A stretch of DNA of 64,000 bases, from contig NZ_MASU01000017.1 in assembly GCF_003202235.1 (NCBI RefSeq), forward strand, positions 1-64,000, read 5' to 3'. Made by a program: the position numbers and the translations under genes. This DNA comes from Prauserella flavalba. GTDB taxonomy: Bacteria > Actinomycetota > Actinomycetes > Mycobacteriales > Pseudonocardiaceae. Below are positions 1 through 64,000 of this stretch, one piece after another (the stretch's first letter is position 1; every line of letters begins with the position of its first letter). The notes below the pieces were generated by a model. That model saw nothing but the letters and a program-made list of their open reading frames with translations. It was not told the DNA's origin and made no database searches.

Positions 1-252
1 TCACTAGTGCACCCTCTTCCGTGCGGGCCCCTGGATGGGGCTTGTGGTAGGAACTAGGCGGAAGTCGGGGTGACGGCTTGGGCTGGTCGCCCTTTGTGGG
101 CCTTCATGACACTGCCGCCCCCGGCTTCCCCGGAACCGTGAAGCGATGACAAAGGGACGCGCGATCGAGCGCCGGTTAGTGACCACTCTGCTGTCGGTTC
201 CCTTGCCTCCGTCTGGCTCCTGCCCTGGACTACACGCAGGAAGGCGACCCGG
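1..252 (+). other. Non-coding end of IS110 element, candidate bridge-RNA region
   Basis: No convincing gene lies here. The region has short hairpins, for example gcccc/ggggc at 27-31 and 37-41 with a 5-base loop. Its position directly upstream of an IS110 transposase is where IS110-group members encode their guide RNA. The location is observed; the RNA itself is inferred from the family, and I could not define its ends or guide loops. Confidence 0.35.
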
Positions 253-1491
253 TTGTCGCAGCAGGATGGGCCACTGTTCTTCGTGGGGATCGACTGGGCG
301 GGGGCTGAGCATGCCGTGTGCGTGCTCGACCACACCGGCAAGAAGATCGCCGCGTTCACCATCGATCACACCGCCGCCGGTTTCGGCCGGCTGGCCGCCA
401 GGCTGGGCAGCCTCGGCCCGGCCGAGCAGATCCCGGTGGCGATCGAGCGCCCGGACGGGCGCCTGGTGGACGCGCTGCTGGAGGCCGGTCACCCGGTGCT
501 GCCGGTCAAACCGAACGCGATCAAGACCTGGCGCGAGGCCGAAGTCCTCTCCGGCGCCAAATCCGACCCCGGCGACGCACACGTGATCGCCGACTACCTG
601 CGAGTGCGGATCCACCGGCTGCGCCCCGCCGCACCGTTGTCCAGTCACACCAAGGCACTGCGCACCGTTGTGCGTACCCGTAGTGATCTTGTCGAGGCCC
701 GTATAGCGGCGACCAACCAGCTCGCCGCATTGCTGGACGCGCACTGGCCAGGCGCCAAGGCCATCTTCGCCAACATCGAGTCCGCGATCGCCCTGGCGTT
801 CCTGACCCGCTATCCCACCGCCGTCTCGGCGGCCTCGTTGACCGAGAAGCAGCTGGCCGCGTTCTGCGCCAAACAAGGCTATTCGGGCAGGAAACCCGCC
901 GCCGTCCTGCTGGCCCGGCTGCGCTCTGCCCCGGCCGGCACGCTCGATCCCGTGGTGTCCACAGGAGTCCAGGACGCCGTGCTCGCCCAGGTCGGCATGC
1001 TTACCGCGCTCAATACCGCGATCAAGGCCCTGGACCGCTCCATTGCCGAGAAGATGGACACCCACCCCGACGGCAAGGTCTTCCGATCCTTTCCCCGTGC
1101 GGGCACCATCAACGCCGCCCAGATCCTGGCCGAATGGGGCGATTCCCGCGCCGCGTTCGACCACCCCGACGCCATCGCCGCACTGGCCGGGATCACGCCC
1201 GTCACCAAAGTCTCCGGCAAACAACGCGGCGTGTCCTTCCGCTGGGCCTGCAACAAACGCCTGCGCCTGGCCATCACCACCTTCGCCGACAACAGCCGCC
1301 ACTCCAGCCCCTGGGCCGCCGACATCTACAACCGAGCACGCGCCTCCGGCAAGGACCACCCCCACGCCACCCGCATCCTGGCCCGAGCCTGGATCCGTGT
1401 CCTCTGGCGCTGCTGGCAAAACCACACGCCCTACGACCCGGCCCTGCACGGCGGCGCCCAACACCGGATGAAACAGCCGACCGCAGCCTGA
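253..1491 (+). CDS. IS110-family transposase (DEDD recombinase)
   Basis: This 412-residue protein starts with TTG. The N-terminal RuvC-like domain shows GIDWAGAEHAV near residue 12 (first Asp), an Glu in AIERPDG, and the SGAKSDPGDAHVIADYL block with the two further Asp residues. The C-terminal Transposase_20 domain contains GITPVTKVSGKQRG, whose Ser is the expected nucleophile of this family. Length matches full IS110 transposases and there is no internal stop, so it looks intact. It would catalyse RNA-guided recombination of the element. The coding sequence ends just before the convergent ligD. Confidence 0.9.
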   Translation: MSQQDGPLFFVGIDWAGAEHAVCVLDHTGKKIAAFTIDHTAAGFGRLAARLGSLGPAEQIPVAIERPDGRLVDALLEAGHPVLPVKPNAIKTWREAEVLSGAKSDPGDAHVIADYLRVRIHRLRPAAPLSSHTKALRTVVRTRSDLVEARIAATNQLAALLDAHWPGAKAIFANIESAIALAFLTRYPTAVSAASLTEKQLAAFCAKQGYSGRKPAAVLLARLRSAPAGTLDPVVSTGVQDAVLAQVGMLTALNTAIKALDRSIAEKMDTHPDGKVFRSFPRAGTINAAQILAEWGDSRAAFDHPDAIAALAGITPVTKVSGKQRGVSFRWACNKRLRLAITTFADNSRHSSPWAADIYNRARASGKDHPHATRILARAWIRVLWRCWQNHTPYDPALHGGAQHRMKQPTAA

Positions 1492-1520
1492 CTTTGATCT
1501 TGAGGTTGACACAAGGGGTG

Positions 1521-2948
1521 TCATGAGCCGAGCTCCTTCGGGTCGAGGTCCGGCCGCAACCCGCGCCAGGCGGGCGCGCGCAGCCTGCCGTCCTCGGTCC
1601 AGTCCTTGAACACGACTTCGCCGACCAGAGCGGGCCGCACCCAGCGGGCGCCCTTCGCGCGTTCCCTCGGGACCTCGTCCGCGAACGGCGACGACTTGCG
1701 TTCGAGCTTGCGCAGCCGCTTCAGCAGGTCGCGCAGCATGTCCTCGGTGAAGCCGGTGCCGACCTGTCCGATGTAGCGCAGCCCGCCGTCCTCCGGCAGC
1801 CCGAGCATGAGCGAGCCGAACGTGTCCGAGCGCTTTCCCTCGCCCGGGCGCCAGCCGCCGATCACCGCGTCGAGCGCACGCAGGTCGGTGATCTTGAGCC
1901 AGTCGGTGCTGCGCTGGCCCGGCGTGTACGGCGAGGCGGCGCGCTTGGCGATCACGCCCTCGAGCCGTTGCTCGTCGGCGGCCTCCACCACGGCGGCGCC
2001 CTCACCGGAGAAGCTCGGCGACAGCTGCCAGTGCGGTCCGCCGAGCTCCAGCTCCTCCAGCAGCTGCCTGCGTTGTGCGTACGGCAGGCGTACGCACGAG
2101 CGGCCCTCCAAGTGCAGCAGGTCGAACACGAGGTAGGTCACGGGTTGCTGTTTCGCAAGATGCCGCGCCCGCTGCTCGTTGGCGTGCATGCGTGCCTGTA
2201 GCGCCTTGAAGCTCGGCCGCCCGTCGCGCAGCGCCACGATCTCGCCGTCGAGCCACACCTGCGTGCTGCCGAGCTGTTCGCCGAGCCCGCGCAGCTCGGG
2301 GTAGGTCGCGGTGATGTCGCCGCCGCGCCGGGAGAACAGCGTCGCCCTGCCGCCCTCCACGCGCGCGAGCGCGCGCACGCCGTCCCACTTGAACTCGTAC
2401 GCCCAGTCGTCGTCCTCCTCGGCGGGCGGCAGCGTGCCGGTGGTCGCGAGCATGGGCGCGACCAGTTCCGGCAGCGGCTCCCAGTCCGGGTCCCGCGGCG
2501 GGTCCTTGCGGATCACCTGCCAGTCCTCGCCGCTCGCGAAGAACACGTACTTGCCCTCGACGCGGCTGCCGTGCAGGACGATCGACACCTCGCGGTCGGA
2601 CCACTTCAGCGTCTCGTAGTGGCCGCTGTCCCAGATGAACATCTGCCCGCCGCCGTACTCGCCCTTCGGGATCTCCCCGGAGAACGTGGCGTATTCGAGA
2701 GGATGGTCCTCGGTGTGCACGGCCAGCCGCAGTGTGCCCGGCTCCGTGGGCAGCCCCTTCGGGACCGCCCACGAGACCAGCACACCGTCGCGTTCGAGCC
2801 GGACGTCCCAGTGCAGGCGGCTGGCGTGGTGCTCGTGGATGACGAACGTGTCGTCGTCACCACGAGGCACCACGTCGCCGTCCGGCAGCGGTTCCGGCGT
2901 GCGCCCCGCACGCCGTTTCCGCCGGTACTCGTCGAGCTTCGACCCCAT
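1521..2948 (-). CDS. ligD: LigD-type protein: 3'-phosphoesterase plus ATP-dependent DNA ligase
   Basis: A 475-residue two-domain DNA repair enzyme. Residues about 35-145 form the LigD 3'-phosphoesterase module, with HEHHASRLHWD at 38-48 and the later HPLEYATFSGEIP block, which trims 3' ends. From about 160 it is an ATP-dependent ligase with nucleotidyl-accepting Lys187 in EFKWDGVRAL, VWLDGEIV, EGVIAKR and the C-terminal OB-fold. The polymerase/primase domain of mycobacterial LigD is absent; actinobacteria often encode it as a separate protein. No Ku gene is adjacent. The stop codon abuts the IS110 element, and the C terminus looks complete (last residues KELGS). The role is probably non-homologous end joining or break repair. 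Confidence 0.88.
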   Translation of the reverse strand: MGSKLDEYRRKRRAGRTPEPLPDGDVVPRGDDDTFVIHEHHASRLHWDVRLERDGVLVSWAVPKGLPTEPGTLRLAVHTEDHPLEYATFSGEIPKGEYGGGQMFIWDSGHYETLKWSDREVSIVLHGSRVEGKYVFFASGEDWQVIRKDPPRDPDWEPLPELVAPMLATTGTLPPAEEDDDWAYEFKWDGVRALARVEGGRATLFSRRGGDITATYPELRGLGEQLGSTQVWLDGEIVALRDGRPSFKALQARMHANEQRARHLAKQQPVTYLVFDLLHLEGRSCVRLPYAQRRQLLEELELGGPHWQLSPSFSGEGAAVVEAADEQRLEGVIAKRAASPYTPGQRSTDWLKITDLRALDAVIGGWRPGEGKRSDTFGSLMLGLPEDGGLRYIGQVGTGFTEDMLRDLLKRLRKLERKSSPFADEVPRERAKGARWVRPALVGEVVFKDWTEDGRLRAPAWRGLRPDLDPKELGS

Positions 2949-2979
2949 GACAAGGGTCTACCCGATCCGAACGCTCAGG

Positions 2980-5900
2980 TCACCCGGTGACGGACTCGAC
3001 GAGCACGATGCCGCTGCCGATCCGCAGGTCGTCCGGGGTGCGGACGGTGACGAGACCGCGCAGGACCCGGCCGTCGGCGGGCTGCCCGGTTGCCGTGACC
3101 GTGCCGGGAACCGTCCACGTGGTTCCGGTCGGCCTCGGCGCGTCGGCGTCGGTCACAGCGATCGTGCCGAACGCCGGGTTCGCGAACAGGTCGAGGTAGT
3201 CGTACTCCGTGGAGCCCGAGGGCACCGCGTAGCCGTCGACCTCGACGCGCCACGTCCCCGCGGCGGGGTTGCGGATGGTCACCGACTCCTCGGAGTCGCC
3301 GTCGGCGCTGTAGTTCGCCAGCGAGCACGTCCCGCTCGTGCAGTTGTAGACGTACAGGTCGAGGTCGGCGCCGCCGTCGGCGGTGTTGCCGATCGTCGCG
3401 GTCAGTGCCGTCGAACCCGGGGTCACCTCGATGTCGTAGCTCTGCAGCTCACCCTCGGCGACGGACGGCCTGGCCACCCGTGCGCTGTCGAGCGGGCCGC
3501 CGGTGAGCCGCCCGGTGAACTCGCCGAGCGTGCTCGTCACGGTGTACTCCCGCTCGATCGGCGTGCCGAGCTGTGCCTGTGCGATGACGTCGGGGTTCGG
3601 GCTGATCGTCGTGCCCTGCGCGGCGATCGTCAGCGACCAGGGCACCTCGGCCGAATCGGAGGTGCGCCTGGCCTCGACCACGATCTCCCACACGCCCGGC
3701 ATCGGGTCGGTCACGGCGCGGCTCGTCGGCGAGCCCGTCGGGCAGCCCGCACCGGCGTCGGGGTTGTAACAGTTCGTCGACGACGTCGGGTCGACGGGGA
3801 CGCCGGTCGGGTCGTAGCGCAGGAACCGCACCTGTCCGGTTCCCGGCTCGGGGCCGCCCGCCGTCATGCCGACCTGCAGGTTGCTCGTGCCCTCCGGTAC
3901 CCGGACGAACACGCTCTTCGCCTGGTTGCGCTGGATCGTGCCGGACGCCTCCACCACGTAGCCGCCGGCCTCGGTGAAGTCCTGCGGCGCGAACACGGTG
4001 TTCATGGTCTGCACGTCGATGCCCGTGGTGCGCAGGTCGTCCAGCCGCAGCAGCGCCGAGTGCGTGCCCGCGGTGCGGGGGTTCACCCGGACGTCGAACG
4101 TCACGGGCCGGTCGAGCGGCAGCCGCACCGAGCGGGCGGAGGAGAACGTGCCGTCGTTTCCGACCCAGCTCACGCGGTAGCTCACCGGGCTCGCGGGACC
4201 GGTCGTACGCGTGAACGTGTACGTCCGCGTGTACGCCTTGCCGATGGTCACGCCCTCCCGGTCGTGGATGCCCACACCGGTGTTCGGGGTCTGCAACTGT
4301 CCGGAGAGGACGGTCGAAACCGGCACCGACGTGGTGACGTCGTGCACGCCGGGGCCGCGAAGCGCCGTGAGCGCCCACAGGGTGTCGATCAACCCGGCAC
4401 CCTGCGCGTTGGCGTCGACGCCGTCCACGAACCGCGAGGTGGATGTCAGCGCGGAGCGAAGCGCGGTCACCGGTGGCCGCTTGCCGCCGTGCAGCGCCTT
4501 GTAGGCGCTCACCAGCAGCGCGGCCGCGCCGGTCGCCTGGGGCGCCGCCATCGACGTTCCGTTGAACATGCCGTACCCGGCGGGCAGCTCGTACGTGCCG
4601 GGCACCGGCTCCGGCGCCTGCCAGCGCGGGATCGAGGAGATCGCCGCGCCGGGTGCGATGAGGTCGGGCTTGAACCCGCCGTCCTCGCGGGGACCGCGCG
4701 AGGAGAACGGGTGCAGCGACTCGGCGACTGGCGATTCGGAGCCGTAGTTCGACAGCCACGTGTCGTCGGTGATGTAGGAGCCGACGCTCACCGTGTCGGT
4801 CGCCACGGAGGGGTCGCCGACGGAGTTCGCGCCCGCACCGCTGTTGCCCGCCGAGATGAACAGCTGCACGTTGTAGGTCTCGATCACGCGGTTGTACAGC
4901 TCGGCCCGCGCGTTGTTGCCGTCGTTGAGCGCGGGCAGGCCGCCGATCGAGATGTTCACGACATCGGCGCCGTTCTCGGCGGCGTAGACCACGCCGTCGA
5001 TGAGCCCGCTGGACGTGCACGACGGCGTGGAGAGGCACACCTTCACCGACATCAGCTTCGCGCCCGGCGCGGCGCCGTCCATGCGGCCGCCGAAGAGATC
5101 GTTGCCCGCGGCGATGCCCGCGACGTGGGAGCCGTGCGCCGCACCGGCGACACCGATGTTGACGTAGCCGGCCTTGTCGGTCTGCACCACGAACGCGACG
5201 CGCTCGACGACGCCCGTTGCCGGGTCGTCGGCGCCGAAGTAGCCGACGTCCTGCCGCACCTTGTAGTCGATCATCGACTTCTCGTCGGTGAAGTCACCGT
5301 CGCCGTCGAGGTCGACCCGCACCTGCTTGGACGTGGTGTCCTGCAGCACGCCGTAGCTGTCGGAGCGGTCGCCGTCGCGGTTGATGTCCCCGCCGGTCTC
5401 GCTCGCGGCGGTACCCAGGTCGCCCGCGATCTCGGAGAACACCCCGAAGCTGAAGGTGCCCACGGGCGCGGTCCACTGCCTGCCGTTCGCGGTGAACGTG
5501 CCCGAGTAGGTCTGGCTCGACATCGGCACCCACGTGCCGTCGCCCGACGTCGGCGAGTTGGCCGTGTACCAGTCGACGATCTTGCGCTGGCCCGTGCTCG
5601 TCCGCGCGAGCGCCGGGTGGTCGAGGTCCACCCCGGAGTCGAGCACGGCGACCGTGGTGCCCCGGCCGTCCCAGAACGGGAACGTCCTGCCGAACTGCGC
5701 GGCCTTGGTGTCGCCGGTGGGCAGGTAGGGGTTCACCCTCGGCGTGTTCTCGTCCGGTGCAGGCTGCGGCGTCGGCTCGGTCGCGCCGACGGGAGCGGGC
5801 TCGTCACGCGCGATGAGCCCGTCGACGTCCACCGCGTCCACCGACTTGAGCTTCGGTGCGACCTCCGCCTGTCCGATGGGCACGGTGACCTTGAGGTAGT

Positions 5901-6189
5901 CGAGTTCCTCGTTCGCCGAGCCGACCACACCGCCGATCGACTCCAGCTCGCCCGCCGCGGCGTCGGCGCGCCCTCGCTGCGCCGCGACCAGCAGGGTGAC
6001 CTGGGAGCGCCCGGCGTCCTCGGCCTGTTCGAGGAGGGTCAGGTCCTCCTGGTCGAGGACCTCCTCGTCGCCGGGTGGCGGCGGTGCCGGTGGTTGTGCC
6101 AGCGCCTGCGGGACGCTGAATCCCAACGTGCTCACGGCCACGATCAGTCCCGTGATGCCGGCCCGCTTCAACGAACGTCTTCCGCTCAA
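2980..6189 (-). CDS. Secreted S8 (subtilisin-like) serine protease
   Basis: A 1069-residue exported peptidase. It opens with a basic start, a hydrophobic stretch and an ALAQ cleavage region near residue 31, followed by a Pro-rich linker and a propeptide-like segment. The catalytic triad is visible: Asp184 in AVLDSGVDLDHPAL, His352 in AHGSHVAG and Ser546 in NGTSMAAPQATG, with oxyanion Asn449 in ISAGNSG. A long insertion separates Asp and His (Asp-rich DLDGDGDFTDEK, possibly Ca-binding). The C-terminal half (about 600-1069) holds beta-rich modules, including a PPC-like domain around DLDLYVYNC. The TTG start at 6189 is chosen because gggagg precedes it at good spacing. It is probably an extracellular nutrient protease; the substrate is unknown. 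Confidence 0.88.
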   Translation of the reverse strand: MSGRRSLKRAGITGLIVAVSTLGFSVPQALAQPPAPPPPGDEEVLDQEDLTLLEQAEDAGRSQVTLLVAAQRGRADAAAGELESIGGVVGSANEELDYLKVTVPIGQAEVAPKLKSVDAVDVDGLIARDEPAPVGATEPTPQPAPDENTPRVNPYLPTGDTKAAQFGRTFPFWDGRGTTVAVLDSGVDLDHPALARTSTGQRKIVDWYTANSPTSGDGTWVPMSSQTYSGTFTANGRQWTAPVGTFSFGVFSEIAGDLGTAASETGGDINRDGDRSDSYGVLQDTTSKQVRVDLDGDGDFTDEKSMIDYKVRQDVGYFGADDPATGVVERVAFVVQTDKAGYVNIGVAGAAHGSHVAGIAAGNDLFGGRMDGAAPGAKLMSVKVCLSTPSCTSSGLIDGVVYAAENGADVVNISIGGLPALNDGNNARAELYNRVIETYNVQLFISAGNSGAGANSVGDPSVATDTVSVGSYITDDTWLSNYGSESPVAESLHPFSSRGPREDGGFKPDLIAPGAAISSIPRWQAPEPVPGTYELPAGYGMFNGTSMAAPQATGAAALLVSAYKALHGGKRPPVTALRSALTSTSRFVDGVDANAQGAGLIDTLWALTALRGPGVHDVTTSVPVSTVLSGQLQTPNTGVGIHDREGVTIGKAYTRTYTFTRTTGPASPVSYRVSWVGNDGTFSSARSVRLPLDRPVTFDVRVNPRTAGTHSALLRLDDLRTTGIDVQTMNTVFAPQDFTEAGGYVVEASGTIQRNQAKSVFVRVPEGTSNLQVGMTAGGPEPGTGQVRFLRYDPTGVPVDPTSSTNCYNPDAGAGCPTGSPTSRAVTDPMPGVWEIVVEARRTSDSAEVPWSLTIAAQGTTISPNPDVIAQAQLGTPIEREYTVTSTLGEFTGRLTGGPLDSARVARPSVAEGELQSYDIEVTPGSTALTATIGNTADGGADLDLYVYNCTSGTCSLANYSADGDSEESVTIRNPAAGTWRVEVDGYAVPSGSTEYDYLDLFANPAFGTIAVTDADAPRPTGTTWTVPGTVTATGQPADGRVLRGLVTVRTPDDLRIGSGIVLVESVTG

Positions 6190-6391
6190 CTGCCTCGACC
6201 TCCCGCCAGCGCGATGCTCCGAGCATCTGCGTGAGGCTCACAAACGTTTCACATCCGGGTGAATCGGGCCGAAAATCCCAACTTTCGTAGGGTTGGGCGA
6301 CAAGGGCGTGTCCTCGGGACACGGGACGGGTGCGTTCGAAAGGATGTTCGACGGTCCAACCGTCCCCGCCCCACTGGAGGATCGCCCGCCC

Positions 6392-7177
6392 ATGATGGGT
6401 CGTACCCACGCGCTCACCGGCTGGTGCGCCGGACTCGCCGTCGCCCCCTTCGCCGGGGTCACCACGCTCGCGCAGGCGCTGGTGTTCGCCGCGACGACGG
6501 CCGGTTTCGCGCTGCTGCCCGATCTCGACCACCCCGGCGCGCGGGCGTCGAAGCTGCTCGGCCCGCTCACCGGAGGGCTGTCGTGGTTGCTGCGCAAGGC
6601 ATCGGCCGGGCTGTACGCGGTCACCAAGGGGCCGCGCGACGAGCGAGGCAAGGGCACCCACCGCCATCTGTCGCACACGGTGCTGTTCGCCGTGGCGCTC
6701 GGCTTCGCCACATCGGCGGGCACCGAGGCGGGTGGGCCTTGGGCGGTCGCGGGCGTGGTCGTGTTCGGACTGCTGCTCGCGGAGGACGCGCTGGGCGACT
6801 GGCTGCTGCCCGTGTCGGGCGGCGCGGTGGTGTGGTGGGTCTACGAGAACAGCTCCAACGCCCTCGCCGAACTCGACGCCGTCACCGGGCTGCTCGGTAT
6901 CGCGGTGGCGCTGGGCTGTTTCACGCACTGTCTCGGCGACGCGGTGACCGAGTCGGGCTGCCCGTTCCTCTTCCCGCTCCCGATCGCGGGCGAGACATGG
7001 TACGAACTGCGCCCGCCGAGCTGGCTGCGCTTCCGCACCGGCAAGGGCTTCGAGAACGGCTTCGTGTTCCCCGCGTTCGCGGTGCTGGCGGTGCTGCTGA
7101 TCCCCGGCGTGTGGACGGCCGTGGTGGGCTTCGTACAGGACGTCCTCGGTGGCACCACCGTGGAGGCCGACAGCTAG
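6392..7177 (+). CDS. Membrane-bound metal-dependent hydrolase (YdjM/DUF457 family)
   Basis: This protein has about 261 residues and several hydrophobic segments. The N-terminal MGRTHALTGW and the following ALLPDLDHPGA (His and Asp residues), then the THRHLSHTVLF His cluster, are the typical metal-site pattern of this membrane hydrolase family. The ATG at 6392 (another ATG follows at 6395) has ggagg at 6376-6380; a longer reading from 6293 lacks support. The last 4 bases overlap the end of the convergent DUF2332 gene. The physiological substrate is unknown. Confidence 0.75.
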   Translation: MMGRTHALTGWCAGLAVAPFAGVTTLAQALVFAATTAGFALLPDLDHPGARASKLLGPLTGGLSWLLRKASAGLYAVTKGPRDERGKGTHRHLSHTVLFAVALGFATSAGTEAGGPWAVAGVVVFGLLLAEDALGDWLLPVSGGAVVWWVYENSSNALAELDAVTGLLGIAVALGCFTHCLGDAVTESGCPFLFPLPIAGETWYELRPPSWLRFRTGKGFENGFVFPAFAVLAVLLIPGVWTAVVGFVQDVLGGTTVEADS

Positions 7178-8226
7178 GCCAGCCACGCCAGCATGCTGCC
7201 CCGCGACCAGCAGCGGCCCACGGCCTCGGCGCGCAGGGCCGACTGGTCGAACAGGGCGAGACCGATGATGCTGTGGCCCGACGCGTGGCGATCGCCGAAC
7301 GTCGGTATCGACGGTGCGACACCGACGCCCTCCGCCGACACCCACGCCACCGCGCGGCCGGTCGCCGCTTCGTCGAGTCGGTGCAGGAACCGCAGGCGGC
7401 TCTGGAGCGACAAGCTCGACAGCGCCCACGTTGTGGTGACGACCGGCAGTGCGTCCGAGGGGACCTTGGCGAACGCCTCTGGCAGCACCTCCACGGCGTC
7501 ACCGCGCAGCAGCAGCGGAGGCGCCGACGCCGCCAGCTCCAGCTCCGCTTCGAGCCGCGCCGCCCGCTCCCGCTGATCCGGTGCCAGACAGGCACGCAGC
7601 CACCGGGCGTCGTCGGCGTCGGTCACGTCGAGCGGATCGACGTCCACGCCGACGCGGGCGACGACCTCGGGCAGCGGCAGCGCCGGAACGCGCCGGCCAC
7701 CGACGATCGAGCACGGCACCCGCACGGCCGACGACGGGTCGCCGAGCGACTGTCCGTTGCCATAGCTGATGTCGACGCGATCGACGTCGAGGTTGAACCC
7801 GGCCGAACAGCCCACGTCGATCAGCCCGACCGCGTTCGCACCCGCCCTGCGCGCCGCCTCGGCGATGGCCGGATACAGCACGGCGTGGTGTCCGGTCTCG
7901 TCGGCCCGCGCCCGCCGTCGCGTGGCGATGTCCACCACCGAGCCGATCCCGTGCAGCAGCGCGCCGATCGCCGCACCGGCGGCGGCGTCACCGTCCCCGG
8001 CGGCGTAGGCCGCGGCGAGCTCCGGCGCCTGGCCCGAGAGGACGAGGTGGTGCAACGCGGCGAGGATCAGCGTGGGGTGCCGTCTGCGCGCGGGCACCGT
8101 CTCGATGGCGCGCAGTGCCTCGGGCGACTCGCTCAGCGCGACGGCGACACGCTCGTACAGCGGCGAGATCCTGCGTGCGTCCACCTCGCCGAAGCGCCGG
8201 TACGTCTGAGCGAGTCCGCCTGCCAT
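7174..8226 (-). CDS. DUF2332 family protein
   Basis: A 350-residue cytoplasmic protein with the layout of actinobacterial DUF2332: helical N terminus, then a Rossmann-like GLIDVGCSAGFNLDVDRV segment (about 145-165) that resembles the SAM-binding loop of methyltransferases. The family has no firm function. VTTTWALSS and the C-terminal VSAEGVGVAPSIP stretches are also typical. It overlaps the convergent membrane hydrolase gene by 4 bases. Downstream of its start lies the damaged methyltransferase gene on the same strand, 45 bases away. Confidence 0.75.
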   Translation of the reverse strand: MAGGLAQTYRRFGEVDARRISPLYERVAVALSESPEALRAIETVPARRRHPTLILAALHHLVLSGQAPELAAAYAAGDGDAAAGAAIGALLHGIGSVVDIATRRRARADETGHHAVLYPAIAEAARRAGANAVGLIDVGCSAGFNLDVDRVDISYGNGQSLGDPSSAVRVPCSIVGGRRVPALPLPEVVARVGVDVDPLDVTDADDARWLRACLAPDQRERAARLEAELELAASAPPLLLRGDAVEVLPEAFAKVPSDALPVVTTTWALSSLSLQSRLRFLHRLDEAATGRAVAWVSAEGVGVAPSIPTFGDRHASGHSIIGLALFDQSALRAEAVGRCWSRGSMLAWLA

Positions 8227-8271
8227 TCCGGTGATCCTATTCGGGATCGCCGTACGCGTTCGCGGATCGGC

Positions 8272-8854
8272 CTACCGCGGTACCTCGAGGACGAAGAACA
8301 GGAAGCACGGCTTGGTCGCAAGGTCACGGAACGCGTCGGGGAACAGTTCCCGGGCGTCCGGGTCGGGCAACGGCTCGCTGATGACGGAAAGGCGGAAGCC
8401 GGCCGTGGCGAAGGCATCGGTCATCGCGTGCAACGGCCTGCGCCAGAACCTCATCGGGACGGTCTGCCCGCCGAACGCCCAGTCGAAGGCATAGCTGCTG
8501 GTCGCGAAGTAGTCGGGCCGGGGCTCCCGGATCGAACGCACCGTCGTCGAAGGGCAGGCGGTCGTTCAGGTCGGCCACTTGCAGGGCCACCTCGTCACCC
8601 AGCGTTCGCCTGGCCAGCTCCAGCATCCCGGCGCTCGCGTCGATGCCGGTGACGACCGCGCCGCGGTCGCGCAGCGCCGCGGACAGGGGACCTGCGCCAC
8701 AGCCGGCGTCCAGGATCCGGCGGCCCGCCACGTCTCCGGCGAGGGCCAGGATCGCGGGCCGCTCGTAGTACGCGTTCACCAGGCTGTCGCCGGTCTCGGC
8801 CGAGTACGCCTCGGCGAAAGTGTCGTAGTCGTTGACCCGGGCTTCGCGTGTCAT
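8272..8854 (-). pseudogene. SAM-dependent methyltransferase with internal deletion and frameshift
   Basis: The N-terminal half reads in one frame (8854 down to about 8535): ILDAGCGAGPLSAALRDRG, the class I SAM-binding motif, followed by VTGIDAS and LPFDDGAFD. The C-terminal half reads in another frame (about 8541 down to 8272): REPRPDYFATSSYAFDW through FLFFVLEVPR. In relatives these two parts are separated by roughly 50-60 residues holding the catalytic-side strands and the LKPGG region. The junction at the gcgttcgatc sequence joins them out of frame, so one deletion removed the middle. The product should be inactive. The IS481 element sits 25 bases upstream of its start. Confidence 0.75.
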
Positions 8855-8879
8855 CCTCGCAATCTAGTGGTCACCTAGG

Positions 8880-9974
8880 TGTCGTGACCTGACACGTTGT
8901 TGTCAGGCGGCGAGCCTGCTGATGGGTGGTCGGCCGCCGAGGGCGGAGTGGCCGCGTTGAGTGTTGTAGTGGTGGAGGAATCGGTCAAGGCCGCGACGGC
9001 GGGACGTGTTGCTGGTCCAGGGTCGGGCGTAGGCCCATTCGTTGAGCAGGGTGCGGTTGAAGCGTTCGGCTTTGCCGTTGGTCCAGGGGCAGCCGGGTTT
9101 GGTGAAGCGGCGTTTGATGCTCCAGGCCGTGCAGACCCAGCCCCAGTCGGTGCCGCGCCGGTAGACCAGGGCGTTGTCGGTCAGGACGCGGCGCACGCGG
9201 ATGTTGTGGGCGGCGAACCAGGCCAGCGCGCGGTGCAGGAAGGCCGCACAGGTGTGGTCTTTCTCGTCGGCGAGGACCTCGCTGTAGGCCAGGCGGGTGT
9301 GGTCATCGATCGCGGTGTGGACGTAGTCGTAGCCGATCTTGGTCTTCTTGTGGCGGTTCGCGACCGATACCTTCGCCTCGCGCCCGTGCAGTCGCCACCC
9401 GCCACCGGCCGGGATCCGGCCCAGTTTCTTCACGTCCACGTGGATCATTGACCCGGGTGTGCGGTGTTCATAGCGGTGGGGGCTGCACCGCGAACCGCGT
9501 ACCGGCTCGCCGGTAATCGGGTCGATCGCGGCCAGGTGCGGCACGGCGTGGCGGGCCAGGATCCGTCCGACCGTCGACGGGTTGAGACCGAGCTCGGAGG
9601 CGAGCGCGACCGCGCCGCGACGGCGGCGTCGCCGCGCGGCCAACACCCGCTGCTCGACCCATTTCGGGGTGCGAGTGGGCATCCGCCGCGGCCGCGACGA
9701 ACGATCACCCAACGCGGCGTCGCCACCCTCGGCGTAACGGCGCACCCACTTGTACACCGTCGCGCGCGACACCCCCAGCTGCTCGGCCACGTGCGCGGCC
9801 GGCCACCCGGCAGCGACACGCTCAACGATCAGGCGACGAGCGAACACATTGGTACGGGCATTAGCGTGAGCCATCGAGGACCTCCTGCGGGTGAATGCCA
9901 GACACATCCACTCCGCCAGGAGGTCCTCCCACGTTCAAGCAGGCGCGCCGTCAACAACCTCCCGGGTCACGACA
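8880..9974 (-). mobile_element. IS481-family insertion sequence with CCTAGG target duplication
   Basis: A 1095-bp element. The outer ends are perfect inverted copies: tgtcgtgacc at 8880-8889 and ggtcacgaca at 9965-9974. The six-base palindrome cctagg flanks it on both sides (8874-8879 and 9975-9980); IS481 members are known to favour CTAG targets. The transposase fills most of it. The empty site can be rebuilt by removing one cctagg: the phosphotransferase stop codon (inside cctagg) would then lie about 20 bases before the methyltransferase ATG, so the insertion split a two-gene operon. Confidence 0.9.
8903..9874 (-). CDS. IS481-family DDE transposase
   Basis: This 323-residue transposase has an N-terminal helix-turn-helix (AAHVAEQLGVSRATVYKWVRRY). 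The rve core follows: the first Asp in MIHVDVKKLGRIP, the second in RRVLTDNALVY, and the Glu in KAERFNRTLLNEW. It ends with the ALGGRPPISR signature of IS481 proteins. The ATG at 9874 follows aggagg at good spacing; a frame extending to 9907 is less likely. The gene is uninterrupted and lies within matching inverted repeats, so the element may still be mobile. Confidence 0.93.
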   Translation of the reverse strand: MAHANARTNVFARRLIVERVAAGWPAAHVAEQLGVSRATVYKWVRRYAEGGDAALGDRSSRPRRMPTRTPKWVEQRVLAARRRRRRGAVALASELGLNPSTVGRILARHAVPHLAAIDPITGEPVRGSRCSPHRYEHRTPGSMIHVDVKKLGRIPAGGGWRLHGREAKVSVANRHKKTKIGYDYVHTAIDDHTRLAYSEVLADEKDHTCAAFLHRALAWFAAHNIRVRRVLTDNALVYRRGTDWGWVCTAWSIKRRFTKPGCPWTNGKAERFNRTLLNEWAYARPWTSNTSRRRGLDRFLHHYNTQRGHSALGGRPPISRLAA

Positions 9975-9975
9975 C

Positions 9976-10896
9976 CTAGGCGTTCGCCCGGCGCAGGCGT
10001 TCGGCGGCCTGTGCGCGAACGGCGTCACCGCACACCGGCGGGTCGCCGTGCAGGGCCTCCCAGCGGGCGTTGTGCACGGCGGGCCACAGGCTCGCCGCCC
10101 ACGCGATCTCCCGTTCCTCCAAGGTGAACCGGCGGCCCCGGAGATCCTGGTACGCCGCGAGGAACGCGGCGGAGCTCTCGACCGGCGCCAGCGTCGGCGG
10201 CGAGGCGCTCGCGAACGCTCCGCTCGCCGCACCCGCGAGTGCCGCTTCCGGTTGCCACGCCAGGCTGTCCCAATCGTGCACCGCCCACACCTCGCCGTCG
10301 CGCCAGCGGAGGTTCTGCGCCTCGAGGTCGGCGTGCCCGAGCACGCGCGGCAGGCCGGCCGCCAGCAACCGCCTGCGCGCCCGTCCGGCCGTGCCGACGA
10401 CGAACCCGGGCACCGCGTTCTGGTCCCGTTCGTCGAGGAACCCGATCGCAGGCCACAGGCCGGGGCCGGTGTGGTCCCACCGAGCCCACCGCGGATTCGG
10501 CAACGGCGGCGCGACGGTGACGTCGGCCAGCTCGGCCATCAGCGACGCGAACACCGCCGCGTACCGCGCGGCGACGTCCGGCGAGTCGCCGCGCAGCAGC
10601 TCGCCACCCTGCCGGAACTCCTCGGCGTGCACGGCGAGCCCCTCGACCCCGGTCACGGGCGTGAGCGGCCGCGCGCACGGAAACCCGCGCTCGGCCAGCG
10701 CGGCCTGCGCGGCGACACACGACGAGGCCCTGCCGTCGTTCTCCCTGGCCTTCACCACGACAGCGCGTCCGCAGGCCAATCGCAGCCCGAACACGGCGGA
10801 GCTGCTCCGCACCGCGAACAGCACGCCGACCGGCTCGTGGCCGAGCTTGCAGGCGCACCAGCCCGGCAGCCACTCGGGGAGCTCCTCCAGTGTCAC
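9976..10896 (-). CDS. Aminoglycoside-phosphotransferase-fold kinase
   Basis: This protein has 306 residues of the APH/choline-kinase fold. VLGHADLEAQNLRW (about 180-193) supplies the catalytic Asp and Asn, and AVHDWDSLAWQ the metal-binding DWD motif. The N-terminal lobe has VVVKARE with the ATP-contacting Lys. The family phosphorylates aminoglycosides, macrolides, choline, sugars and other small molecules, and the substrate here cannot be told. It starts 61 bases after the siderophore decarboxylase gene on the same strand, so it may be the tail of that operon. Its TAG stop lies in the cctagg target of the IS481 element. Confidence 0.75.
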   Translation of the reverse strand: MTLEELPEWLPGWCACKLGHEPVGVLFAVRSSSAVFGLRLACGRAVVVKARENDGRASSCVAAQAALAERGFPCARPLTPVTGVEGLAVHAEEFRQGGELLRGDSPDVAARYAAVFASLMAELADVTVAPPLPNPRWARWDHTGPGLWPAIGFLDERDQNAVPGFVVGTAGRARRRLLAAGLPRVLGHADLEAQNLRWRDGEVWAVHDWDSLAWQPEAALAGAASGAFASASPPTLAPVESSAAFLAAYQDLRGRRFTLEEREIAWAASLWPAVHNARWEALHGDPPVCGDAVRAQAAERLRRANA

Positions 10897-10957
10897 GGTG
10901 CCGACTGTGCCACGCCGGGCGTTCCGGTGCTCAGCACGCCGGGTCGCGGCCGCCGGC

Positions 10958-12106
10958 TCACCGGTACACGTGCTCGGGATGTGGGTGGCTGAGGAAGTCG
11001 TGATGCGAGATCTCCCAGCCGTAGGCGCCCGCGTGGCGGAACTCCAGCACGTCGCCCGCGCGCACCTCGTCCACCACCACGTCGCGGGCGAGCACGTCCT
11101 TCGGCGTGCACAGCTCGCCGACCACCGTCACCGGTTCGCCGCGCACGCCGGGCCTCGGCAGCGTCGCGGGCCACGCCTCGACGTGACGGACGCCGAACGG
11201 GTGGCTGTGCTGCCACGACACCGGTAGCCGGAAGTGATGGGTCCCGCCGCGCACCAGTACATAGTGGACACCGTGGTTGCGTTTGACGTCCAGCACCTCG
11301 GTCAGGTAGCTGCCGCACGCGGCGACGAGGAACCGCCCGCACTCGAAGTCGATCTCCCGCCAGTGCGCGGGGAAGGTGCCCACCAGCCTGGCCAGGCCGT
11401 CGGTGAACCGGGTCCAGTCGAACTGCGCCGTCAGGTCCGCGTAGTTCACGCCGATCCCGCCGCCGACGTTGACGACCTCGCAGCGCACCCCGAACGCCTC
11501 CTCCCAGCTCGTGATCTTTCGCCGGTAGAGGTCGAGCATCGCCAGATGCGCCTCGGGGGAGAGGTTGTTGGACAGCGAGTGCAGGTGGAACCCCGCGAAC
11601 GCGACGCCGGGCAGCTCGACGGCGGCCCGTACCGCTTCGGGTAGCCGTGCCTCGTCGATGCCGAACTGTGTGGGGCGGCCCGCCATCGCGAGCGTGGCCT
11701 TCGGGAACGGGCCCGCGAGGTTCACCCGCAGCAGTACCGCGGCCGTGCGCCCGAGCCGCGTCGCGGCCTCGGAGATCCGGTGCAGTTCCAGCACGCTCTC
11801 CACGTGCAGCCGCGTGACCCCGGCCGTGAGCGCCTGCTCGATCTCGCCCGGCGTCTTGGCGGGACCGCCGAAGAGCACCTCACCGTCCGGCGCCACGGCC
11901 CTCGCCTTGGCGAGCTCGCCGCCCGAGGCGACCTCGAATCCGGCGGCGAGCGGAGCGAGCGTGGCAAGGACCGGCTCCGCGCTGTTGGCCTTCATCGCGT
12001 AGAACATGCGGCAGCGCTCCGGCAGTGCGGCGACGACCTTGCCGACGTGCTCGGCGAGCGCGCCGAGGTCGTAGACGTACCGGCACACCGGCTCCGGCGC
12101 GGTCAT
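10958..12106 (-). CDS. sbnH: PLP-dependent decarboxylase, SbnH-like (siderophore biosynthesis)
   Basis: This 382-residue fold-type III PLP enzyme is related to diaminopimelate and ornithine decarboxylases. Lys39 in MFYAMKANSAEP is the expected Schiff-base lysine. FHLHSLSNNL, NVGGGIGVNY and the C-terminal GELCTPKDVLARD are conserved family blocks. The ATG at 12106 overlaps the TGA of the preceding NIS synthetase (ATGA). In the staphyloferrin B pathway SbnH decarboxylates the citryl-diaminopropionate intermediate to give the diaminoethane unit. Here the gene closes an operon with SbnA- and SbnB-like genes and three NIS synthetases, which favours that role over lysine biosynthesis (LysA). Confidence 0.82.
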   Translation of the reverse strand: MTAPEPVCRYVYDLGALAEHVGKVVAALPERCRMFYAMKANSAEPVLATLAPLAAGFEVASGGELAKARAVAPDGEVLFGGPAKTPGEIEQALTAGVTRLHVESVLELHRISEAATRLGRTAAVLLRVNLAGPFPKATLAMAGRPTQFGIDEARLPEAVRAAVELPGVAFAGFHLHSLSNNLSPEAHLAMLDLYRRKITSWEEAFGVRCEVVNVGGGIGVNYADLTAQFDWTRFTDGLARLVGTFPAHWREIDFECGRFLVAACGSYLTEVLDVKRNHGVHYVLVRGGTHHFRLPVSWQHSHPFGVRHVEAWPATLPRPGVRGEPVTVVGELCTPKDVLARDVVVDEVRAGDVLEFRHAGAYGWEISHHDFLSHPHPEHVYR

Positions 12107-13788
12107 GCGCGCGCCAGCGGGTTGGGCACGCGGTGCAGCCGCAGCTCCGTGTCCGGCAGCAGGCGGCGTGTCGTGAGCTTCTCGACGGTGACCTCGGGCT
12201 TGAACACGTCGAACAGCGGGTCGCCGAAACGCTCGTGGTGCTCGCGCACCACCTCGCCGATCGTCGCCCAGAAGTCGCGTTCGGACAGTCCGTAGGCGTC
12301 GGCGAGGAAGATCGCCAGCTCGCCGATGTTGACGAAGAAGAACGCGTCGAGCAGGAAGTCGGCGACGAGCTCGGGGTCGCCGGTCTCGACGAAGGAGTTG
12401 CGGTTCCGGTGGTACGGCGGCGTTCCGCGCAGCGGCGGGCACAGCGGAGGGTCGGCCAGGTGCTCGCGGGAGAACCGGATGCCGTCGTGGAAGTCGCGCA
12501 GCGCGACGCGCGTCGGCAGGCCGTCGCGATGCAGCAGCACCATGTTCTGCGCGTGCGATTCCAGCGCGATCCCGTGGCGGCACAGCAGATGCACGAGCGG
12601 CACCACGGCCGCCTCCGCGAGCCTGCGCACCCAGCACCGCAGGCCGTGCTCGCGCACCCAGGGGTCGAGAAAGGGTGTCCCGTCGCGTTCGCGGGCCGTG
12701 AGCGCGGTGAAGGGTGCCGCCTGCTCGCCGGGATCGAGGAATGGGTGCAGGCTCTCCCGCCAGATGCACGCGAGTGTGCCGTAGCCGTCCTCGCGCAGGA
12801 ACTCCGCGGCGGGCTCCGGGGTCACGGCCGTGCCCATCACCTCGCCGAGCAGCACGGTGCGCAGTTCCCCGCTCAGGAAGGGATCCGATTCGGCGATGCC
12901 CCGCAGCCAGTCGGAAACCAGCGGCGCGTTGTGCACGGTGTGCGGGGCGAGCACCCGGCTGGTGGAGGTGTTCACCAGCGACATCGCGAGCTTGAGGTAC
13001 GGCCTTCTCGGATCATTCACACAGGACAGTGTGCGGATCGACTGCTGGGGAAGGAACTCATGCGGGTCGCCGCCGAGTACCACCAGCTCGCCCGAGCGCA
13101 GCTGTCCGGAGAACGCCCTCGCGACCTGCTCGCGCCATTGCCACGGGTGCACGGGCACAAGCGTGTATTCCGGCGCCGGTGCCGTGACGGCCTTGCCGAG
13201 CTGGCCGCGCAGGAAGGCGTGTTCCTCGATCGTCGCCGACGTGGTCACCTCGGTGATCTCGCGCCGCGCCGCGAGCCACAGTGGACGGAACGGGCGGGCG
13301 AACTCGGGGCCGTAGGCGAGGTTGTCGGCGACACCGAAACCGATACGGGACTTGTACGCCGGATGGTAGCGGTGCCCGTCGGTGACGCCGGCCTCCAGCG
13401 TGTCGAAACCGGACCCGGAGAGCGAGCCCTCGCGGCAGTACTGGGCCAGTGCGTCGTTGAGCAGCGTGTGTTCCAGCTCGCGGGCGAACCGGGCCAGGCA
13501 CGCGGGATCGGCGTCGAGGCGGTCGGCGATCTCGCCGAGGAACCGGGTCACCGACTCCGGCTCCTCGGCGTCGCGCAGGACCTCGTCCACCGTCACGCGG
13601 TCGAAGGTGAACCGCCGCCGCGCCGTGAACGTGTAGGCGACCCCGGCGGCGCCGGCGATCGTGCTGTCGTCCTTGGTACGCACGGCCCCCTCGTAGAGCA
13701 GGGACTCCAGCAGCTGCCGCAGCAGCCTGCGCAGCACCGGCCGCATCGTCGGAGCCGTGAGCGCGCGCTGGACGAGGTCGTGGGTCAT
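12103..13788 (-). CDS. NIS siderophore synthetase (IucA/IucC family), third in operon
   Basis: A 561-residue NRPS-independent siderophore synthetase, which joins a carboxylate (citrate or a citryl intermediate) to an amine through an acyl-adenylate. Visible family features: GHRYHPAYKSRIGF (about 138-151), VPVHPWQW, PQQSIRTLS, KLAMSLVNTSTSRVL, and ESHAQNMVLLHRDG followed by RDFHDG in the C-terminal lobe; it ends with the PNPL motif. FhuF-like C-terminal region present. It starts at the ATGA overlapping the previous synthetase and ends overlapping the decarboxylase, so translation is coupled. The substrate class (A, B or C) needs a tree and is not assigned. Confidence 0.88.
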   Translation of the reverse strand: MTHDLVQRALTAPTMRPVLRRLLRQLLESLLYEGAVRTKDDSTIAGAAGVAYTFTARRRFTFDRVTVDEVLRDAEEPESVTRFLGEIADRLDADPACLARFARELEHTLLNDALAQYCREGSLSGSGFDTLEAGVTDGHRYHPAYKSRIGFGVADNLAYGPEFARPFRPLWLAARREITEVTTSATIEEHAFLRGQLGKAVTAPAPEYTLVPVHPWQWREQVARAFSGQLRSGELVVLGGDPHEFLPQQSIRTLSCVNDPRRPYLKLAMSLVNTSTSRVLAPHTVHNAPLVSDWLRGIAESDPFLSGELRTVLLGEVMGTAVTPEPAAEFLREDGYGTLACIWRESLHPFLDPGEQAAPFTALTARERDGTPFLDPWVREHGLRCWVRRLAEAAVVPLVHLLCRHGIALESHAQNMVLLHRDGLPTRVALRDFHDGIRFSREHLADPPLCPPLRGTPPYHRNRNSFVETGDPELVADFLLDAFFFVNIGELAIFLADAYGLSERDFWATIGEVVREHHERFGDPLFDVFKPEVTVEKLTTRRLLPDTELRLHRVPNPLARA

Positions 13789-15401
13789 GGCAGCTCCCGC
13801 AGCGGGTTGGGGACGTCGACGTAGTACGGCCGTTCACCGCGGCCGGTGAAGCGGCTGAGCAGGTTGGCCTTGGCGGGCAGTGTGCGGCAGGCGAGCAGTT
13901 CCCCGGCCTCCGGCCTGCCCGCGAGGTGCTCGCGCGCGACCTGCCACAGGCGCTCCTCCCCGGCGCCGGTGTGCAGGCCGAGCACGTGCACCACGTGGCC
14001 GAGCTGGTTGGTCACGGCGTGGTAGCGCAGCCGCAGCCACGCCTCGGCCTCGTCGTAGAGCACCGGGCTGCCGGGCGTGACGAGCTCGAGCCGGGCCCTC
14101 GTGCGGCTCGCCGACACGCCCTCCAGATCGCGCACCCAGAAGCCCGCCGGCCAACCGTCCTCAAGACACAGCAGGGAGTTCTGCACGTGGGCCTCGAAGC
14201 TCACGCCGTCGGAGGCGAACACCGACAGCAGCGGCAGCAGCGACACGTCGAGGTAGCGGCGCAACCACTCCTCGGCGGGGCCCCCGAGTCGCGGCGGATC
14301 CTCCAGCAGTCCGGCGAGCACCTGGGGCGCCTGCCCGTTGCGGGCGAACGGGTTCTGCCGGAACAGCACGGCGAGGTCCGCGGCCAGCTCGTCGCTCACC
14401 ACGCGCGGGTCGAGCGTGCGGTAGCCGCTCTCCAGCACCACGCCGAACCCGGCCCGTGCGGGCAGGCGTGCGGCGAGCAGGCTCGCGTCGGCCGCCCTGC
14501 GCAGGTGCTCGAGCGGGTTGTTGCGGACGAAGTTGGTGATGCGGACGTGCAAGGGCAGCTTCCACGACACCGGGAACTCCGGGTCGCACACGGTGCGCAC
14601 CGACGAGGTCGGGTAGACCGGCCTGCCGAGGGGGCCCAGCGGCACGAGCCCGCCCTGGTCGACCAGCGCTGCGAACTCCGGCAGCCCACGCAGGTGCCCG
14701 GACTGCCACGGATGCACCGGCAGCGCCTCGTACCCCGGCGGGACGTGGGCGGCGACCTGGGCGGGCACCCAGTCGCCTGGCGCCACGCGCACGTCCACCA
14801 CCAGCTCCCTCGCCACGGCGAGGTAGTGCGGCACGAACTCCGCACCCAGCTCCGGCGCGTACCGGCCGAGGTCGGCGTCGGTGAAGCCCTCGGCGCTCTT
14901 CGGCGTCGGATGGAACGGGTGACCGAGCAGGACGTTCTGTTCGGCGTGGCGGGTCAGCGCATGCGCGCCGCCGCCCGGCTCGCGTCTGCCGCGGTCGAGG
15001 TAGCGGGCCGTGCGGCCGACGCTGTTGCCGATCTGCGCGGCCAGCTCGGCCGCACCCGCGTGCCCCGTGGTGGCCTCCAGCTCGGCCAGCAGAGCCGCGA
15101 CGAACCCGGCATGTCCCGGCGTGGTGTGCTCGGCGTAGCGGTGGTGTCCGCACGGCGAGCGGTGCAGCACCTCGGTGCGCAGCGTCCGGCCCGTCGCGGG
15201 CAGCCGCACCGACAGCTCGCCGGGTGCGACGTCGTGGACGCCGGTTTCCCGCAGGTAGGCGTTGAGCAGCCGGGTCCGCGCGGCGTGCTCGGCGGCTACG
15301 ACAGCAGCGGGTTCGGCACCCTTCCCGTGTTCGCCGGCATGCTCACCCCCGCCGACGGGCCCTGGCGGAGCAGCGGCCGCAGCACCTGCCGGTGCGGCCA
15401 C
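13785..15401 (-). CDS. NIS siderophore synthetase (IucA/IucC family), second in operon
   Basis: About 538 residues from a GTG at 15401. This start would overlap the previous gene by about 106 bases. No ATG or GTG lies closer to the conserved beginning (AARTRLLNAYLRETG), so the true start is uncertain. Family blocks: GHPFHPTPKSAEGF, LPVHPWQSGHL, TSSVRTVCDPE, KLPLHVRITNFVRNNP, FEAHVQNSLLCLEDGWP and RDLEG. The C-terminal lobe ends in VPNPL. It should catalyse one amide-forming step with citrate or a citryl intermediate. It overlaps the next synthetase by ATGA at 13785-13788. Confidence 0.83.
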   Translation of the reverse strand: MAAPAGAAAAAPPGPVGGGEHAGEHGKGAEPAAVVAAEHAARTRLLNAYLRETGVHDVAPGELSVRLPATGRTLRTEVLHRSPCGHHRYAEHTTPGHAGFVAALLAELEATTGHAGAAELAAQIGNSVGRTARYLDRGRREPGGGAHALTRHAEQNVLLGHPFHPTPKSAEGFTDADLGRYAPELGAEFVPHYLAVARELVVDVRVAPGDWVPAQVAAHVPPGYEALPVHPWQSGHLRGLPEFAALVDQGGLVPLGPLGRPVYPTSSVRTVCDPEFPVSWKLPLHVRITNFVRNNPLEHLRRAADASLLAARLPARAGFGVVLESGYRTLDPRVVSDELAADLAVLFRQNPFARNGQAPQVLAGLLEDPPRLGGPAEEWLRRYLDVSLLPLLSVFASDGVSFEAHVQNSLLCLEDGWPAGFWVRDLEGVSASRTRARLELVTPGSPVLYDEAEAWLRLRYHAVTNQLGHVVHVLGLHTGAGEERLWQVAREHLAGRPEAGELLACRTLPAKANLLSRFTGRGERPYYVDVPNPLRELP

Positions 15402-16861
15402 GTCGGCGAGTGCAGGAGCAGCCGCTCCACCTCCGGGGGTGGGTTCGTCCGGTCGAGGCTGGTGGCCAGTGCCGCGCGGAGCCGTTTCCACAGGAGCTTC
15501 TCCGTGATGCCGTAGTGCCGGGACAGTGCGTCGGCGATGCCGTAGAGGTTGACCTGCAGGCCCAGCGTCTGCAAGTAGCCGACGAGCGCCTCCGGTTCGT
15601 CGAGCACGAGCGACTGCCGCGCGCCCGGCTTGACGCGGTAGCCCGGCTCCTCCACCCCGGCCGCGCGCATCCACTGTGGATGGACGCGCAGCGTGTCGTG
15701 GTCGCGGAGCACGAACCGGGCGGGCCACCCGTCTTCCAGTGTCACGGCGACGTTCTGGCCGTGCAGCTCGGGCAGCACGCCGTAGCGGAGAAAGCCCAGC
15801 GCCACGGCGCAGAACGCCTCCGCGATGGCCGTGAAGAACGGCACCGGATCGCACTCCCAGCCGCTCGCGTAGAGAGCCGGGGCGGCGAACGCGCCCATAG
15901 GCACGGCGTCGGTGACGTCGGCCGGGTAGGTGCGCACCTGCGCGGCGAGGTGGCCGGGCCGGTCGGCGAACTCGTCGTCACCGGCCCAGCCGCACCAGGT
16001 GCGCTCGTCACACACGGTCACCAGCGCCGCGAGGTCCGGGTCGCACGCGAGGATCGTGCGCAGGGTGCGTTCCGCGCGCTCGCCGTTGTCGAGGTAGCGC
16101 GGCGGCAGCAGCCGGGCCGCGCCGAGCGTGGCGATGCCCAGCGGCAGCTTCACGTGCCTGGCTCGCTCTGCGGTAACGAGGGTGCGCAGCGACGACGTCG
16201 GCCGGAACCCGCCGAGCCCGCGTGCGACCGGACGGATGTCGCCGCGGGCCAGCTCGGCGGCGAACTCCCTCGGCAGCACGTGCTCGAACTGCCAGGGGTG
16301 CACCGGCAGCAGGTGGAACCCCTCGGGCGGTTCCGGCGCGGCCTCGCCAAGGAGCAGGTCGGCGAGGTCCCTGTCGCCGGAGCCGAACCGGAGGCGGTCG
16401 GCGCGCACGGCGACCCAGTCGAGCGGGAGCGGTTCGCTGCGTGCGGTGCCGTAGCGGGCGAGGTCGCTCGCCGACCAGCCCGCGGCGGCGCGCGCGGTGG
16501 GGTGGAACGGGCGGTTGCGGCTCGCCGCGAACCGTTCCCCGGCGAGCATCCCGAGCGGGCCGTCGATGACGCCGTGGTGCGGCGTCGCCGTCACCTCGCC
16601 GTGTTCGACGGCCGTGCGCAGGTCGCGGGCGACCTGCTCGGCGAAGGGCTCGCCGTGGGCGACGATGCTGATCAGCTCGCCGGGCGTGACCTCGGCGGAG
16701 CCGTGCAGCACCGGCCCGCCCGCGTAACGCACGGGCTGCAGCGCGCCGCCGTCCCGAACCCGCACGCGCAGCTCGCCGACCCGGTACCACTCACCGTCGA
16801 GCACCCCCTCGCCGAACCCGCCGACCCCCTCGCGCACGAGCGCGTCGACCAGGTCCCCCAT
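15296..16861 (-). CDS. NIS siderophore synthetase (IucA/IucC family), first in operon
   Basis: About 521 residues from the ATG at 16861 (a GTG at 16864 is equally possible). A longer reading from 16960 would translate the palindromic repeat and overlap sbnB, so it was not chosen. Family blocks: PVHPWQFEHVLP, TSSLRTLVTAERARHVKLPLGIATLG, ELHGQNVAVTLEDGWP and RDHDTLRVHP, with a C-terminal PNPLLS. The usual GHxxHPxxKxR block is altered to NRPFHPTARAAAGW, lacking the Gly-His pair and the Lys, which may mark a different substrate or citrate-binding mode. The gene lies 80 bases after sbnB, with the palindrome between them. Confidence 0.82.
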   Translation of the reverse strand: MGDLVDALVREGVGGFGEGVLDGEWYRVGELRVRVRDGGALQPVRYAGGPVLHGSAEVTPGELISIVAHGEPFAEQVARDLRTAVEHGEVTATPHHGVIDGPLGMLAGERFAASRNRPFHPTARAAAGWSASDLARYGTARSEPLPLDWVAVRADRLRFGSGDRDLADLLLGEAAPEPPEGFHLLPVHPWQFEHVLPREFAAELARGDIRPVARGLGGFRPTSSLRTLVTAERARHVKLPLGIATLGAARLLPPRYLDNGERAERTLRTILACDPDLAALVTVCDERTWCGWAGDDEFADRPGHLAAQVRTYPADVTDAVPMGAFAAPALYASGWECDPVPFFTAIAEAFCAVALGFLRYGVLPELHGQNVAVTLEDGWPARFVLRDHDTLRVHPQWMRAAGVEEPGYRVKPGARQSLVLDEPEALVGYLQTLGLQVNLYGIADALSRHYGITEKLLWKRLRAALATSLDRTNPPPEVERLLLHSPTWPHRQVLRPLLRQGPSAGVSMPANTGRVPNPLLS

Positions 16862-16877
16862 CACCTGCTCGAGTAGT

Positions 16878-16928
16878 CCCCCAAGGCCACCTTTGTTGCG
16901 TTCAACGCAACAAAGGTGGCCTTGGGGG
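16878..16928. repeat. Perfect 23-bp-arm palindrome inside the siderophore operon
   Basis: The arms at 16878-16900 and 16906-16928 are exact inverse complements and the loop is ttcaa. The core aaggccacc...ggtggcctt and the ttcaa loop are shared with three other palindromes in this window (32642-32750, 56986-57040, 59921-59975), but the outer arm sequence differs. It lies between sbnB and the first synthetase gene, where the mRNA would fold into a very stable hairpin that could limit read-through or act as a processing or stability element. Confidence 0.9.
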
Positions 16929-16941
16929 CTGTCGGGGTCGC

Positions 16942-17943
16942 TCAGTAGAGGGGCAGGCATGTGCCGATGTCCTGGGATTCGGCGCGACGGTAGACCTCGG
17001 CCGCGCACGCGATGTCCTCCACCGCCATCCCCATCGGGTTCAGCAGGATGATCTCGTCGTCCGTCTCGCGGCCGGGCCGGGCGCCGCCGATGATCTCGCC
17101 CAGCTCCGCGTGCAGCCGCTCCCGGGAGAACGAGCCCTCCAGCACCAGCTGGTTGATGATCTTCTTCTCCCGGTTGCTCTGCTCCCAGTCGTCCACGACC
17201 ACCTTGTCGGCGCCGAGGAAGACGTCCTTGTGCACGTCCATGATGGACACGTTCGCGAGGAACGTGCCTGGCTTGAGCCACGAGAACGCGATGTATGGCT
17301 GGTCGGTGACGGTGCACGGCACCACGACGTCACCCGCACGCACGGCGTCCTCCGCGCTCGCCGCCACCCGCACCGACGCGCGCTCGCCCACGCACTCGGC
17401 CAGCGCGCGGGCGGCGTCCTCGCGCACGTCGTAGGCGTGAATCGTGGTGAGGGAGGGAAACTGCTGCAGCAGCGCGGTCACCTGCGTGGTGCCGATGACG
17501 CCGCAGCCGATCAGCGACACGTCCGTGAAGCCCGGCCGCGCCAGGTGCCGCGCCGCCAGGCACGTCACCGCCGCCGTGCGCCACGCGCTGATCAGCCCGC
17601 CCTCGAGAATCGCCACCGGATAGTTGGTCGCCGGGTCATTGAGCACGATCACCGCGCTCGCCCGCTCGAGCCCCGACTCCGGGTTGTCGTGCTTGCTGCC
17701 GATCCACTTGAGACCGGACATGCCCGCCTCGCCCGAGGCGCCGACGTGTGCGGGCATCGCGATGATCCGGTCGGCGATGTGGCCCTTGCCGACGCGCAGG
17801 TACGGCTTGAGCGGCTGCACCGTCCGGCCCTGCGCGTGCGCGACGAGCGCCGAACCCAGCGCGTCGACGTACAGGTCGGAGTGGTCGCCACCGACGGCGG
17901 CGACGTCGCCGCGCGTGAGGTAGCGGATGCGGGGTTCGGACAT
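16942..17943 (-). CDS. sbnB: SbnB-like N-(amino-carboxyethyl)-glutamate dehydrogenase
   Basis: This 333-residue protein belongs to the ornithine cyclodeaminase/mu-crystallin family. It has a Rossmann NAD site at VSLIGCGVIGTTQVTALL and the substrate block RIIAMPAHVG, SGLKWIGS and EGGLISAWRTAAVT. In staphyloferrin B synthesis SbnB oxidatively cleaves the SbnA product to L-2,3-diaminopropionate and 2-oxoglutarate. The ATG at 17943 follows gaggag and lies 11 bases after the sbnA-like stop. Adjacency to an OPS-type cysteine-synthase homologue and NIS synthetases is what separates this call from ordinary ornithine cyclodeaminase. Confidence 0.87.
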   Translation of the reverse strand: MSEPRIRYLTRGDVAAVGGDHSDLYVDALGSALVAHAQGRTVQPLKPYLRVGKGHIADRIIAMPAHVGASGEAGMSGLKWIGSKHDNPESGLERASAVIVLNDPATNYPVAILEGGLISAWRTAAVTCLAARHLARPGFTDVSLIGCGVIGTTQVTALLQQFPSLTTIHAYDVREDAARALAECVGERASVRVAASAEDAVRAGDVVVPCTVTDQPYIAFSWLKPGTFLANVSIMDVHKDVFLGADKVVVDDWEQSNREKKIINQLVLEGSFSRERLHAELGEIIGGARPGRETDDEIILLNPMGMAVEDIACAAEVYRRAESQDIGTCLPLY

Positions 17944-17954
17944 GTGGGTGCTCC

Positions 17955-18944
17955 TCAGTCGTTGTCGCGGCGGGATTCGGCTGCGGCCAGCCATTCGTCG
18001 TCGTAGACGAGGTCGAGATAACGGTCCCCTCGGTCGGGGAAGATCGCCACCACCCGGCACGGCCTCGGCAGCGACGGCAGCGTGCGGCGGATCGCGGCGA
18101 CGACGGAGCCCGTGGAGCCGCCCGCGAAGATCCCCTCCGTGGCGAGCAGTTCCCGGCAGCCGTGCGCGGCGTCCACGTCGTCGATGTGCACCACCTGGTC
18201 GATTTCCCCGGGGCTGCACAGCTCGGGCACGCGGCTGGAGCCGATGCCGGGGATCTCCCGGCGGCCGGGAGCGCCGCCGAAGATCACCGAGCCGACGGCG
18301 TCGACCGCCACCACCCGCAGACCGGGGAAGCGCTCGCGGAGCCTGCGCGAGCAGCCGAGGATGCTGCCGGTGGTGCTCACCGCGGCGAAGAGGTAGTCGG
18401 GAGGGCGTACCAGCTGCTCGGCCAGTTCGGCGCCGGTGCCGTGGTAGAACGCCTGCCAGTTGCGGTCGTTGGCGTACTGGTTGACCCACACGGCGTCGGG
18501 GGCGCGCGCGAGGAGCTCCCGCACCCGGCGGAGGCGGCTCTGCAGGTAACCACCTGCGTCGTCCACCTCGGACACCAGCTCGACGTCGGCGCCGAGCCGG
18601 TGCAGCAGCGCGAGGTTGGCCGTGGTGGTCTTCGGGTCCACGACGCAGGTGAACCGCAGGCCGTGCACCCTGGCTGCCACGGCGAGGGCGATCCCGAAGT
18701 TGCCGGAGCTGCTTTCGATGAGCCTGGTGCCCGCCCGGATCGAGCCGTCCCGCAGCCCGCTCTCCACGATGTAGCGCGCCGAGCGGTCCTTCATGCTGCC
18801 GCTCGGGTTCAGCAGCTCCAGCTTGGCGACCACCTCGGCGCCGGGCTCGGGGAAGAGGCGGCGCAGGGCGACGACGGGGGTGTTGCCGACACAGTCGAAG
18901 ACGGATTCGCCGACGGACTCGGCCACGGACGAAGCGGCGGTCAC
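17955..18944 (-). CDS. sbnA: SbnA-like N-(amino-carboxyethyl)-glutamate synthase
   Basis: This 329-residue fold-type II PLP enzyme is a cysteine synthase relative. Lys52 in NPSGSMKDRSA is the cofactor lysine, IESSSGNFGIAL binds the substrate carboxylate and GGSTGSV holds the PLP phosphate. SbnA condenses O-phospho-L-serine with glutamate as the first step to diaminopropionate. The GTG at 18944 has gaggag 4 bases upstream. It is the first gene of the operon, 32 bases from a DtxR-type iron box. A plain cysteine synthase is the alternative, disfavoured by the SbnB and NIS neighbours. Confidence 0.87.
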   Translation of the reverse strand: MTAASSVAESVGESVFDCVGNTPVVALRRLFPEPGAEVVAKLELLNPSGSMKDRSARYIVESGLRDGSIRAGTRLIESSSGNFGIALAVAARVHGLRFTCVVDPKTTTANLALLHRLGADVELVSEVDDAGGYLQSRLRRVRELLARAPDAVWVNQYANDRNWQAFYHGTGAELAEQLVRPPDYLFAAVSTTGSILGCSRRLRERFPGLRVVAVDAVGSVIFGGAPGRREIPGIGSSRVPELCSPGEIDQVVHIDDVDAAHGCRELLATEGIFAGGSTGSVVAAIRRTLPSLPRPCRVVAIFPDRGDRYLDLVYDDEWLAAAESRRDND

Positions 18945-18976
18945 TGAACTCCTCGGCTCGGCAGGTCGAACGCCTG

Positions 18977-18995
18977 TAAGGCAAGTCTTACCTTA
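18977..18995. promoter_or_regulatory. Iron box (DtxR/IdeR/DmdR-type operator)
   Basis: TAAGGCAAGTCTTACCTTA is a 19-bp interrupted palindrome: TAAGGCAAG against TAAGGTAAG on the other strand, with 8 of 9 positions matching around a central T. It fits the actinobacterial iron-box pattern (TTAGGTTAGGCTAACCTAA) and sits just upstream of the siderophore operon. The family repressor with bound Fe2+ should shut the operon off in iron-replete cells. The site is also downstream of the AGADG-protein gene, but that gene is transcribed away from its own promoter at the far end. Confidence 0.87.
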
Positions 18996-19104
18996 CCGAC
19001 GCGGTCACTGTCGATGAGGGTACCGACACCCGCCGTCACTGGACAGGGTGGTGCCCCGGGGCGCGGGCTACCCGGGGCACCACCAGATCGGCGTGGACCT
19101 GCGG

Positions 19105-19539
19105 TCAGCCGCCGGTCGAGGCCGCTACGTCCTCGTCCTCGTCGTCATCGCCCGCGAGCCAGTCGTCGTCGTACACGTCGGAGGGCTCGGCCTCCGCGTC
19201 GTCCGCGTCGTCCGTGCTCGCCCACGTGCTGCTCGACGACGCGCCATCGGCGCCGGCCGCCGCGCTCTCGGTGTAGTACGCGGCGTCGTCGCCGTCCGCA
19301 CCGGCGTAGGTCAGGTCGGAGGCAGCGCCGTCGGCGCCGGCGTACTGGCTCTGGGTGACGTACGAGACGCCCTGTTCCTCGCTGCCCGATCCGGCTGCCA
19401 CCTGCTCGGTCGCGACACCGTCGGGGCCGACCACGGTCGTCTCCGAGCCGTACTCGTCGGCGGAGGCCAAGCCGGCTGCACCGAACGCGAGGGGGAACGC
19501 CAGGGCAGTGGCGACCATGGTCCGTCGAACCGTGCGCAT
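19105..19539 (-). CDS. Small acidic secreted protein with AGADG repeats
   Basis: I do not recognise this 144-residue protein. The first 27 or so residues form a signal peptide (basic MRTVRRT, hydrophobic core, cleavage near GLASA-DE). The mature part has no Cys and several AGADG or VGPDG units spaced about 14-18 residues apart, and ends in an Asp/Glu-rich tail (about residues 115-140). The ATG at 19539 follows gaaagga. An acidic, low-complexity secreted protein could bind cations or sit at the cell surface, but that is a guess. It is preceded by an unusually structured leader. Confidence 0.72.
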   Translation of the reverse strand: MRTVRRTMVATALAFPLAFGAAGLASADEYGSETTVVGPDGVATEQVAAGSGSEEQGVSYVTQSQYAGADGAASDLTYAGADGDDAAYYTESAAAGADGASSSSTWASTDDADDAEAEPSDVYDDDWLAGDDDEDEDVAASTGG

Positions 19540-19544
19540 GAGAT

Positions 19545-19671
19545 GATCCTTTCTCTGTGTTCGCACAGGGATGGGACCTGGTCTTCATCGCTTTGCCTGG
19601 CACCGAAGGCCAGGTCCCGTTTTCCTTCCGCGAGACTCGCCGGAGCCTCGGATCTCTTGCTACCCGGCGTC
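19545..19671 (-). promoter_or_regulatory. Structured 5' leader of the AGADG-repeat protein gene
   Basis: Read on the minus strand, the region before the ATG at 19539 holds three hairpins. One has stem gacgccgg with ccggcgagtc (19664-19671 with 19634-19643). One has a 9-bp stem, gggacctgg with ccaggtccc (19573-19581 with 19610-19618), whose 3' arm can instead pair with an internal cctgg at 19596-19600. A small 5-bp stem with a 4-base loop (19555-19568) lies right before the ribosome site. The stretch 19567-19846 (280 bases) has no gene. It does not match a riboswitch class I know. Confidence 0.45.
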
Positions 19672-19846
19672 TCCGTTCGCTAACCGCCAGTTCCCGCCGG
19701 TGTCCACTGTGTTGGTGACCCCACGCAGGCAGGCGAGCGGACCCCTCGGCGGCGAGTGGTGCCACGGCCTCGGAGAGGCCCGTTTTCACGCGTGTCGGGC
19801 GATACCACCCGATCAGTGAGCGGGCGCGTGGCCGGAGAGCGGGTCC

Positions 19847-21130
19847 TCAGGGCTCGCGGCGGTCGATCACCCGGCGCATCTTGCCAACCGAGCGCTCCAG
19901 TGTGCCGGGATCCACCACGGCGACGTCGACGCTCACGCCGACGTTGTCCTTGACCAGCGCCACGATCTCGTCCGCGGCGGCCTTCCTGCGCTCGGCCGGC
20001 GCTTCGGGCTCGGCCTCGACGTGCACGGTCATGTGGTCGAGACGGTCGCGTTTGGACAGCACGAGCTGGAAGTGCGGGGAGAGACCCTCGACACGCAGCA
20101 CGACCTCCTCGAGCTGCGTCGGGAACACGTTCACTCCGCGCAGGATGATCATGTCGTCGGAGCGACCGGTGACCTTCTCCATCCGCCGGTGCGCGGGCCG
20201 CGCGGTACCGGGCAGCAGCCGGGTGAGGTCCCGCGTGCGGTACCGGATGATCGGCAGGGCCTCCTTGGTGAGCGACGTGAAAGTCAGCTCGCCGAGCTCG
20301 CCGTCGGGCAGCACGGTGTCCTCGAGCGGATCCACGACCTCCGGCAGGAAGTGGTCCTCCCAGACGTGCAGCCCGTCCTTGGTCTCCACGCACTCCTGCG
20401 CGACACCGGGGCCCATCACCTCGGAGAGGCCGTAGATGTCCACGGCGTCGATGTTCATGCGGCTCTCGAGCTCGGCCCGCATCCGCTCGGTCCACGGCTC
20501 GGCGCCGAGAATGCCCACCCGCAGCGCCGTCGAGGCCGGGTCGATGCCCTGCCGCTCGAACTCGTCCAGCAGTGTGAGCAGGTACGACGGCGTCACCATG
20601 ATCACGCGCGGCTCGAAGTCGGCGATGATCCGCACCTGCCGTGCCGTCATGCCGCCCGACGCGGGAACCACCGTGCAGCCCAGCTTCTCGGCGCCGTAGT
20701 GGGCACCGAGGCCGCCGGTGAACAGGCCGTAGCCGTAGGCCACGTGCACGGTGTCGCCGGGCCGCCCGCCCGCCGCGCGGATCGAGCGCGCCATGAGTGT
20801 CGCCCAGTTGTCGAGGTCGGTCTCGGTGTAGCCGACCACGGTGGGCTGGCCCGTGGTGCCGCTGGAGGCGTGGATGCGGCGCACCTGCGACTTCGGGACG
20901 GCGAACAGGCCGAACGGATAGTGGTCGCGCAGGTCGGCCTTGGTGGTGAAAGGGAACTTCGCGAGGTCGGCGAGCTCGCGGCAGTCGTCGGGATGGACGC
21001 CGGTCTCGTCGAACCTGCGGCGGTAGAACGGCACGTTGTCGTAGGCGTGCCGCAGCGTCCACTGCAGACGCTGCAGCTGGAGGTCGCGGAGCTCGTCGAC
21101 GCCGAGCCGCTCTGCGGGGTCCTGTGTCAT
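19847..21130 (-). CDS. paaK: Phenylacetate-CoA ligase
   Basis: This 427-residue member of the ANL superfamily makes phenylacetyl-CoA from phenylacetate, ATP and CoA, the entry step of aerobic phenylacetate breakdown. It shows the phosphate-binding HASSGTTGQPTVVGYT loop (about 92-107), VDIYGLSEVMGPG (A5), YRTRDLTRLLPG and GRSDDMIILRGVNVFPTQ (A8), typical of PaaK. The ATG at 21130 overlaps the thioesterase stop (ATGA), so the two are co-translated. The rest of the paa epoxidase genes are not adjacent. Confidence 0.92.
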   Translation of the reverse strand: MTQDPAERLGVDELRDLQLQRLQWTLRHAYDNVPFYRRRFDETGVHPDDCRELADLAKFPFTTKADLRDHYPFGLFAVPKSQVRRIHASSGTTGQPTVVGYTETDLDNWATLMARSIRAAGGRPGDTVHVAYGYGLFTGGLGAHYGAEKLGCTVVPASGGMTARQVRIIADFEPRVIMVTPSYLLTLLDEFERQGIDPASTALRVGILGAEPWTERMRAELESRMNIDAVDIYGLSEVMGPGVAQECVETKDGLHVWEDHFLPEVVDPLEDTVLPDGELGELTFTSLTKEALPIIRYRTRDLTRLLPGTARPAHRRMEKVTGRSDDMIILRGVNVFPTQLEEVVLRVEGLSPHFQLVLSKRDRLDHMTVHVEAEPEAPAERRKAAADEIVALVKDNVGVSVDVAVVDPGTLERSVGKMRRVIDRREP

Positions 21131-21558
21131 GTGACTTCCTTGTCGATGACTCTGCTGCGGCCGCGGAACTCGGCGATGACGGTGCGGCCCTCGGGACCCT
21201 CGCGGTGCACGGTGACGTCGTAGATGCCGTTGCGCCCGAACCGGGTGCGCTCCTGCGCGGTGGCGACGAGGTGGTCGCCGAGCCGGGCCGAGGCGACGAA
21301 CGAGATCTCCGCGCCCGCCGCGACGGTCACGGGACCGTGGCTGTTGCACGCGCACGCGAACGCGGTGTCGGCGAGCAGGAAGACGTAGCCGCCGTGGGCG
21401 ATGTCGTGGCCGTTGACCATCGTCGGCGTGATCCGCATCGTGGCGACGGCGTTCCCGTCACCCGCCTCCTTGAGCTCGATGCCGAGCGCCCTGGACGCCT
21501 CGTCGACGGCGAACATGTCGAAAGCAGCGTTGCCCTGCACCAGCCACACCCTTGCCAA
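21127..21558 (-). CDS. paaI: PaaI-type hotdog thioesterase
   Basis: This 143-residue hotdog-fold protein has the PaaI signature TMVNGHDIAHGGYVFLLADTAFACACNSHG, which includes the HGG loop and catalytic Asp. PaaI thioesterases hydrolyse ring-hydroxylated phenylacetyl-CoA compounds that stall the pathway and so free CoA. It starts with TTG at 21558; the next Met would lose conserved N-terminal sequence. It is coupled to paaK by an ATGA overlap and divergent from the P450 gene, with 59 bases between. Confidence 0.88.
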   Translation of the reverse strand: MARVWLVQGNAAFDMFAVDEASRALGIELKEAGDGNAVATMRITPTMVNGHDIAHGGYVFLLADTAFACACNSHGPVTVAAGAEISFVASARLGDHLVATAQERTRFGRNGIYDVTVHREGPEGRTVIAEFRGRSRVIDKEVT

Positions 21559-21617
21559 CTGACCGAATGGACGGTTAATACTGGGTTTGCCGAGCAGTCG
21601 GTGTCAAGGGAGAGCCG

Positions 21618-22883
21618 ATGAGTGTGCCCGACGTCTTCGATCCCACCGTCTTCGCGCGCGGCCTGCCGCACGAACGGTTTCGCGTGCTGCGGGACACCGC
21701 GCCCGTGAGCTGGCAGGAAGAAACCGAGGTGCTCGGCTGGCCCGAGGGACCCGGCTACTGGGCGGTGACGCGGCACGCCGACGTCCGGCACGTCCTGCGC
21801 ACGCCCGAGGTGTTCTCCTCGTGGCTCGGCGCCACGCAGATCCGCGACCCCGAGCGCGACGATCTCGCCTTCATCCGCCGCATGATCCTCAACATGGACC
21901 CGCCTGAGCATCAGCGACTGCGCCGCCTCGTCTCCGGGGTGTTCACGCGGCGCAGGCTGGAGCGCTCGGCCGAGCGCATCACCGGACGCGCCCGCGCCCT
22001 GCTCGACGCCGTCGCCCCGCACGGCCGCTGCGACCTGCCGGCCGACGTCACCGACGACTTCCCGCTCGCCAACCTCGCCGATCTCCTCGGCGTGCCCGCC
22101 GGGGACCGGGGACTGCTGCTGCGCTGGACCAACCGCGTGATCGGCTACCAGGACCCCGAGCACGCCGAGATCGTGCGGGGCCCCGACGGCAAGCCGGTGA
22201 ACCCGCGCTCGCCCGCTCAGCTGCGGGACATGTTCGGGTATGCGCTGCGGCTGGCCGAGGCCAAGCGCGAGCGGCCGAGCGACGACCTGATGAGCGCGCT
22301 CGTGCGGGCCTCGGTCGACGGCAGGGCACTCGACGACGCCGAACTGCAGATGTTCTTCTTCCTCGTGGTGATCGCCGGCAACGACACCGTGCGCAGCGCG
22401 CTGCCCGGCGGGGTGCTCGCACTGACGGACCACCCCGGGCAGTACGAGCGGTTGCGGGCCGACCCGGCGCTGCTGCCGTCGGCGGTCGAGGAGATCCTGC
22501 GCTGGCATCCGCCCGTGCTGAGCTTCCGGCGCACGGCCACGCGCGACGTCGAACTGGGCGGCGCGCACATCCGGGCGGGCGACAAGGTGGTGGTGTACCA
22601 CTGCTCGGCCCACTTCGACGAGCGCGTGTTCGCCGACCCGCACACGTTCGACATCACCCGCGAGCCCAACGACCACCTGGCGTTCGGCGACGGCCCGCAC
22701 CTCTGCCTCGGCGCCCACTTCGGGCGGTTGCAACTGCGGATCTTCTTCCGGGAGTTCCTCTCGCGGCTGCCGATGGTGGAGCTCGACGGCGAGCCGAGGA
22801 GGCTGACGTCGAACTTCATCAACGGCATCACACACCTTCCGTTGCGCTGGCGTCCCGTTGTCCCTGGCCACGACGGCGCCTAG
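21618..22883 (+). CDS. Cytochrome P450
   Basis: A 421-residue soluble bacterial P450. I-helix AGNDT (253-257) carries the oxygen-activating Thr, the EEILR motif (291-295) follows, and heme ligand Cys363 lies in FGDGPHLCLGAHFGR. The NMDPPEHQRLRR, PPVLSFRRTATRD and DHLAFGDGPH blocks resemble the steroid/fatty-acid hydroxylating CYP124/125/142 region. The substrate is not assignable. It is followed 9 bases later by a PaaE-type reductase gene, which could supply electrons, and is divergent from paaI-paaK. Confidence 0.9.
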   Translation: MSVPDVFDPTVFARGLPHERFRVLRDTAPVSWQEETEVLGWPEGPGYWAVTRHADVRHVLRTPEVFSSWLGATQIRDPERDDLAFIRRMILNMDPPEHQRLRRLVSGVFTRRRLERSAERITGRARALLDAVAPHGRCDLPADVTDDFPLANLADLLGVPAGDRGLLLRWTNRVIGYQDPEHAEIVRGPDGKPVNPRSPAQLRDMFGYALRLAEAKRERPSDDLMSALVRASVDGRALDDAELQMFFFLVVIAGNDTVRSALPGGVLALTDHPGQYERLRADPALLPSAVEEILRWHPPVLSFRRTATRDVELGGAHIRAGDKVVVYHCSAHFDERVFADPHTFDITREPNDHLAFGDGPHLCLGAHFGRLQLRIFFREFLSRLPMVELDGEPRRLTSNFINGITHLPLRWRPVVPGHDGA

Positions 22884-22892
22884 GGTCGGAGG

Positions 22893-23975
22893 ATGAGCGC
22901 TCCGGCGAGGCCGAGGTCCCGTACGACCTTCCATCCGCTCACGGTCAGCGACGTCACGCGGCTCTGCGACGACGCGGCCGCGGTCACCTTCGACGTCCCG
23001 CCGGAACTGGCGCACGCGTACGACTTCCTGCCCGGCCAGTCCCTCACACTCCGCCGCACGATCGACGGCCGGGAGGAGCGCCGGTCGTACTCGATCTGCG
23101 CACCCGCGGGCGCGCCGCCGAGGGTCGGTGTGCGCGAGGTGCCCGACGGCCTGTTCTCGACGTGGCTCGTGCGCGACGTCCGGCCCGGCGACGTGCTCGA
23201 CGTGGGCACCCCCACCGGGAACTTCACCCCGGACGTCGCGGTGCCCGCCCGCCACGTGCTCGTCGCCGCGGGCTCCGGCATCACGCCGGTGCTGTCGATC
23301 GTCGCGTCCGTGCTGCGCAACCCCGCCACGACGGTGACCCTCTTCTACGGCAACCGGCGCACCGACACCGTGATGTTCGCCGACGAGCTGGCCGACCTGA
23401 AGGACCGCTACCCGGCGCGGTTCGAGCTCGTGCACGTGCTCTCCAGGGAGCCGCGCGAGGTGGAGCTGTTCAGCGGGCGGCTCGACGCGGAGAAGCTCAC
23501 CGAGCTGTTGCGGCTCGTGCCGGAGCCGGACCGGGTGGGCCACTGGTGGCTATGCGGGCCGTTCGGCATGGTCACCGACGCGCAGGACGTGCTCGAACGG
23601 CACGGCGTCGGCTCGGCGCGCGTGCACCAGGAGCTGTTCTTCGTCGACGAGGTGCCGCCCGATCCGGTGCGGCACGCCGAACCCGCGCTCGTCGGCGAGA
23701 CGAGCGAGGTGACCGTGAAGCTCGACGGCCGCCTCACCACCGCGCTGGTGCCGAAGTCCACGGCCGTGCTCGACGGCGCGCAGCGCGTGCGCCCCGACCT
23801 GCCGTTCGCGTGCAAGGGCGGCGTGTGCGGCACGTGCCGCGCGAAGGTGCTGGAGGGGGAGGTCCACATGCGCCGCAACTTCGCGCTGGAGGGCGACGAG
23901 GTGGCGGAGGGGTTCGTGCTCACGTGCCAGTCCCGCCCGGTCACCGACACGGTGACGGTCGACTACGACGCCTGA
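22893..23975 (+). CDS. PaaE-type ferredoxin-NAD(P)H reductase with C-terminal [2Fe-2S]
   Basis: This 360-residue protein has an N-terminal FAD domain (RRSYSICAP), an NAD(P) domain (VLVAAGSGITPVLSI; WLCGPFGM) and a plant-type ferredoxin domain with cluster ligands Cys307, Cys312, Cys315 and Cys345. This order matches PaaE, the reductase of phenylacetyl-CoA epoxidase, and the related KshB/HmpE-type oxygenase reductases. Without paaABCD nearby, it may serve the adjacent P450 or another oxygenase. It starts 9 bases after the P450 stop, so the two are co-transcribed. Confidence 0.88.
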   Translation: MSAPARPRSRTTFHPLTVSDVTRLCDDAAAVTFDVPPELAHAYDFLPGQSLTLRRTIDGREERRSYSICAPAGAPPRVGVREVPDGLFSTWLVRDVRPGDVLDVGTPTGNFTPDVAVPARHVLVAAGSGITPVLSIVASVLRNPATTVTLFYGNRRTDTVMFADELADLKDRYPARFELVHVLSREPREVELFSGRLDAEKLTELLRLVPEPDRVGHWWLCGPFGMVTDAQDVLERHGVGSARVHQELFFVDEVPPDPVRHAEPALVGETSEVTVKLDGRLTTALVPKSTAVLDGAQRVRPDLPFACKGGVCGTCRAKVLEGEVHMRRNFALEGDEVAEGFVLTCQSRPVTDTVTVDYDA

Positions 23976-23989
23976 GGCAAGATCGTCAC

Positions 23990-24688
23990 GTGAAGCTGGC
24001 TCGCGTGCTGACCGGTGCCGGTCTCCTCGGTTGCCTGGTGTGGTCGGTGCTCGTCGAGGCGGCGATGCCGTCGTGGTTCGACCTCGACGACTCCTGTCCC
24101 GGAGCTACCGGTGTCGAGCGGCGCTACTTCCCGCCGAGCGCCACGTGCCTGTACGAGGGCGGCCGCGCGGTCGGTTACCTCCCGCTGTTCGAGACCGTCG
24201 TCCTGACCGTCGCGATCGTGCTGCTGGCGGCGGTGACCGTGACCGGGCTGGTGCTGCTCTGGCGGCAGGCGCCGGCAAAACCCCTCGACCAGCACCCGAA
24301 GCGGCCTTTTCTCCACGTGCTGGGCGCGGCGGCGCTGGGGATCGTCACCGCTGCGGTCGGCCGGACCGTGGTGATCATCGCGCTGCTCTTGGGTGGTCCG
24401 CCAGGTGGGATCACCGCTCTCCTCGTCGTCGCGCTCGGGGCCGTCGGCGTGGCGAGCGCGCTGGACCGGGCCGCCGGGCCCGGCGGGGGAGTGAGCGGTC
24501 GGCGCGCGACGGCGCTCGTGGTGGTCGGCGGCTCCGCGATGTTCGCGCTGCTGCTCGCCACACGGGATACGTACGCACGGGAGCACACTCTGCTCGGTCC
24601 CGGCTGGGCGATCGCGGCGGCGGGAGGCGCGTTCGCGCTCGCGGCGGGCGCCCAGTGGCTCAGCCGCTCCCTCAGCCCGCGGCCTTGA
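23990..24688 (+). CDS. Multi-pass membrane protein of unknown function
   Basis: This 232-residue protein starts with GTG at 23990. It has about six hydrophobic segments: an N-terminal one (LTGAGLLGCLVWSVLVEAA), one near residue 70, two in the middle, and two at the C terminus. A short extracytoplasmic loop after the first segment holds two Cys (DDSCPGATG and SATCLYEGG) that could form a disulfide. No family recognised. It lies 14 bases after the reductase gene and overlaps the convergent acetyltransferase by 17 bases. Confidence 0.6.
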   Translation: MKLARVLTGAGLLGCLVWSVLVEAAMPSWFDLDDSCPGATGVERRYFPPSATCLYEGGRAVGYLPLFETVVLTVAIVLLAAVTVTGLVLLWRQAPAKPLDQHPKRPFLHVLGAAALGIVTAAVGRTVVIIALLLGGPPGGITALLVVALGAVGVASALDRAAGPGGGVSGRRATALVVVGGSAMFALLLATRDTYAREHTLLGPGWAIAAAGGAFALAAGAQWLSRSLSPRP

Positions 24689-25613
24689 TGAGCGGCGCGT
24701 CCCGCGTGAACTTCCGGAACCCGACGCTGTAGTACAGCTCGCGCGCCGCGGGACGCCCCGGCGCGCCAAGGCAGGCGACCGTCATGTGAGTGGCCCCCGC
24801 CGCCCGTGCCAGTTGCATTCCGTGCAGGAGCATCGCCCTGCCCAGCCCCCGTCGCCGGTAGCCCGGATGCGTGCCGACCGGTTCGAACTCGGCGGTCTGG
24901 TTGACCTCGTCGAGCCACATGATCGCCGAGGACGCCATCGTCCCGTCCGGCGCCTCGACCAGGACGTGCAGGTCGCCGCGATACCCTGGCGCCCGCCGGA
25001 CGCCCTCGTAGGCCTCGGCCGAGTACGCCGTGGGAGCCCAGGCGGCCAGGTGCGCCTGTACCGCGGCGTCGGGCCCGGCCTCGTCGGCGGTGCGGAACCG
25101 GAAACCGGCAGGCAGCACGGGCTGTTCCACGTCGGTGAGGTCCCGCTCGTTGAGCTGGGTCCACGACCCGGTGTCGCCGAGCGAGCCAGGGTCGGTCTCG
25201 TAGCCGTGCGCAGCCCACCGCGCCAGGCCGAACTCGTCGGCGGCGCTCGGCAGCACCGTGCGCTCGACGTCGCCCGCCGTGGCGTCGTACCAGCCGATCA
25301 CCTCGTCGACCAGCCCGGCGTGGCCGGGGTCGACCTGGTACGCCAGGTAGGCGCCGGTGACGTCCTTCACGGACCCGTCGTTGCGCCGCACCCGGTGCGG
25401 CAGCTGCGCCCAGCCCCACGCCACCAGGTCCCCGCCGGAGAACCACAGCCGGCGGCGCCGGCTCGCGCCCGCGCTCGCGTGCCCCTTGCCCCAGTTCCAG
25501 GCCAGCTCGCCGAACGACGCGTCGGCGTTCACCAGTTCCGGGCGGCCGGCGGTGACCCGCTGCGCCAGCCCCTGCATGAGCCGCACGTCCTCGGCGGTCA
25601 CGTCGTTCGACAT
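24672..25613 (-). CDS. GNAT-family N-acetyltransferase
   Basis: This 313-residue protein starts at the ATG at 25613. The C-terminal GNAT domain has the acetyl-CoA loop VGTHPGYRRRGLGRAMLLHGM (motif A with the R/Q-x-x-G-x-G/A pattern) and a final LYYSVGFRKF segment. The N-terminal part resembles a second, degenerate GNAT half (GGDLVAWGWAQ). The substrate is unknown. It overlaps the 3' end of the convergent membrane-protein gene. Confidence 0.82.
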   Translation of the reverse strand: MSNDVTAEDVRLMQGLAQRVTAGRPELVNADASFGELAWNWGKGHASAGASRRRRLWFSGGDLVAWGWAQLPHRVRRNDGSVKDVTGAYLAYQVDPGHAGLVDEVIGWYDATAGDVERTVLPSAADEFGLARWAAHGYETDPGSLGDTGSWTQLNERDLTDVEQPVLPAGFRFRTADEAGPDAAVQAHLAAWAPTAYSAEAYEGVRRAPGYRGDLHVLVEAPDGTMASSAIMWLDEVNQTAEFEPVGTHPGYRRRGLGRAMLLHGMQLARAAGATHMTVACLGAPGRPAARELYYSVGFRKFTRDAPLIKAAG

Positions 25614-25664
25614 GGTCCGCAACTGTGGCAGGGCCCCGACGCGCCGTCGAACCGTTTTCCGGAC

Positions 25665-25976
25665 CTAGCGGACCCTCGGGTAGGCGGGGGTGAACCGCAC
25701 CGGCAACCGGTCGAGCAGCACCTCGATCGCGGACTCGACGATCGTCGCGGCGATCTCCTGAGCGGGGTACGGGCAGCCGTGCTCGCCGTCGCTGCCCGCG
25801 AACGAGTCGATCAGGCGGTCGGCGATCTGCTCCATCTGCGTGCCGAGCTCCACCTGGTCGACCGCGGCGAGCGCCTCGCGCATCTTGCGGTAGAGCCGGG
25901 CCGGGTCGTTCTGGAAGCGAGGGCCGTCGAGCGCCGGCAGCGTCGCGAGTGCCTGCGGCCCGGAAGGTGACGTCAC
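25665..25976 (-). CDS. Small conserved-looking protein, function unknown
   Basis: This 103-residue protein starts with GTG at 25976. It is mainly helical, with the segment LYRKMREALAAVDQVELGTQMEQIADRL and a single Cys in GEHGCPYPAQE. No signal peptide or membrane segment is seen. The ribosome site is weak, and the start is the only one giving a compact protein; upstream extension to 26210 is antisense to the kinase promoter region and unlikely. I do not recognise the family. Confidence 0.5.
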   Translation of the reverse strand: MTSPSGPQALATLPALDGPRFQNDPARLYRKMREALAAVDQVELGTQMEQIADRLIDSFAGSDGEHGCPYPAQEIAATIVESAIEVLLDRLPVRFTPAYPRVR

Positions 25977-26091
25977 CGGGGCGCAGCCTAGCGCGGCCCT
26001 GCGACGAAGATCACGCGGCCGGCGTCCCCTAGGGGCAGCGGCAGGGTCTTCCCCTGATGCGGCCGGAAACCGGTTCTGCCATGGTCTGCTC

Positions 26092-27174
26092 ATGTCGATC
26101 GGACTGTTCCCGCGCGCGCGGGACGCGGGCGTCACACTCGGGATCGCGGCGATCGTCGTCGGCGGCACGCTCGTGCACACGGCGGTCGACGACTCCCCTG
26201 GACGGCTCACCCTCTGGTCGTGGGTGCTGCTGCTCGCCGCCTGCGGGGCGCTGGCGGTGCGCCGCCGGTACCCGGTGGCGGTGGCCGTGACGACGCTGCT
26301 GGCCTCGGGCCTCTACTACCCGTTCGTCGGCCCCGACGGTCCGATCGTGGTCACGTTCGTCGTCGCCCTCTACACGCTCGCGGCGTGCGGGCGCGTGCTC
26401 GTGGCGGTGGGGCTCGGCCTCGCCGCGCTCGCCGCCACCGCGTACGGCGAGTACCTCAGCCCCGTGCAGCACGTCGGCAACGCCGGGCTCGCCATGCTCA
26501 CCGGCTGGCTCGTCGCGAGCATCGCGCTCGGCCGCGCCCGCCGGACCCACCTCGCCTACCTACGGGAGGCCGAGCAACGGGCCGCCACCGAGGAACGGCT
26601 GCGCATCGCCCGCGAGCTGCACGACGTGCTCGGCCACAACCTCTCGCTCATCAACGTGCAGGCGGGCGCGGCACTGCACCGGCAGGACGCCGAGCAGTCC
26701 CGCGCCGCGCTGGACGTGATCAAGCGGTCCAGCAGGGACACCCTGCGGGAGCTGCGCTCGACGCTCGGCGTGCTGCGGGATGCCGCCGCCCCCGCACCCG
26801 GGCTGGCCACTTTGGACCAGCTGGTCGAGCAGGCGAGGGCAACCGGGCTGACCGTGGTCACCGAGGTCGACGGCGAGCGCAAGCCGTTGCCGCCCGAGCT
26901 GGACCTCACCGCCTACCGCCTCGTGCAGGAGGCGCTCACCAACGTGCGCAGGCATTCCGGCGCGAGCACCGCCACCGTCCGGATCAGCTACACCTCGCGC
27001 GACCTGCGCGTCGAGGTCACAGACGACGGCAGGGGCGGCCGCGCCGAACCAGGGCATGGCATGCGGGGCATGAGCGAGCGCGTGCGCGCGCTCGGCGGCG
27101 ACCTCACCGCGGGCGGCCAGGCAGGCGGTGGATTCCGCGTGAGCGCACGGCTTCCGCAGGGAGCCAGCGCATGA
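26092..27174 (+). CDS. NarL-type sensor histidine kinase
   Basis: A 360-residue membrane kinase. About five hydrophobic segments fill residues 12-145 without a large outside domain, so the signal is probably sensed in the membrane. HisKA_3 dimerisation domain: phospho-acceptor His177 in ARELHDVLGHNLS. ATPase domain: N box QEALTNVRRHSG, G boxes DDGRGG and GHGMRGMSERV. Its TGA overlaps the ATG of the response regulator gene (ATGA). The downstream MMPL exporter suggests control of lipid or drug export. Confidence 0.92.
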   Translation: MSIGLFPRARDAGVTLGIAAIVVGGTLVHTAVDDSPGRLTLWSWVLLLAACGALAVRRRYPVAVAVTTLLASGLYYPFVGPDGPIVVTFVVALYTLAACGRVLVAVGLGLAALAATAYGEYLSPVQHVGNAGLAMLTGWLVASIALGRARRTHLAYLREAEQRAATEERLRIARELHDVLGHNLSLINVQAGAALHRQDAEQSRAALDVIKRSSRDTLRELRSTLGVLRDAAAPAPGLATLDQLVEQARATGLTVVTEVDGERKPLPPELDLTAYRLVQEALTNVRRHSGASTATVRISYTSRDLRVEVTDDGRGGRAEPGHGMRGMSERVRALGGDLTAGGQAGGGFRVSARLPQGASA

Positions 27175-27845
27175 TCCGCGTCCTGCTCGCCGACGACCAG
27201 ACGCTCGTCCGTGCGGGCTTCCGGTCCATTCTCGACGGTGAGGACGACATCTCCGTCGTCGCCGAGGCCGCCGACGGCGAGCAGGCCGTGCGGCTCACCC
27301 GCGAGCACCGGCCGGACGTGGTGCTCATGGACGTCCAGATGCCCGGCACCGACGGACTCGAGGCCACCCGCCGCATCGCCGGGGACGAGCGGCTCGCCGG
27401 GGTCAGGGTCGTCATCCTCACCACCTACGACGTTGACGAGTACGTCTACGGTGCGCTGCGGGCCGGTGCGAGCGGCTTCCTCGTCAAGGACACCGAGCCC
27501 GTCGAGCTGTTGCAGGCCGTGCGCGTGGTCGCGCGGGGCGACGCGCTGCTGGCGCCCTCGGTGACCCGCAGGCTCATCGCGGAGTTCGCCGGGCGCGTCT
27601 CGCGGCCCGAGCCGAGCCCGAGGCTCAACTCGCTGACCGAGCGCGAGCGCGAGGTCATGGCGCTGGTCGCCGCGGGGCTGTCCAACGACGAGATCGCCGA
27701 GCGCCTCGTGCTCTCTCCCGCGACCGCGAAGACCCACGTCAGCCGCATCATGACCAAGCTCGCCGTGCGTGACCGGGCGCAGCTCGTGGTGTTCGCCTAC
27801 GAGTCGGCGATGATCACTCCGGGCTGGCTGAACCAACCCCGGTAG
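27171..27845 (+). CDS. NarL/LuxR-type response regulator
   Basis: This 224-residue regulator has a receiver domain with the acidic pair in LLADDQTLV, phospho-acceptor Asp54 in VLMDVQMPG, and switch residues in LTTYD and FLVKD. The C-terminal LuxR-type helix-turn-helix is LTEREREVMALVAAGLSNDEIAERL through VLSPATAKTHVSRIMTKL. It is the cognate partner of the preceding kinase by the ATGA overlap. The likely target is the exporter gene 95 bases downstream. Confidence 0.94.
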   Translation: MIRVLLADDQTLVRAGFRSILDGEDDISVVAEAADGEQAVRLTREHRPDVVLMDVQMPGTDGLEATRRIAGDERLAGVRVVILTTYDVDEYVYGALRAGASGFLVKDTEPVELLQAVRVVARGDALLAPSVTRRLIAEFAGRVSRPEPSPRLNSLTEREREVMALVAAGLSNDEIAERLVLSPATAKTHVSRIMTKLAVRDRAQLVVFAYESAMITPGWLNQPR

Positions 27846-27940
27846 TACGGGATTCCCCGCAGGGGACGACCCACGTGGTACGCCGGTTCGGCACCCGTGC
27901 CGGACGCGCGGGTGCACACCGGGGGCGGACGCTGCGCCGC

Positions 27941-30052
27941 ATGAACACACCAACGTCTCCACCGGGCAGGCTCGCCCGGCTCGCCGCCTGGGCGCAGCGG
28001 CGGCACTGGCTCGCACTGGGCCTGTGGCTCGCCGTGCTCGCCGCGATCACCGCCACCTCACAGGTCGTCGGCGCCGACTACCACGACGATCACTCGCTGC
28101 CCGGAACCGAGTCGCAGCGGGTGATCGAGACCTTCGAGGAGCACGCGCCCGCGCAGCGTGGCGAGACCGTGCAGGTCGTGCTCGCCCACGACCAGGGCGT
28201 CGCCGCGCAGCGCGACCGCGTCGAGGCACTGCTCGCCGAGGTCTCCCGCCTGCCCGACGTCGCGGGCGTGCAGAGCCCGTTCACCACGCCGGGGGCCGTG
28301 TCGCCAGACGGCACCATCGCCTACGCCACCGTCGCGCTAGACCCGGATACCCCGGCCGAGAACGTCCGCACGCTCATCGACACCGGGCAGAGCGCTCAAC
28401 AGGACGGGCTGCGGGTCGCGCTCGGCGGCGACCCGGTGCGGGAGGCCGAGGAGGGCGGAGGCGGTGCCGCCGAGGGCGCCGGGATCCTCGCCGCGCTGGT
28501 GATCCTGGTCTTCATGTTCGGCTCGCTGCTCGCCGCTGCCGTCCCCATCGTCACCGCGGTGCTCGCGGTGGGCAGCACCATCGGCGCGATCGCGCTCGTG
28601 TCGTGGCTCGTCGACATGCCGTCCTACGCGCCGCCGCTGATGATGCTCGTCGGCATCGGGGTCGGGATCGACTACGCGCTGCTGATCTTCTCGCGCTACC
28701 GGAGTGAGCTGCTCGCGGGCAGGGACCGTGAGCAGGCCGCCCGCGTCGCGCTCGACACGGCGGGCCGCTCCGTGCTGTTCGCGGGCTGCACGGTGATCAT
28801 CGCGCTGCTCGGCCTCCTGGCGCTGGGGCTCGGCTCCCTGCGGGGAGTCGCGTTCGCCGTCGCGCTGACCGTGCTGGTCACGATGGCCGCGTCGGTCACC
28901 CTGCTGCCCGCGCTGCTCACCGTGTTCGGGCGGCGCATCGAGCGCAGGATCAGGTCCCGCGCGAGCCGCCGCGTCCACGGGCAGCGGTGGCGGGCGCTCG
29001 CCGGCGCCGTGCAGCGGCGGCCCGTCGCGTCGCTGGTGGTGCCGGTCGCGCTGCTCGGCGCGCTGTCGCTGCCCGCGCTGGACATGCGGCTCGGCTTCGC
29101 CGACGCGGGCACGGAGGCTGAGGGCTCCACGACCCGTCAGGCGTACGACCTGCTCGCCGAGGGCTTCGGCCCCGGCGTCAACGGGCCGCTCATCGTCGTG
29201 TCCGAAGGGGACAGTGGCTCCCTGCGTCAGGCGGTCGAGGCCACGCCGGGTGTGGCGAGCGCGACCCCGCCGCAGCCGCTGTCCGGCGGCGTGTCCACGA
29301 TGCTCGTGTTCCCCGACAGCGCACCCCAGGACGCGGCAACCCACGAACTCGTCGAGCGGCTGCGCACCGAGGTGCTGCCGGACGTGGCCGAGCGGACCGG
29401 CGCGACGTACCTCGTCGGCGGGTCGGTGGCGGCGGCCGACGACTTCGCGAGCGAGGTGAGCGAACGCCTGCCGCTGTTCATCCTCGTGGTGGTGGGCCTG
29501 TCGGCCCTGCTGCTGGCGGCGGTGTTCCGCTCGCTGCTGATCCCGCTCAAGGCGGCCGTGCTGAACCTGCTCAGCATCGGCGCGAGCCTCGGCGTGGTCA
29601 CGCTCGTGTTCGGACAGGGCCTGTTCGGCGCGCAGGAAGGTCCCATCGAGGCTTTCGTACCGGTGATGATCTTCGCGATCGTGTTCGGGCTCTCGATGGA
29701 CTACGAGGTGTTCCTCGTCGCCCGCATGCACGAGGAATGGCGGCGCACGCGCGACGCGGCACACGCCGTGCGCGAGGGGCTCGCGGGCACCGGAGGGGTC
29801 ATCACCGCGGCGGCGGCGATCATGATCGTGGTGTTCGGCGCGTTCGTGCTCAGCCCGGACCGCATGCTCCAGCAGTTCGGGCTCGGCCTCGCCGTGGCGG
29901 TGCTGCTCGACGCGTTCGTGATCCGTTGCCTGATCGTGCCCGCCGTGATGCGCCTGTTCGGCGAGCGGGCATGGTGGCTGCCGAGGGGGCTCGACCGGGC
30001 GCTGCCGAACGTCCGGCTGGAGCGCGACGAGCGGGTGGGCGTCAGCTCGTGA
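27941..30052 (+). CDS. MMPL/RND-superfamily membrane transporter
   Basis: This 703-residue transporter starts at the ATG at 27941 (an in-frame start at 27875 is possible). It has the duplicated RND layout: one membrane helix, an outside loop, five helices, then a repeat of the pattern. Motifs: MLVGIGVGIDYALLIFSRYR in the first half and IVFGLSMDYEVFLVARMHEEW in the second, the latter with the proton-relay Asp-Tyr pair. MMPL proteins export lipids or hydrophobic compounds. It is preceded by a two-component system, which probably controls it, and overlaps the convergent VOC gene by 11 bases. Confidence 0.9.
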   Translation: MNTPTSPPGRLARLAAWAQRRHWLALGLWLAVLAAITATSQVVGADYHDDHSLPGTESQRVIETFEEHAPAQRGETVQVVLAHDQGVAAQRDRVEALLAEVSRLPDVAGVQSPFTTPGAVSPDGTIAYATVALDPDTPAENVRTLIDTGQSAQQDGLRVALGGDPVREAEEGGGGAAEGAGILAALVILVFMFGSLLAAAVPIVTAVLAVGSTIGAIALVSWLVDMPSYAPPLMMLVGIGVGIDYALLIFSRYRSELLAGRDREQAARVALDTAGRSVLFAGCTVIIALLGLLALGLGSLRGVAFAVALTVLVTMAASVTLLPALLTVFGRRIERRIRSRASRRVHGQRWRALAGAVQRRPVASLVVPVALLGALSLPALDMRLGFADAGTEAEGSTTRQAYDLLAEGFGPGVNGPLIVVSEGDSGSLRQAVEATPGVASATPPQPLSGGVSTMLVFPDSAPQDAATHELVERLRTEVLPDVAERTGATYLVGGSVAAADDFASEVSERLPLFILVVVGLSALLLAAVFRSLLIPLKAAVLNLLSIGASLGVVTLVFGQGLFGAQEGPIEAFVPVMIFAIVFGLSMDYEVFLVARMHEEWRRTRDAAHAVREGLAGTGGVITAAAAIMIVVFGAFVLSPDRMLQQFGLGLAVAVLLDAFVIRCLIVPAVMRLFGERAWWLPRGLDRALPNVRLERDERVGVSS

Positions 30053-30428
30053 GCACCTCGTGCAGGCACAGCACGTTGCCCTCGGAGTCGTGGAACCACG
30101 CGGCGCGCTCGTCGCCCATCGTCGCGATGTGGTCCACGGTCCTCAGGTCGTTGCTGTCGAAGTCGTCGAACCGGACGCCGTGACCCTCGAGCTCCTTGAT
30201 CTCGGCGGGCAGGTCGGTGACCTCGAAACTGAGCGCGGTGTGCTCGCTCTGCGTGCCCTCGGGCATGGGCCGCAGGGCGAGCACGTCGCCGGCGCCCGCG
30301 GCGAAGTAGACGGACCCATCGGGCCCGGTGCCGGTGCGCTTCAGCCCCAGCGACTCGGCGTAGAACCGGCCCGCGCGCTCGACGTCGGTCACCGGCAGCA
30401 GTGCCGTGATCTGCGATGTGGTGAGCAT
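30042..30428 (-). CDS. VOC-superfamily (glyoxalase-like) protein
   Basis: This 128-residue protein has one vicinal-oxygen-chelate domain built of two beta-alpha-beta units (LLPVTDVERAGRFYAESLGL; AAWFHDSEGNVLCLHE with the metal-site Glu). The ATG at 30428 follows gaggaggtcatc. Such proteins act as lyases, dioxygenases, bleomycin-type binding proteins or isomerases; the role here is open. Confidence 0.8.
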   Translation of the reverse strand: MLTTSQITALLPVTDVERAGRFYAESLGLKRTGTGPDGSVYFAAGAGDVLALRPMPEGTQSEHTALSFEVTDLPAEIKELEGHGVRFDDFDSNDLRTVDHIATMGDERAAWFHDSEGNVLCLHEVLTS

Positions 30429-30497
30429 GATGACCTCCTCGCCGCCATGCTCCGCCGCCGTTTCCGCTGGTGACAACGGTTGTTCCAGCGCGGTTTT

Positions 30498-30953
30498 TCA
30501 GCCGGCGCCGTTGACCTCGCGCAGCGTTCGCATGGCTTCGGCGAGTGACTCCGACGCCTGCGGGCCGAGTGGTTCGAGCACGGTCCTGCGCAGGATGTCG
30601 GCACATGCCTTGCGTGCCTGCTCGGCGACCTCCAGCCCGTGCTCGGTCAGGCACGCGTAGGTGACGCGGCGGTCGTCCGCACTGGGTACCCGGCAGATGA
30701 GGTCGGCGGCGGCAAGGCGGTCGGCGACCTTGGTGAACCCGCCGCTGGAGAGCGCTGCCTCCTTGGCGAGCCGGGTCATCGGCATGCGGTGGTCAGGGGA
30801 ACGGACGAGCCTGAGGATGATGTCGAACGAGGCAGGGGCGAGGCCGAACCGCTCGGCGATCTCGCCCATCAGCCGGTCCTGCGTCGCCAGGTATCCCTCG
30901 ATGACCAGGCCCCACCAGGTCACGATCTCGTCGTCGTCGGGTTCGGTCGGCAC
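30498..30953 (-). CDS. MarR-family transcriptional regulator
   Basis: This 151-residue winged-helix repressor starts at a GTG at 30953; an in-frame TTG at 30971 is the alternative. It shows MPMTRLAKEAALSSGGFTKVADRL (recognition helix region) and VPSADDRRVTYACLTEHG (wing). It is divergent from the dioxygenase/esterase pair, with 96 bases between. In Bacillus the MarR-type MhqR represses a glyoxalase-type dioxygenase and a phospholipase/carboxylesterase-type hydrolase in response to quinones; the same gene set here suggests an analogous switch. Confidence 0.85.
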   Translation of the reverse strand: MPTEPDDDEIVTWWGLVIEGYLATQDRLMGEIAERFGLAPASFDIILRLVRSPDHRMPMTRLAKEAALSSGGFTKVADRLAAADLICRVPSADDRRVTYACLTEHGLEVAEQARKACADILRRTVLEPLGPQASESLAEAMRTLREVNGAG

Positions 30954-31049
30954 GCCCCGAGTGTACCGCAAATGTCTTCTGGAAATATATCTTGCGAGCG
31001 AGAGGTTATTGGGTTAGCTTTGAAGCACCCGCTCCCAAGGAGGGAAGCC
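30954..31049. promoter_or_regulatory. Divergent promoter region between marR-type and dioxygenase genes
   Basis: 96 bases, AT-rich compared with its surroundings, including ggaaatatatcttgcg and ggttattggg. An imperfect palindrome, cttgcgagcgag (8 of 12 positions symmetric), lies near the middle and could be the MarR operator. aaggaggg ends 5 bases before the dioxygenase ATG. Confidence 0.45.
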
Positions 31050-32015
31050 ATGTCGTTCAAGACCAGCGGCCTGCACCACGTCACCGCGATCGGCGGAGAC
31101 CCGCAGCGCAACGCCGACTTCTACCTGCGCACGCTGGGGTTGCGGCTGGTGAAGACCACCGTCAACTTCGACGACCCGGGTACCTACCACCTCTACTACG
31201 GCGACGAGTCCGGAAAACCGGGCACGCTGCTCACGTTCTTCCCCTGGCGCGACGCGCCAAGCGGCCGCATCGGCACCGGCCAGGCCACCACCACGTCGTT
31301 CTCCGTGCCGGAGCACTCGCTCGGCTGGTGGAAGCAGCACCTCGAGATCTCCGGCGTCAAGACGAGCGAGATCGCCGCCCGCGACGAGGAGGAGGTGCTC
31401 ACCTTCCGTGACCCCGACGGCCTCCAGCTCGCGCTCGTCGCCCACCAGCAGGGCGACCCCCGCGACCCGTGGGACACCGCGCTCGTCCCGGGTGAGCACG
31501 CCATCCGCGGCCTGCACTCCGTGACCATGTCGGTGTCGCGCGAGGACGCCACGGCGGGCACCCTCACCGAGGACCTCGGGCTGACGTTCTCCGAGCAGGA
31601 CAGCAACCGCTTCCGGTTCAGTGCCGGTGAGGGCGGGCCGGGTGCGATGGTGGACGTGCTGGTGACTCCGGACGCGCCGAAGGGCCTGGTCGCCGCCGGC
31701 ACCGTGCACCACGTCGCGTGGCGGGCCCCGGACGAGGAGACGCAGGTCGGCTGGCGGGAGTCCCTGGTGGATCGCGGGGTGAACGTCACGTCCATCCTCG
31801 ACCGCCAGTACTTCCGGTCGATCTACTTCCGCGAGCCGGGCGGCACGCTGCTGGAGATCGCCACCGACCAGCCGGGCTTCTCGATCGACGAGCCGCTGCT
31901 GGAACTGGGCCGCGCGCTGAAGCTGCCGCCGTGGCTCGAGCCCAACCGGGAGCAGATCGAGGCGACCCTGCCGAAGCTCCACCTGCCCAGCGAGAACAAC
32001 CCGGTACGGGCATGA
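31050..32015 (+). CDS. Ring-cleaving dioxygenase, MhqO/LinE-like VOC protein
   Basis: A 321-residue two-domain vicinal-oxygen-chelate enzyme. The N-terminal unit begins SGLHHVTAIGGDPQRNADFY (metal His), then ENVLTF-like RDPDGLQLALV; the C-terminal unit has GLHSVTMSVSR, GTVHHVAWRAPDEE (second metal His) and FREPGGTLLEIATD (metal Glu). This is the layout of hydroquinone-cleaving MhqO/MhqA-type proteins. The ATG at 31050 has aaggaggg. It overlaps the esterase gene (ATGA) and should work with it in quinone or hydroquinone removal. Confidence 0.85.
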   Translation: MSFKTSGLHHVTAIGGDPQRNADFYLRTLGLRLVKTTVNFDDPGTYHLYYGDESGKPGTLLTFFPWRDAPSGRIGTGQATTTSFSVPEHSLGWWKQHLEISGVKTSEIAARDEEEVLTFRDPDGLQLALVAHQQGDPRDPWDTALVPGEHAIRGLHSVTMSVSREDATAGTLTEDLGLTFSEQDSNRFRFSAGEGGPGAMVDVLVTPDAPKGLVAAGTVHHVAWRAPDEETQVGWRESLVDRGVNVTSILDRQYFRSIYFREPGGTLLEIATDQPGFSIDEPLLELGRALKLPPWLEPNREQIEATLPKLHLPSENNPVRA

Positions 32016-32623
32016 CCACGCTGTCGCTCGACCACAGGTTCGTCGAAGGCGAGGACGACGCGCCGGTGCTCCTGCTGCTGCACGGCACGGGCGGCAACCC
32101 GGACGACATCCTCGCGCTCGGCAAGGAGCTGAGCCCGTCGTCGCCGATGCTCGCCCCGGCAGGCCCGGTGTCCGAGCACGGCGCGGCGCGCTGGTTCCGC
32201 AGGCTCGCGGAGGGCGTCTTCGACACCGAGGACGTGCGCTTCCGGGCCGAGCAGCTTGCCGAGTTCGTGCTCGCCGCTCGCCGGGCGTACGGGCTGGGCG
32301 ACCGCAGGCTGGTCGCGGCCGGGTTCTCCAACGGCGCCAACATCGCGGCAGCGGTGATCCTGCTGCGGCCCGACGTGCTCACCGAGGCGGCGTTGTTCGC
32401 GGCGATGCTCGCGGTGCCCGAGCCTCCCGCCCATGATCTGTCCGGCTCGCGAGTGTTCCTTTCGAACGGAAGGCGGGACCCGATGGCCCCGCTGGCGTCG
32501 AGTGAACGGCTCGTGGCGGTGCTGCGGGAACGCGCCGCGGAGGTCACCGAGAACTGGCACCACGGCGGTCACCAGATCACGCTGGCCGGTCTCGAAGCTG
32601 CGAGGACCTGGCTGACCCCCTGA
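32012..32623 (+). CDS. Phospholipase/carboxylesterase-family hydrolase, MhqD-like
   Basis: This 203-residue alpha/beta hydrolase has nucleophile Ser in AAGFSNGANIAAA (about 110-120), oxyanion HGTGGNPDD near the N terminus, Asp in NGRRDPMAPL and His in HHGGHQITLAG. It resembles YodD/MhqD, the partner of MhqO in quinone-stress operons. It starts at 32012, overlapping the dioxygenase stop, so expression is coupled. Confidence 0.85.
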   Translation: MTTLSLDHRFVEGEDDAPVLLLLHGTGGNPDDILALGKELSPSSPMLAPAGPVSEHGAARWFRRLAEGVFDTEDVRFRAEQLAEFVLAARRAYGLGDRRLVAAGFSNGANIAAAVILLRPDVLTEAALFAAMLAVPEPPAHDLSGSRVFLSNGRRDPMAPLASSERLVAVLRERAAEVTENWHHGGHQITLAGLEAARTWLTP

Positions 32624-32641
32624 GCCAGGTCCCCGCCCCAT

Positions 32642-32750
32642 GCAGTGAAGGTCACCATGCCTGCGCGCGCTCGTCTCCCACCACCACCCAAACGGAGGCG
32701 CTCCGCGCCGCTGCGTTCGTTCAACGCAGTGAAGGTGGCCTTCACTGCGG
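32642..32750. repeat. Interrupted copy of the AAGGCCACC palindrome family
   Basis: gcagtgaaggtcaccatgcc begins at 32642. About 45 bases of unrelated sequence follow, then ctgcgttcgttcaacgcagt and the arm gaaggtggccttcactgcgg up to 32750. It looks like a degenerate or composite member of the family with ttcaa in the loop. The gap 32624-32913 has no other gene; the rest is the upstream region of the small zinc-finger genes. Confidence 0.65.
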
Positions 32751-32913
32751 ACGGGTTAACCCTCCGAGCCTGATCCATTTGCGGTTCGCATTCCGGGCGA
32801 ATGCCCGAATCGCTGCGGCTCAATGGACTAGGCGGCAATGCGCGATTCGGTGTTGCTGCTTTTTCGCGAACTATGCTGTTTACGCTTTCGGAGGCTCGGG
32901 GGGAAGGTGCACG

Positions 32914-33024
32914 ATGAACTTCGGTGACATGGTCGACTGCCCGCGATGCCACGGCTCGGGGCTCGCACCCAACCGAAAGGACCCTTGTGGCAACTGCGGA
33001 GGACTCGGGCAGGTCCCCAAGTAG
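32914..33024 (+). CDS. 36-residue double zinc-finger microprotein (CxxCxGxG)
   Basis: A very small protein with two DnaJ-type half sites, CPRCHGSG at residues 9-16 and CGNCGGLG at 25-32, enough to bind one Zn2+. It starts with ATG after gggaagg. DnaJ central domains use such pairs for protein contacts; no function is known for this stand-alone form. It overlaps the next zinc-finger gene by 38 bases in another frame. Confidence 0.65.
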   Translation: MNFGDMVDCPRCHGSGLAPNRKDPCGNCGGLGQVPK

Positions 33025-33313
33025 CGCGGGCGAGGACTGCCCGCTCTGCCACGGCACCGGCACCCTGTCCTGGCAGCAGCCACAGCCCACTGCTGGCGTG
33101 CTCCGCACGATCGAGCTGCCCTGCCCCCACGGGTGCGGCGAGCACTGGAAACATCCCGAGGCCGAACGCGACCGCGTGGTCGAGCAGCCCGACCGCACCC
33201 CCGACCGGATCAGGGGCAACGCGGACGAGGCCAACAGCATTGGGGCCGAGTTCATCAGGGGCGCCCTGCGGAACTGGGGTTTCCTCGACGGCGATCAGGA
33301 CCGTCCGAAGTAG
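32987..33313 (+). CDS. Small protein with CxxCxGxG and CPHGCG zinc-finger-like motifs
   Basis: A 108-residue protein starting at GTG 32987 (gaaagga upstream); a longer frame from 32924 exists but would overlap the microprotein entirely. CPLCHGTG (about 17-24) and CPHGCGEH (about 46-53) give four Cys plus His for one metal site. The C terminus is charged and helical. No family recognised. Overlap with the preceding microprotein suggests coupled translation of two related zinc binders. Confidence 0.6.
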   Translation: MATAEDSGRSPSSAGEDCPLCHGTGTLSWQQPQPTAGVLRTIELPCPHGCGEHWKHPEAERDRVVEQPDRTPDRIRGNADEANSIGAEFIRGALRNWGFLDGDQDRPK

Positions 33314-33336
33314 TACGGGCAAGTAACATCCCCTGC

Positions 33337-34077
33337 GTGGACTCGGAAGACTTGGTGCAACGCGCCGGCAGGATCGCGGGCTGGGCTGCGCGTACGGGTT
33401 ACTCGCTGGGCAGGCGGCTGCCCGGTGCGGACAGTGCCGAACGCAGCCTGCGGACACTCGAGCAGAAGGCACTCGGGGAGCTGCGCCGACGCCTCGAAAG
33501 CGCTGGCGACCCCTACCTCGCCACGCTGAACCACGCGCCGTCCACCAGCAGAAACGTCGCCAACGGCCAGGTGAAGAGCCGCGCGGTCACCGTCGTGTCC
33601 CCCGACGAGCCGTTGCGGGTCGCCATGTCCGAGCTGCTGAACCGGTCCACCGGTCTCGACCGCGACCGGTCCCGCGACTACCTCTACGCGATCATCCTGC
33701 GCCAGCTGACGCCCGACGAGGCCCGGATCCTCGCCGCGCTCGCCGACGGCTCGCCGTTCCCGCTGGTGGACGTCGCCGAGCGCAGCGGCCTCGGCGCCGC
33801 GGGACGTGTCGTGCTGCGCAACGCCTCGACGGTCGGCAAGGCGGCCGGGGTGTCCCTGCTCGACCACGTGCCCGCCTACGTCACCCGGCTCGTCGGCCTC
33901 GGCCTCGCCGACATCGACGAGGAGGCGCCCGCGCTCAGCACGCAGTACGAGATCCTGCTGACCGATGACACGGTGCGGGCGGCGGAGCGGATGGTCAAGC
34001 GGGCCCGGTTCGTCCGGCGCACCGTGCGGATCTCGCCGCTCGGGGTGAGCTTCTGGCAGGCCTGCGCGCCGAACTGA
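33337..34077 (+). CDS. DUF4393/Abi-alpha-like protein
   Basis: This 246-residue protein starts with GTG at 33337. It is largely helical, with LRQLTPDEARILAALADGSPFPLVDV (about 125-150), which resembles the central block of the Abi-alpha (DUF4393) family. Some members of that family are linked with abortive infection; direct function is not established. It ends with RRTVRISPLGVSFWQAC. It may be co-transcribed with the two zinc-finger genes (23-base gap). Confidence 0.55.
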   Translation: MDSEDLVQRAGRIAGWAARTGYSLGRRLPGADSAERSLRTLEQKALGELRRRLESAGDPYLATLNHAPSTSRNVANGQVKSRAVTVVSPDEPLRVAMSELLNRSTGLDRDRSRDYLYAIILRQLTPDEARILAALADGSPFPLVDVAERSGLGAAGRVVLRNASTVGKAAGVSLLDHVPAYVTRLVGLGLADIDEEAPALSTQYEILLTDDTVRAAERMVKRARFVRRTVRISPLGVSFWQACAPN

Positions 34078-34149
34078 GTGCGGGGTGCGATCCGGTGGCC
34101 GTCGTGTGATCATGGCCACCCACATCGGTGAGGATGTTGGTGGTGCGCG

Positions 34150-35409
34150 ATGGACGAGTACCTGCGGGGAATCGCGGACGACTTCCTGCGGTACTGGGCC
34201 GTGTACTGCTCCATCCCGGTGGTCGCCGCGCTGATCGGTTACGTGACCAAGCTGGTCGCGATCCGCATGATGTTCCAGCCGCTGAACTTCACCGGCCTGC
34301 GGCTGCGCGGCAAGCCGTTCCTCGGCTGGCAGGGCATCGTCCCGAAACGGGCCGCGCGGATGGCGAGCATCGCGTGCGACACGATGACCCAGCAGCTGGT
34401 CACCCCCCGCGAGGTCGTGGAGCGACTCGACCCCGAGCGCATCGCGAAGGAGATCGAGCGGCCGCTGCTCGCCGCCACCGAGGAGATCGTCACCGACATC
34501 GCGGCGGAGTACCAGCCGGGGCTCTGGGAGGCGTTGCCCGAGCGCGTGCGCAGGCTCGTGGTCAGGCGCGTGCAGGCGGAGGCGCCGAAGATGGTCGCCG
34601 CGGTGATGGACGCGATCAAGAACGACGTCGAGTCCGTGTTCGACCTCAAGGACATGGTCGTGACGAGCCTCGTCAAGGACAAGGCGCTGCTCAACCGCAT
34701 CTTCCAGGAGGCAGGGCACAAGGAGTTCCGGTTCATCGCGCGCTCCGGCCTGCTCTTCGGCGGGCAGATCGGCATCGTGCAGATGGTCGTGTGGCTCGCG
34801 TTCCGGGTCCCGCTGATCATGCCCCTGTTCGGCCTGTTCATCGGCTGGTTCACCGACTGGCTCGCCCTCAAGATGATCTTCCGGCCGAAGGAGCCCACCC
34901 GCTACCTCGGGCTGTTCGAATGGCAGGGCCTGTTCATCAAACGGCGCGCCGAGGTTTCCGAGGCCTACGCCGAGCTCATCGCCAGGGAGATCATCACCCC
35001 GCACAACGTGATCGAGGCCGTGCTGCGCGGCCCGTTCTCGGACAAGGTCGTGACGCTGATCCAGCGTCAGGTCGACGCGGAACTCGCGAAGCAGACGAGC
35101 TTCGCCAAGCCGCTCGTGGTCATGGCCATCGGCAGCAGGCGCTACCAGGAGATGAAGGCACGGATCGCCGACCAGGTGATGGCGCGCCTGCCCGAGACGC
35201 TGCACTACATCGAGGACTACGCCGAGGACGCCATGGACATCCGCAACACGCTGGTGTCCAAGATGAAACAGCTCGACGCCGACGAGTTCGAAGGCCTGCT
35301 GCGCCCGGCGTTCCAGCAGGACGAGTGGATCCTCATCCTCACCGGTGCGCTGCTGGGTGCGGCGTGCGGAGAGCTGCAGGTGCAACTCGTGCTGCACCTG
35401 ACCACGTAG
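34150..35409 (+). CDS. DUF445 family membrane protein
   Basis: A 419-residue protein. N-terminal helix YCSIPVVAALIGYVTKLVAIRMMF is followed by the family block GLRLRGKPFLGWQGIVPKR. The same block recurs as FIGWFTDWLALKMIFRPKEP and YLGLFEWQGLFIKRRAEV, so the protein is an internal duplication. A last membrane segment is at the C terminus (ILILTGALLGAACGELQ). DUF445 proteins are conserved in many bacteria but have no firm role. The end abuts the stop of the convergent hydrolase gene. Confidence 0.85.
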   Translation: MDEYLRGIADDFLRYWAVYCSIPVVAALIGYVTKLVAIRMMFQPLNFTGLRLRGKPFLGWQGIVPKRAARMASIACDTMTQQLVTPREVVERLDPERIAKEIERPLLAATEEIVTDIAAEYQPGLWEALPERVRRLVVRRVQAEAPKMVAAVMDAIKNDVESVFDLKDMVVTSLVKDKALLNRIFQEAGHKEFRFIARSGLLFGGQIGIVQMVVWLAFRVPLIMPLFGLFIGWFTDWLALKMIFRPKEPTRYLGLFEWQGLFIKRRAEVSEAYAELIAREIITPHNVIEAVLRGPFSDKVVTLIQRQVDAELAKQTSFAKPLVVMAIGSRRYQEMKARIADQVMARLPETLHYIEDYAEDAMDIRNTLVSKMKQLDADEFEGLLRPAFQQDEWILILTGALLGAACGELQVQLVLHLTT

Positions 35410-36768
35410 TCACACCCCGCAGAGCCAGTCGAGCACCACGGCCGCCGTCCAGGACTGGTTGGTGCTGCCGAGCGGCTTGCCCGTGAACGGTTCGTAGTAC
35501 TCGCCGAACGCGCCGTCGGAGACCAGGTGCACGCCCTGCGCCCGGAACTCGCTCGCGTGGCGCGGCCAGTTCCGCTGCTCGAACGCCCAGCCGAAGAGCC
35601 ACGTGACCACCGGCCACTGCGGACCGCGCCAGTACCGCTTCGCGTCGAAGTCCGGCGACGACGGCGACACCGACGGCGGCACCGCGGCCAGCAGGTCAGG
35701 ATGGCCCGACCACGCGGGGCCGTCCAGTGTGGACATCAGGCGCGACTCGACGTCGGCGGGCAGCCCGCCGCACAGCAGCGGCGAGAACCCCGCGATGGTT
35801 TCGGCCGACAGCCAGCGGCCCCCGCGGATGTCGCGGTCGCGGGCCATGCCGGTCTCGGGGTGTGCGCTCAGCGCCACGGCGGCCCTGGCCCGGGCAGCCC
35901 ACGCGCGCAGGTCGTCGACCTCCTTCCCGTTCCGGCCGAGTTCCTCGCCGAGACCGGCGAGCGTGTCGCACGCCAACGCGAACACGGCCGTGACGAACAC
36001 GTCGCCGACGAGGAAGGCGGAGGTATCCACGACGCGGTCCGGGTGGTAGTCGGCGCGCCGCAGCTGCTCGATCAGCCACAGGTAGCGGTCGTACTCGTCG
36101 TCGCTCGGCCGCTCGCCGGCGTCGTCCACCTGCAGCAGGTCGAGCCGCACGTAGGGCGGCAGGTCGGGACCGGGCAGCACCGCCGCGTACGGCTCGTCCC
36201 AGCGCGGCGAATTGTCCATTCCGGACTCCCAGCCGTGCACGATCGCGACGAGCCCGCTGGCGTCCGGGATCCGGTGCCGCACGATCCAGCGATGCCAGCG
36301 GTAGAGCGACGACCATGCGCGCTCCGCGAACGCCTCGGCCACCTCAGCGTCGTCCTGCGACGTCTTCCGCGCGATCTCGACGATGCGCCGCACGGCGATC
36401 GCGTGCACGGGCGGCTGGCAGATCCCTGAGGTGCGCACGCCGTGCGGGCGCTGCGGGGCCGCGTCGGTGCCCCAGCGGTCGGGGCCGGGGAAGTAGTCGG
36501 TGTCCTGGGTGAACACGATGTGCGGGATCATCCCGTCGCGCCACTGCGCGGCCAGCAGCGTGTCCAGCTCGGCGACCGCGCGGCGCACGTCGAGGTAGGC
36601 CAGGCCCATCGAAATGAACGCCGCGTCCCAGCTCCACATGTGCGGGTACAGCTTGGGGGAGGCGGTGACGAGGCGGCCGGTGTCGTTGTCGCGCAGCACG
36701 AGCGCGGCCCGAGCGGCCAGGCTCGCGGGGTGGAAATGGACGGCGCGGTCGCCCGCGGCGGTGATCAC
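35410..36768 (-). CDS. GH63-like glycoside hydrolase (possible glucosylglycerate hydrolase)
   Basis: A 452-residue (alpha/alpha)6-barrel hydrolase. SPKLYPHMWSWDAAFISMGLA is the typical substrate-binding start of MGH1/GH63 bacterial enzymes; HGWESGMDNSPRWD carries the probable catalytic Asp and YWRGPQWPVVTW the C-terminal aromatic platform. GTG at 36768 has ggagg and overlaps the ATPase stop (GTGA). Mycobacterial glucosylglycerate hydrolases have this size and these motifs. Its place as last gene of a sugar ABC-importer operon suggests it cleaves the imported compound inside the cell. Confidence 0.77.
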   Translation of the reverse strand: MITAAGDRAVHFHPASLAARAALVLRDNDTGRLVTASPKLYPHMWSWDAAFISMGLAYLDVRRAVAELDTLLAAQWRDGMIPHIVFTQDTDYFPGPDRWGTDAAPQRPHGVRTSGICQPPVHAIAVRRIVEIARKTSQDDAEVAEAFAERAWSSLYRWHRWIVRHRIPDASGLVAIVHGWESGMDNSPRWDEPYAAVLPGPDLPPYVRLDLLQVDDAGERPSDDEYDRYLWLIEQLRRADYHPDRVVDTSAFLVGDVFVTAVFALACDTLAGLGEELGRNGKEVDDLRAWAARARAAVALSAHPETGMARDRDIRGGRWLSAETIAGFSPLLCGGLPADVESRLMSTLDGPAWSGHPDLLAAVPPSVSPSSPDFDAKRYWRGPQWPVVTWLFGWAFEQRNWPRHASEFRAQGVHLVSDGAFGEYYEPFTGKPLGSTNQSWTAAVVLDWLCGV

Positions 36769-37847
36769 CGGACCTCCAGGAGCAGACTCGTTTCGGGGTC
36801 GTACCAACGGCACGCTTCGGGCGGGATGCGCAGGCTCAGGTTCCCGCCGGGTTCGGCGCGGAACGTCGGCGGTGCCTGCACCTTCACCGGCTGGCCGCAG
36901 ATCTCGGTGGTCAGCAGCGCCGAGGAGCCGAGTGGCTCCAGCACCTGAAGCTCGCCCTGCAATGCGCCGTCGCCGCCCGCGACCTCGATGGCCTCCGGCC
37001 GCACGCCGAGCCGCAGGGTCCGGCCCGTGAACGTGGACAGCGCATGCGGCACGGCGAGGGACTGTCCGCCGAGGTCGAGCCTGGAGCCGTCACCGTCCCG
37101 CTCGACGGTGCCGGTCAGGAAGTTCATGGGCGGGCTGCCGAGGAAGCCGCCGACGAACTCGTTCGCGGGATCGTCGTAGACCGAGGTCGGGGCGTCGCAC
37201 TGGGCGATCCTGCCCTCGCGCATGACGGCCACGCGGTCGCCGAGCGAGAGCGCCTCCACCTGGTCGTGGGTGACGTAGAGGGTGGTGGTGCCGAGCTCGC
37301 CGACGAGCTTCTTCAGCTCGGCGCGGAAGGAGAGCCGCAGCAGGGCGTCCAGGTTGGACAGCGGCTCGTCCATCAGCAGCACGTCGGCGTCCATCACGAT
37401 CGCGCGGGCCACCGCGACACGCTGGCGCTGCCCACCGGAGAGCTTGGCCGGGTAGCGGTCGAGGTAGGGGCCCAGCTGCAGCAGCTGCGCCGCCCACTCC
37501 ACCTTGCGGCGTACGTCGGCCGCGGGCGTGCCGCGCACGCGCAGGCCGAAACCGATGTTCTCGGCGACGTTCTTGTTGGGGAACACCGCATAGGACTGGA
37601 ACACCATCGAGAGGTTGCGCCGCCTCGGCTCCAGGTAGGTGACGTCCTTGCCGCCGATGACGATCTGCCCCGAGTCCGGCAGCTCCAGCCCGGCGACCAT
37701 GCGCAGCAGCGTCGTCTTGCCACAGCCGGAAGGGCCAAGCAGCACCATGAACTCGCCGTCGGCGACCTCCAGCGAGACCTCGTCGGTCGCGCGCACCGTC
37801 GCGCCCGAGTAGGTCTTGACCAGGTCCCGCAGGACGACCTCAGCCAT
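36765..37847 (-). CDS. Sugar ABC importer ATPase (MalK/UgpC family)
   Basis: This 360-residue ATPase has Walker A GPSGCGKTT (38-46), signature LSGGQ (136-140), Walker B DVLLMDEP (155-162) and switch His in YVTHDQVEA. The C-terminal TOBE/OB region (about 240-360) is the MalK regulatory type. It is in one operon with two permease genes and a binding-protein gene, and powers uptake of the sugar. Start 12 bases after the MalG-type gene. Confidence 0.94.
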   Translation of the reverse strand: MAEVVLRDLVKTYSGATVRATDEVSLEVADGEFMVLLGPSGCGKTTLLRMVAGLELPDSGQIVIGGKDVTYLEPRRRNLSMVFQSYAVFPNKNVAENIGFGLRVRGTPAADVRRKVEWAAQLLQLGPYLDRYPAKLSGGQRQRVAVARAIVMDADVLLMDEPLSNLDALLRLSFRAELKKLVGELGTTTLYVTHDQVEALSLGDRVAVMREGRIAQCDAPTSVYDDPANEFVGGFLGSPPMNFLTGTVERDGDGSRLDLGGQSLAVPHALSTFTGRTLRLGVRPEAIEVAGGDGALQGELQVLEPLGSSALLTTEICGQPVKVQAPPTFRAEPGGNLSLRIPPEACRWYDPETSLLLEVR

Positions 37848-37859
37848 GATCGGTCTCCC

Positions 37860-38738
37860 TCATCGCAGCGTCGTTCCCCACATGTTCACGAGATAGCGCC
37901 GCATCACGGCGATGAACACCAGTGCGGGCAGGATCAGGGCGAAGCCGCCCGCGAAGCGGTAGGCGGTCGAGGCCTCGTCGAGCGCGGTGAGCACCTGCGC
38001 GGGCAACGTTCGATGGCCGAGCGTCACGACGGTCGCGCCGAGGATCTCGTTCCACGACAGGACGAACGTGAAGATCGACGACGCGGCGAGCCCCGGCAGC
38101 GCGAGGGGGACCACGACCTTGCGGGCGGCCTGCCAGCGCGTGCAGCCGAAGACCTGCGCGGCCTCCTCGAGATCGGTGGGCACCGACACGAAGATGCTCG
38201 CCGTGATCAGGACCGTGGTCGGCAGCGCGAGCGTGGTGTGGACGAGCGTCACGGCGAACACCGTGTCGTAGACGTCGAGACGCAGGAACATCGTCGCGAG
38301 CGGCACCGACAGCACCACGATCGGCAGCGCCCGCACCAGCAGGATGAACACCTGGTAGGCATCCTTGCCGCGGAAGGCGTGGCGGGCGAGCGCGTAGCCC
38401 GCCGGCGCACCCACGACGAGCGACCAGAACACGGTGTAGATCCCGGCGAGCACGGAGTTGCCCAGTGCCGGGACGGTGCCGGTCGCCTCGAAGAACGCCA
38501 GCAGCGTGTCGAACGAGTACTCGCTGGGCAGGAACGGCTTCGGGAACTCGGCGAGCGCGGCGCGGGAGGAGATCGCCGACAGCCCGATCAGCACGATCGG
38601 CAACGCCATGAACAGCGTCACCGCGACGCAGGCGGCCTGCACCCACGCCGCCTGCCTTCGCCGCCGTCGTAAAGGTGCCGTGTCGACCGGCGGCAGCGTC
38701 CGCTCGGTGGTCTCGGCCGGGCGCGTCTCCGTGCTCAT
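37860..38738 (-). CDS. Sugar ABC importer permease (MalG type)
   Basis: This 292-residue protein has six membrane segments and the EAA loop EEAAQVFGCTRWQAARKVVVPLALPG (about 195-220) that docks to the ATPase. Charged Arg-rich N terminus before the first helix. The ATG at 38738 overlaps the MalF-type stop (ATGA). Confidence 0.92.
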   Translation of the reverse strand: MSTETRPAETTERTLPPVDTAPLRRRRRQAAWVQAACVAVTLFMALPIVLIGLSAISSRAALAEFPKPFLPSEYSFDTLLAFFEATGTVPALGNSVLAGIYTVFWSLVVGAPAGYALARHAFRGKDAYQVFILLVRALPIVVLSVPLATMFLRLDVYDTVFAVTLVHTTLALPTTVLITASIFVSVPTDLEEAAQVFGCTRWQAARKVVVPLALPGLAASSIFTFVLSWNEILGATVVTLGHRTLPAQVLTALDEASTAYRFAGGFALILPALVFIAVMRRYLVNMWGTTLR

Positions 38739-39574
38739 CGCACCCCCTCGGGCTGGCGGACGGTGCGCAGGTACAGCACCGCGGTGCCCAGCGAGATCAC
38801 CAGCACCACGAGCGCGACCGCGCTGGCGACCGCGGGGTTCTGCAGCACCACGTACCATTCGTAGGTCTCGCCGACGAGCAGCGGGAAGTCGCGGCCGGTG
38901 AGCGCCTGCGCAACCGCGAACGCCTGCAACGCGAGGATCGTGCGCAGGATCAGCGCCACCTGCAGGCTCGGGCCGAGCAGCGGCAGGGTGACGTGCCGCA
39001 GCCGTTGCCAGAAGGTGGCGCCGAAGACCTGCGCGGCCTCGTCGTACTCACGCGGGATCATCTGCACGCCGGCGACGACGATCACGAACACCAGCGACGT
39101 CGCCCGCCACAGCTCCGCGATCACGACGGTGAGCAGCATCGTGGTGGTGTTCTCGTAGTTCAGCCACTGCACGCCGTTCTCGGAAAGCCCGAGCGAGACC
39201 AGCAGCGAGTTCAGGTAGCCCCGGTTGTCGAAGATGGACAGCCACACGAGACCCGCGGCCAGCTCCGAGATGGCCAGCGGAACACACCACAGGTAGAAGT
39301 GCCCGCTCGCGAACCTCGGCCTCGCCTGCATCAGCAAGGCCATGCCGACAGCGAGCACCACCTGGACCGGCACCACGATCACGATGAGCAGCAACGTGTT
39401 GCGCAGCGCCCGCAGGAAGTACGGGTCGCCGAAGAGGCGTTCCCAGTGTGCGAACGTGAAACCGCCGTCGTCGGTGAACGCCGAGAGGACGCCCTGCACG
39501 AGCGGCCAGCCAAACAGCGCCAGCATCAGCACGATCGACGGCAGCAGCAGCAACCACGGCGAGCGCAGGCGCAC
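38735..39574 (-). CDS. Sugar ABC importer permease (MalF type)
   Basis: This 279-residue protein has about six membrane segments. The EAA motif is EYDEAAQVFGATFWQRLRHVTLPLLGPS. It partners the MalG-type permease, and its start directly abuts the stop of the binding-protein gene (39575). Confidence 0.92.
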   Translation of the reverse strand: MRLRSPWLLLLPSIVLMLALFGWPLVQGVLSAFTDDGGFTFAHWERLFGDPYFLRALRNTLLLIVIVVPVQVVLAVGMALLMQARPRFASGHFYLWCVPLAISELAAGLVWLSIFDNRGYLNSLLVSLGLSENGVQWLNYENTTTMLLTVVIAELWRATSLVFVIVVAGVQMIPREYDEAAQVFGATFWQRLRHVTLPLLGPSLQVALILRTILALQAFAVAQALTGRDFPLLVGETYEWYVVLQNPAVASAVALVVLVISLGTAVLYLRTVRQPEGVR

Positions 39575-40885
39575 CTACATCACCTCGCAGCGCTCTGCGG
39601 CGGGATCGGGAGCCCAGCACGGCACCTTCAGGTCGTCGAGGATGCCCTGCAGCACGCTGGCCTGACCGTCCAGCGTGGTGCGGATGTCGGCCCGGTCGAG
39701 CACGATGGACCGGAAGGTGTCCTGGAAGACCTTGCTCACCTCGCCCTCCCTGGTGCCCAGTCCGACGGGCGGAAGGGACAGGATGCTGTCGGCGGCCTCC
39801 TGCTGCCGCTTCACGGCATCGGCCTCCAGCTTGATCGCGGGCGGCAGGTCCTGCGGGATCTCGGCCGCCACGGCGGGGAAGAAGCTGTTGGAACGCAAGA
39901 GGCCCACCTGCGTGTGCGGCTTGCTCAGCTCGTCGATCGTGCGCCGGGCCAGATCGGGGTCGGTGCTGTCCTTCGGGATCGCGAGCCCGGCGACCACGGC
40001 CATGTAGCCGAGCCCGTGCGGACCGCGGGGCGAGGGCAGCATCCGCCAGTTCCGCGGGTCCCGCTCCGGCGCGTCGACCAGCCGCACCACGTGATCCCAC
40101 GCCATGCCTACCTCGCCGGTCTCCAGCGGTTCCTGCATGAAGTCGTAGGTGGTGCTCGTCGGGCTGCAGTTGGCCCACAGTTCGCGGAGGTACTCCCACG
40201 CCGTGGCGGCCTCGCGCGACCGGAACGTGGTGATCTGCCCGCCGGTGAACGAGGGCAGGAGGTAGCCCTGTGTGAACCGGTGGAGCAGTCCTTCCGGTCC
40301 TGCGGGCAGGCCGAGCATGGGCCGGTTGCCGTTGGCGCGCCGCGCGGCGATGGCCCAGTCGAGGAAGTCGTCGTAGGTCAGCGCGTTCGCGTCGACGCCC
40401 GAGGGCAGGTGCTGGAGCGCGTCGGCGTGCGCGGCGAGCACGTAGCTCGCGTTGGCCCACGGGATGTACCAGCTGCGGTCGGTGCCGGCCTTGGCCAGCT
40501 CCAGGTACTCGGCGGGCCAGCCTCGGTCGCCGAGCGCGGCGAGTACGTCGGTGACGTCTTCCAGATAGCCGTCCGCGAGCGGGGCGAGGTCGCCGTGCAG
40601 CCCGCCGAGCAGGCCGATCTGCGTGGAACCCGCATCGATCTGGCTGCGGACCTGCCCCGCGAAAGGGCCGTCCTCGATGGTCACGTAGCTGACGCCCGAG
40701 ACCGTCCTGGCAAGCAGCGAGCGGAACGCCTCCGCTTCGTCGACCGGCCGGAACTGCGTCGACAGGAAGATCATGCCGCCGTTGCCGGTGGTGGCGAACC
40801 CGGTGCAGGCGGAAGCGGACAGCGCGAGCGCGCCGAGGCCCGCGGCGCGCAGGAAGGCGCGGCGGTCGAGGCCGGTCGCCGGCAT
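39575..40885 (-). CDS. Sugar-binding lipoprotein of ABC importer
   Basis: This 436-residue solute-binding protein has a twin-Arg-like start, DRRAFLRAAGLGALALSASACTG, where the Cys near residue 27 is the lipobox cysteine, so it is probably exported by Tat and lipid-anchored. The fold is extracellular family 1 type, with typical EAFRSLLA, WANASYVL and DSILSLPPVG stretches. The ATG at 40885 follows gggagg. First gene of the operon, divergent from the ROK regulator. Ligand unknown; the hydrolase downstream suggests a glycoside such as glucosylglycerate. Confidence 0.88.
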   Translation of the reverse strand: MPATGLDRRAFLRAAGLGALALSASACTGFATTGNGGMIFLSTQFRPVDEAEAFRSLLARTVSGVSYVTIEDGPFAGQVRSQIDAGSTQIGLLGGLHGDLAPLADGYLEDVTDVLAALGDRGWPAEYLELAKAGTDRSWYIPWANASYVLAAHADALQHLPSGVDANALTYDDFLDWAIAARRANGNRPMLGLPAGPEGLLHRFTQGYLLPSFTGGQITTFRSREAATAWEYLRELWANCSPTSTTYDFMQEPLETGEVGMAWDHVVRLVDAPERDPRNWRMLPSPRGPHGLGYMAVVAGLAIPKDSTDPDLARRTIDELSKPHTQVGLLRSNSFFPAVAAEIPQDLPPAIKLEADAVKRQQEAADSILSLPPVGLGTREGEVSKVFQDTFRSIVLDRADIRTTLDGQASVLQGILDDLKVPCWAPDPAAERCEVM

Positions 40886-40956
40886 GCGTGCCTCCCGCGA
40901 TGTTACGGACTTTTGTCAGGTTGGTTAACGTAAGTTCTTTGAGGGATATTGTCAAC
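40886..40956. promoter_or_regulatory. Shared promoter/operator between sugar operon and ROK regulator
   Basis: 71 bases. An inverted repeat has ttacg at 40903-40907 and cgtaa at 40929-40933, with AT-rich sequence between (acttttgtcaggttggttaa). Such spaced half sites in a short divergent region are a likely ROK repressor operator. gaggga at 40941-40946 serves the regulator gene. Confidence 0.5.
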
Positions 40957-42153
40957 GTGCTCGTGACCAAGTCGACGCAGACGAGTCCCACCTCGCCGGG
41001 ACACGTTCTCGGCGTCCTGCGCGCAGAGGGACCGCTGACCCGGCAGGAACTCCAGGAACGGGTCGGCCTCTCGCGCGTGACGATGGTCGAGCGGCTCGAC
41101 GTGCTACGCCGTCTCGGCCTCGTCCGCGCGACAGGGCACCGCGAGTCCAGCGGCGGTAGGCGTGCCGAGGTGCTGGAGGTCAACGACACCGGCCGCACCG
41201 CGCTCGTCGCCGACCTCGGACAGAGCCACGCGACGCTCGCCGTCACCGACCTGCGTGGCACCGTCTTCGCCCGCGACGACCACCGCCTGCCCGTGCGTCA
41301 CAGCCCACGGGACGTGGTGCCCGTGCTGCTCGACGCCGGCCGCGACCTCCTGAACCGGACAGGTAGGGCCGACACCCTGTGCGCCATGGCGCTCTCCGTG
41401 CCGGGCCAGATCGACCACGAGCGCGGCGTCACGGTCGCGCCGCCCACCATGCCCGACTGGAACGGCAAGCCCCTGCGCGAACCGTTCGCCGACGCGTTCG
41501 GTGTGCCCGTGCTGCTCGAGAACGACGCCAACGCCCTTGCGCTCGGCGACTACTACGCCATGGGCCGCCCGGACTCGGCCCTGATCGGAGTCAAGGTCGG
41601 CACCGGGATCGGCGCGGGCGTGGTCATCTCCGGCCGCATCCACCGCGGTGAAAGCGGCTCCGCGGGCGAGATCGGGCACATGCGGATCGAGGGCAGCGAG
41701 CAGCGGTGCAGCTGCGGTCGACGCGGGTGCGTCGCGGCCAGCGCGAGCGGCCAGGCCTTGACCCGCGACCTGCGCCCCACCGGCGTCCGCACCCTGGCCG
41801 ATGTCGTTCGCCGGGTCGGCGAGGGCCGCGGCGACGCCGTTCGCGCCGCCGCCGAGGCCGGCCGCCTCGTCGGCACGGTGGTGGCCACGATGGTCACCAT
41901 CGTCAACCCGCGTTACGTGCGCGTGGGTGGCGCGATCGGGGTGCTGCCGCCGTTTCTCGAGGCCCTGCGCCGTACGGTCGAGGCCAACGCCCATGCGAGC
42001 GCCCTGCGTAACCTCGACATCGAACCGTCCCAGCTCGGCGAGAACGGAGCCTTCGTCGGCCTCGCCGGGCTCGTCGCCGACGAGATGCTGGCCCCCGCCA
42101 CGGTCGACGCGATGGTCGCGAACCTGCAGGCAGCTCAGCCGGAGCGCACGTAG
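40957..42153 (+). CDS. ROK-family transcriptional repressor
   Basis: About 398 residues from GTG 40957 (10 bases after gaggga). The N-terminal winged helix LTRQELQERVGLSRVTMVERLDVL binds DNA, and the ROK kinase-like domain has LENDANALALGDYYAMG, VGTGIGAGVV and the zinc cluster CSCGRRGC. These regulators sense a sugar or sugar phosphate and control neighbouring transport operons. It is divergent from the sugar ABC operon, so that is the likely target. The 3' end overlaps the convergent hydrolase gene by 19 bases. Confidence 0.9.
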   Translation: MLVTKSTQTSPTSPGHVLGVLRAEGPLTRQELQERVGLSRVTMVERLDVLRRLGLVRATGHRESSGGRRAEVLEVNDTGRTALVADLGQSHATLAVTDLRGTVFARDDHRLPVRHSPRDVVPVLLDAGRDLLNRTGRADTLCAMALSVPGQIDHERGVTVAPPTMPDWNGKPLREPFADAFGVPVLLENDANALALGDYYAMGRPDSALIGVKVGTGIGAGVVISGRIHRGESGSAGEIGHMRIEGSEQRCSCGRRGCVAASASGQALTRDLRPTGVRTLADVVRRVGEGRGDAVRAAAEAGRLVGTVVATMVTIVNPRYVRVGGAIGVLPPFLEALRRTVEANAHASALRNLDIEPSQLGENGAFVGLAGLVADEMLAPATVDAMVANLQAAQPERT

Positions 42154-42821
42154 TCCAGCAACCTCCTTGTCAGTTCCTGCGGCCGGGCCAGTGCGGGCAG
42201 ATGGCCGCCGTCCATCTCATCGGGCACGATTCCCAGCCGTTCCCGGACGACGCGCCGCTGGAAGTCCGCGGGGAACAACCGGTCGTCGCGGCACAGGAGG
42301 AACCTCGTCGGCACATCCGGCCACGCCGCCAGCGGCCACGGTTTCTCGAACGGCGTGTCGGAAGGGCTCCGCTCGCCCCGCTCGAAGGCCTGCGCGGTGA
42401 CGTCGGCGGGCACGTCGTGGAAGAACAGCTCACGAGGGTCGAAGTCGACGGTCCTGCCGTCGCGATCGGCCTGTTCCCGCTGTGCACGTTCCTGGCCGGT
42501 GGCGCCCCACCATTCCCCCGGCGACTCGCCCGGCTTCGGGGTCATGGCCGCGACCAGGACCAGCAGGCCGACAGGTACCCGCTCGCACACCATGGGGGCG
42601 ACGAAACCCGACATCGACTGCGCCACGATCACGACGTTCCGCCGACCGCCGATCGCCTCGACCACCACGTCGGTGTACTCCGCCAATCCCGCGGTGTCGT
42701 CGGTCCACGGCAGGTCCGGGGTCAGCACCTCGTACCCTTCCGCGCGCAGCCGTGGCGCGACCAGATGCCAGTACCACGAGTCGCTGCCGGCGCCCGGCAA
42801 CAGCACGAACGTGGTGCTCAC
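42135..42821 (-). CDS. Alpha/beta hydrolase
   Basis: This 228-residue hydrolase has FVLLPGAGSDSWYW (oxyanion), nucleophile Ser in IVAQSMSGFVAP (about 68), acid in LLCRDDRLFP and His in DGGHLPALARP. It resembles the EstC/MenH-like esterases of actinobacteria. It overlaps the upstream PPOX gene by ATGA and the ROK gene end by 19 bases. Substrate unknown. Confidence 0.85.
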   Translation of the reverse strand: MSTTFVLLPGAGSDSWYWHLVAPRLRAEGYEVLTPDLPWTDDTAGLAEYTDVVVEAIGGRRNVVIVAQSMSGFVAPMVCERVPVGLLVLVAAMTPKPGESPGEWWGATGQERAQREQADRDGRTVDFDPRELFFHDVPADVTAQAFERGERSPSDTPFEKPWPLAAWPDVPTRFLLCRDDRLFPADFQRRVVRERLGIVPDEMDGGHLPALARPQELTRRLLDYVRSG

Positions 42822-43318
42822 GACGCACCTGCCAGCACGCCGGGAACGCGGGTCTGGAAGTCCAGTACCCCGACCCAGTCCGGCCGGACGGCGATCCTGG
42901 CCATGCGCGTGCCCGGCCGGTCGACCTCGGCCAGCGTCGCGGCCGCTTGCTCCTCACCGTAGTAGCGCCGGTGAGCCAGGGCGTACTCCTCGACGACACC
43001 GTCCACATCGGTCACCTCGGCCCGACCCCTGATCAGCAGGATCTCCGGAGGAGCCGTCGCCGTGTCGATGGTGATCGCCACGGAGGGCCGCTCGCGCAGG
43101 GCCGCGATCTTGTGCGCGCCCGCGAACGTCGACATCACCACCTCGGCGCCGTTCCAGTGGAACAACATCGGCAGTACCCGGGGCGTGCCGTCTCTCGCCG
43201 TGTAACCGAGCCTGGCGAGCTCCGTCGAAGACAGCAGCCGCTGGGCGACCGCGCTCTCCAGCAGGGCGACATCGCCCTGGGGCAGGGACTCGATCTCGGT
43301 GGTTCGCGGTGTGGTCAT
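42818..43318 (-). CDS. Pyridoxamine-5'-phosphate-oxidase-fold flavin protein
   Basis: This 166-residue split-barrel protein of the PPOX/FDOR type has LGYTARDGTPRVLPMLFHWNG and VAITIDTATAPPEILLIRGRAEV. Such proteins bind FMN, F420 or heme and reduce small molecules. It heads a two-gene operon with the alpha/beta hydrolase and is divergent from the HxlR regulator, which probably controls it. Confidence 0.82.
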   Translation of the reverse strand: MTTPRTTEIESLPQGDVALLESAVAQRLLSSTELARLGYTARDGTPRVLPMLFHWNGAEVVMSTFAGAHKIAALRERPSVAITIDTATAPPEILLIRGRAEVTDVDGVVEEYALAHRRYYGEEQAAATLAEVDRPGTRMARIAVRPDWVGVLDFQTRVPGVLAGAS

Positions 43319-43389
43319 GATGCCTCCTCGTTCTCGTGGTCCTAAATTAGCACTAGCCAGTCCTGATTGTGAAGTGTAAGTTCGGAGGC

Positions 43390-44043
43390 ATGTCAGGCAA
43401 GCGCACCTACGACGACCCGTGCGGCCTCGCCCGCGCGCTGAACCTGGTCGGGGAACGATGGGCCATGCTCGTGGTCCGGGAGCTGCTGAACGGCCCGAAG
43501 CGGTTCACCGACCTGCGCGAGGGGCTGCCGAACGCCAGCCAGAACGTGCTCTCGACCCGGCTGCGGGAGCTGGAGGAGTCCGGGATCGTGCGGCGGCGCA
43601 GGCTGGGGCCGCCGGTGAGTGCGTGGGCCTATGAGCTGACCGAGCGCGGGCAGGGGCTCGAGCCCGCCCTGTTCGCGCTGGCCAGCTGGGGCAGTCGCAC
43701 GCCGATGACGTCGGACGCCGAACTGAGTCCGGACGCGCTCGTGCTCGCGCTGAGGACGACGTTCGACGTGCAGGCCGCGGCCGAGCTGAGGTTGGGGGTG
43801 GAGCTGCGGGTCAGTGGCGATGTGTTCCACGCCGAGGTCGCCGAGGGGGACCTCACGATGGGGCGCGGGTCGGCCGACGAGCCCGACGCCGTTATCGAGA
43901 CCGGTGCCGCGACACTGCGTTCGGTGGTGTTCGGGGGCCGGAAACTCACCGAGGCGCAGCGTCACGGAGAGGCCACGGTCGAGGGCGACGACGAGATCGC
44001 GCGACGTTTCGTCGAGCTGTTCCCCCGGCCGGCGGTGCGTTAG
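43390..44043 (+). CDS. HxlR-family regulator with C-terminal SCP2-like domain
   Basis: This 217-residue protein has an HxlR winged helix with conserved Cys in DDPCGLARALNLVGERWAMLVVREL, then RFTDLREGLPNASQNVLSTRL. After residue about 115 it carries a sterol-carrier/alkyl-sulfatase-like dimerisation domain (FHAEVAEGDLTMGRG). The ATG at 43390 lies only one base after ggagg; an in-frame GTG at 43369 is the alternative start. It probably senses oxidative or electrophile stress through the Cys and controls the divergent PPOX/hydrolase genes. Confidence 0.85.
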   Translation: MSGKRTYDDPCGLARALNLVGERWAMLVVRELLNGPKRFTDLREGLPNASQNVLSTRLRELEESGIVRRRRLGPPVSAWAYELTERGQGLEPALFALASWGSRTPMTSDAELSPDALVLALRTTFDVQAAAELRLGVELRVSGDVFHAEVAEGDLTMGRGSADEPDAVIETGAATLRSVVFGGRKLTEAQRHGEATVEGDDEIARRFVELFPRPAVR

Positions 44044-44066
44044 TCGATCACAAGGAGGAAGGAGGT

Positions 44067-44438
44067 TCAGGAACGAGCGGGAATCTGCTGCACGGCCCAG
44101 GAGTTGCCGTCCGGGTCCGAAAAGAACACGAACCGGCCCCACGGGAAGTCCTGCACGTCGCTGACGTCGACACCCCGGCCCGCGAGTTCGGCGCGTGCCG
44201 CCTCGATGTCGGAGACCACCACCTGCAGGCCTTCGACCGAGCCCGGCCGCATCTTCGAGAGTCCCTTGCCGATGGCGATCGAGCAGGCGGAGCCGGGCGG
44301 CGTCAGCTGCACGAAGCGGATGTCGTCGTTCACGGTGTGATCGTGATCGGCGTTGAAACCGACCTTCTCTACATAGAAAGCCTTTGCCTTGTCCACATCA
44401 GACACCGGAACACTCACGAGTTCGAGCTTGAAGTCCAT
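44067..44438 (-). CDS. VOC-superfamily (glyoxalase-like) protein
   Basis: This 123-residue single VOC domain has LELVSVPVSDVDKAKAFYVEKVGF and the metal-Glu end FVFFSDPDGNSWAVQQIP. ATG 44438 is 8 bases after aggag; GTG 44447 and ATG 44444 are alternatives. Convergent with the HxlR gene. Substrate unknown. Confidence 0.82.
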   Translation of the reverse strand: MDFKLELVSVPVSDVDKAKAFYVEKVGFNADHDHTVNDDIRFVQLTPPGSACSIAIGKGLSKMRPGSVEGLQVVVSDIEAARAELAGRGVDVSDVQDFPWGRFVFFSDPDGNSWAVQQIPARS

Positions 44439-44489
44439 GATCATCACTCCTGATCGTTGTCGATACGACCACGCTATGCCTGATTCCGG

Positions 44490-45278
44490 TCAGTTCCTGG
44501 CCGCAAGCAGCTCGTCCGACATGAATTTGTCGACGGCCTCGATCGCGACATCGTGGCCGCTGCCCGCTCGGGACCCGCCGAGCTCCTCGGTGTACACGCA
44601 CACGCCTGTCGCCACGTCCAGCCGCACCAGGTGCGCGTCGGCGTAGCGCAGGTCCGGCTGCCGGTCGCGCACTGTGGGTCCGCCGGCCTCGGCCTCCCAG
44701 TCCTCGGACGCCTGTGAGAAGAGCAATGGGCAGCACGAGCAGCGTGGGTCGTAGGCAGGGGTGGGCCTCAGGGTCGCCTGCCACGCCCGCCTGCCGTGGT
44801 GCGAGACCTCGCTGACGTCGGTGATCTCGACCGAATCCGGCGTGGGATCGCCGAACCCGCGCTCGGCGTCGGCGAGCTCGACGGGGTCCAGCATGGCTAC
44901 CCAGTGGTAGTCGACGTACATCGGATCGTCGTAGCGGAGCGGGCCTTCGGCGGGTCTGCGGACCACGAGCCCGTCGGCGTCGAGCCGGGGCTGCTCCGCG
45001 CGAGGGTCGAGCGGGCCGAACTGTTCCTGCTCGATGCGGATGCCATCGGCGGTGACGGTCGTCATCGTGCCCCACGGCCGCTTCAGGACCTCCGCGCTGA
45101 GCAGCGTCCCGTCAAGGCGCTCGACCCGGAGCCCGTCGGGGCGCCGGATCCACGCGCGGACGGCGGGGTCCGTCCTCTCCGGCCGCCGCCACCGCGCGGT
45201 GAATCGCAGGGTTCGCCACCGCCACGGCGACGAGCGGGCGAGTGCGGCGAACCGCGAGCTGGAGACGGAGCCTGGCAT
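44490..45278 (-). CDS. Uncharacterised protein (262 residues)
   Basis: I do not recognise the family. The ATG at 45278 is the best start. It is a soluble protein with beta-rich repeats such as GLRVERLDGTLLSAEVLKRPWG and ADGIRIEQEQFGP, a RCSCCPLLFS motif with three Cys near residue 185 that could bind metal, and a YADAHLVRLDVATGVCVYTEEL end typical of actinobacterial lipoprotein-like folds. No signal peptide is seen. Divergent from the DinB-like gene. Confidence 0.6.
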   Translation of the reverse strand: MPGSVSSSRFAALARSSPWRWRTLRFTARWRRPERTDPAVRAWIRRPDGLRVERLDGTLLSAEVLKRPWGTMTTVTADGIRIEQEQFGPLDPRAEQPRLDADGLVVRRPAEGPLRYDDPMYVDYHWVAMLDPVELADAERGFGDPTPDSVEITDVSEVSHHGRRAWQATLRPTPAYDPRCSCCPLLFSQASEDWEAEAGGPTVRDRQPDLRYADAHLVRLDVATGVCVYTEELGGSRAGSGHDVAIEAVDKFMSDELLAARN

Positions 45279-45326
45279 GTCCTGAAGTGTGCGGCAGCCA
45301 GCGCGCCGATCAAACACAATTGAGAC

Positions 45327-45833
45327 ATGGGAAGTGTGGAACTACTGAAGGACGCCTTCGGCCGCATCCAGGAGGAGGTGCATGCCGCTGTAGACGGACT
45401 GAACGCCGACCAGCTGGCCCACCGCGTCGACAAGCACGCGAACTCCATCGCGTGGCTCGTGTGGCACCTCACGCGGGTGCAGGACGACCACGTCGCCGGC
45501 GTGGCAGGGCTCGATCAGGTCTGGACCGCCAAGGGCTGGGCCGACCGGTTCGGGCTGCCGTTCCCGGCGGGTGACATCGGCTACGGGCACTCGAGCGCCG
45601 ACGTCGCGAAGGTGCGGGTCGACTCGCCGCAGCTGCTCGTCGACTACCACGACGCCGTGTACGAGCAGACGATCGGCTACGTCGAGGGGATCTCCGACGA
45701 TGACCTGGAGGTCGTCGTCGACGAGAACTGGGATCCACCAGTCACGCTGGGCGTCCGGCTCGTCAGTGTGATCGGCGACGACCTCCAGCACGTCGGGCAG
45801 GCCGCGTTCGTGCGCGGCATCGTGCTGCGCTGA
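45327..45833 (+). CDS. DinB-superfamily protein (DUF664, possible mycothiol-dependent enzyme)
   Basis: This 168-residue four-helix bundle protein has likely metal His residues in AWLVWHLTRVQDDHVAG and in DDLQHVGQAAFVRG, matching the DUF664/MDMPI group of DinB proteins. Actinobacterial members often use mycothiol (S-transfer, isomerisation) as bacillithiol enzymes do in Firmicutes. Substrate not known. Ends 6 bases before the convergent cupin gene. Confidence 0.82.
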   Translation: MGSVELLKDAFGRIQEEVHAAVDGLNADQLAHRVDKHANSIAWLVWHLTRVQDDHVAGVAGLDQVWTAKGWADRFGLPFPAGDIGYGHSSADVAKVRVDSPQLLVDYHDAVYEQTIGYVEGISDDDLEVVVDENWDPPVTLGVRLVSVIGDDLQHVGQAAFVRGIVLR

Positions 45834-45839
45834 ACGGCG

Positions 45840-46238
45840 TCAGCGGTCGCCGAGCGCGTGGCCGGTCGTGGCGTCGACGTGACCGGGCACCTCGTCGTGG
45901 CGGTCGCCGACGGAAAGGGTGCCGGTCGGCTCGAACAGCAGCAGTGAGGCGCCGTCCTTCGAGGACGGCTTGTGCTCGGTGCCGCGGGGAACGACGAACA
46001 CCGCGCCCTTGGGCAGCACGACGGATCGCTCGCCGGACGGCTCGCGCAGCGCGATCGTCAGCTCTCCGTCGAGGACGAGGAAGAACTCGTCGGTGTCGTC
46101 GTGGGCGTGCCACACGTGCTCACCCGCCACCTTGGCGATGCGGACGTCGTAGTCGTTCACCTGCGTCAGGATGCGCGGGCTCCAGAGCTGGTCGAACGTT
46201 GACAGCGCGTCGGCCAGCTCGATCGGTTCGTGGGCCAT
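45840..46238 (-). CDS. Cupin-domain protein
   Basis: This 132-residue single cupin barrel has motif 1 EHVWHAHDDTDEFFLVLDGELTI (three His/Glu metal ligands) and motif 2 PKGAVFVVPRGTEHKP. ATG at 46238. Such small cupins bind Fe, Mn or Zn and act as isomerases or dioxygenases; specific role unknown. Divergent from the GlxA-type regulator, 50 bases apart. Confidence 0.85.
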   Translation of the reverse strand: MAHEPIELADALSTFDQLWSPRILTQVNDYDVRIAKVAGEHVWHAHDDTDEFFLVLDGELTIALREPSGERSVVLPKGAVFVVPRGTEHKPSSKDGASLLLFEPTGTLSVGDRHDEVPGHVDATTGHALGDR

Positions 46239-46288
46239 GGCTCCATCCTGGTCGGCAGAGATCAACCCGAGGGTGCTAGGAATCGCAC

Positions 46289-47257
46289 ATGCCGCTTGAT
46301 TCCTCGCACGCACCGCACCGGGTCGTCGCGATCGTCGACGACGGCTCGAACCCGTTCGAGCTGGGCGTGGCGACCGAACTGTTCGGGTTGCGCAGGCCCG
46401 AGTTCGGCCGGGCCTGGTACGAGTTCGGGCTCTGTTCGGCGCGGCCTTCCGTGCGCATGCACCTGGGCATGTTCACGCTGTCCGAGGTCGCCGGGCTCGA
46501 CGCGGTGGAGTCCGCGGACACCGTGCTGGTGCCGAACCGGCCCGACCCGGAGGTGAAGCCCGCGCCCGCCGTGCTCGACGCCGTGCGTGCCGCGGCTGGC
46601 CGGGGCGCACGGCTGATGAGCTTCTGCACCGGCGCGTTCACACTCGCGGCGGCGGGTGTGCTCGACGGGCGCAGGGCCACCACGCACTGGCGATGGGCCA
46701 AGGTGTTCGCCGCCCGGTTCCCGTCGGTGCGGCTGCAGCCGGACGTGCTCTTCGTCGACGAGGGCGACGTACTCACGGCGGCGGGCAGCGCCGCCGCGCT
46801 CGACCTCGGACTGCACGTCATCCGGCGCGACCACGGCGCCGAGGTCGCCAACGCGGTGAGCAGGCGGCTGGTGTTCGCCGGGCACCGGGACGGCGGTCAG
46901 CAGCAGTTCATCGAACGGCCGGTGCCCGAGGTGCCTGCCGCGTCGCTCGCACCGGTGCTCGCGTGGGCGCAGGCGCGGCTGGACCAGCCGCTGACGGTCG
47001 CCGACCTCGCCGCGCGGGCGGCGATGAGCCAGGCAACGCTGCACCGGCGGTTCCGCGCCGAACTGGGCACGACACCGCTCGGCTGGCTGACGGCCGAACG
47101 CGTTGACCTCGCGTGCAGGCTCATCGAACGCGGCGAACGGCGGCTCGACGTCGTGGCCTTCCGCAGCGGGCTCGGCAGTGCGGCCAACCTGCGGGCTCAG
47201 CTGCGCAGACGAACGGGGCTGAGCCCGACCGAGTACCGCAAGCGGTTCGCGAGCTAG
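46289..47257 (+). CDS. GlxA-type AraC regulator with DJ-1/PfpI domain
   Basis: A 322-residue regulator. Residues about 10-185 form a DJ-1/PfpI amidotransferase-like domain (VAIVDDGSNPFELGVATELF; SFCTGAFTLAAAGVLDGR with the nucleophile-elbow Cys). The C-terminal 100 residues carry two AraC helix-turn-helices (TVADLAARAAMSQATLHRRFRAELG; FRSGLGSAANLRAQLRRRTG). The ligand is unknown; the adjacent divergent cupin gene is the obvious target. Confidence 0.9.
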   Translation: MPLDSSHAPHRVVAIVDDGSNPFELGVATELFGLRRPEFGRAWYEFGLCSARPSVRMHLGMFTLSEVAGLDAVESADTVLVPNRPDPEVKPAPAVLDAVRAAAGRGARLMSFCTGAFTLAAAGVLDGRRATTHWRWAKVFAARFPSVRLQPDVLFVDEGDVLTAAGSAAALDLGLHVIRRDHGAEVANAVSRRLVFAGHRDGGQQQFIERPVPEVPAASLAPVLAWAQARLDQPLTVADLAARAAMSQATLHRRFRAELGTTPLGWLTAERVDLACRLIERGERRLDVVAFRSGLGSAANLRAQLRRRTGLSPTEYRKRFAS

Positions 47258-47394
47258 CGAGTGCTCCCGAAGCGGCGCACGTGACCGCGTCGGCGTGAGC
47301 TGACACCGCCCACCCGGGCGCACCTGATCCGGAATCCGCTGTGATGCCGGTCGACGGCCCGCCTCAAGCGGTTCCGCCGCTCGGGCGACAGCCG

Positions 47395-47973
47395 CTAGCC
47401 GGCGCTCTTCGCGGCGGCCTTGGCCGCCTTCTTGAAGTCGCGCACCTCGGCGAGGGTTTCCGCGCTTGTGACGTCGGCGATCGACCGGCGAGAGCCTTCC
47501 TCGCCGTAGGCGCCCGCCGCCTCGCGCCAGCCTTCCGGAGTCACGCCCAGCTGCTTGCCGAGCAGTGCCACGAAGATCCTGGCCTTCTGGTCGCCGTAGC
47601 CCGGCAGCGCCTTGACCCGCCGGAGCACTTCCTTGCCGTCCGGTTTGCCGGACTTCCAGATCCGGTCCGCATTGCCGTCGTAGTGCTCGAGGACGTGGTG
47701 CGCCAGTGCGTGGACCCGGCGGGCCATCGATCCGCCATAGCGGTGGATGGCCGGCGGCTGCACGCACAGCTCGACGAACTCCTCGACCGGGGTCTCGGCG
47801 ATCTTGGTGAGGCTGAACCCGTCCATGCGGTCCGCGATCTTCTTCGGCCCCATGAACGCATGCTCCATCGGGAACTGCTGATCGAGGAGAAGACCGGTGA
47901 GCAGCGCGAAGGGGTCGCTGCTGAGCAGCTTGTCGGCCTCGGCGTCGCCGGTGAGGCGCAGCTTCTTGGGCAT
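47395..47973 (-). CDS. HhH-GPD base-excision repair family protein
   Basis: This 192-residue protein shows LLTGLLLDQQFPMEHAF and a helix-hairpin-helix-like KALPGYGDQKARIFVALLGKQLG with the expected Gly-rich turn. This actinobacterial family is annotated as HhH-GPD-type DNA repair. The catalytic Lys/Asp of classical glycosylases is not obvious. Lys-Ala-rich C terminus may touch DNA. Region 47258-47394 before it has no gene. Confidence 0.8.
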   Translation of the reverse strand: MPKKLRLTGDAEADKLLSSDPFALLTGLLLDQQFPMEHAFMGPKKIADRMDGFSLTKIAETPVEEFVELCVQPPAIHRYGGSMARRVHALAHHVLEHYDGNADRIWKSGKPDGKEVLRRVKALPGYGDQKARIFVALLGKQLGVTPEGWREAAGAYGEEGSRRSIADVTSAETLAEVRDFKKAAKAAAKSAG

Positions 47974-48006
47974 GGGTCCATCGTCGCACGTGCCGTCGGC
48001 GCGGAC

Positions 48007-48474
48007 CTATTCGCGCGAGAGGTCGGCCTGGAGCAGGCGAGGTGACACCGCGAAGCCGTGTCGCGAGTACGCGGCGACGGCCCTGGCGCTCGAGTGCACG
48101 GTCACGCGTTCGAGCCCGAGTTCCCGCGCGAGCGTGAGTACCCCGTCGATGAGCCTGCCGCCCACGCCGTTGTCACGCTCGTGCGGCGCGACATAGGCGC
48201 ACTGCAGGTCGCCGGACGCGCGTTCCAGGGCACGCGGCGTCGGCACGCGGGGCAGGACCGCCAGCCACGCCATGCCCACGACCTCACCCGCGCGCACGGC
48301 GACCAGGCAGCGATGGGTGGCGGCGTTCTCCCGCGCCCAGCCCACGAAATGACGGACGAAACCGTCGTAGGTCGTGGTGGGCGTTCCCCGGTTCTCCAGC
48401 ACCCAGCGCCAGCGAAGGTCGGCGGCGGCGGGCAGGTCGTCGTCCGAAACCGGACGGATGGAGACGGTGTCCAT
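48007..48474 (-). CDS. GNAT-family N-acetyltransferase
   Basis: This 155-residue protein starts at the ATG at 48474. Acetyl-CoA loop region VAPHERDNGVGGRLIDGVL, preceded by AYVAP and followed by HSSARAVAAYSRHGFAVSP. A single GNAT domain; substrate unknown. Same strand as its neighbours but with independent spacing. Confidence 0.85.
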   Translation of the reverse strand: MDTVSIRPVSDDDLPAAADLRWRWVLENRGTPTTTYDGFVRHFVGWARENAATHRCLVAVRAGEVVGMAWLAVLPRVPTPRALERASGDLQCAYVAPHERDNGVGGRLIDGVLTLARELGLERVTVHSSARAVAAYSRHGFAVSPRLLQADLSRE

Positions 48475-48534
48475 GTCGTTCAGCCTGGCGTGACGACAGC
48501 GGGGTGGGGTGCGGACTCGCCGCACCCCACCCGG

Positions 48535-49800
48535 TCACGGGACGATGTACGAGTGGGTGTCGAGCACCCGGTGGCGCGGCGAGTACAGCGTCACCGTGTC
48601 GCCGCCGGTGTTGTTCAGGAACCCGGCGGAAAGGCCGTTGTAGACGGCGTCGGGGCGGTCGGTGCCAGGGCCGGGGTAGACCCGCAGCAGGCTGCCGGGC
48701 TGGATCGTGACGCCCTCGCCGATGCGCAGCAGGTTGCTCGCCGCGTCGCGCACGTAGTGCCCGCTCACGTCGACCGGCCGGGCCGTGGTGTTGCGCAGGG
48801 TGACGTGCTCGCCGGTTTCCGGCTGCACATCGTCACCGCTCGGGTTCGGGAAGACGTGGTCGACGAGGACGGCGCCGGGTCCGGGGAACGCGTCCTTGCC
48901 TGCGCGCACCCGCAGCGCCGTCTCCGGGTAGTTCGTGATCACCCAGTCGTACCGCTGATGCAGGGCCATCTCGATCTGCGCGGGACTGTCCACGGGGTCG
49001 CTGAACACCTTGAGCCCGCGCGCGTGTGCCCTGTCGATATCGGCCGCGGTGGTCACGCGCGGGTGGGCGAACACGCCCACCGTCCAGCCCGCGAGCGCGT
49101 CGAGCGCGGCGTCGTCGAGCATCTCGCCACCGGTCAGCACCGCCAGCTGCACCTTGGGCGCGACCGCGTGGAACTCTCGCAGTGCGGTCTCGTTGCGCGA
49201 GTGGACCTTGACGCGGTAGGCGCCGGAGCGCAGGACCGCACCGTCGGCGAGTCCGGCCGCCCGCAACTCCTCGGCGAGCTTCGCACCGACACCAGGGCTG
49301 TTCTGCGGCGCCTTCAGCTCCAGCGTCAGCCCGGCCCGGCCACGATTGAGGTTCAGCAGCTCCCGCACGGTCGGCACGCGCTGGCCCGCGAACCGCGGGT
49401 CGAACCACGAACCCGCGTCGAGCCGCTTGATCTCGGCGAGCGTGAAGTCACCGACGAGGCCCTGCGCCCGTTCGGGGAACACGGTCTCCACGTCCGTGGT
49501 GCGTGCCAGCGTGTCGTCGTGCACCAGCACGAGCTCGCCGTCGGCCGTGAGCTGCACGTCGCCCTCGAGGACGTCCGTGCCCTCCGCCAGCGCCCGCTGG
49601 TAGGAGGCGAGCGTCTCCTCGGGGGCGAGGCCGGGGGAGCCGCGGTGGGCGGCGACGACCGCTTGGCCGTGTTCGCCGGGGCTCGCGGGCGAGGTGGTGC
49701 CCGTCTCGACGGGTCTGAGCGTCGTGATCGTGGTGACGGCGGCGGTGGCGAGTACCGCGGCGGCCAGCGGCACACCGAGGCCGCGCAGGCGTCGATTCAC
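48535..49800 (-). CDS. Secreted glycerophosphodiester phosphodiesterase with C-terminal lamin-tail-like domain
   Basis: About 421 residues from GTG 49800 (gaaagg upstream). An N-terminal signal or anchor helix (PLAAAVLATAAVTTITTL) leads into a GDPD TIM barrel: VAAHRGSPGLAPEETLASY with catalytic His and the Glu, then LEGDVQLTADGELVLVHDDTLART with Glu, Asp and second His, and TLELKAP. The last about 110 residues (VLVDHVFPNPSGDD, EHVTLRNTTARPVDVSG, LYSPRHRVLDTHSY) look like a lamin-tail beta-sandwich. It probably cleaves glycerophosphodiesters, or possibly teichoic-type polymers, outside the cell. Confidence 0.87.
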   Translation of the reverse strand: MNRRLRGLGVPLAAAVLATAAVTTITTLRPVETGTTSPASPGEHGQAVVAAHRGSPGLAPEETLASYQRALAEGTDVLEGDVQLTADGELVLVHDDTLARTTDVETVFPERAQGLVGDFTLAEIKRLDAGSWFDPRFAGQRVPTVRELLNLNRGRAGLTLELKAPQNSPGVGAKLAEELRAAGLADGAVLRSGAYRVKVHSRNETALREFHAVAPKVQLAVLTGGEMLDDAALDALAGWTVGVFAHPRVTTAADIDRAHARGLKVFSDPVDSPAQIEMALHQRYDWVITNYPETALRVRAGKDAFPGPGAVLVDHVFPNPSGDDVQPETGEHVTLRNTTARPVDVSGHYVRDAASNLLRIGEGVTIQPGSLLRVYPGPGTDRPDAVYNGLSAGFLNNTGGDTVTLYSPRHRVLDTHSYIVP

Positions 49801-50136
49801 GGAAGGGACCTTTCGCTGGGGATCGGAACCGGTCGATCTTCGAACCGGTGGTTTGCGAATCCCCGACTTCGAACCGAAGCGGGCCGGAACAGAGGGTGAC
49901 GCAGAGTCGCGCTCGGCTGACCCCTCGCGTGCGACGGCGTGTGCCACTACCGTGCTAGAGGAGAGCCGCTGACAGCTCAGCGGCCGGATTTGCTGCGCTT
50001 ATAGCACATGCGACACCATGATCGGTACGTTTCTGTCGGCATTGTCACATGTGTTTCTGTGTCGTTGCAGGTAGGCGGAGGGTCCGCACCGATCTCGGGC
50101 TGAACGGCGTAACGCACTCTGTTACGTTGCTTGAAT
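49801..50136. promoter_or_regulatory. Upstream region of ectABCD
   Basis: 336 bases without a gene. The 3' part is AT-richer than its surroundings. Two direct copies of gtttctgt (50029-50036 and 50053-50060) lie 24 bases apart, about 100 bases before ectA. An inverted repeat, cgtaac (50108-50113) with gttacg (50121-50126), sits just upstream of the ectA start and could be a regulator site or overlap the core promoter. No clean GlnR box found. Confidence 0.5.
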
Positions 50137-50688
50137 ATGTCCGGAAAGCACTCAATCCGTGCCAACGGCGATAATCAATCGGCGGGCCACGTGGTGATCG
50201 AAAAGCCATCGCGAGCTGATGGTGCCGCCCTGTGGCGAATAGCGCGTGATTCACAAAAGCTTGACCTCAACTCGTCGTACACGTACCTGTTGTGGTGCCG
50301 CGATTTCGCTGAGACTTCCGTTGTCGCCAGGGTCGATGGAAATACTGTGGGGTTTGTCATCGGCTATCGCAGGCCCGATGCGCCGGACACCGCGTTAGTG
50401 TGGCAAGTCGCGGTCGACGACTCCCAGCGCGGCCGCGGCCTGGCAGGAAAGCTGCTCGACGCGCTGTTCAACCGCCTCGTCGACGACGGTGTGCGCTACC
50501 TGGACACCACGATCACGCCCGACAACGAAGCGTCGATCCGGCTGTTCAGTTCCTTCGCCAAGCGGTGGAACGCCCCTCTCGAGCGGTCCGAGTTGTTCGC
50601 GGCGAGTGATTTTCCCGATGAGCACGAGCCGGAGGACCTGTTCCGCATCGGTCCGCTCGTGCGAGCCCACGACGAGACTGGGCGCTAG
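50137..50688 (+). CDS. ectA: Diaminobutyrate acetyltransferase
   Basis: This 183-residue GNAT enzyme acetylates L-2,4-diaminobutyrate, the second step of ectoine synthesis. Typical EctA features: LDLNSSYTYLLWCRDFAETSVVA, then VAVDDSQRGRGLAGKLLDALF with the acetyl-CoA loop and TITPDNEASIRLFSSFA. ATG at 50137 (TTG 50131 is an alternative). First gene of the ectABCD unit; 53 bases before ectB. Confidence 0.95.
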   Translation: MSGKHSIRANGDNQSAGHVVIEKPSRADGAALWRIARDSQKLDLNSSYTYLLWCRDFAETSVVARVDGNTVGFVIGYRRPDAPDTALVWQVAVDDSQRGRGLAGKLLDALFNRLVDDGVRYLDTTITPDNEASIRLFSSFAKRWNAPLERSELFAASDFPDEHEPEDLFRIGPLVRAHDETGR

Positions 50689-50741
50689 AAAGCGAAAACC
50701 CAACAATTGTTTTCGCCCGATAAAGCAGGAGACGAAGCAAG

Positions 50742-51995
50742 GTGAGCATCTTCGAAACGCTCGAATCCGAGGTGCGCAGCTACAGCCGTGGCTGGCCGAC
50801 CGTGTTCGATCGAGCGCAAGGCAGTTGGCTCTACGCGGAGGACGGCAAAGCGTACCTTGACTTCTTCGCCGGCGCCGGCGCGCTCAACTACGGGCACAAC
50901 AACCCGGTGCTGAAGAAAGCACTGATCGACTACATTTCGCGCGACGGCGTGACCCATGCGCTCGACATGTTCACCGTTGCCAAGCGCGACTTCCTCGAGG
51001 CCCTGAACGAGGTCATCCTCCAGCCGCGCTCGATGGACTACAAGGTCATCTTCCCGGGTCCCGGTGGCGCCAACGCGGTCGAGGCCGCGCTGAAGCTCGC
51101 GCGCAAGGTCACGGGCAAGGAATCGGTCATCAACTTCACCAACGCCTTCCACGGGATGACCCTTGGCGCGCTGTCGGTGACCGGTAACTCGATGAAGCGC
51201 GGCGGCGCCGGCATCCCGTTGGTCCACGCCACGCCGATGCCGTACGACCGGTACTTCGACGGCGCCTACCCGGACTTCCTCTACTTCGAGCGCCTGCTCG
51301 AGGACTCCGGCAGCGGTCTGAACGAGCCCGCCGCCGTGATCGTCGAGACCGTTCAGGGCGAGGGCGGCATCAACGCCGCGCGGCTCGAGTGGCTGCAGGG
51401 CCTCTCCGAGCTCTGCAAGCGGCACAACATCCTGCTGATCCTCGACGACGTGCAGATGGGCTGCGGTCGCACGGGCCCGTTCTTCAGCTTCGAGGAGGCC
51501 GGGATCGAGCCGGACATGATCTGCCTCTCGAAGTCGATCGGCGGGTACGGCCTTCCGCTCGCGATCACGCTCATCCGGCCCGACCTCGACGTGTGGTCGC
51601 CCGGTGAGCACAACGGCACCTTCCGCGGCATCAACCCCGCGTTCGTCACCGCCACGGAGGCGCTGCGCACCTACTGGCGCGACGACGAGCTGGAGAAGTC
51701 CACCAAGGCCAAGGGTGAGCGGGTCGGCGCCGTGTTCACCGAGCTGGTGGAGAGCCACCCCGAGGCGAACCTGGTCGCGAAGGGCCGCGGCCTCGCCAGG
51801 GGCCTCGAGTTCCCCACCGGCGAGGTGGCGGGCAAGGTCTGCGCGGCGGCCTTCGACCGCGGCCTGCTCATGGAGACGTCCGGTCCCGACGGCGAGGTCG
51901 TCAAGCTGCTGCCCGCGCTGACCACCACCGACGCCGAGATCGAGCAGGGCCTGGAGATCATCACGGACTCGGTGAAGTCAGTACTGTCGCGTTGA
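50742..51995 (+). CDS. ectB: Diaminobutyrate-2-oxoglutarate aminotransferase
   Basis: This 417-residue class III aminotransferase converts aspartate semialdehyde to diaminobutyrate with glutamate. PLP Lys264 in [10 protein letters not shown], Asp236 in [14 protein letters not shown], and [15 protein letters not shown] near the start are EctB-typical. GTG start with aggaga upstream. Second gene of the ectoine operon. Confidence 0.96.
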
Positions 51996-52028
51996 GTCAG
52001 TTTTCCAACCGGAGAAAGGGAGTACGTT

Positions 52029-52421
52029 TTGATCGTCCGCACACTCGACGAGGTCACCGACACCGACGCCGACATCAAGACGCCGAACTGGCGGAGCAAG
52101 CGCATCCTGCTCGCCAAGGACAAGGCCGGCTTCTCGGTGCACGAGACCACGTTGTACGCGGGTACCGTCAACGACTTCTGGTACGCCAACCACATCGAGG
52201 CCGTCTTCGTCGTCGAGGGCGAAGGTGAGATCACGAACAAGGCGACCGGCGAGACCCACCAGCTCAAGCCCGGTTCGCTCTACCTGCTGAACGACCACGA
52301 CAAGCACCAGGTCCGGCCGAAGACCGAGATGCGCACCGTCTGCGTCTTCAACCCGCCGGTGACCGGCCGCGAGGTTCACGACGAAAACGGCGTGTACCCG
52401 CTCGTGGTCGAAGAGGACTGA
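52029..52421 (+). CDS. ectC: Ectoine synthase
   Basis: This 130-residue cupin-fold enzyme cyclises N-acetyl-diaminobutyrate to ectoine. [44 protein letters not shown] and [13 protein letters not shown] are conserved EctC blocks. TTG start at 52029 preceded by gagaaagggag. It lies 33 bases after ectB. Confidence 0.96.
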
Positions 52422-52444
52422 CTGACTGCCGCGACTTCGCGATA

Positions 52445-52478
52445 GGCGTGCCGGGGTCCCCAGCGGCCCCGGCACGCC
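52445..52478 (+). terminator. Strong hairpin between ectC and ectD
   Basis: A perfect 12-bp stem, ggcgtgccgggg (52445-52456) with ccccggcacgcc (52467-52478), and a 10-base loop. Outside it, cgcgat and atcgcg can extend the stem over a small bulge. No T-run follows, so it may be a partial terminator or an mRNA stability or processing element that lowers ectD relative to ectABC. Confidence 0.7.
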
Positions 52479-52545
52479 GCATCGCGAACCCCGAGGGGGC
52501 ACAGAAAAACAAACAAAAGAGTGGCACTCGTAGGAGGCGAGTAAT

Positions 52546-53448
52546 TTGACTCTCGCAGAGAGCCGGATTGAGGACAGTTATCCAACCCGTGTGGTCGGTG
52601 AGGCACAGCTGCTCGAACGGGCTGATCCCACCGTGTGGGGCGCCGAGGGAGACGGGCCGTTCGATGCGGCCGGACTCGCCTCACACGAGGCGAAGGGCTA
52701 CACGATCATCGAGGGCCTGCTGTCGCCCGCCGAGGTGCAGGGTTACTGGCAGGAACTCGTACGGCTCTCGTCGGACTCCGAACTCAAGGCCGACGAGCGC
52801 GTGATCACCGAGAAGAAGTCCGGCGAGGTTCGGTCGATCTTCGAGGTGCACAAGATCAGCGAGCTGATCAGTGAACTGGTGCGCGACCCGCGCATCCTCG
52901 ACCGGGCCAGGCAGATCCTGGGCTCGGAGGTCTACATCCACCAGAGCCGCGTGAACTACATGCCGGGGTTCAAGGGCTCGGGCTTCTACTGGCACTCCGA
53001 CTTCGAGACGTGGCACGCCGAGGACGGGATGCCGAAGCCGCGCGCGGTGAGCTGCTCGATCGCGCTCACCGACAACTACCCCTTCAACGGGGGCCTGATG
53101 GTCATGCCCGGCTCGCAGCGCACGTTCGTGCAGTGCGTCGGCGCCACGCCGGACGACCACTACAAGGCGTCGCTGAAGGAGCAGGAGATCGGCGTCCCGA
53201 GCGAGCACGACATCACCAAGCTCGCCGCCGAGTACGGCATCGACCAGTTCACGGGCCCCGCGGGCTCCGCGCTGTTCTTCGACTCGAACATCATGCACGG
53301 CTCGGGCAACAACATCACCCCGTACCCGCGCTCGAACATCTTCCTGGTGTTCAACAGCGTCGAGAACGCGCTGCAGGAGCCGTTCGCGGCCAGCAAGCCC
53401 CGGCCGACCTTCATCGGCAGCAGGGACTTCACTCCGGTCACTCGCTGA
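52546..53448 (+). CDS. ectD: Ectoine 5-hydroxylase
   Basis: This 300-residue Fe(II)/2-oxoglutarate dioxygenase makes 5-hydroxyectoine. The hallmark block around residues 131-160 contains GFYWHSDFETWHAED with iron ligands His150 and Asp152; the third ligand is His251 in NIMHGSGNN. TTG start at 52546 with aggaggcgag upstream. It is separated from ectC by 124 bases holding a strong hairpin. Confidence 0.96.
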   Translation: MTLAESRIEDSYPTRVVGEAQLLERADPTVWGAEGDGPFDAAGLASHEAKGYTIIEGLLSPAEVQGYWQELVRLSSDSELKADERVITEKKSGEVRSIFEVHKISELISELVRDPRILDRARQILGSEVYIHQSRVNYMPGFKGSGFYWHSDFETWHAEDGMPKPRAVSCSIALTDNYPFNGGLMVMPGSQRTFVQCVGATPDDHYKASLKEQEIGVPSEHDITKLAAEYGIDQFTGPAGSALFFDSNIMHGSGNNITPYPRSNIFLVFNSVENALQEPFAASKPRPTFIGSRDFTPVTR

Positions 53449-53563
53449 TCCGCGGGTAAGCGATTGGTAACCGGCCGTGCCGGGGTGGTTGTAGCTGCCT
53501 CGGCGCGGCCTGTTACCGTGTCGCACACCTCATCGCGTGACCGATGAGGTGATCGTGGCCCCA

Positions 53564-53672
53564 GTGGCGCGGGTGGCTCCTTGCTCGGGGTGAGTCCGCA
53601 CCGGTCGGCCACGAAGCGAGTAGGAGTGAGTACGGCCCCGCGCCACCAGATCGGGACTGGTGGCACGGGGTC
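53564..53672 (+). promoter_or_regulatory. Structured region with alternative pairings upstream of vapBC
   Basis: Segment A, gtggcgcggg (53564-53573), can pair perfectly with cccgcgccac (53637-53646). That same stretch is part of a second hairpin, 53634-53649 with 53657-53672 (15 of 16 pairs including one G-U, 7-base loop). The two folds exclude each other, as in attenuators. No T-run follows. It may be the ectD 3' end, a small RNA, or a leader. The gap 53449-53737 (289 bases) has no gene; tactat just before vapB at 53725-53730 may be a promoter -10 element. Confidence 0.4.
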
Positions 53673-53737
53673 GTATTCATGTCTGCGGGCCGTTCGAAAC
53701 CGCTGGTCACGGCGTTGTGGGTGGTACTATATATGGC

Positions 53738-53980
53738 ATGGTGAAGACGACCGTGTATCTGCCCGACGATCTCGAGGTCCGCCTGGACGCCGAGGCGGCG
53801 GCTACCGGCGTCAGCAAGGCGGAACTGATCAGGCGCGGTATCGCGCTGCTGCTCGACTCGTCGTCCCGGCCCAAGCAGGCTCGTTCACTTCCCGTGTTCA
53901 CGAGCGGCCGGCCGAAGACCCCTGACGAGCTGGACGACGCCGTCTACGAACACATCAAGGATCGTTCGACCCGCCGATGA
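53738..53980 (+). CDS. vapB: Ribbon-helix-helix antitoxin (VapB type)
   Basis: This 80-residue protein opens with the RHH DNA-binding fold VKTTVYLPDDLEVRLDAEA through GVSKAELIRRGIALLL, followed by a flexible basic tail that should wrap and block the toxin. ATG 53738 overlaps by 4 bases with vapC at the other end. It probably represses its own operon from the AT-rich promoter directly upstream. Confidence 0.88.
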   Translation: MVKTTVYLPDDLEVRLDAEAAATGVSKAELIRRGIALLLDSSSRPKQARSLPVFTSGRPKTPDELDDAVYEHIKDRSTRR

Positions 53981-54414
53981 TCATCGTTGCCGACACCTCG
54001 GCGTTGTACGCGGCGTTCGACGCCTCCCAGCCAGAGCACGCCAAGGCGCTGGCGGTGATGGAGAACGAGACGCTCGCGATCTCTCCGCTGGTGATCACGG
54101 AGCTCGATCACCTGGTGCACCGCGACATCGGCTTTCCGGCTGCCATGCAGGTGGTGGAGGCCCTCGCCGCTCGGATGGCCGACGGCCAGTACCGGCTCGC
54201 CGAGCTCAAGCACGGTGACCTCACCGTGGCACAGGAGGTCAGGGCCAAGTACGAGGACCTGCGCCTCGACCTGGCAGACGCGGTCGGCGTCGTGCTCGCC
54301 CACCGGTACCACACCGATCGCGTGTTCACGCTCGACCAACGCGACTACCGGGCGATGACGCCGTTGACGCCGCGGTTCCGCTCGTTCCGCGTCCTCCCCG
54401 CGGACGGCGGATGA
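53977..54414 (+). CDS. vapC: PIN-domain ribonuclease toxin (VapC type)
   Basis: This 145-residue PIN nuclease has acidic residues Asp6 in VADTSALYAAF, Glu in VITELDHLVHRD, Asp in LDLADAVGVVLAHRY and a last acidic position in TLDQRDYR. VapC toxins cut tRNA or rRNA. It overlaps vapB (ATGA), the standard antitoxin-first arrangement, and converges on the next gene with only 9 bases between. Confidence 0.9.
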   Translation: MIIVADTSALYAAFDASQPEHAKALAVMENETLAISPLVITELDHLVHRDIGFPAAMQVVEALAARMADGQYRLAELKHGDLTVAQEVRAKYEDLRLDLADAVGVVLAHRYHTDRVFTLDQRDYRAMTPLTPRFRSFRVLPADGG

Positions 54415-54423
54415 CGGGCCGCC

Positions 54424-55302
54424 TCAGTCGAAGAGGCTCGTCTCCGAGTGGATCTCCAGCAGTTCGTACACCGGACGGCCGCGCCGCCCGTCGATCGTCG
54501 TCGTCCTGACCACGCGCAGTCGCGCCGTCACCGGACGATCGAGGTTGAGCTTGATCTCGTCCAGCAGGTCCGGCGCCACGGCGCCCTGGATGGTGCTGCC
54601 GGTGTCGCGCTCCAGATAGAAGATGCGCCGCCGGGTCCGCACGCCATCGAGCCTGCCGGTCACCGTCTCGTAGCCGACGTCCTCACGCGACTCCCGCAGG
54701 CTGCTCTGCAGCACCCGCGCCTGCTCGGTCGTCATGCTCCGCATCAGCTCGTCGCCGCTGGTCGGCGTGAGCGACAGCCCGAGGCTCGACGTCTTCATCA
54801 CCGCGTTGACGATGTCGCTCACGGCGTTGCGCACGGTGTCGCGCTGCAGCAGCACCGCGTCGAGCGCGCCGTCGTCGGAGCCGTTGGCCGGCAGGAAGTC
54901 GCACAGCTCCTTGACCGCCCGCTCCGACAGCGTCTCGATGCCGTCGTTGATGAGCGCGTCGGGCGCGGCCGTCTCCGGGAAACCGAAGAACATCGCGTTG
55001 CCCGCCTGCCCGCGCTGGATCAGCGGCGCCTTCTCGCGGTCGGCAGGCTGCACGTAGGTGATCTCGCCCTGCGGGTTGCGTACGATGTGGCCGATCTTGG
55101 CCGTCGCGTCCTGCAACGCCTTGCTGATGTCGGAGAAGGTGTACGCGTCGAGCTGGGAGGAGCCGAGCAGCGACACCCGCAGCAGCGGCGAGCGGGACGT
55201 GCGCTCGAACTTGGCGTACGCGGCCATCGCCGACGCCCTCGCCAGGTCGTCGAGCCACGTGCCGCCGGGGATGTTCTCGGCGACGCTACGGAAGACGCTC
55301 AC
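54424..55302 (-). CDS. Uncharacterised partner of the DUF6932-like gene
   Basis: This 292-residue soluble protein starts with GTG at 55302, overlapping the upstream gene by GTGA; ggagg lies just before. I do not recognise it. Notable stretches: ASAMAAYAKFERTSRSPLLRV, FSDISKALQDATAKIGHIVRN, and a C-terminal beta-rich part DLLDEIKLNLDRPVTARLRVVRTT. The central region is helical with LLQRDTVRNAVSDIVNAVMKT. No membrane segment. The tight coupling to a nucleotidyltransferase-like gene suggests the two act as a pair. Confidence 0.65.
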   Translation of the reverse strand: MSVFRSVAENIPGGTWLDDLARASAMAAYAKFERTSRSPLLRVSLLGSSQLDAYTFSDISKALQDATAKIGHIVRNPQGEITYVQPADREKAPLIQRGQAGNAMFFGFPETAAPDALINDGIETLSERAVKELCDFLPANGSDDGALDAVLLQRDTVRNAVSDIVNAVMKTSSLGLSLTPTSGDELMRSMTTEQARVLQSSLRESREDVGYETVTGRLDGVRTRRRIFYLERDTGSTIQGAVAPDLLDEIKLNLDRPVTARLRVVRTTTIDGRRGRPVYELLEIHSETSLFD

Positions 55303-55790
55303 CAGGTCACCTCCGCGAAGCCCTTGACGATGCCGTCGACGGGTCCGCGTGACCACGTCTGCTCCCACGCCTCCTCGTCGCCGGGGTGACAGAGAAAGCC
55401 GTCGAGCAGCCCGCCGACCGGCTGCACCTGCTCCAGGTACATCGCGGGCTGCTCGGCGATCACGCCACGCAGGGTGAGCTGCCCGTACAGTGCCGCACGG
55501 GCCGGGCCGCCGAGCCGCTTGAGGCTGCCCCAGTCGTCGGGGATCAGCACGACGTCGACGTCCTGCGGCAACTGCTCGCTGCGCACGGTGATGGTGCCGC
55601 CGACCCAGGCCCGCCCCGACGGAATCAGGCGGGTCACGACCCCGAGGTAGCCACTGAGGGCGCTGAAGAGCACCTCGCGCTCGTTGCGGTGCGGGGCGTC
55701 CCACACGAACCGCTCGTAGAGGTCGGAGAGATCGGCGGGGTGACGGCCGGGTGGCAAGACGTTGTCCGAGGTCCAATGCGGGAGCGGCAT
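55299..55790 (-). CDS. DUF6932-like protein, nucleotidyltransferase-fold
   Basis: This 163-residue protein starts LPHWTSDNVLPPGRHPADLSDLYERFV, the LPPGxH...RF beginning of DUF6932, followed by WVGGTITVRSEQLPQDVDVVLIPDDW. The Gly-Gly start of that segment and the Asp-x-Asp fit the minimal nucleotidyltransferase active site (MNT/AbiEii type). ATG 55790 with aagga upstream. Proteins of this type often sit in toxin-antitoxin or defence loci. The stop overlaps the partner gene. Confidence 0.68.
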   Translation of the reverse strand: MPLPHWTSDNVLPPGRHPADLSDLYERFVWDAPHRNEREVLFSALSGYLGVVTRLIPSGRAWVGGTITVRSEQLPQDVDVVLIPDDWGSLKRLGGPARAALYGQLTLRGVIAEQPAMYLEQVQPVGGLLDGFLCHPGDEEAWEQTWSRGPVDGIVKGFAEVTW

Positions 55791-55892
55791 CAACGTTCCT
55801 TACCTCGTCCTCGAACGCACCCGGTGACCCACACCCGCCAGGCAGGGGGTGACCGGGTGCAGCGAATTTATCAGCAGCGGGTGAGCGGCGAG

Positions 55893-56237
55893 TCAGCCGC
55901 CTCGCCGGGACTGCCGGTCCTCGCTCGCCGCGGCGTCGTCCTCGTCGGGCCACTCGTTGCGGACGTGCCACGCCCGCCGGGGCGGGAGCGTGCCCTCCTG
56001 ATGGCCGAGGTCAGGCGGGGGTTCCGAAGCGTCCGGCACCACCGGGGGCAGCGCGCCGACGGTGGGCAGGTGCCGGGTCGCCTCTTCCTCGGCCGGTGGC
56101 GGCGCCGCGAGGGGCGGGGAGTGCCGCTCGTACGGGCGTTGCCGCGAAGGGCGCCGGAACAGCAGCGCGGTGAGCCCGGCGCCGAGTGCGAACGAGATCA
56201 GCAGCCAAAGCCAGATCTGACCGAACAACCACAGCAT
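55893..56237 (-). CDS. Small single-pass membrane protein (ArfB-like position)
   Basis: This 114-residue protein has an N-terminal membrane helix LFGQIWLWLLISFALGAGLTALLF and a Pro- and acidic-rich cytoplasmic tail. ATG 56237 follows gggggag. It lies 14 bases after the OmpA-domain gene on the same strand, like the small membrane proteins that follow arfA in mycobacteria. The sequence match to ArfB itself is not certain. Confidence 0.65.
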   Translation of the reverse strand: MLWLFGQIWLWLLISFALGAGLTALLFRRPSRQRPYERHSPPLAAPPPAEEEATRHLPTVGALPPVVPDASEPPPDLGHQEGTLPPRRAWHVRNEWPDEDDAAASEDRQSRRGG

Positions 56238-56251
56238 CGATCTCCCCCTTC

Positions 56252-56929
56252 TCACCGCACCGTGATCTCCACCCGCCGGTCGGCGCTGGTGTCCCCGCTC
56301 GGACTGAGTGGACGTGTGTCGCCGTAGCCGATGGCCGTGACCCTGGTGTTGGCGATGCCCGACGCGATCAGCCGCTGGGCCACCGCGTCGGCCCGCGCCT
56401 GCGACAGCGCCCGCGCGCCGGCGGGGTCTCCGCCGGGCAGGCGTGCGACGTGCCCGCCGACGTCGAAGCGCACATCGGTGGGCGTGGTACCGAGCAGGTC
56501 GAGCACGGCGGTCATCGCGCTTTCCCCCTCAGGGGTGAGCACGGCGGTGTCCGGCTGGAACGAGATCGGCTGCGTCGCCAGCAGCCCGTCGAGCTCGGCC
56601 TGCAACCGCTGCCGGACATCCTGAGGCACCCCCGGTTTCCGTTTCGTGGTGGGCTCGGCGGCCTCGGCGGTGCGGACCCCCTCCACACCCGCCACCACGC
56701 CGACCGCCCATTCGGCCTCGCGGCCGGACACCCCGGACACGGTCCCGTCCCTGCCGTCGAAGCTGACGGAGGCCGCGGACAGCCCGGCGTGGGCGAGTGC
56801 GGACCGTGACCGGGCAAGCAGATCCGACTCGATCCCATCGGCCTCGAATCGAGTCGCGAGGAAGGCGAGCACGCCCGTCACCAGCAGCGCGAGCGGAACC
56901 AGCCACCGCCGGCCTCCACCACCGGACAT
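56252..56929 (-). CDS. ArfA-like protein: membrane anchor, BON-like and OmpA domains
   Basis: This 225-residue protein has one N-terminal membrane helix (WLVPLALLVTGVLAFLA), a BON-like region (LARSRSALAHAGLSAASVSFDGRDGTVSG) and a C-terminal OmpA peptidoglycan-binding domain ending VTAIGYGDTRPLSPSGDTSADRRVEI. This matches the layout of mycobacterial ArfA (OmpATb, Rv0899). Expected to sit in the cell envelope and touch peptidoglycan. Confidence 0.82.
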   Translation of the reverse strand: MSGGGGRRWLVPLALLVTGVLAFLATRFEADGIESDLLARSRSALAHAGLSAASVSFDGRDGTVSGVSGREAEWAVGVVAGVEGVRTAEAAEPTTKRKPGVPQDVRQRLQAELDGLLATQPISFQPDTAVLTPEGESAMTAVLDLLGTTPTDVRFDVGGHVARLPGGDPAGARALSQARADAVAQRLIASGIANTRVTAIGYGDTRPLSPSGDTSADRRVEITVR

Positions 56930-56985
56930 GAACCGACTGTAAACGCGCCCTCGCGCAACCGCGAAACTTCAACGCCTGGCCCCTC

Positions 56986-57040
56986 CGCAGTGAAGGCCAC
57001 CTTCACTGCGTTCAAAGCAGTGAAGGTGGCCTTCACTGCG
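56986..57040. repeat. AAGGCCACC-family palindrome
   Basis: Arms at 56986-57010 and 57016-57040 match at 24 of 25 positions around the loop ttcaa. Each arm is itself a small palindrome (agtgaagg...ccttcact). It lies between the OmpA-domain gene start and the IS21 element. 56930-57105 has no gene. Confidence 0.88.
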
Positions 57041-57169
57041 GCAGCCGGGCGCTGAGGTGGGCATCTACCTCGTCTTCGCAGGGTGCTTGCGTTCACGAGC
57101 CCGTCTGTCGACGACGCCCGAATCTGAGGCCGTTGTGACGCTCGAAAATGAGGCCACCGGTCGGTGTGT

Positions 57170-59178
<2,009 letters not shown>

Positions 59179-59334
59179 CCATCCAATCTGTCTGGGTGGC
59201 CTCGTTTTCGAGCGTCGCTACGGCCTCGTTTTCGAGCGTCGTCGACACCGTCCAAGACGATCAACCGCGGACGGCGACCAGGGCGCTACACTTCCGCGTC
59301 CGTTCGCGTTTCGCCAGGTTGACAGGGGTTCCGC

Positions 59335-59877
59335 ATGTCGCATCACGCTGGTGTCGTCACATTGCCAGCCGACTTCGTCGGGCGACCGGGAAACCTGCCA
59401 CGCCATTGTTCGCGACACGGTTTGCGTGCCGTCCGGGAGAGGGACTTCGTCCTCCAGTCAAAGGTGAAGATCGAGGGAAATCGGTTCACTCAAGTGGGTC
59501 GCCGGGGTGTTCTCGGGATGGCGGAACGGCTCGATCAGCATGGGAAAAAGGTACGAACCACCGACGTCAAGGGCTGGCCGCTCTGCCGGAAGTGCGTCCG
59601 TACCAGGGCACTCTGGCTGGCTGCCGCCTCCGCCTTGTTCTTCGGCGGCCTGGCGGCTTTCGCGGGCTCGCTGATCGTGAGCGCGATCGCCGATGGCATG
59701 CCGTGGCTGGCCGGCGTGGCCGTCGCTGGATTCGTGCTGATGCCACTTGCCGCGGTCCCGTTCGTGTTGGGGAGCCTGCCCCGGCTGACCAGGGCGCAGA
59801 CCTCGCCCGATGGCGCCTCAGTGGTGATTGAGAACCCCAGCCCGGCCTTCACGGCCGAACTGCCGTCGACCCGTTGA
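59335..59877 (+). CDS. Two-helix membrane protein with Cys motifs, unknown
   Basis: This 180-residue protein has an N-terminal soluble part with RHCSRHGL and WPLCRKCVRTRA (Cys positions near 25, 84 and 87) that could hold a metal, then two membrane segments (LWLAAASALFFGGLAAFAGSL; VAVAGFVLMPLAAVPFVLG) and a short tail. ATG at 59335. It starts 87 bases after the IS21 right end, so its original upstream region may have been cut off. Family not recognised. Confidence 0.6.
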   Translation: MSHHAGVVTLPADFVGRPGNLPRHCSRHGLRAVRERDFVLQSKVKIEGNRFTQVGRRGVLGMAERLDQHGKKVRTTDVKGWPLCRKCVRTRALWLAAASALFFGGLAAFAGSLIVSAIADGMPWLAGVAVAGFVLMPLAAVPFVLGSLPRLTRAQTSPDGASVVIENPSPAFTAELPSTR

Positions 59878-59920
59878 CCGGTTCGAGTCGGCGTGGTGGC
59901 TCGCCGCCGCATGGCCCCTC

Positions 59921-59975
59921 CGCAGTGAAGGCCACCATGCCTGCGTTCAACGCAGGCATGGTGGCCTTCACCGCG
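59921..59975. repeat. AAGGCCACC-family palindrome
   Basis: Arms at 59921-59945 and 59951-59975 pair at 24 of 25 positions around ttcaa. The inner arm reads catgcctgcg where the copy at 56986 has cttcactgcg, and the other arm changes to match, so pairing is kept while sequence is not. Confidence 0.9.
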
Positions 59976-60000
59976 GCGGCCGGGTGCTGAGGGCTGGGGG

Positions 60001-60807
60001 CTAGTTCTCCGCGGGTTCGATCAGGGTCGTGGCGGCGGGGCGTTCGACCAGCGGGGTCAGGCGCGGGCGCTTGGGGGTGATGCCGTCGCCCATCGACTCC
60101 CCGCGCAGGTGCCTGCGGATCCACGGCAGCAGGTGCACCCTGGTCCATTCGAGGTCGGAGCGGCGCAGCGTGAGCCAGTTCGGGTGCCCGTCGGTCTCCG
60201 GCCACGGCTCGCGCCAGTCGGCCGGGGTCGGCACCCCGAGCGCCTCGGCGGTCCGCAGCGCGATCCTCCGGTGGCCCTCTGGCGTGAAGTGCAGGCGGTC
60301 GTCGCTCCACGCGCGGACGTCGTGCAGCGCGTCCATCGCCCACAGGTCGACGACCTTCGCGCCGTGCCGCTCCGCGATGGCCCACAGGTGCGCGTTGTAG
60401 ATGGCGACCTTGCCGCGCAGGATGCTCATCACCGACATGCGCTTGGTGTCGGGGCCCGTGAAGATCACCACCTCTATGCCGGCCCCGCGCAGCGCGCCGA
60501 TGCCCTCCTCGAAGGCGGCCGCGACGGCGTCGACGTCGGCGCCGGGCACGATGATGTCGTTGCCGCCCGCACAGACCGTGACCAGGTCGGGGCGGGTCTC
60601 CAGCGCGATCGGCAGCTGTTCGCTCATGATCTCGGCGAGCAGCTTGCCCCTGATGGCGAGGTTGGCGTAGGCGAACTCGGGGCGTCCGCCGGCGAGGATC
60701 TCGGCGAGGCGATCGGCCCATCCTCGGAAGCTGCCATCCGGCAAGGGGTCGTTGAGCCCCTCCGTGAAGCTGTCTCCGATGGCGACGTAGCTGTTGTATC
60801 CGGTCAC
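60001..60807 (-). CDS. SGNH/GDSL-type hydrolase
   Basis: This 268-residue protein has block I AIGDSFTEGLND with nucleophile Ser, block III CAGGNDIIVPG with Asn, and block V WSDDRLHFTPEGHRR with Asp and His. GTG 60807 has gagggaga. No signal peptide seen, so a cytoplasmic esterase or lipase-like enzyme; substrate unknown. Confidence 0.88.
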   Translation of the reverse strand: MTGYNSYVAIGDSFTEGLNDPLPDGSFRGWADRLAEILAGGRPEFAYANLAIRGKLLAEIMSEQLPIALETRPDLVTVCAGGNDIIVPGADVDAVAAAFEEGIGALRGAGIEVVIFTGPDTKRMSVMSILRGKVAIYNAHLWAIAERHGAKVVDLWAMDALHDVRAWSDDRLHFTPEGHRRIALRTAEALGVPTPADWREPWPETDGHPNWLTLRRSDLEWTRVHLLPWIRRHLRGESMGDGITPKRPRLTPLVERPAATTLIEPAEN

Positions 60808-61031
60808 GAGGTCTCCCTCCGACAACGCCCTGTGAACCCCTTCTGCTGTCGATCAACAACCGGACGCCCGCCCGCAGTCCCACCTACGAGTGCCCGGCGG
60901 TTTGATCGGACGTCATAGTTTCTTCCTTCGTCGGCCACTTACGCAGCCGTATTACAAGATCGTGCTCAGGCGTGTGGCGAAGGTAACCTGCAAAGGGTGA
61001 CCTAACTTCGCGAATGAGGCAGGCTGGACAC

Positions 61032-61688
61032 GTGACTGACACCCCGACCGAACCCGCTCCCGCCCGCGAGTCGCTCGCGAGCCTGCTGGGCGGGCGCAAG
61101 GGTGCGATCGACGCGAGCCTGCCACCCGTCGCGTTCGTGGCGGGCTGGCTCGCCACCGGCTCGTCCATCGGCTGGGGCGCGCTGACCGCGATCGTGGTGA
61201 GTGTCGCGGTGGGCGCGTTCCGCCTGGTGCGCGGGGACAAGGCCCGCGCCGTGGTGGTGAGCCTCGCCGCGGTGGTCGCCGCCGCGCTCATCGCGCTGCA
61301 CACCGGGAGGGCCGAGGACTTCTTCCTCATCCAGCTGCTGTCCAATGTGGCCAGCGCGCTGCTGTGGGCGGCGAGCATCGTGGTGCGGTGGCCGCTGCTC
61401 GGCGTCGTCGTGGGCTTCGCACTCGGGCAGAAGACCAGGTGGCGCAAGGATCCGGCGCTGCTGAAGGCCTACTCGCGGGCGAGCTGGATCTGGGTGTTCC
61501 TGCAGTACACGCTGCGGGTGCTCGTGTACGGCTCGCTGTGGTGGGCCGGCGAGGTGGTGGCGCTGGGCGTCGCACGCACGGTGCTGTCGTGGCCGTTGGT
61601 GGCCGTGACGGTCGCGGTGAGTGGCTGGGTGTTGTACCGGACGCTGCCGGAGAACCACCCTGGGCTGCGGCACCCTCGGCCGCGGTAG
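61032..61688 (+). CDS. DUF3159 family membrane protein
   Basis: This 218-residue protein starts with GTG at 61032. Five or six membrane segments: ASLPPVAFVAGWLATG, LTAIVVSVAVGAFRLV, VVSLAAVVAAALIAL, WAASIVVRWPLLGVVVG and two near the C terminus. SLLGGRKGAIDASLPP and FGFALGQ-like VGFALGQKTRWRKDPAL are typical of DUF3159, common in actinobacteria, no firm function. Confidence 0.82.
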   Translation: MTDTPTEPAPARESLASLLGGRKGAIDASLPPVAFVAGWLATGSSIGWGALTAIVVSVAVGAFRLVRGDKARAVVVSLAAVVAAALIALHTGRAEDFFLIQLLSNVASALLWAASIVVRWPLLGVVVGFALGQKTRWRKDPALLKAYSRASWIWVFLQYTLRVLVYGSLWWAGEVVALGVARTVLSWPLVAVTVAVSGWVLYRTLPENHPGLRHPRPR

Positions 61689-61691
61689 CGA

Positions 61692-61723
61692 GGGCCCCCG
61701 GCGAGGGGGAGGTCCGGGGGCCC
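61692..61723. terminator. Bidirectional GC-rich hairpin terminator
   Basis: gggcccccgg (61692-61701) and ccgggggccc (61714-61723) form a perfect 10-bp stem with a 12-base loop between two convergent genes. Confidence 0.75.
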
Positions 61724-61729
61724 CGTTGC

Positions 61730-62665
61730 CTACGGTACCCGTTTCGGACGCGGTGCGTGTTCGCCGAAAACGTCCAGCGCCGCGAGCCACGCCGCGCCGA
61801 GCACGCCGTCGGTGTCACTGCGCACGTCGAGCCCGGTGAGCCCTTCGCGCACGGCGGCTCCGACCGGGCCGTTCGCGGCGAGAACACTGCCGACGAGCAC
61901 CACCGGCGTGCGCTCGCCCGGCTCCCTCGCCGCGAGGGCGAGCTCGACGAGGTGGGCCGCGGCCCTGCCGACGATCTCGTCGGCGACGGGATCGGTACCG
62001 GCGGCCTCGCTCACCAGCGGCGCGAAGCGGGCAAGGCGCACCGGCAGCTCGGCGTTGGCCGCGGTGATGAGCCGGTGGTGCGCCTTCGGCTCGTCCTGCT
62101 CGACGCCGGTCTCGGCCAGCACGGCCCTCACGAGCGGCCCGGCCTCGCCGCCCCTGGTCAGCACGTCGAGCGCGGCCCGCACGGCCTCCCTGCCGATCCA
62201 GTACCCGGAGCCCTCGTCGCCGAGCAGCCAGCCGTAGCCGCCCGCCACCGACACCATGCGCCGCTTGCGGATGCGGCCCGCGATCGAGCCGGTTCCCGCG
62301 ACCAGCACCGTGCCGTCCGGGTCCTCGGTCGCCGACGCGAACGCGGCCTCAGCGTCGGACACCACGCGCGGGGTCACGCCGAAGCCCGCACCTCGCCACG
62401 CCCGGTCGAACACGTCGGCGACGGCGGGATCGGTCAGCTTGCTCGCTCCGGCCATGCCGATCACGAACGCACTCGGCTCCGAGGGGCCGAGACCGCCGAG
62501 CGCGGCCGTCACGGCCCCCGCGATGGCGGCGGCGGCCTGCTCGGGCGGGTGCGAGTTGGGGTTGGCGCCGCCCGCCCTGCCCGTGCCGAGCACGGTGCCG
62601 TCGGCGCCGAGCGCCAGCGCGCGGGTCGCCGTGCCGCCCGCGTCCACGCCCACCACGTACCTCAC
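61730..62665 (-). CDS. N-acetylglucosamine kinase-type (BadF/BcrA-fold) ATPase
   Basis: This 311-residue ASKHA kinase has phosphate loop VVGVDAGGTATRALAL, adenosine/connect motifs VLVAGTGSIAGRI and GWLLGDEGSGYWIGREAVRA, and a late VVLVGSVLAANGP. The GDEGSGYWIG segment is typical of GlcNAc/glucosamine kinases in actinobacteria. GTG start overlaps the SIS gene stop (GTGA). With the SIS isomerase and DasR next door it should phosphorylate an amino sugar. Confidence 0.85.
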   Translation of the reverse strand: MRYVVGVDAGGTATRALALGADGTVLGTGRAGGANPNSHPPEQAAAAIAGAVTAALGGLGPSEPSAFVIGMAGASKLTDPAVADVFDRAWRGAGFGVTPRVVSDAEAAFASATEDPDGTVLVAGTGSIAGRIRKRRMVSVAGGYGWLLGDEGSGYWIGREAVRAALDVLTRGGEAGPLVRAVLAETGVEQDEPKAHHRLITAANAELPVRLARFAPLVSEAAGTDPVADEIVGRAAAHLVELALAAREPGERTPVVLVGSVLAANGPVGAAVREGLTGLDVRSDTDGVLGAAWLAALDVFGEHAPRPKRVP

Positions 62666-63705
62666 CGGGTCTTCGTCACCTTCCGCAGTCCGCGCGGGTT
62701 GTCCGGGTCGCCGCCCCTCGCGAGCGAGAGGCCCAGCGCGAGCCGCTGCACCGGCAGCACCTCCAGGACGGGCGCCACCTCCTCCGCCGTCTCGGGGACG
62801 TCGATGTGCAGCGCACCCGGCATGTCCGAGGCCGCCGAGCCCACGGTCAGCACGTCGGCGCCCCGCTCGGCGACGGCGCCGAGGACCTCGCCCATCGCGG
62901 CGCCGCCCCTGCCCTTGCTCGTCACCGCGAGCACCGCGGTCTCCTCGTCGACGGCGGCCACCGGCCCGTGCAGCAGGTCGGCGCCGCTGTAGGCGCGGGT
63001 TGCCAGGTAGCTCGTCTCGGCGAGCTTGAGCGACGCCTCCAGCGCCGTGGCGTAGGAGTAGCCGCGCGCGGCGGCGAGCACCCGGCCGGCGAACCGGTAC
63101 CGGTCCACGGCGCGGCCGATCCCGGCCCGCGACCCGTCCAGTGTCCGCCTCGCCAGCTCGCCGATGTCGCGGACGTCCTCGCCGCTCCCGCCGCGCACGG
63201 CATCGATGAGCAGGTACAACGCGAGCAGGGTCGCCGTGTAGGTCTTGGTGGCGGCCACCGCGTGCTCCTCGCCTGCGCGCACGTCGACGGCCAGCTCGGC
63301 GGCCGAGAACAGTCGCGACGAGGGCGTGTTGCTCACGGCCACGGTCAGCGCGCCCTGTTTGCGCGCCGACTCGGTGACCTCCAGCAGGTCGGGGGAGCCG
63401 CCGCTCTGGCTCACCGAGATCAGCAGCACGTCGCGCAGGTCGGGCCTGGCGCCGTAGAGGGTGGTCGCCGACGGCGACACGAGCCCGGCGGGCAGCCCGA
63501 GCAGTACCTCGATGAGGTATTTCGCGTACAACGCCGCGTGGTCACTCGAACCACGGGCCGCGAGCAAGGCGAACCTGGGCGGGCTGGCGGCGATCGCGCG
63601 GGCGACCTCGGCGATGTCGCCCCGGTGCTCGACGAGCCCGGCGAGGATGTCGGGTTGCTCATCGATCTCGGCCGTCATATTCCGGCCGGGTTTGCCCTCT
63701 ATCAC
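62662..63705 (-). CDS. SIS-domain sugar isomerase/aminotransferase-like protein
   Basis: This 347-residue protein has two SIS domains (FALLAARGSSDHAALYAKYLIE; ISVSQSGGSPDLLEVTESAR; then GRVLAAARGYSYATALEASLKLAETSY and LAVTSKGRGG). It lacks the glutaminase half of GlmS, so it is the AgaS/FrlB-type. It probably deaminates or isomerises an amino-sugar phosphate such as glucosamine-6-P. The GTG at 63705 has agagga; an ATG at 63678 is possible. First gene of the operon, divergent from dasR. Confidence 0.87.
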   Translation of the reverse strand: MIEGKPGRNMTAEIDEQPDILAGLVEHRGDIAEVARAIAASPPRFALLAARGSSDHAALYAKYLIEVLLGLPAGLVSPSATTLYGARPDLRDVLLISVSQSGGSPDLLEVTESARKQGALTVAVSNTPSSRLFSAAELAVDVRAGEEHAVAATKTYTATLLALYLLIDAVRGGSGEDVRDIGELARRTLDGSRAGIGRAVDRYRFAGRVLAAARGYSYATALEASLKLAETSYLATRAYSGADLLHGPVAAVDEETAVLAVTSKGRGGAAMGEVLGAVAERGADVLTVGSAASDMPGALHIDVPETAEEVAPVLEVLPVQRLALGLSLARGGDPDNPRGLRKVTKTR

Positions 63706-63727
63706 GATGGTCCTCTCGTCACCCGTC

Positions 63728-63741
63728 GAGGTCTAGACCAA
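63728..63741. promoter_or_regulatory. DasR-responsive element (dre-type site)
   Basis: ggtctagacc at 63730-63739 is a perfect palindrome flanked as gaggtctagaccaa. It matches the DasR site pattern tggtctagacca at 11 of 12 positions. It lies between the amino-sugar operon and the DasR-type gene, so the regulator can control both. N-acetylglucosamine/glucosamine phosphates relieve DasR repression in known systems. Confidence 0.82.
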
Positions 63742-63826
63742 TAGTAGACGGGTCCATCGGCGGGTGCGCAGGGTAGTTTTGCAAGTGAGGTGTGAGGCAG
63801 TGAGGCGTTCCGGTAAGGAGTCGGTC

Positions 63827-64000
63827 ATGTTGGAGACGGTTTCCGGGGGTTCGTCGGGTTCGGTATCCGGCACACGTGGCCAGCGCGAGCCGAAGTACTG
63901 GGCGCTCAAACAGCATCTGCTCGATCTGCTCGAGGCGCTACCCGCGGGTTCACCCATTCCCACCGAGCGGGCGCTCGCCGGTGACTTCAGCGTGTCGAGG
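63827..64000 (+). CDS. dasR: DasR-type GntR regulator, N-terminal part (cut by window end)
   Basis: Open reading from ATG 63827 (taaggag upstream) with no stop before the window ends. The 58 visible residues include REPKYWALKQHLLDLLEALP and SPIPTERALAGDFSVSR, the winged-helix start of GntR/HutC regulators and close to DasR. Adjacency to a GlcNAc-kinase/SIS operon and a dre-like site supports the call. Confidence 0.85.
   Translation, partial: MLETVSGGSSGSVSGTRGQREPKYWALKQHLLDLLEALPAGSPIPTERALAGDFSVSR

Follow-up and report, generated by a model that had tools for sequence, protein, structure and literature searches.

A probable staphyloferrin B (sbn-type) biosynthesis operon behind a predicted IdeR-type iron box in Prauserella flavalba

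Genes and features of the locus

In the window, a stretch of 64,000 nucleotides of Prauserella flavalba DNA, six genes lie on the minus strand from 18944 to 10958 and encode SbnA, SbnB, three NIS synthetases (NIS-C, NIS-E and NIS-F) and SbnH. Their order is that of Staphylococcus sbnABC(D)EF(G)H, minus the missing D and G. The features of the locus are:

18977..18995, minus strand: predicted IdeR/DmdR-type iron box with the sequence TAAGGTAAGACTTGCCTTA, located 32 bp upstream of the sbnA start codon (pattern search of the own genome)
17955..18944, minus strand: sbnA-like gene, predicted O-phosphoserine-dependent ACEGA synthase, 329 aa, GTG start (TIGR03945)
16942..17943, minus strand: sbnB-like gene, predicted ACEGA dehydrogenase (yielding L-2,3-diaminopropionate and 2-oxoglutarate), 333 aa, ATG start (TIGR03944)
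16880..16926, no strand assigned: 47-bp palindrome between sbnB and NIS-C (52 copies of the pattern in the genome)
15296..16861, minus strand: SbnC-clade NIS synthetase, type B (2-oxoglutarate), 521 aa, with 16864 and ATG 16960 as alternative possible starts (PF04183 and PF06276, tree)
13785..15302, minus strand: SbnE-clade NIS synthetase, type A (citrate), 505 aa as judged from homology; GTG 15401 a possible start (PF04183 and PF06276, tree)
12103..13788, minus strand: SbnF-clade NIS synthetase, type C, 561 aa, ATG start (NF033586, 504 bits, below the cut-off of 900; tree)
10958..12106, minus strand: sbnH-like gene, predicted PLP decarboxylase of citryl-diaminopropionate, 382 aa, ATG start (PF02784)
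9976..10896, minus strand: APH-fold phosphotransferase (weak PF01636 match, 1e-7)
8903..9907, minus strand: IS481-family transposase at the downstream border of the locus (NF033577, 310 bits, cut-off 224)

The positions and the single strand of the six genes agree with the initial annotation. Its description of them as mostly overlapping holds from C to H (the NIS-F/NIS-E and sbnH/NIS-F overlaps are 4 bp each) but not from A to C, where there are gaps: sbnB starts (17943) 11 bp past the end of sbnA (17955), and a NIS-C start at 16861 or 16864 leaves 77-80 bp after sbnB, with the palindrome within the gap. If NIS-C started at ATG 16960 instead, the palindrome would be translated. Homology of NIS-E begins at about 15300, and the nearest upstream in-frame GTG is at 15401. 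All six frames are open and show 88-96% identity to those of Prauserella endophytica, the closest named organism to the source of the operon. A simple gene finder based on codon bias overlooked the SbnC-type gene and placed the coding strand opposite to it; this call was overruled by homology. An Rfam scan of 8000-20500 gave no match.

At the downstream border, sequence reading places CTAG at each end of the IS481 element, which lies at the stop codon of the phosphotransferase gene. By tblastn over the fetched loci, the phosphotransferase recurs in P. endophytica alone (85%), where another gene stands between it and sbnH. Because of this narrow recurrence, it is probably a bystander outside the pathway, and the earlier idea that it modifies the product is not borne out. 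As a serine kinase replacing SbnI it was rejected, given the same distribution, its separation from sbnH in P. endophytica, the lack of any SbnI match in 54 Actinomycetota loci and the presence of SerC.

Identity of the six enzymes

Both of the first two enzymes exceeded the cut-offs of NCBI equivalog models, in line with their annotation as SbnA-like and SbnB-like: SbnA scored 423.6 bits against TIGR03945 (cut-off 349.95) and SbnB 385.9 bits against TIGR03944 (cut-off 326.9). Among solved structures, the best relative of SbnA is SbnA 5d84 (393 bits; next family 168) and that of SbnB is the SbnB structure 4m54 (422 bits; next 163). The SbnH-like decarboxylase was also correctly recognized, its best solved relative being 6knh (442 bits; next family 166), which we take to be SbnH. 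The staphylococcal enzymes are thus the nearest solved relatives of all three by more than twofold in bits. SbnA retains Lys52, Tyr157 and Ser190.

The three synthetases account for all IucA/IucC matches in the entire assembly. In a tree of 107 rows (109 before L079_E1 and L085_E1, too little filled, were taken out), which included rows from 31 hand-picked loci of the 80 named, each of the three window proteins fell into a different group, SbnC, SbnE or SbnF. These groups also include Staphylococcus rows and achromobactin-type anchors; the 28 SbnE-position rows all fell to the same side of a branch that has support 100. Placement in unrelated NIS clades, which the initial annotation had named as evidence against its reading, was therefore not seen. 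The best solved relative of NIS-C is 7cbb (263 bits; next 55), deposited as an IucA/IucC family protein and presumably SbnC; those of NIS-E and NIS-F are AcsD (73 bits) and AsbB (420 bits). In all three proteins, the NIS motifs can be aligned with their Staphylococcus and Sodalis counterparts. Scores against the NCBIfam models for SbnC (NF033583, 331 of 700 bits) and SbnF (NF033586, 504 of 900 bits) remained below the cut-offs; we take these models to be tuned to staphylococcal proteins and so did not count the low scores against the pathway.

These comparisons established the gene content, gene order, orthology and synthetase clades of the operon, and the sbn-type core set proposed at the outset stands on the SbnA/SbnB equivalogs, the three synthetase clades, the SbnH family and the sbn gene order. 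With good confidence, we read the six genes as a staphyloferrin B biosynthesis operon, probably controlled by IdeR.

The main competitor, which we consider unlikely, is a close but distinct citrate/2-oxoglutarate siderophore, for example one in which a synthetase accepts another amine or the product is decorated. The synthetases are just 36% (C), 38% (E) and 41% (F) identical to those of Staphylococcus pseudintermedius L153, so that acceptor specificity could have shifted, and achromobactin-type synthetases share the same three tree groups. However, conservation is higher for SbnA, SbnB and SbnH (49-59% to L153), and the six enzymes together are the staphyloferrin B set, whereas the Sodalis pSG1 cluster (L212), which we take to be of achromobactin type, uses a diaminobutyrate aminotransferase. 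The genes recurring between A-C, E, F and H at the 40 loci compared also speak against this competitor: except for a set peculiar to the genus Actinomycetospora, they are of the SbnD and SbnG types.

Iron box, accessory genes and candidate uptake system

Employing what we take to be the IdeR/DmdR iron-box consensus, we found in the own genome a match without mismatch at sbnA and 16 places with at most one mismatch; the reversed control gave 0. The box sequence is conserved: in the nearest relatives (L074-L081), the same box precedes sbnA with 13-14 of the 14 fixed positions. This predicted IdeR-type box would probably place the operon under iron control.

As the initial annotation had stated, SbnG and SbnI are missing from the window. 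Over the whole genome there is no SbnG orthologue (best match 37% identity, compared with 53-88% to the same query for cluster SbnG copies of other actinobacteria) and no SbnD (exporter) orthologue (best 34% over a part). The closest relatives likewise lack SbnD and SbnG; other actinobacteria keep both in place. SbnI found no match in the window and 0 matches across 54 Actinomycetota loci, so such loci manage without it. SbnG and SbnI are described, in the available part of the source, as redundant with central metabolism (PMC12414870), and on this basis we treated both, together with the exporter, as not defining for an sbn cluster.

These losses could also mean a decaying cluster from which no siderophore is made any longer. 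The genome lacks D and G and the window lacks I, an insertion sequence stands at the border, and a repeated palindrome lies within the operon. The palindrome folds at -55.7 kcal/mol (z -9.3); P. endophytica and P. shujinwangii carry different variants of it at this site, and three further relatives looked at have none there. This stable palindrome, the alternative starts of NIS-C and NIS-E and the missing D, G and I were counted against the staphyloferrin B reading. Decay is nevertheless very improbable in view of the six open frames and their high identity to P. endophytica, the retained SbnA residues, the aligned NIS motifs and the conserved iron box.

On a 58-row tree (the window and 57 of the 80 named loci; a rule excluded rows lacking A, C, F or H, while L106, L127, L130, L132, L138, L144 and L145 were removed by hand for broken frames or rearranged or duplicated genes), SbnD and SbnG showed 4 changes each. 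Random pairings into four independent pairs gave on average 3.5 pairs with the same change, 0.5 with no difference and 0 with opposite changes; with a sign-test median p of 0.125, joint loss of SbnD and SbnG was not established as a statistical rule. We offer only tentatively an erosion series in Pseudonocardiaceae, from ABCDEFGH through ABCEFH (as in the window) to ACEFH without orthologous SbnB. The later forms might still function, with citrate, export and uptake supplied by unlinked genes, and those without SbnB might use another dehydrogenase or make a new siderophore containing the SbnA product.

A candidate importer lies elsewhere in the genome. Its binding-protein gene (C6:370274-371272) carries an iron box with at most one mismatch and is divergent from genes for two permeases and an ATPase, whose NCBIfam matches are all below the cut-offs. 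The binding protein is 74% and 69% identical to those encoded behind sbnH in Amycolatopsis marina and A. arida, respectively, and SirA ranks second among its solved relatives. In a survey of 297 genomes (50 with the cluster), binding proteins of at least 65% identity occurred in 37, of which 15 have the cluster (about 6 expected, kinship ignored). Co-occurrence is weak as proof of uptake, since the other 22 are without the cluster; the nearer cluster carriers G014, G044 and G077 have matches of just 47-49%. The link of this importer to the operon, resting on synteny in the two Amycolatopsis species, is suggestive only.

Taking the staphylococcal pathway as the basis for the order of reactions, we infer that SbnA would join O-phosphoserine and glutamate, and SbnB would oxidize the resulting compound to L-2,3-diaminopropionate and 2-oxoglutarate. 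The SbnE-type synthetase would couple citrate to diaminopropionate, SbnH would decarboxylate the conjugate to citryl-diaminoethane, the SbnF-type synthetase would attach another diaminopropionate, and 2-oxoglutarate would finally be added as a cap by the SbnC-type synthetase. An ordinary citrate synthase (469 bits) and SerC (645 bits), both encoded in the same genome, could provide citrate and O-phosphoserine in place of SbnG and SbnI. Export would fall to a predicted unlinked carrier, and uptake probably to the unlinked ABC importer with the iron box.

Distribution and comparison with known systems

All six homologues occur in the same order in many other genomes, so the arrangement is not due to chance. 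Clusters with sbnA but without sbnB exist too, for instance in Prauserella rugosa, and these relatives pose a sharp, testable biochemical question. The A-B-C-E-F-H order is retained across several phyla, is colinear with six Staphylococcus loci and, in the nearest relatives, stands behind the same iron box. It is hardly credible, then, that SbnA and SbnB feed diaminopropionate to another natural product with the NIS genes incidental: relatives of the two do serve other pathways, as CmnB and CmnK (presumably capreomycin synthesis proteins) illustrate, but these score 168 and 157 bits against 393 for SbnA and 422 for the SbnB structure.

The staphyloferrin B reading places a pathway known chiefly from research on staphylococcal infection firmly, by orthology, in an environmental actinobacterial lineage. 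SbnA, SbnH and the synthetases are largely retained in this lineage; the parts often absent are the exporter, the citrate synthase and the serine kinase. Confirmation of the product would provide a producer outside the staphylococci for studies of staphyloferrin B.

Staphyloferrin B was formerly called staphylobactin, and the Staphylococcus sbn operon is Fur-controlled. That operon shares with ours the A-B-C-E-F-H order, the three synthetase groups and the SbnA, SbnB and SbnH families; the window operon differs in lacking SbnD, SbnG, SbnI and a linked sirABC importer and in having an IdeR-type box instead of Fur control. The Sodalis cluster is alike in its three synthetase groups and type III PLP decarboxylase and has an SbnG-like aldolase family protein, but its diaminobutyrate aminotransferase (presumably acsF) replaces SbnA and SbnB and its gene order differs. 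A scan of the genes of our operon and of those next to it found no such aminotransferase.

The initial annotation was unsure whether the cluster had been described in actinobacteria; judging from the available parts of three papers, the type has been reported (PMC11162802, PMC8685341, PMC12187853). Staphylobactin-like clusters are described in Saccharopolyspora (PMC11162802, PMC12187853, available parts). Seven Saccharopolyspora loci (L089, L090, L094, L095, L100, L137 and L151) are homologous throughout to the window cluster and have SbnD and SbnG in place, whereas the window and its nearest relatives have neither; S. soli L088 is without B, D and G. For Amycolatopsis aidingensis, the available part of PMC8685341 describes a cluster 12% similar to that of staphylobactin and a siderophore-active strain, with no siderophore isolated; we liken that cluster to the window operon by its published description, not by sequence. 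The window operon thus adds a well-supported, though not startling, member to a cluster family already known in actinobacteria.

Identity and layout of the operon

At the start of contig 17 of the 8.09-Mb assembly, six minus-strand genes, with families assigned by profile, confirmed the six-gene sbn-like operon reported in the initial annotation.

18944 to 10958, minus strand: operon of SbnA-like, SbnB-like, three IucA/IucC (NIS) synthetase and SbnH-like decarboxylase genes (profile matches and sequence reading)
19105-19566: gene for a small acidic secreted protein, flanked by sbnA and an AMP-binding (paaK-like) gene
Upstream of the operon, beyond the small secreted acidic protein: the AMP-binding (paaK-like) gene, then a thioesterase gene
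16880-16926, 56993-57033 and 59928-59968: palindrome copies, with further copies genome-wide

sbnA and sbnB are 11 bp apart, sbnB and the first synthetase gene 77-80 bp (this does not hold if the synthetase starts at 16960), and the final two junctions are 4-bp overlaps. No IucA/IucC matches besides these three were found in the whole assembly.

The SbnA-like and SbnB-like proteins scored above the NCBI equivalog cut-offs. Closest solved structures were SbnA 5d84 for the former (393 bits; next family 168) and, for the latter, 4m54 (422 bits versus 163 for the next), which was deposited as a putative ornithine cyclodeaminase and which we take to be SbnB. The Lys, Tyr and Ser of SbnA, presumably its catalytic and specificity residues, are all kept. 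The decarboxylase was closest to 6knh, presumably SbnH (442 bits; next family 166), and the first synthetase to 7cbb, presumably SbnC (263 bits; next 55). For the second synthetase AcsD came nearest (73 bits), and for the third AsbB did (420 bits; next 196); we know of no solved structure of SbnE or SbnF.

A synthetase tree was built from the window, 31 hand-picked named loci of 80, together with anchor sequences of Sodalis and Thalassospira (taken to be achromobactin-type), Cupriavidus and Sinorhizobium plus three DesD-like rows (presumably DesD). In this quick build without bootstrap, which retained 107 of 109 rows, with two long-branched anchors and many rows of deviating composition, three deep groups were separated with support 99. 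The first synthetase of the window grouped with Staphylococcus SbnC-position rows and AcsA, the second with SbnE-position rows and AcsD, and the third with SbnF-position rows and AcsC, adjoining the DesD-like rows; the SbnE group corresponds to type A and the SbnF group to type C. SbnC is termed type B in the literature, including the title of a reference cited in PMC12414870. The three NIS synthetases thus fall one into each of the SbnC, SbnE and SbnF groups, in line with the proposed staphyloferrin-B-like set.

Gene order, distribution and reduced clusters

We retained 80 loci out of 118 relatives. Compared with references for each of the eight genes sbnA to sbnH, Staphylococcus, Nitrobacter, Methylobacter, most thermoactinomycete and Bacillus loci and many actinobacteria showed a colinear A-B-C-D-E-F-G-H order; some loci, e.g. 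several Paenibacillus, Archangium and Tumebacillus, were rearranged. In a 58-row tree, all eight genes occurred in 33 rows and ABC-EF-H in 12, the window among the latter. In other loci, the position vacant between C and E holds an MFS transporter gene; the gene absent between F and H is of the HpcH/HpaI type, with top solved relatives 4tv5 and 4tv6 (252 and 251 bits; next 117), both presumably SbnG. For SbnI, the query was taken from the gene following sbnH in three Staphylococcus loci; of the 80 loci, 15 gave a match (Archangium and 14 Bacillota), whereas none of the 54 Actinomycetota loci (some ending at contig edges) did, nor did the window. No SbnG or SbnD orthologue was found elsewhere in the genome; the reported lack of SbnG and SbnI in the window stood. 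Equivalogs, solved relatives, synthetase groups and gene order together support the staphyloferrin-B-like interpretation of the six genes.

SbnC-type proteins matched at >230 bits in 50 of 297 genomes of the family, the next genome reaching 103; the sbn operon, or at least an SbnC-type gene, is thus patchy yet widespread in Pseudonocardiaceae. Neighbourhoods were taken for 40 of these 50 genomes. The nearest named relative at the sbn locus is Prauserella endophytica (own-genome records were possibly outside the comparison), which also has a homologue of the small secreted acidic protein upstream of sbnA. Among the fetched loci, the phosphotransferase beside the operon is present only in P. endophytica. 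An IS481 element flanked by CTAG on both sides abuts the stop codon of the window's phosphotransferase gene exactly; a methyltransferase gene adjoining the element (8324-8854) apparently goes out of frame from about codon 110 onward.

Clusters lacking SbnB stand out among the remaining questions. In several actinobacterial loci A is directly followed by C, at 54-162 bp in the seven measured. Loci L085, L088, L093, L098, L099 and L106 have sbnA, three synthetases and sbnH without sbnB, sbnD or sbnG. SbnB at >35% identity was found nowhere in genomes G163 (L106), G115, G255, G067 and G056 (four of the other five loci), all inspected at the locus, or G148, judged by genome search alone; two of the six are 91% complete. 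SbnB was present at 78% in the control G132, and at 40% and 38% in G188 and G226, both Actinomycetospora. All 17 SbnA sequences compared from loci without SbnB retain the Lys and Tyr, and 16 of them the Ser (one gap). Beside the clusters of L107 and Streptomyces L108 (A-C type), and of L067 and L073, lies a distant SbnB relative (35-36%), a likely substitute dehydrogenase there. Actinomycetospora L110, L115, L117, L118, L122 and L123 are A-C-F-G-H, without B, D or an SbnE-type synthetase, and a different product is possible.

Iron boxes and palindromes

TAAGGTAAGACTTGCCTTA at 18977-18995, upstream of sbnA, matches without mismatch the pattern used for the box search, which we take to be the IdeR/DmdR consensus. 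The genome has 16 sites with at most one mismatch, versus 0 for the reversed pattern. The only other mismatch-free site (C17:149475-149493) is a perfect palindrome except at its centre and adjoins a gene reading like superoxide dismutase. Several others adjoin apparent binding-protein, permease, siderophore-interacting-protein and FTR1 genes, as judged by eye (PF01497 by profile). In L074-L081, the best site lies 26-67 bp upstream of the sbnA match and agrees at 13-14 of the 14 fixed positions. Best sites reached only 7-11 in six Staphylococcus loci, where no IdeR-type box is expected, 9-10 in nine Actinomycetospora loci, 12 in a tenth (L107) and 7 in Tsukamurella; some actinobacteria lack an IdeR-type box upstream of sbnA. 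In Haloechinothrix L105 and L109, an iron-box-like site (13/14) precedes an SbnC-type synthetase, and no other sbn genes were found within the fetched 10 kb on each side.

The palindromes, 41-47 bp and perfect or near-perfect, have GCGTTSAACGC at their centre, preceded by an 8-nt block and followed by the block that matches it, with AAGGCCACC and GGTGGCCTT as the outer ends. Of one variant pattern, this genome has 52 copies, P. endophytica 27 and G020 one, with none in the remaining 38 of 41 genomes searched. The inner blocks mostly covary between arms; copies with mismatched blocks look as if arms had been exchanged.

Candidate uptake system, supply and the proposed pathway

In Amycolatopsis arida and A. 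marina, a siderophore-binding protein gene lies directly behind sbnH. A protein encoded on another contig of the window's genome (C6:370274-371272) is 69% and 74% identical to these, respectively; the genome's remaining binding proteins reach at most 30%, where they match at all. An iron box accompanies the gene of this protein, and two permease genes and one ATPase gene, all of the iron-siderophore kind, run divergently from it. Among solved structures the protein is closest to YfiY (147 bits), followed by SirA (104 bits), the latter presumably the staphyloferrin B receptor. Since homologues also occur in many genomes without an sbn cluster, it may serve other ferric siderophores.

SerC and citrate synthase, both encoded in the genome, can replace SbnI and SbnG, which a passage of PMC12414870 describes as redundant with central metabolism. 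Clusters of this type have been reported before: staphylobactin-like clusters in Saccharopolyspora, for which part of the BGCFlow study argues early inheritance, with production unproven (PMC11162802); four Saccharopolyspora listed with a gene identity of 25% to staphylobactin, in a passage of PMC12187853; and 12% similarity to staphylobactin in Amycolatopsis aidingensis, in a passage of PMC8685341. Searching titles and abstract openings, with subscription journals largely outside the search, we found no publication on an sbn-type cluster in Prauserella.

In the model, SbnA would convert O-phosphoserine and glutamate to ACEGA, from which SbnB would release diaminopropionate and 2-oxoglutarate. 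SbnE would couple citrate with diaminopropionate, SbnH would decarboxylate the product, SbnF would add a second diaminopropionate and SbnC would add 2-oxoglutarate, the reaction order of staphylococcal staphyloferrin B synthesis. Part of this model was taken from a portion of PMC12414870. Every enzyme class of the staphylococcal pathway is present in this organism, where we infer each step.
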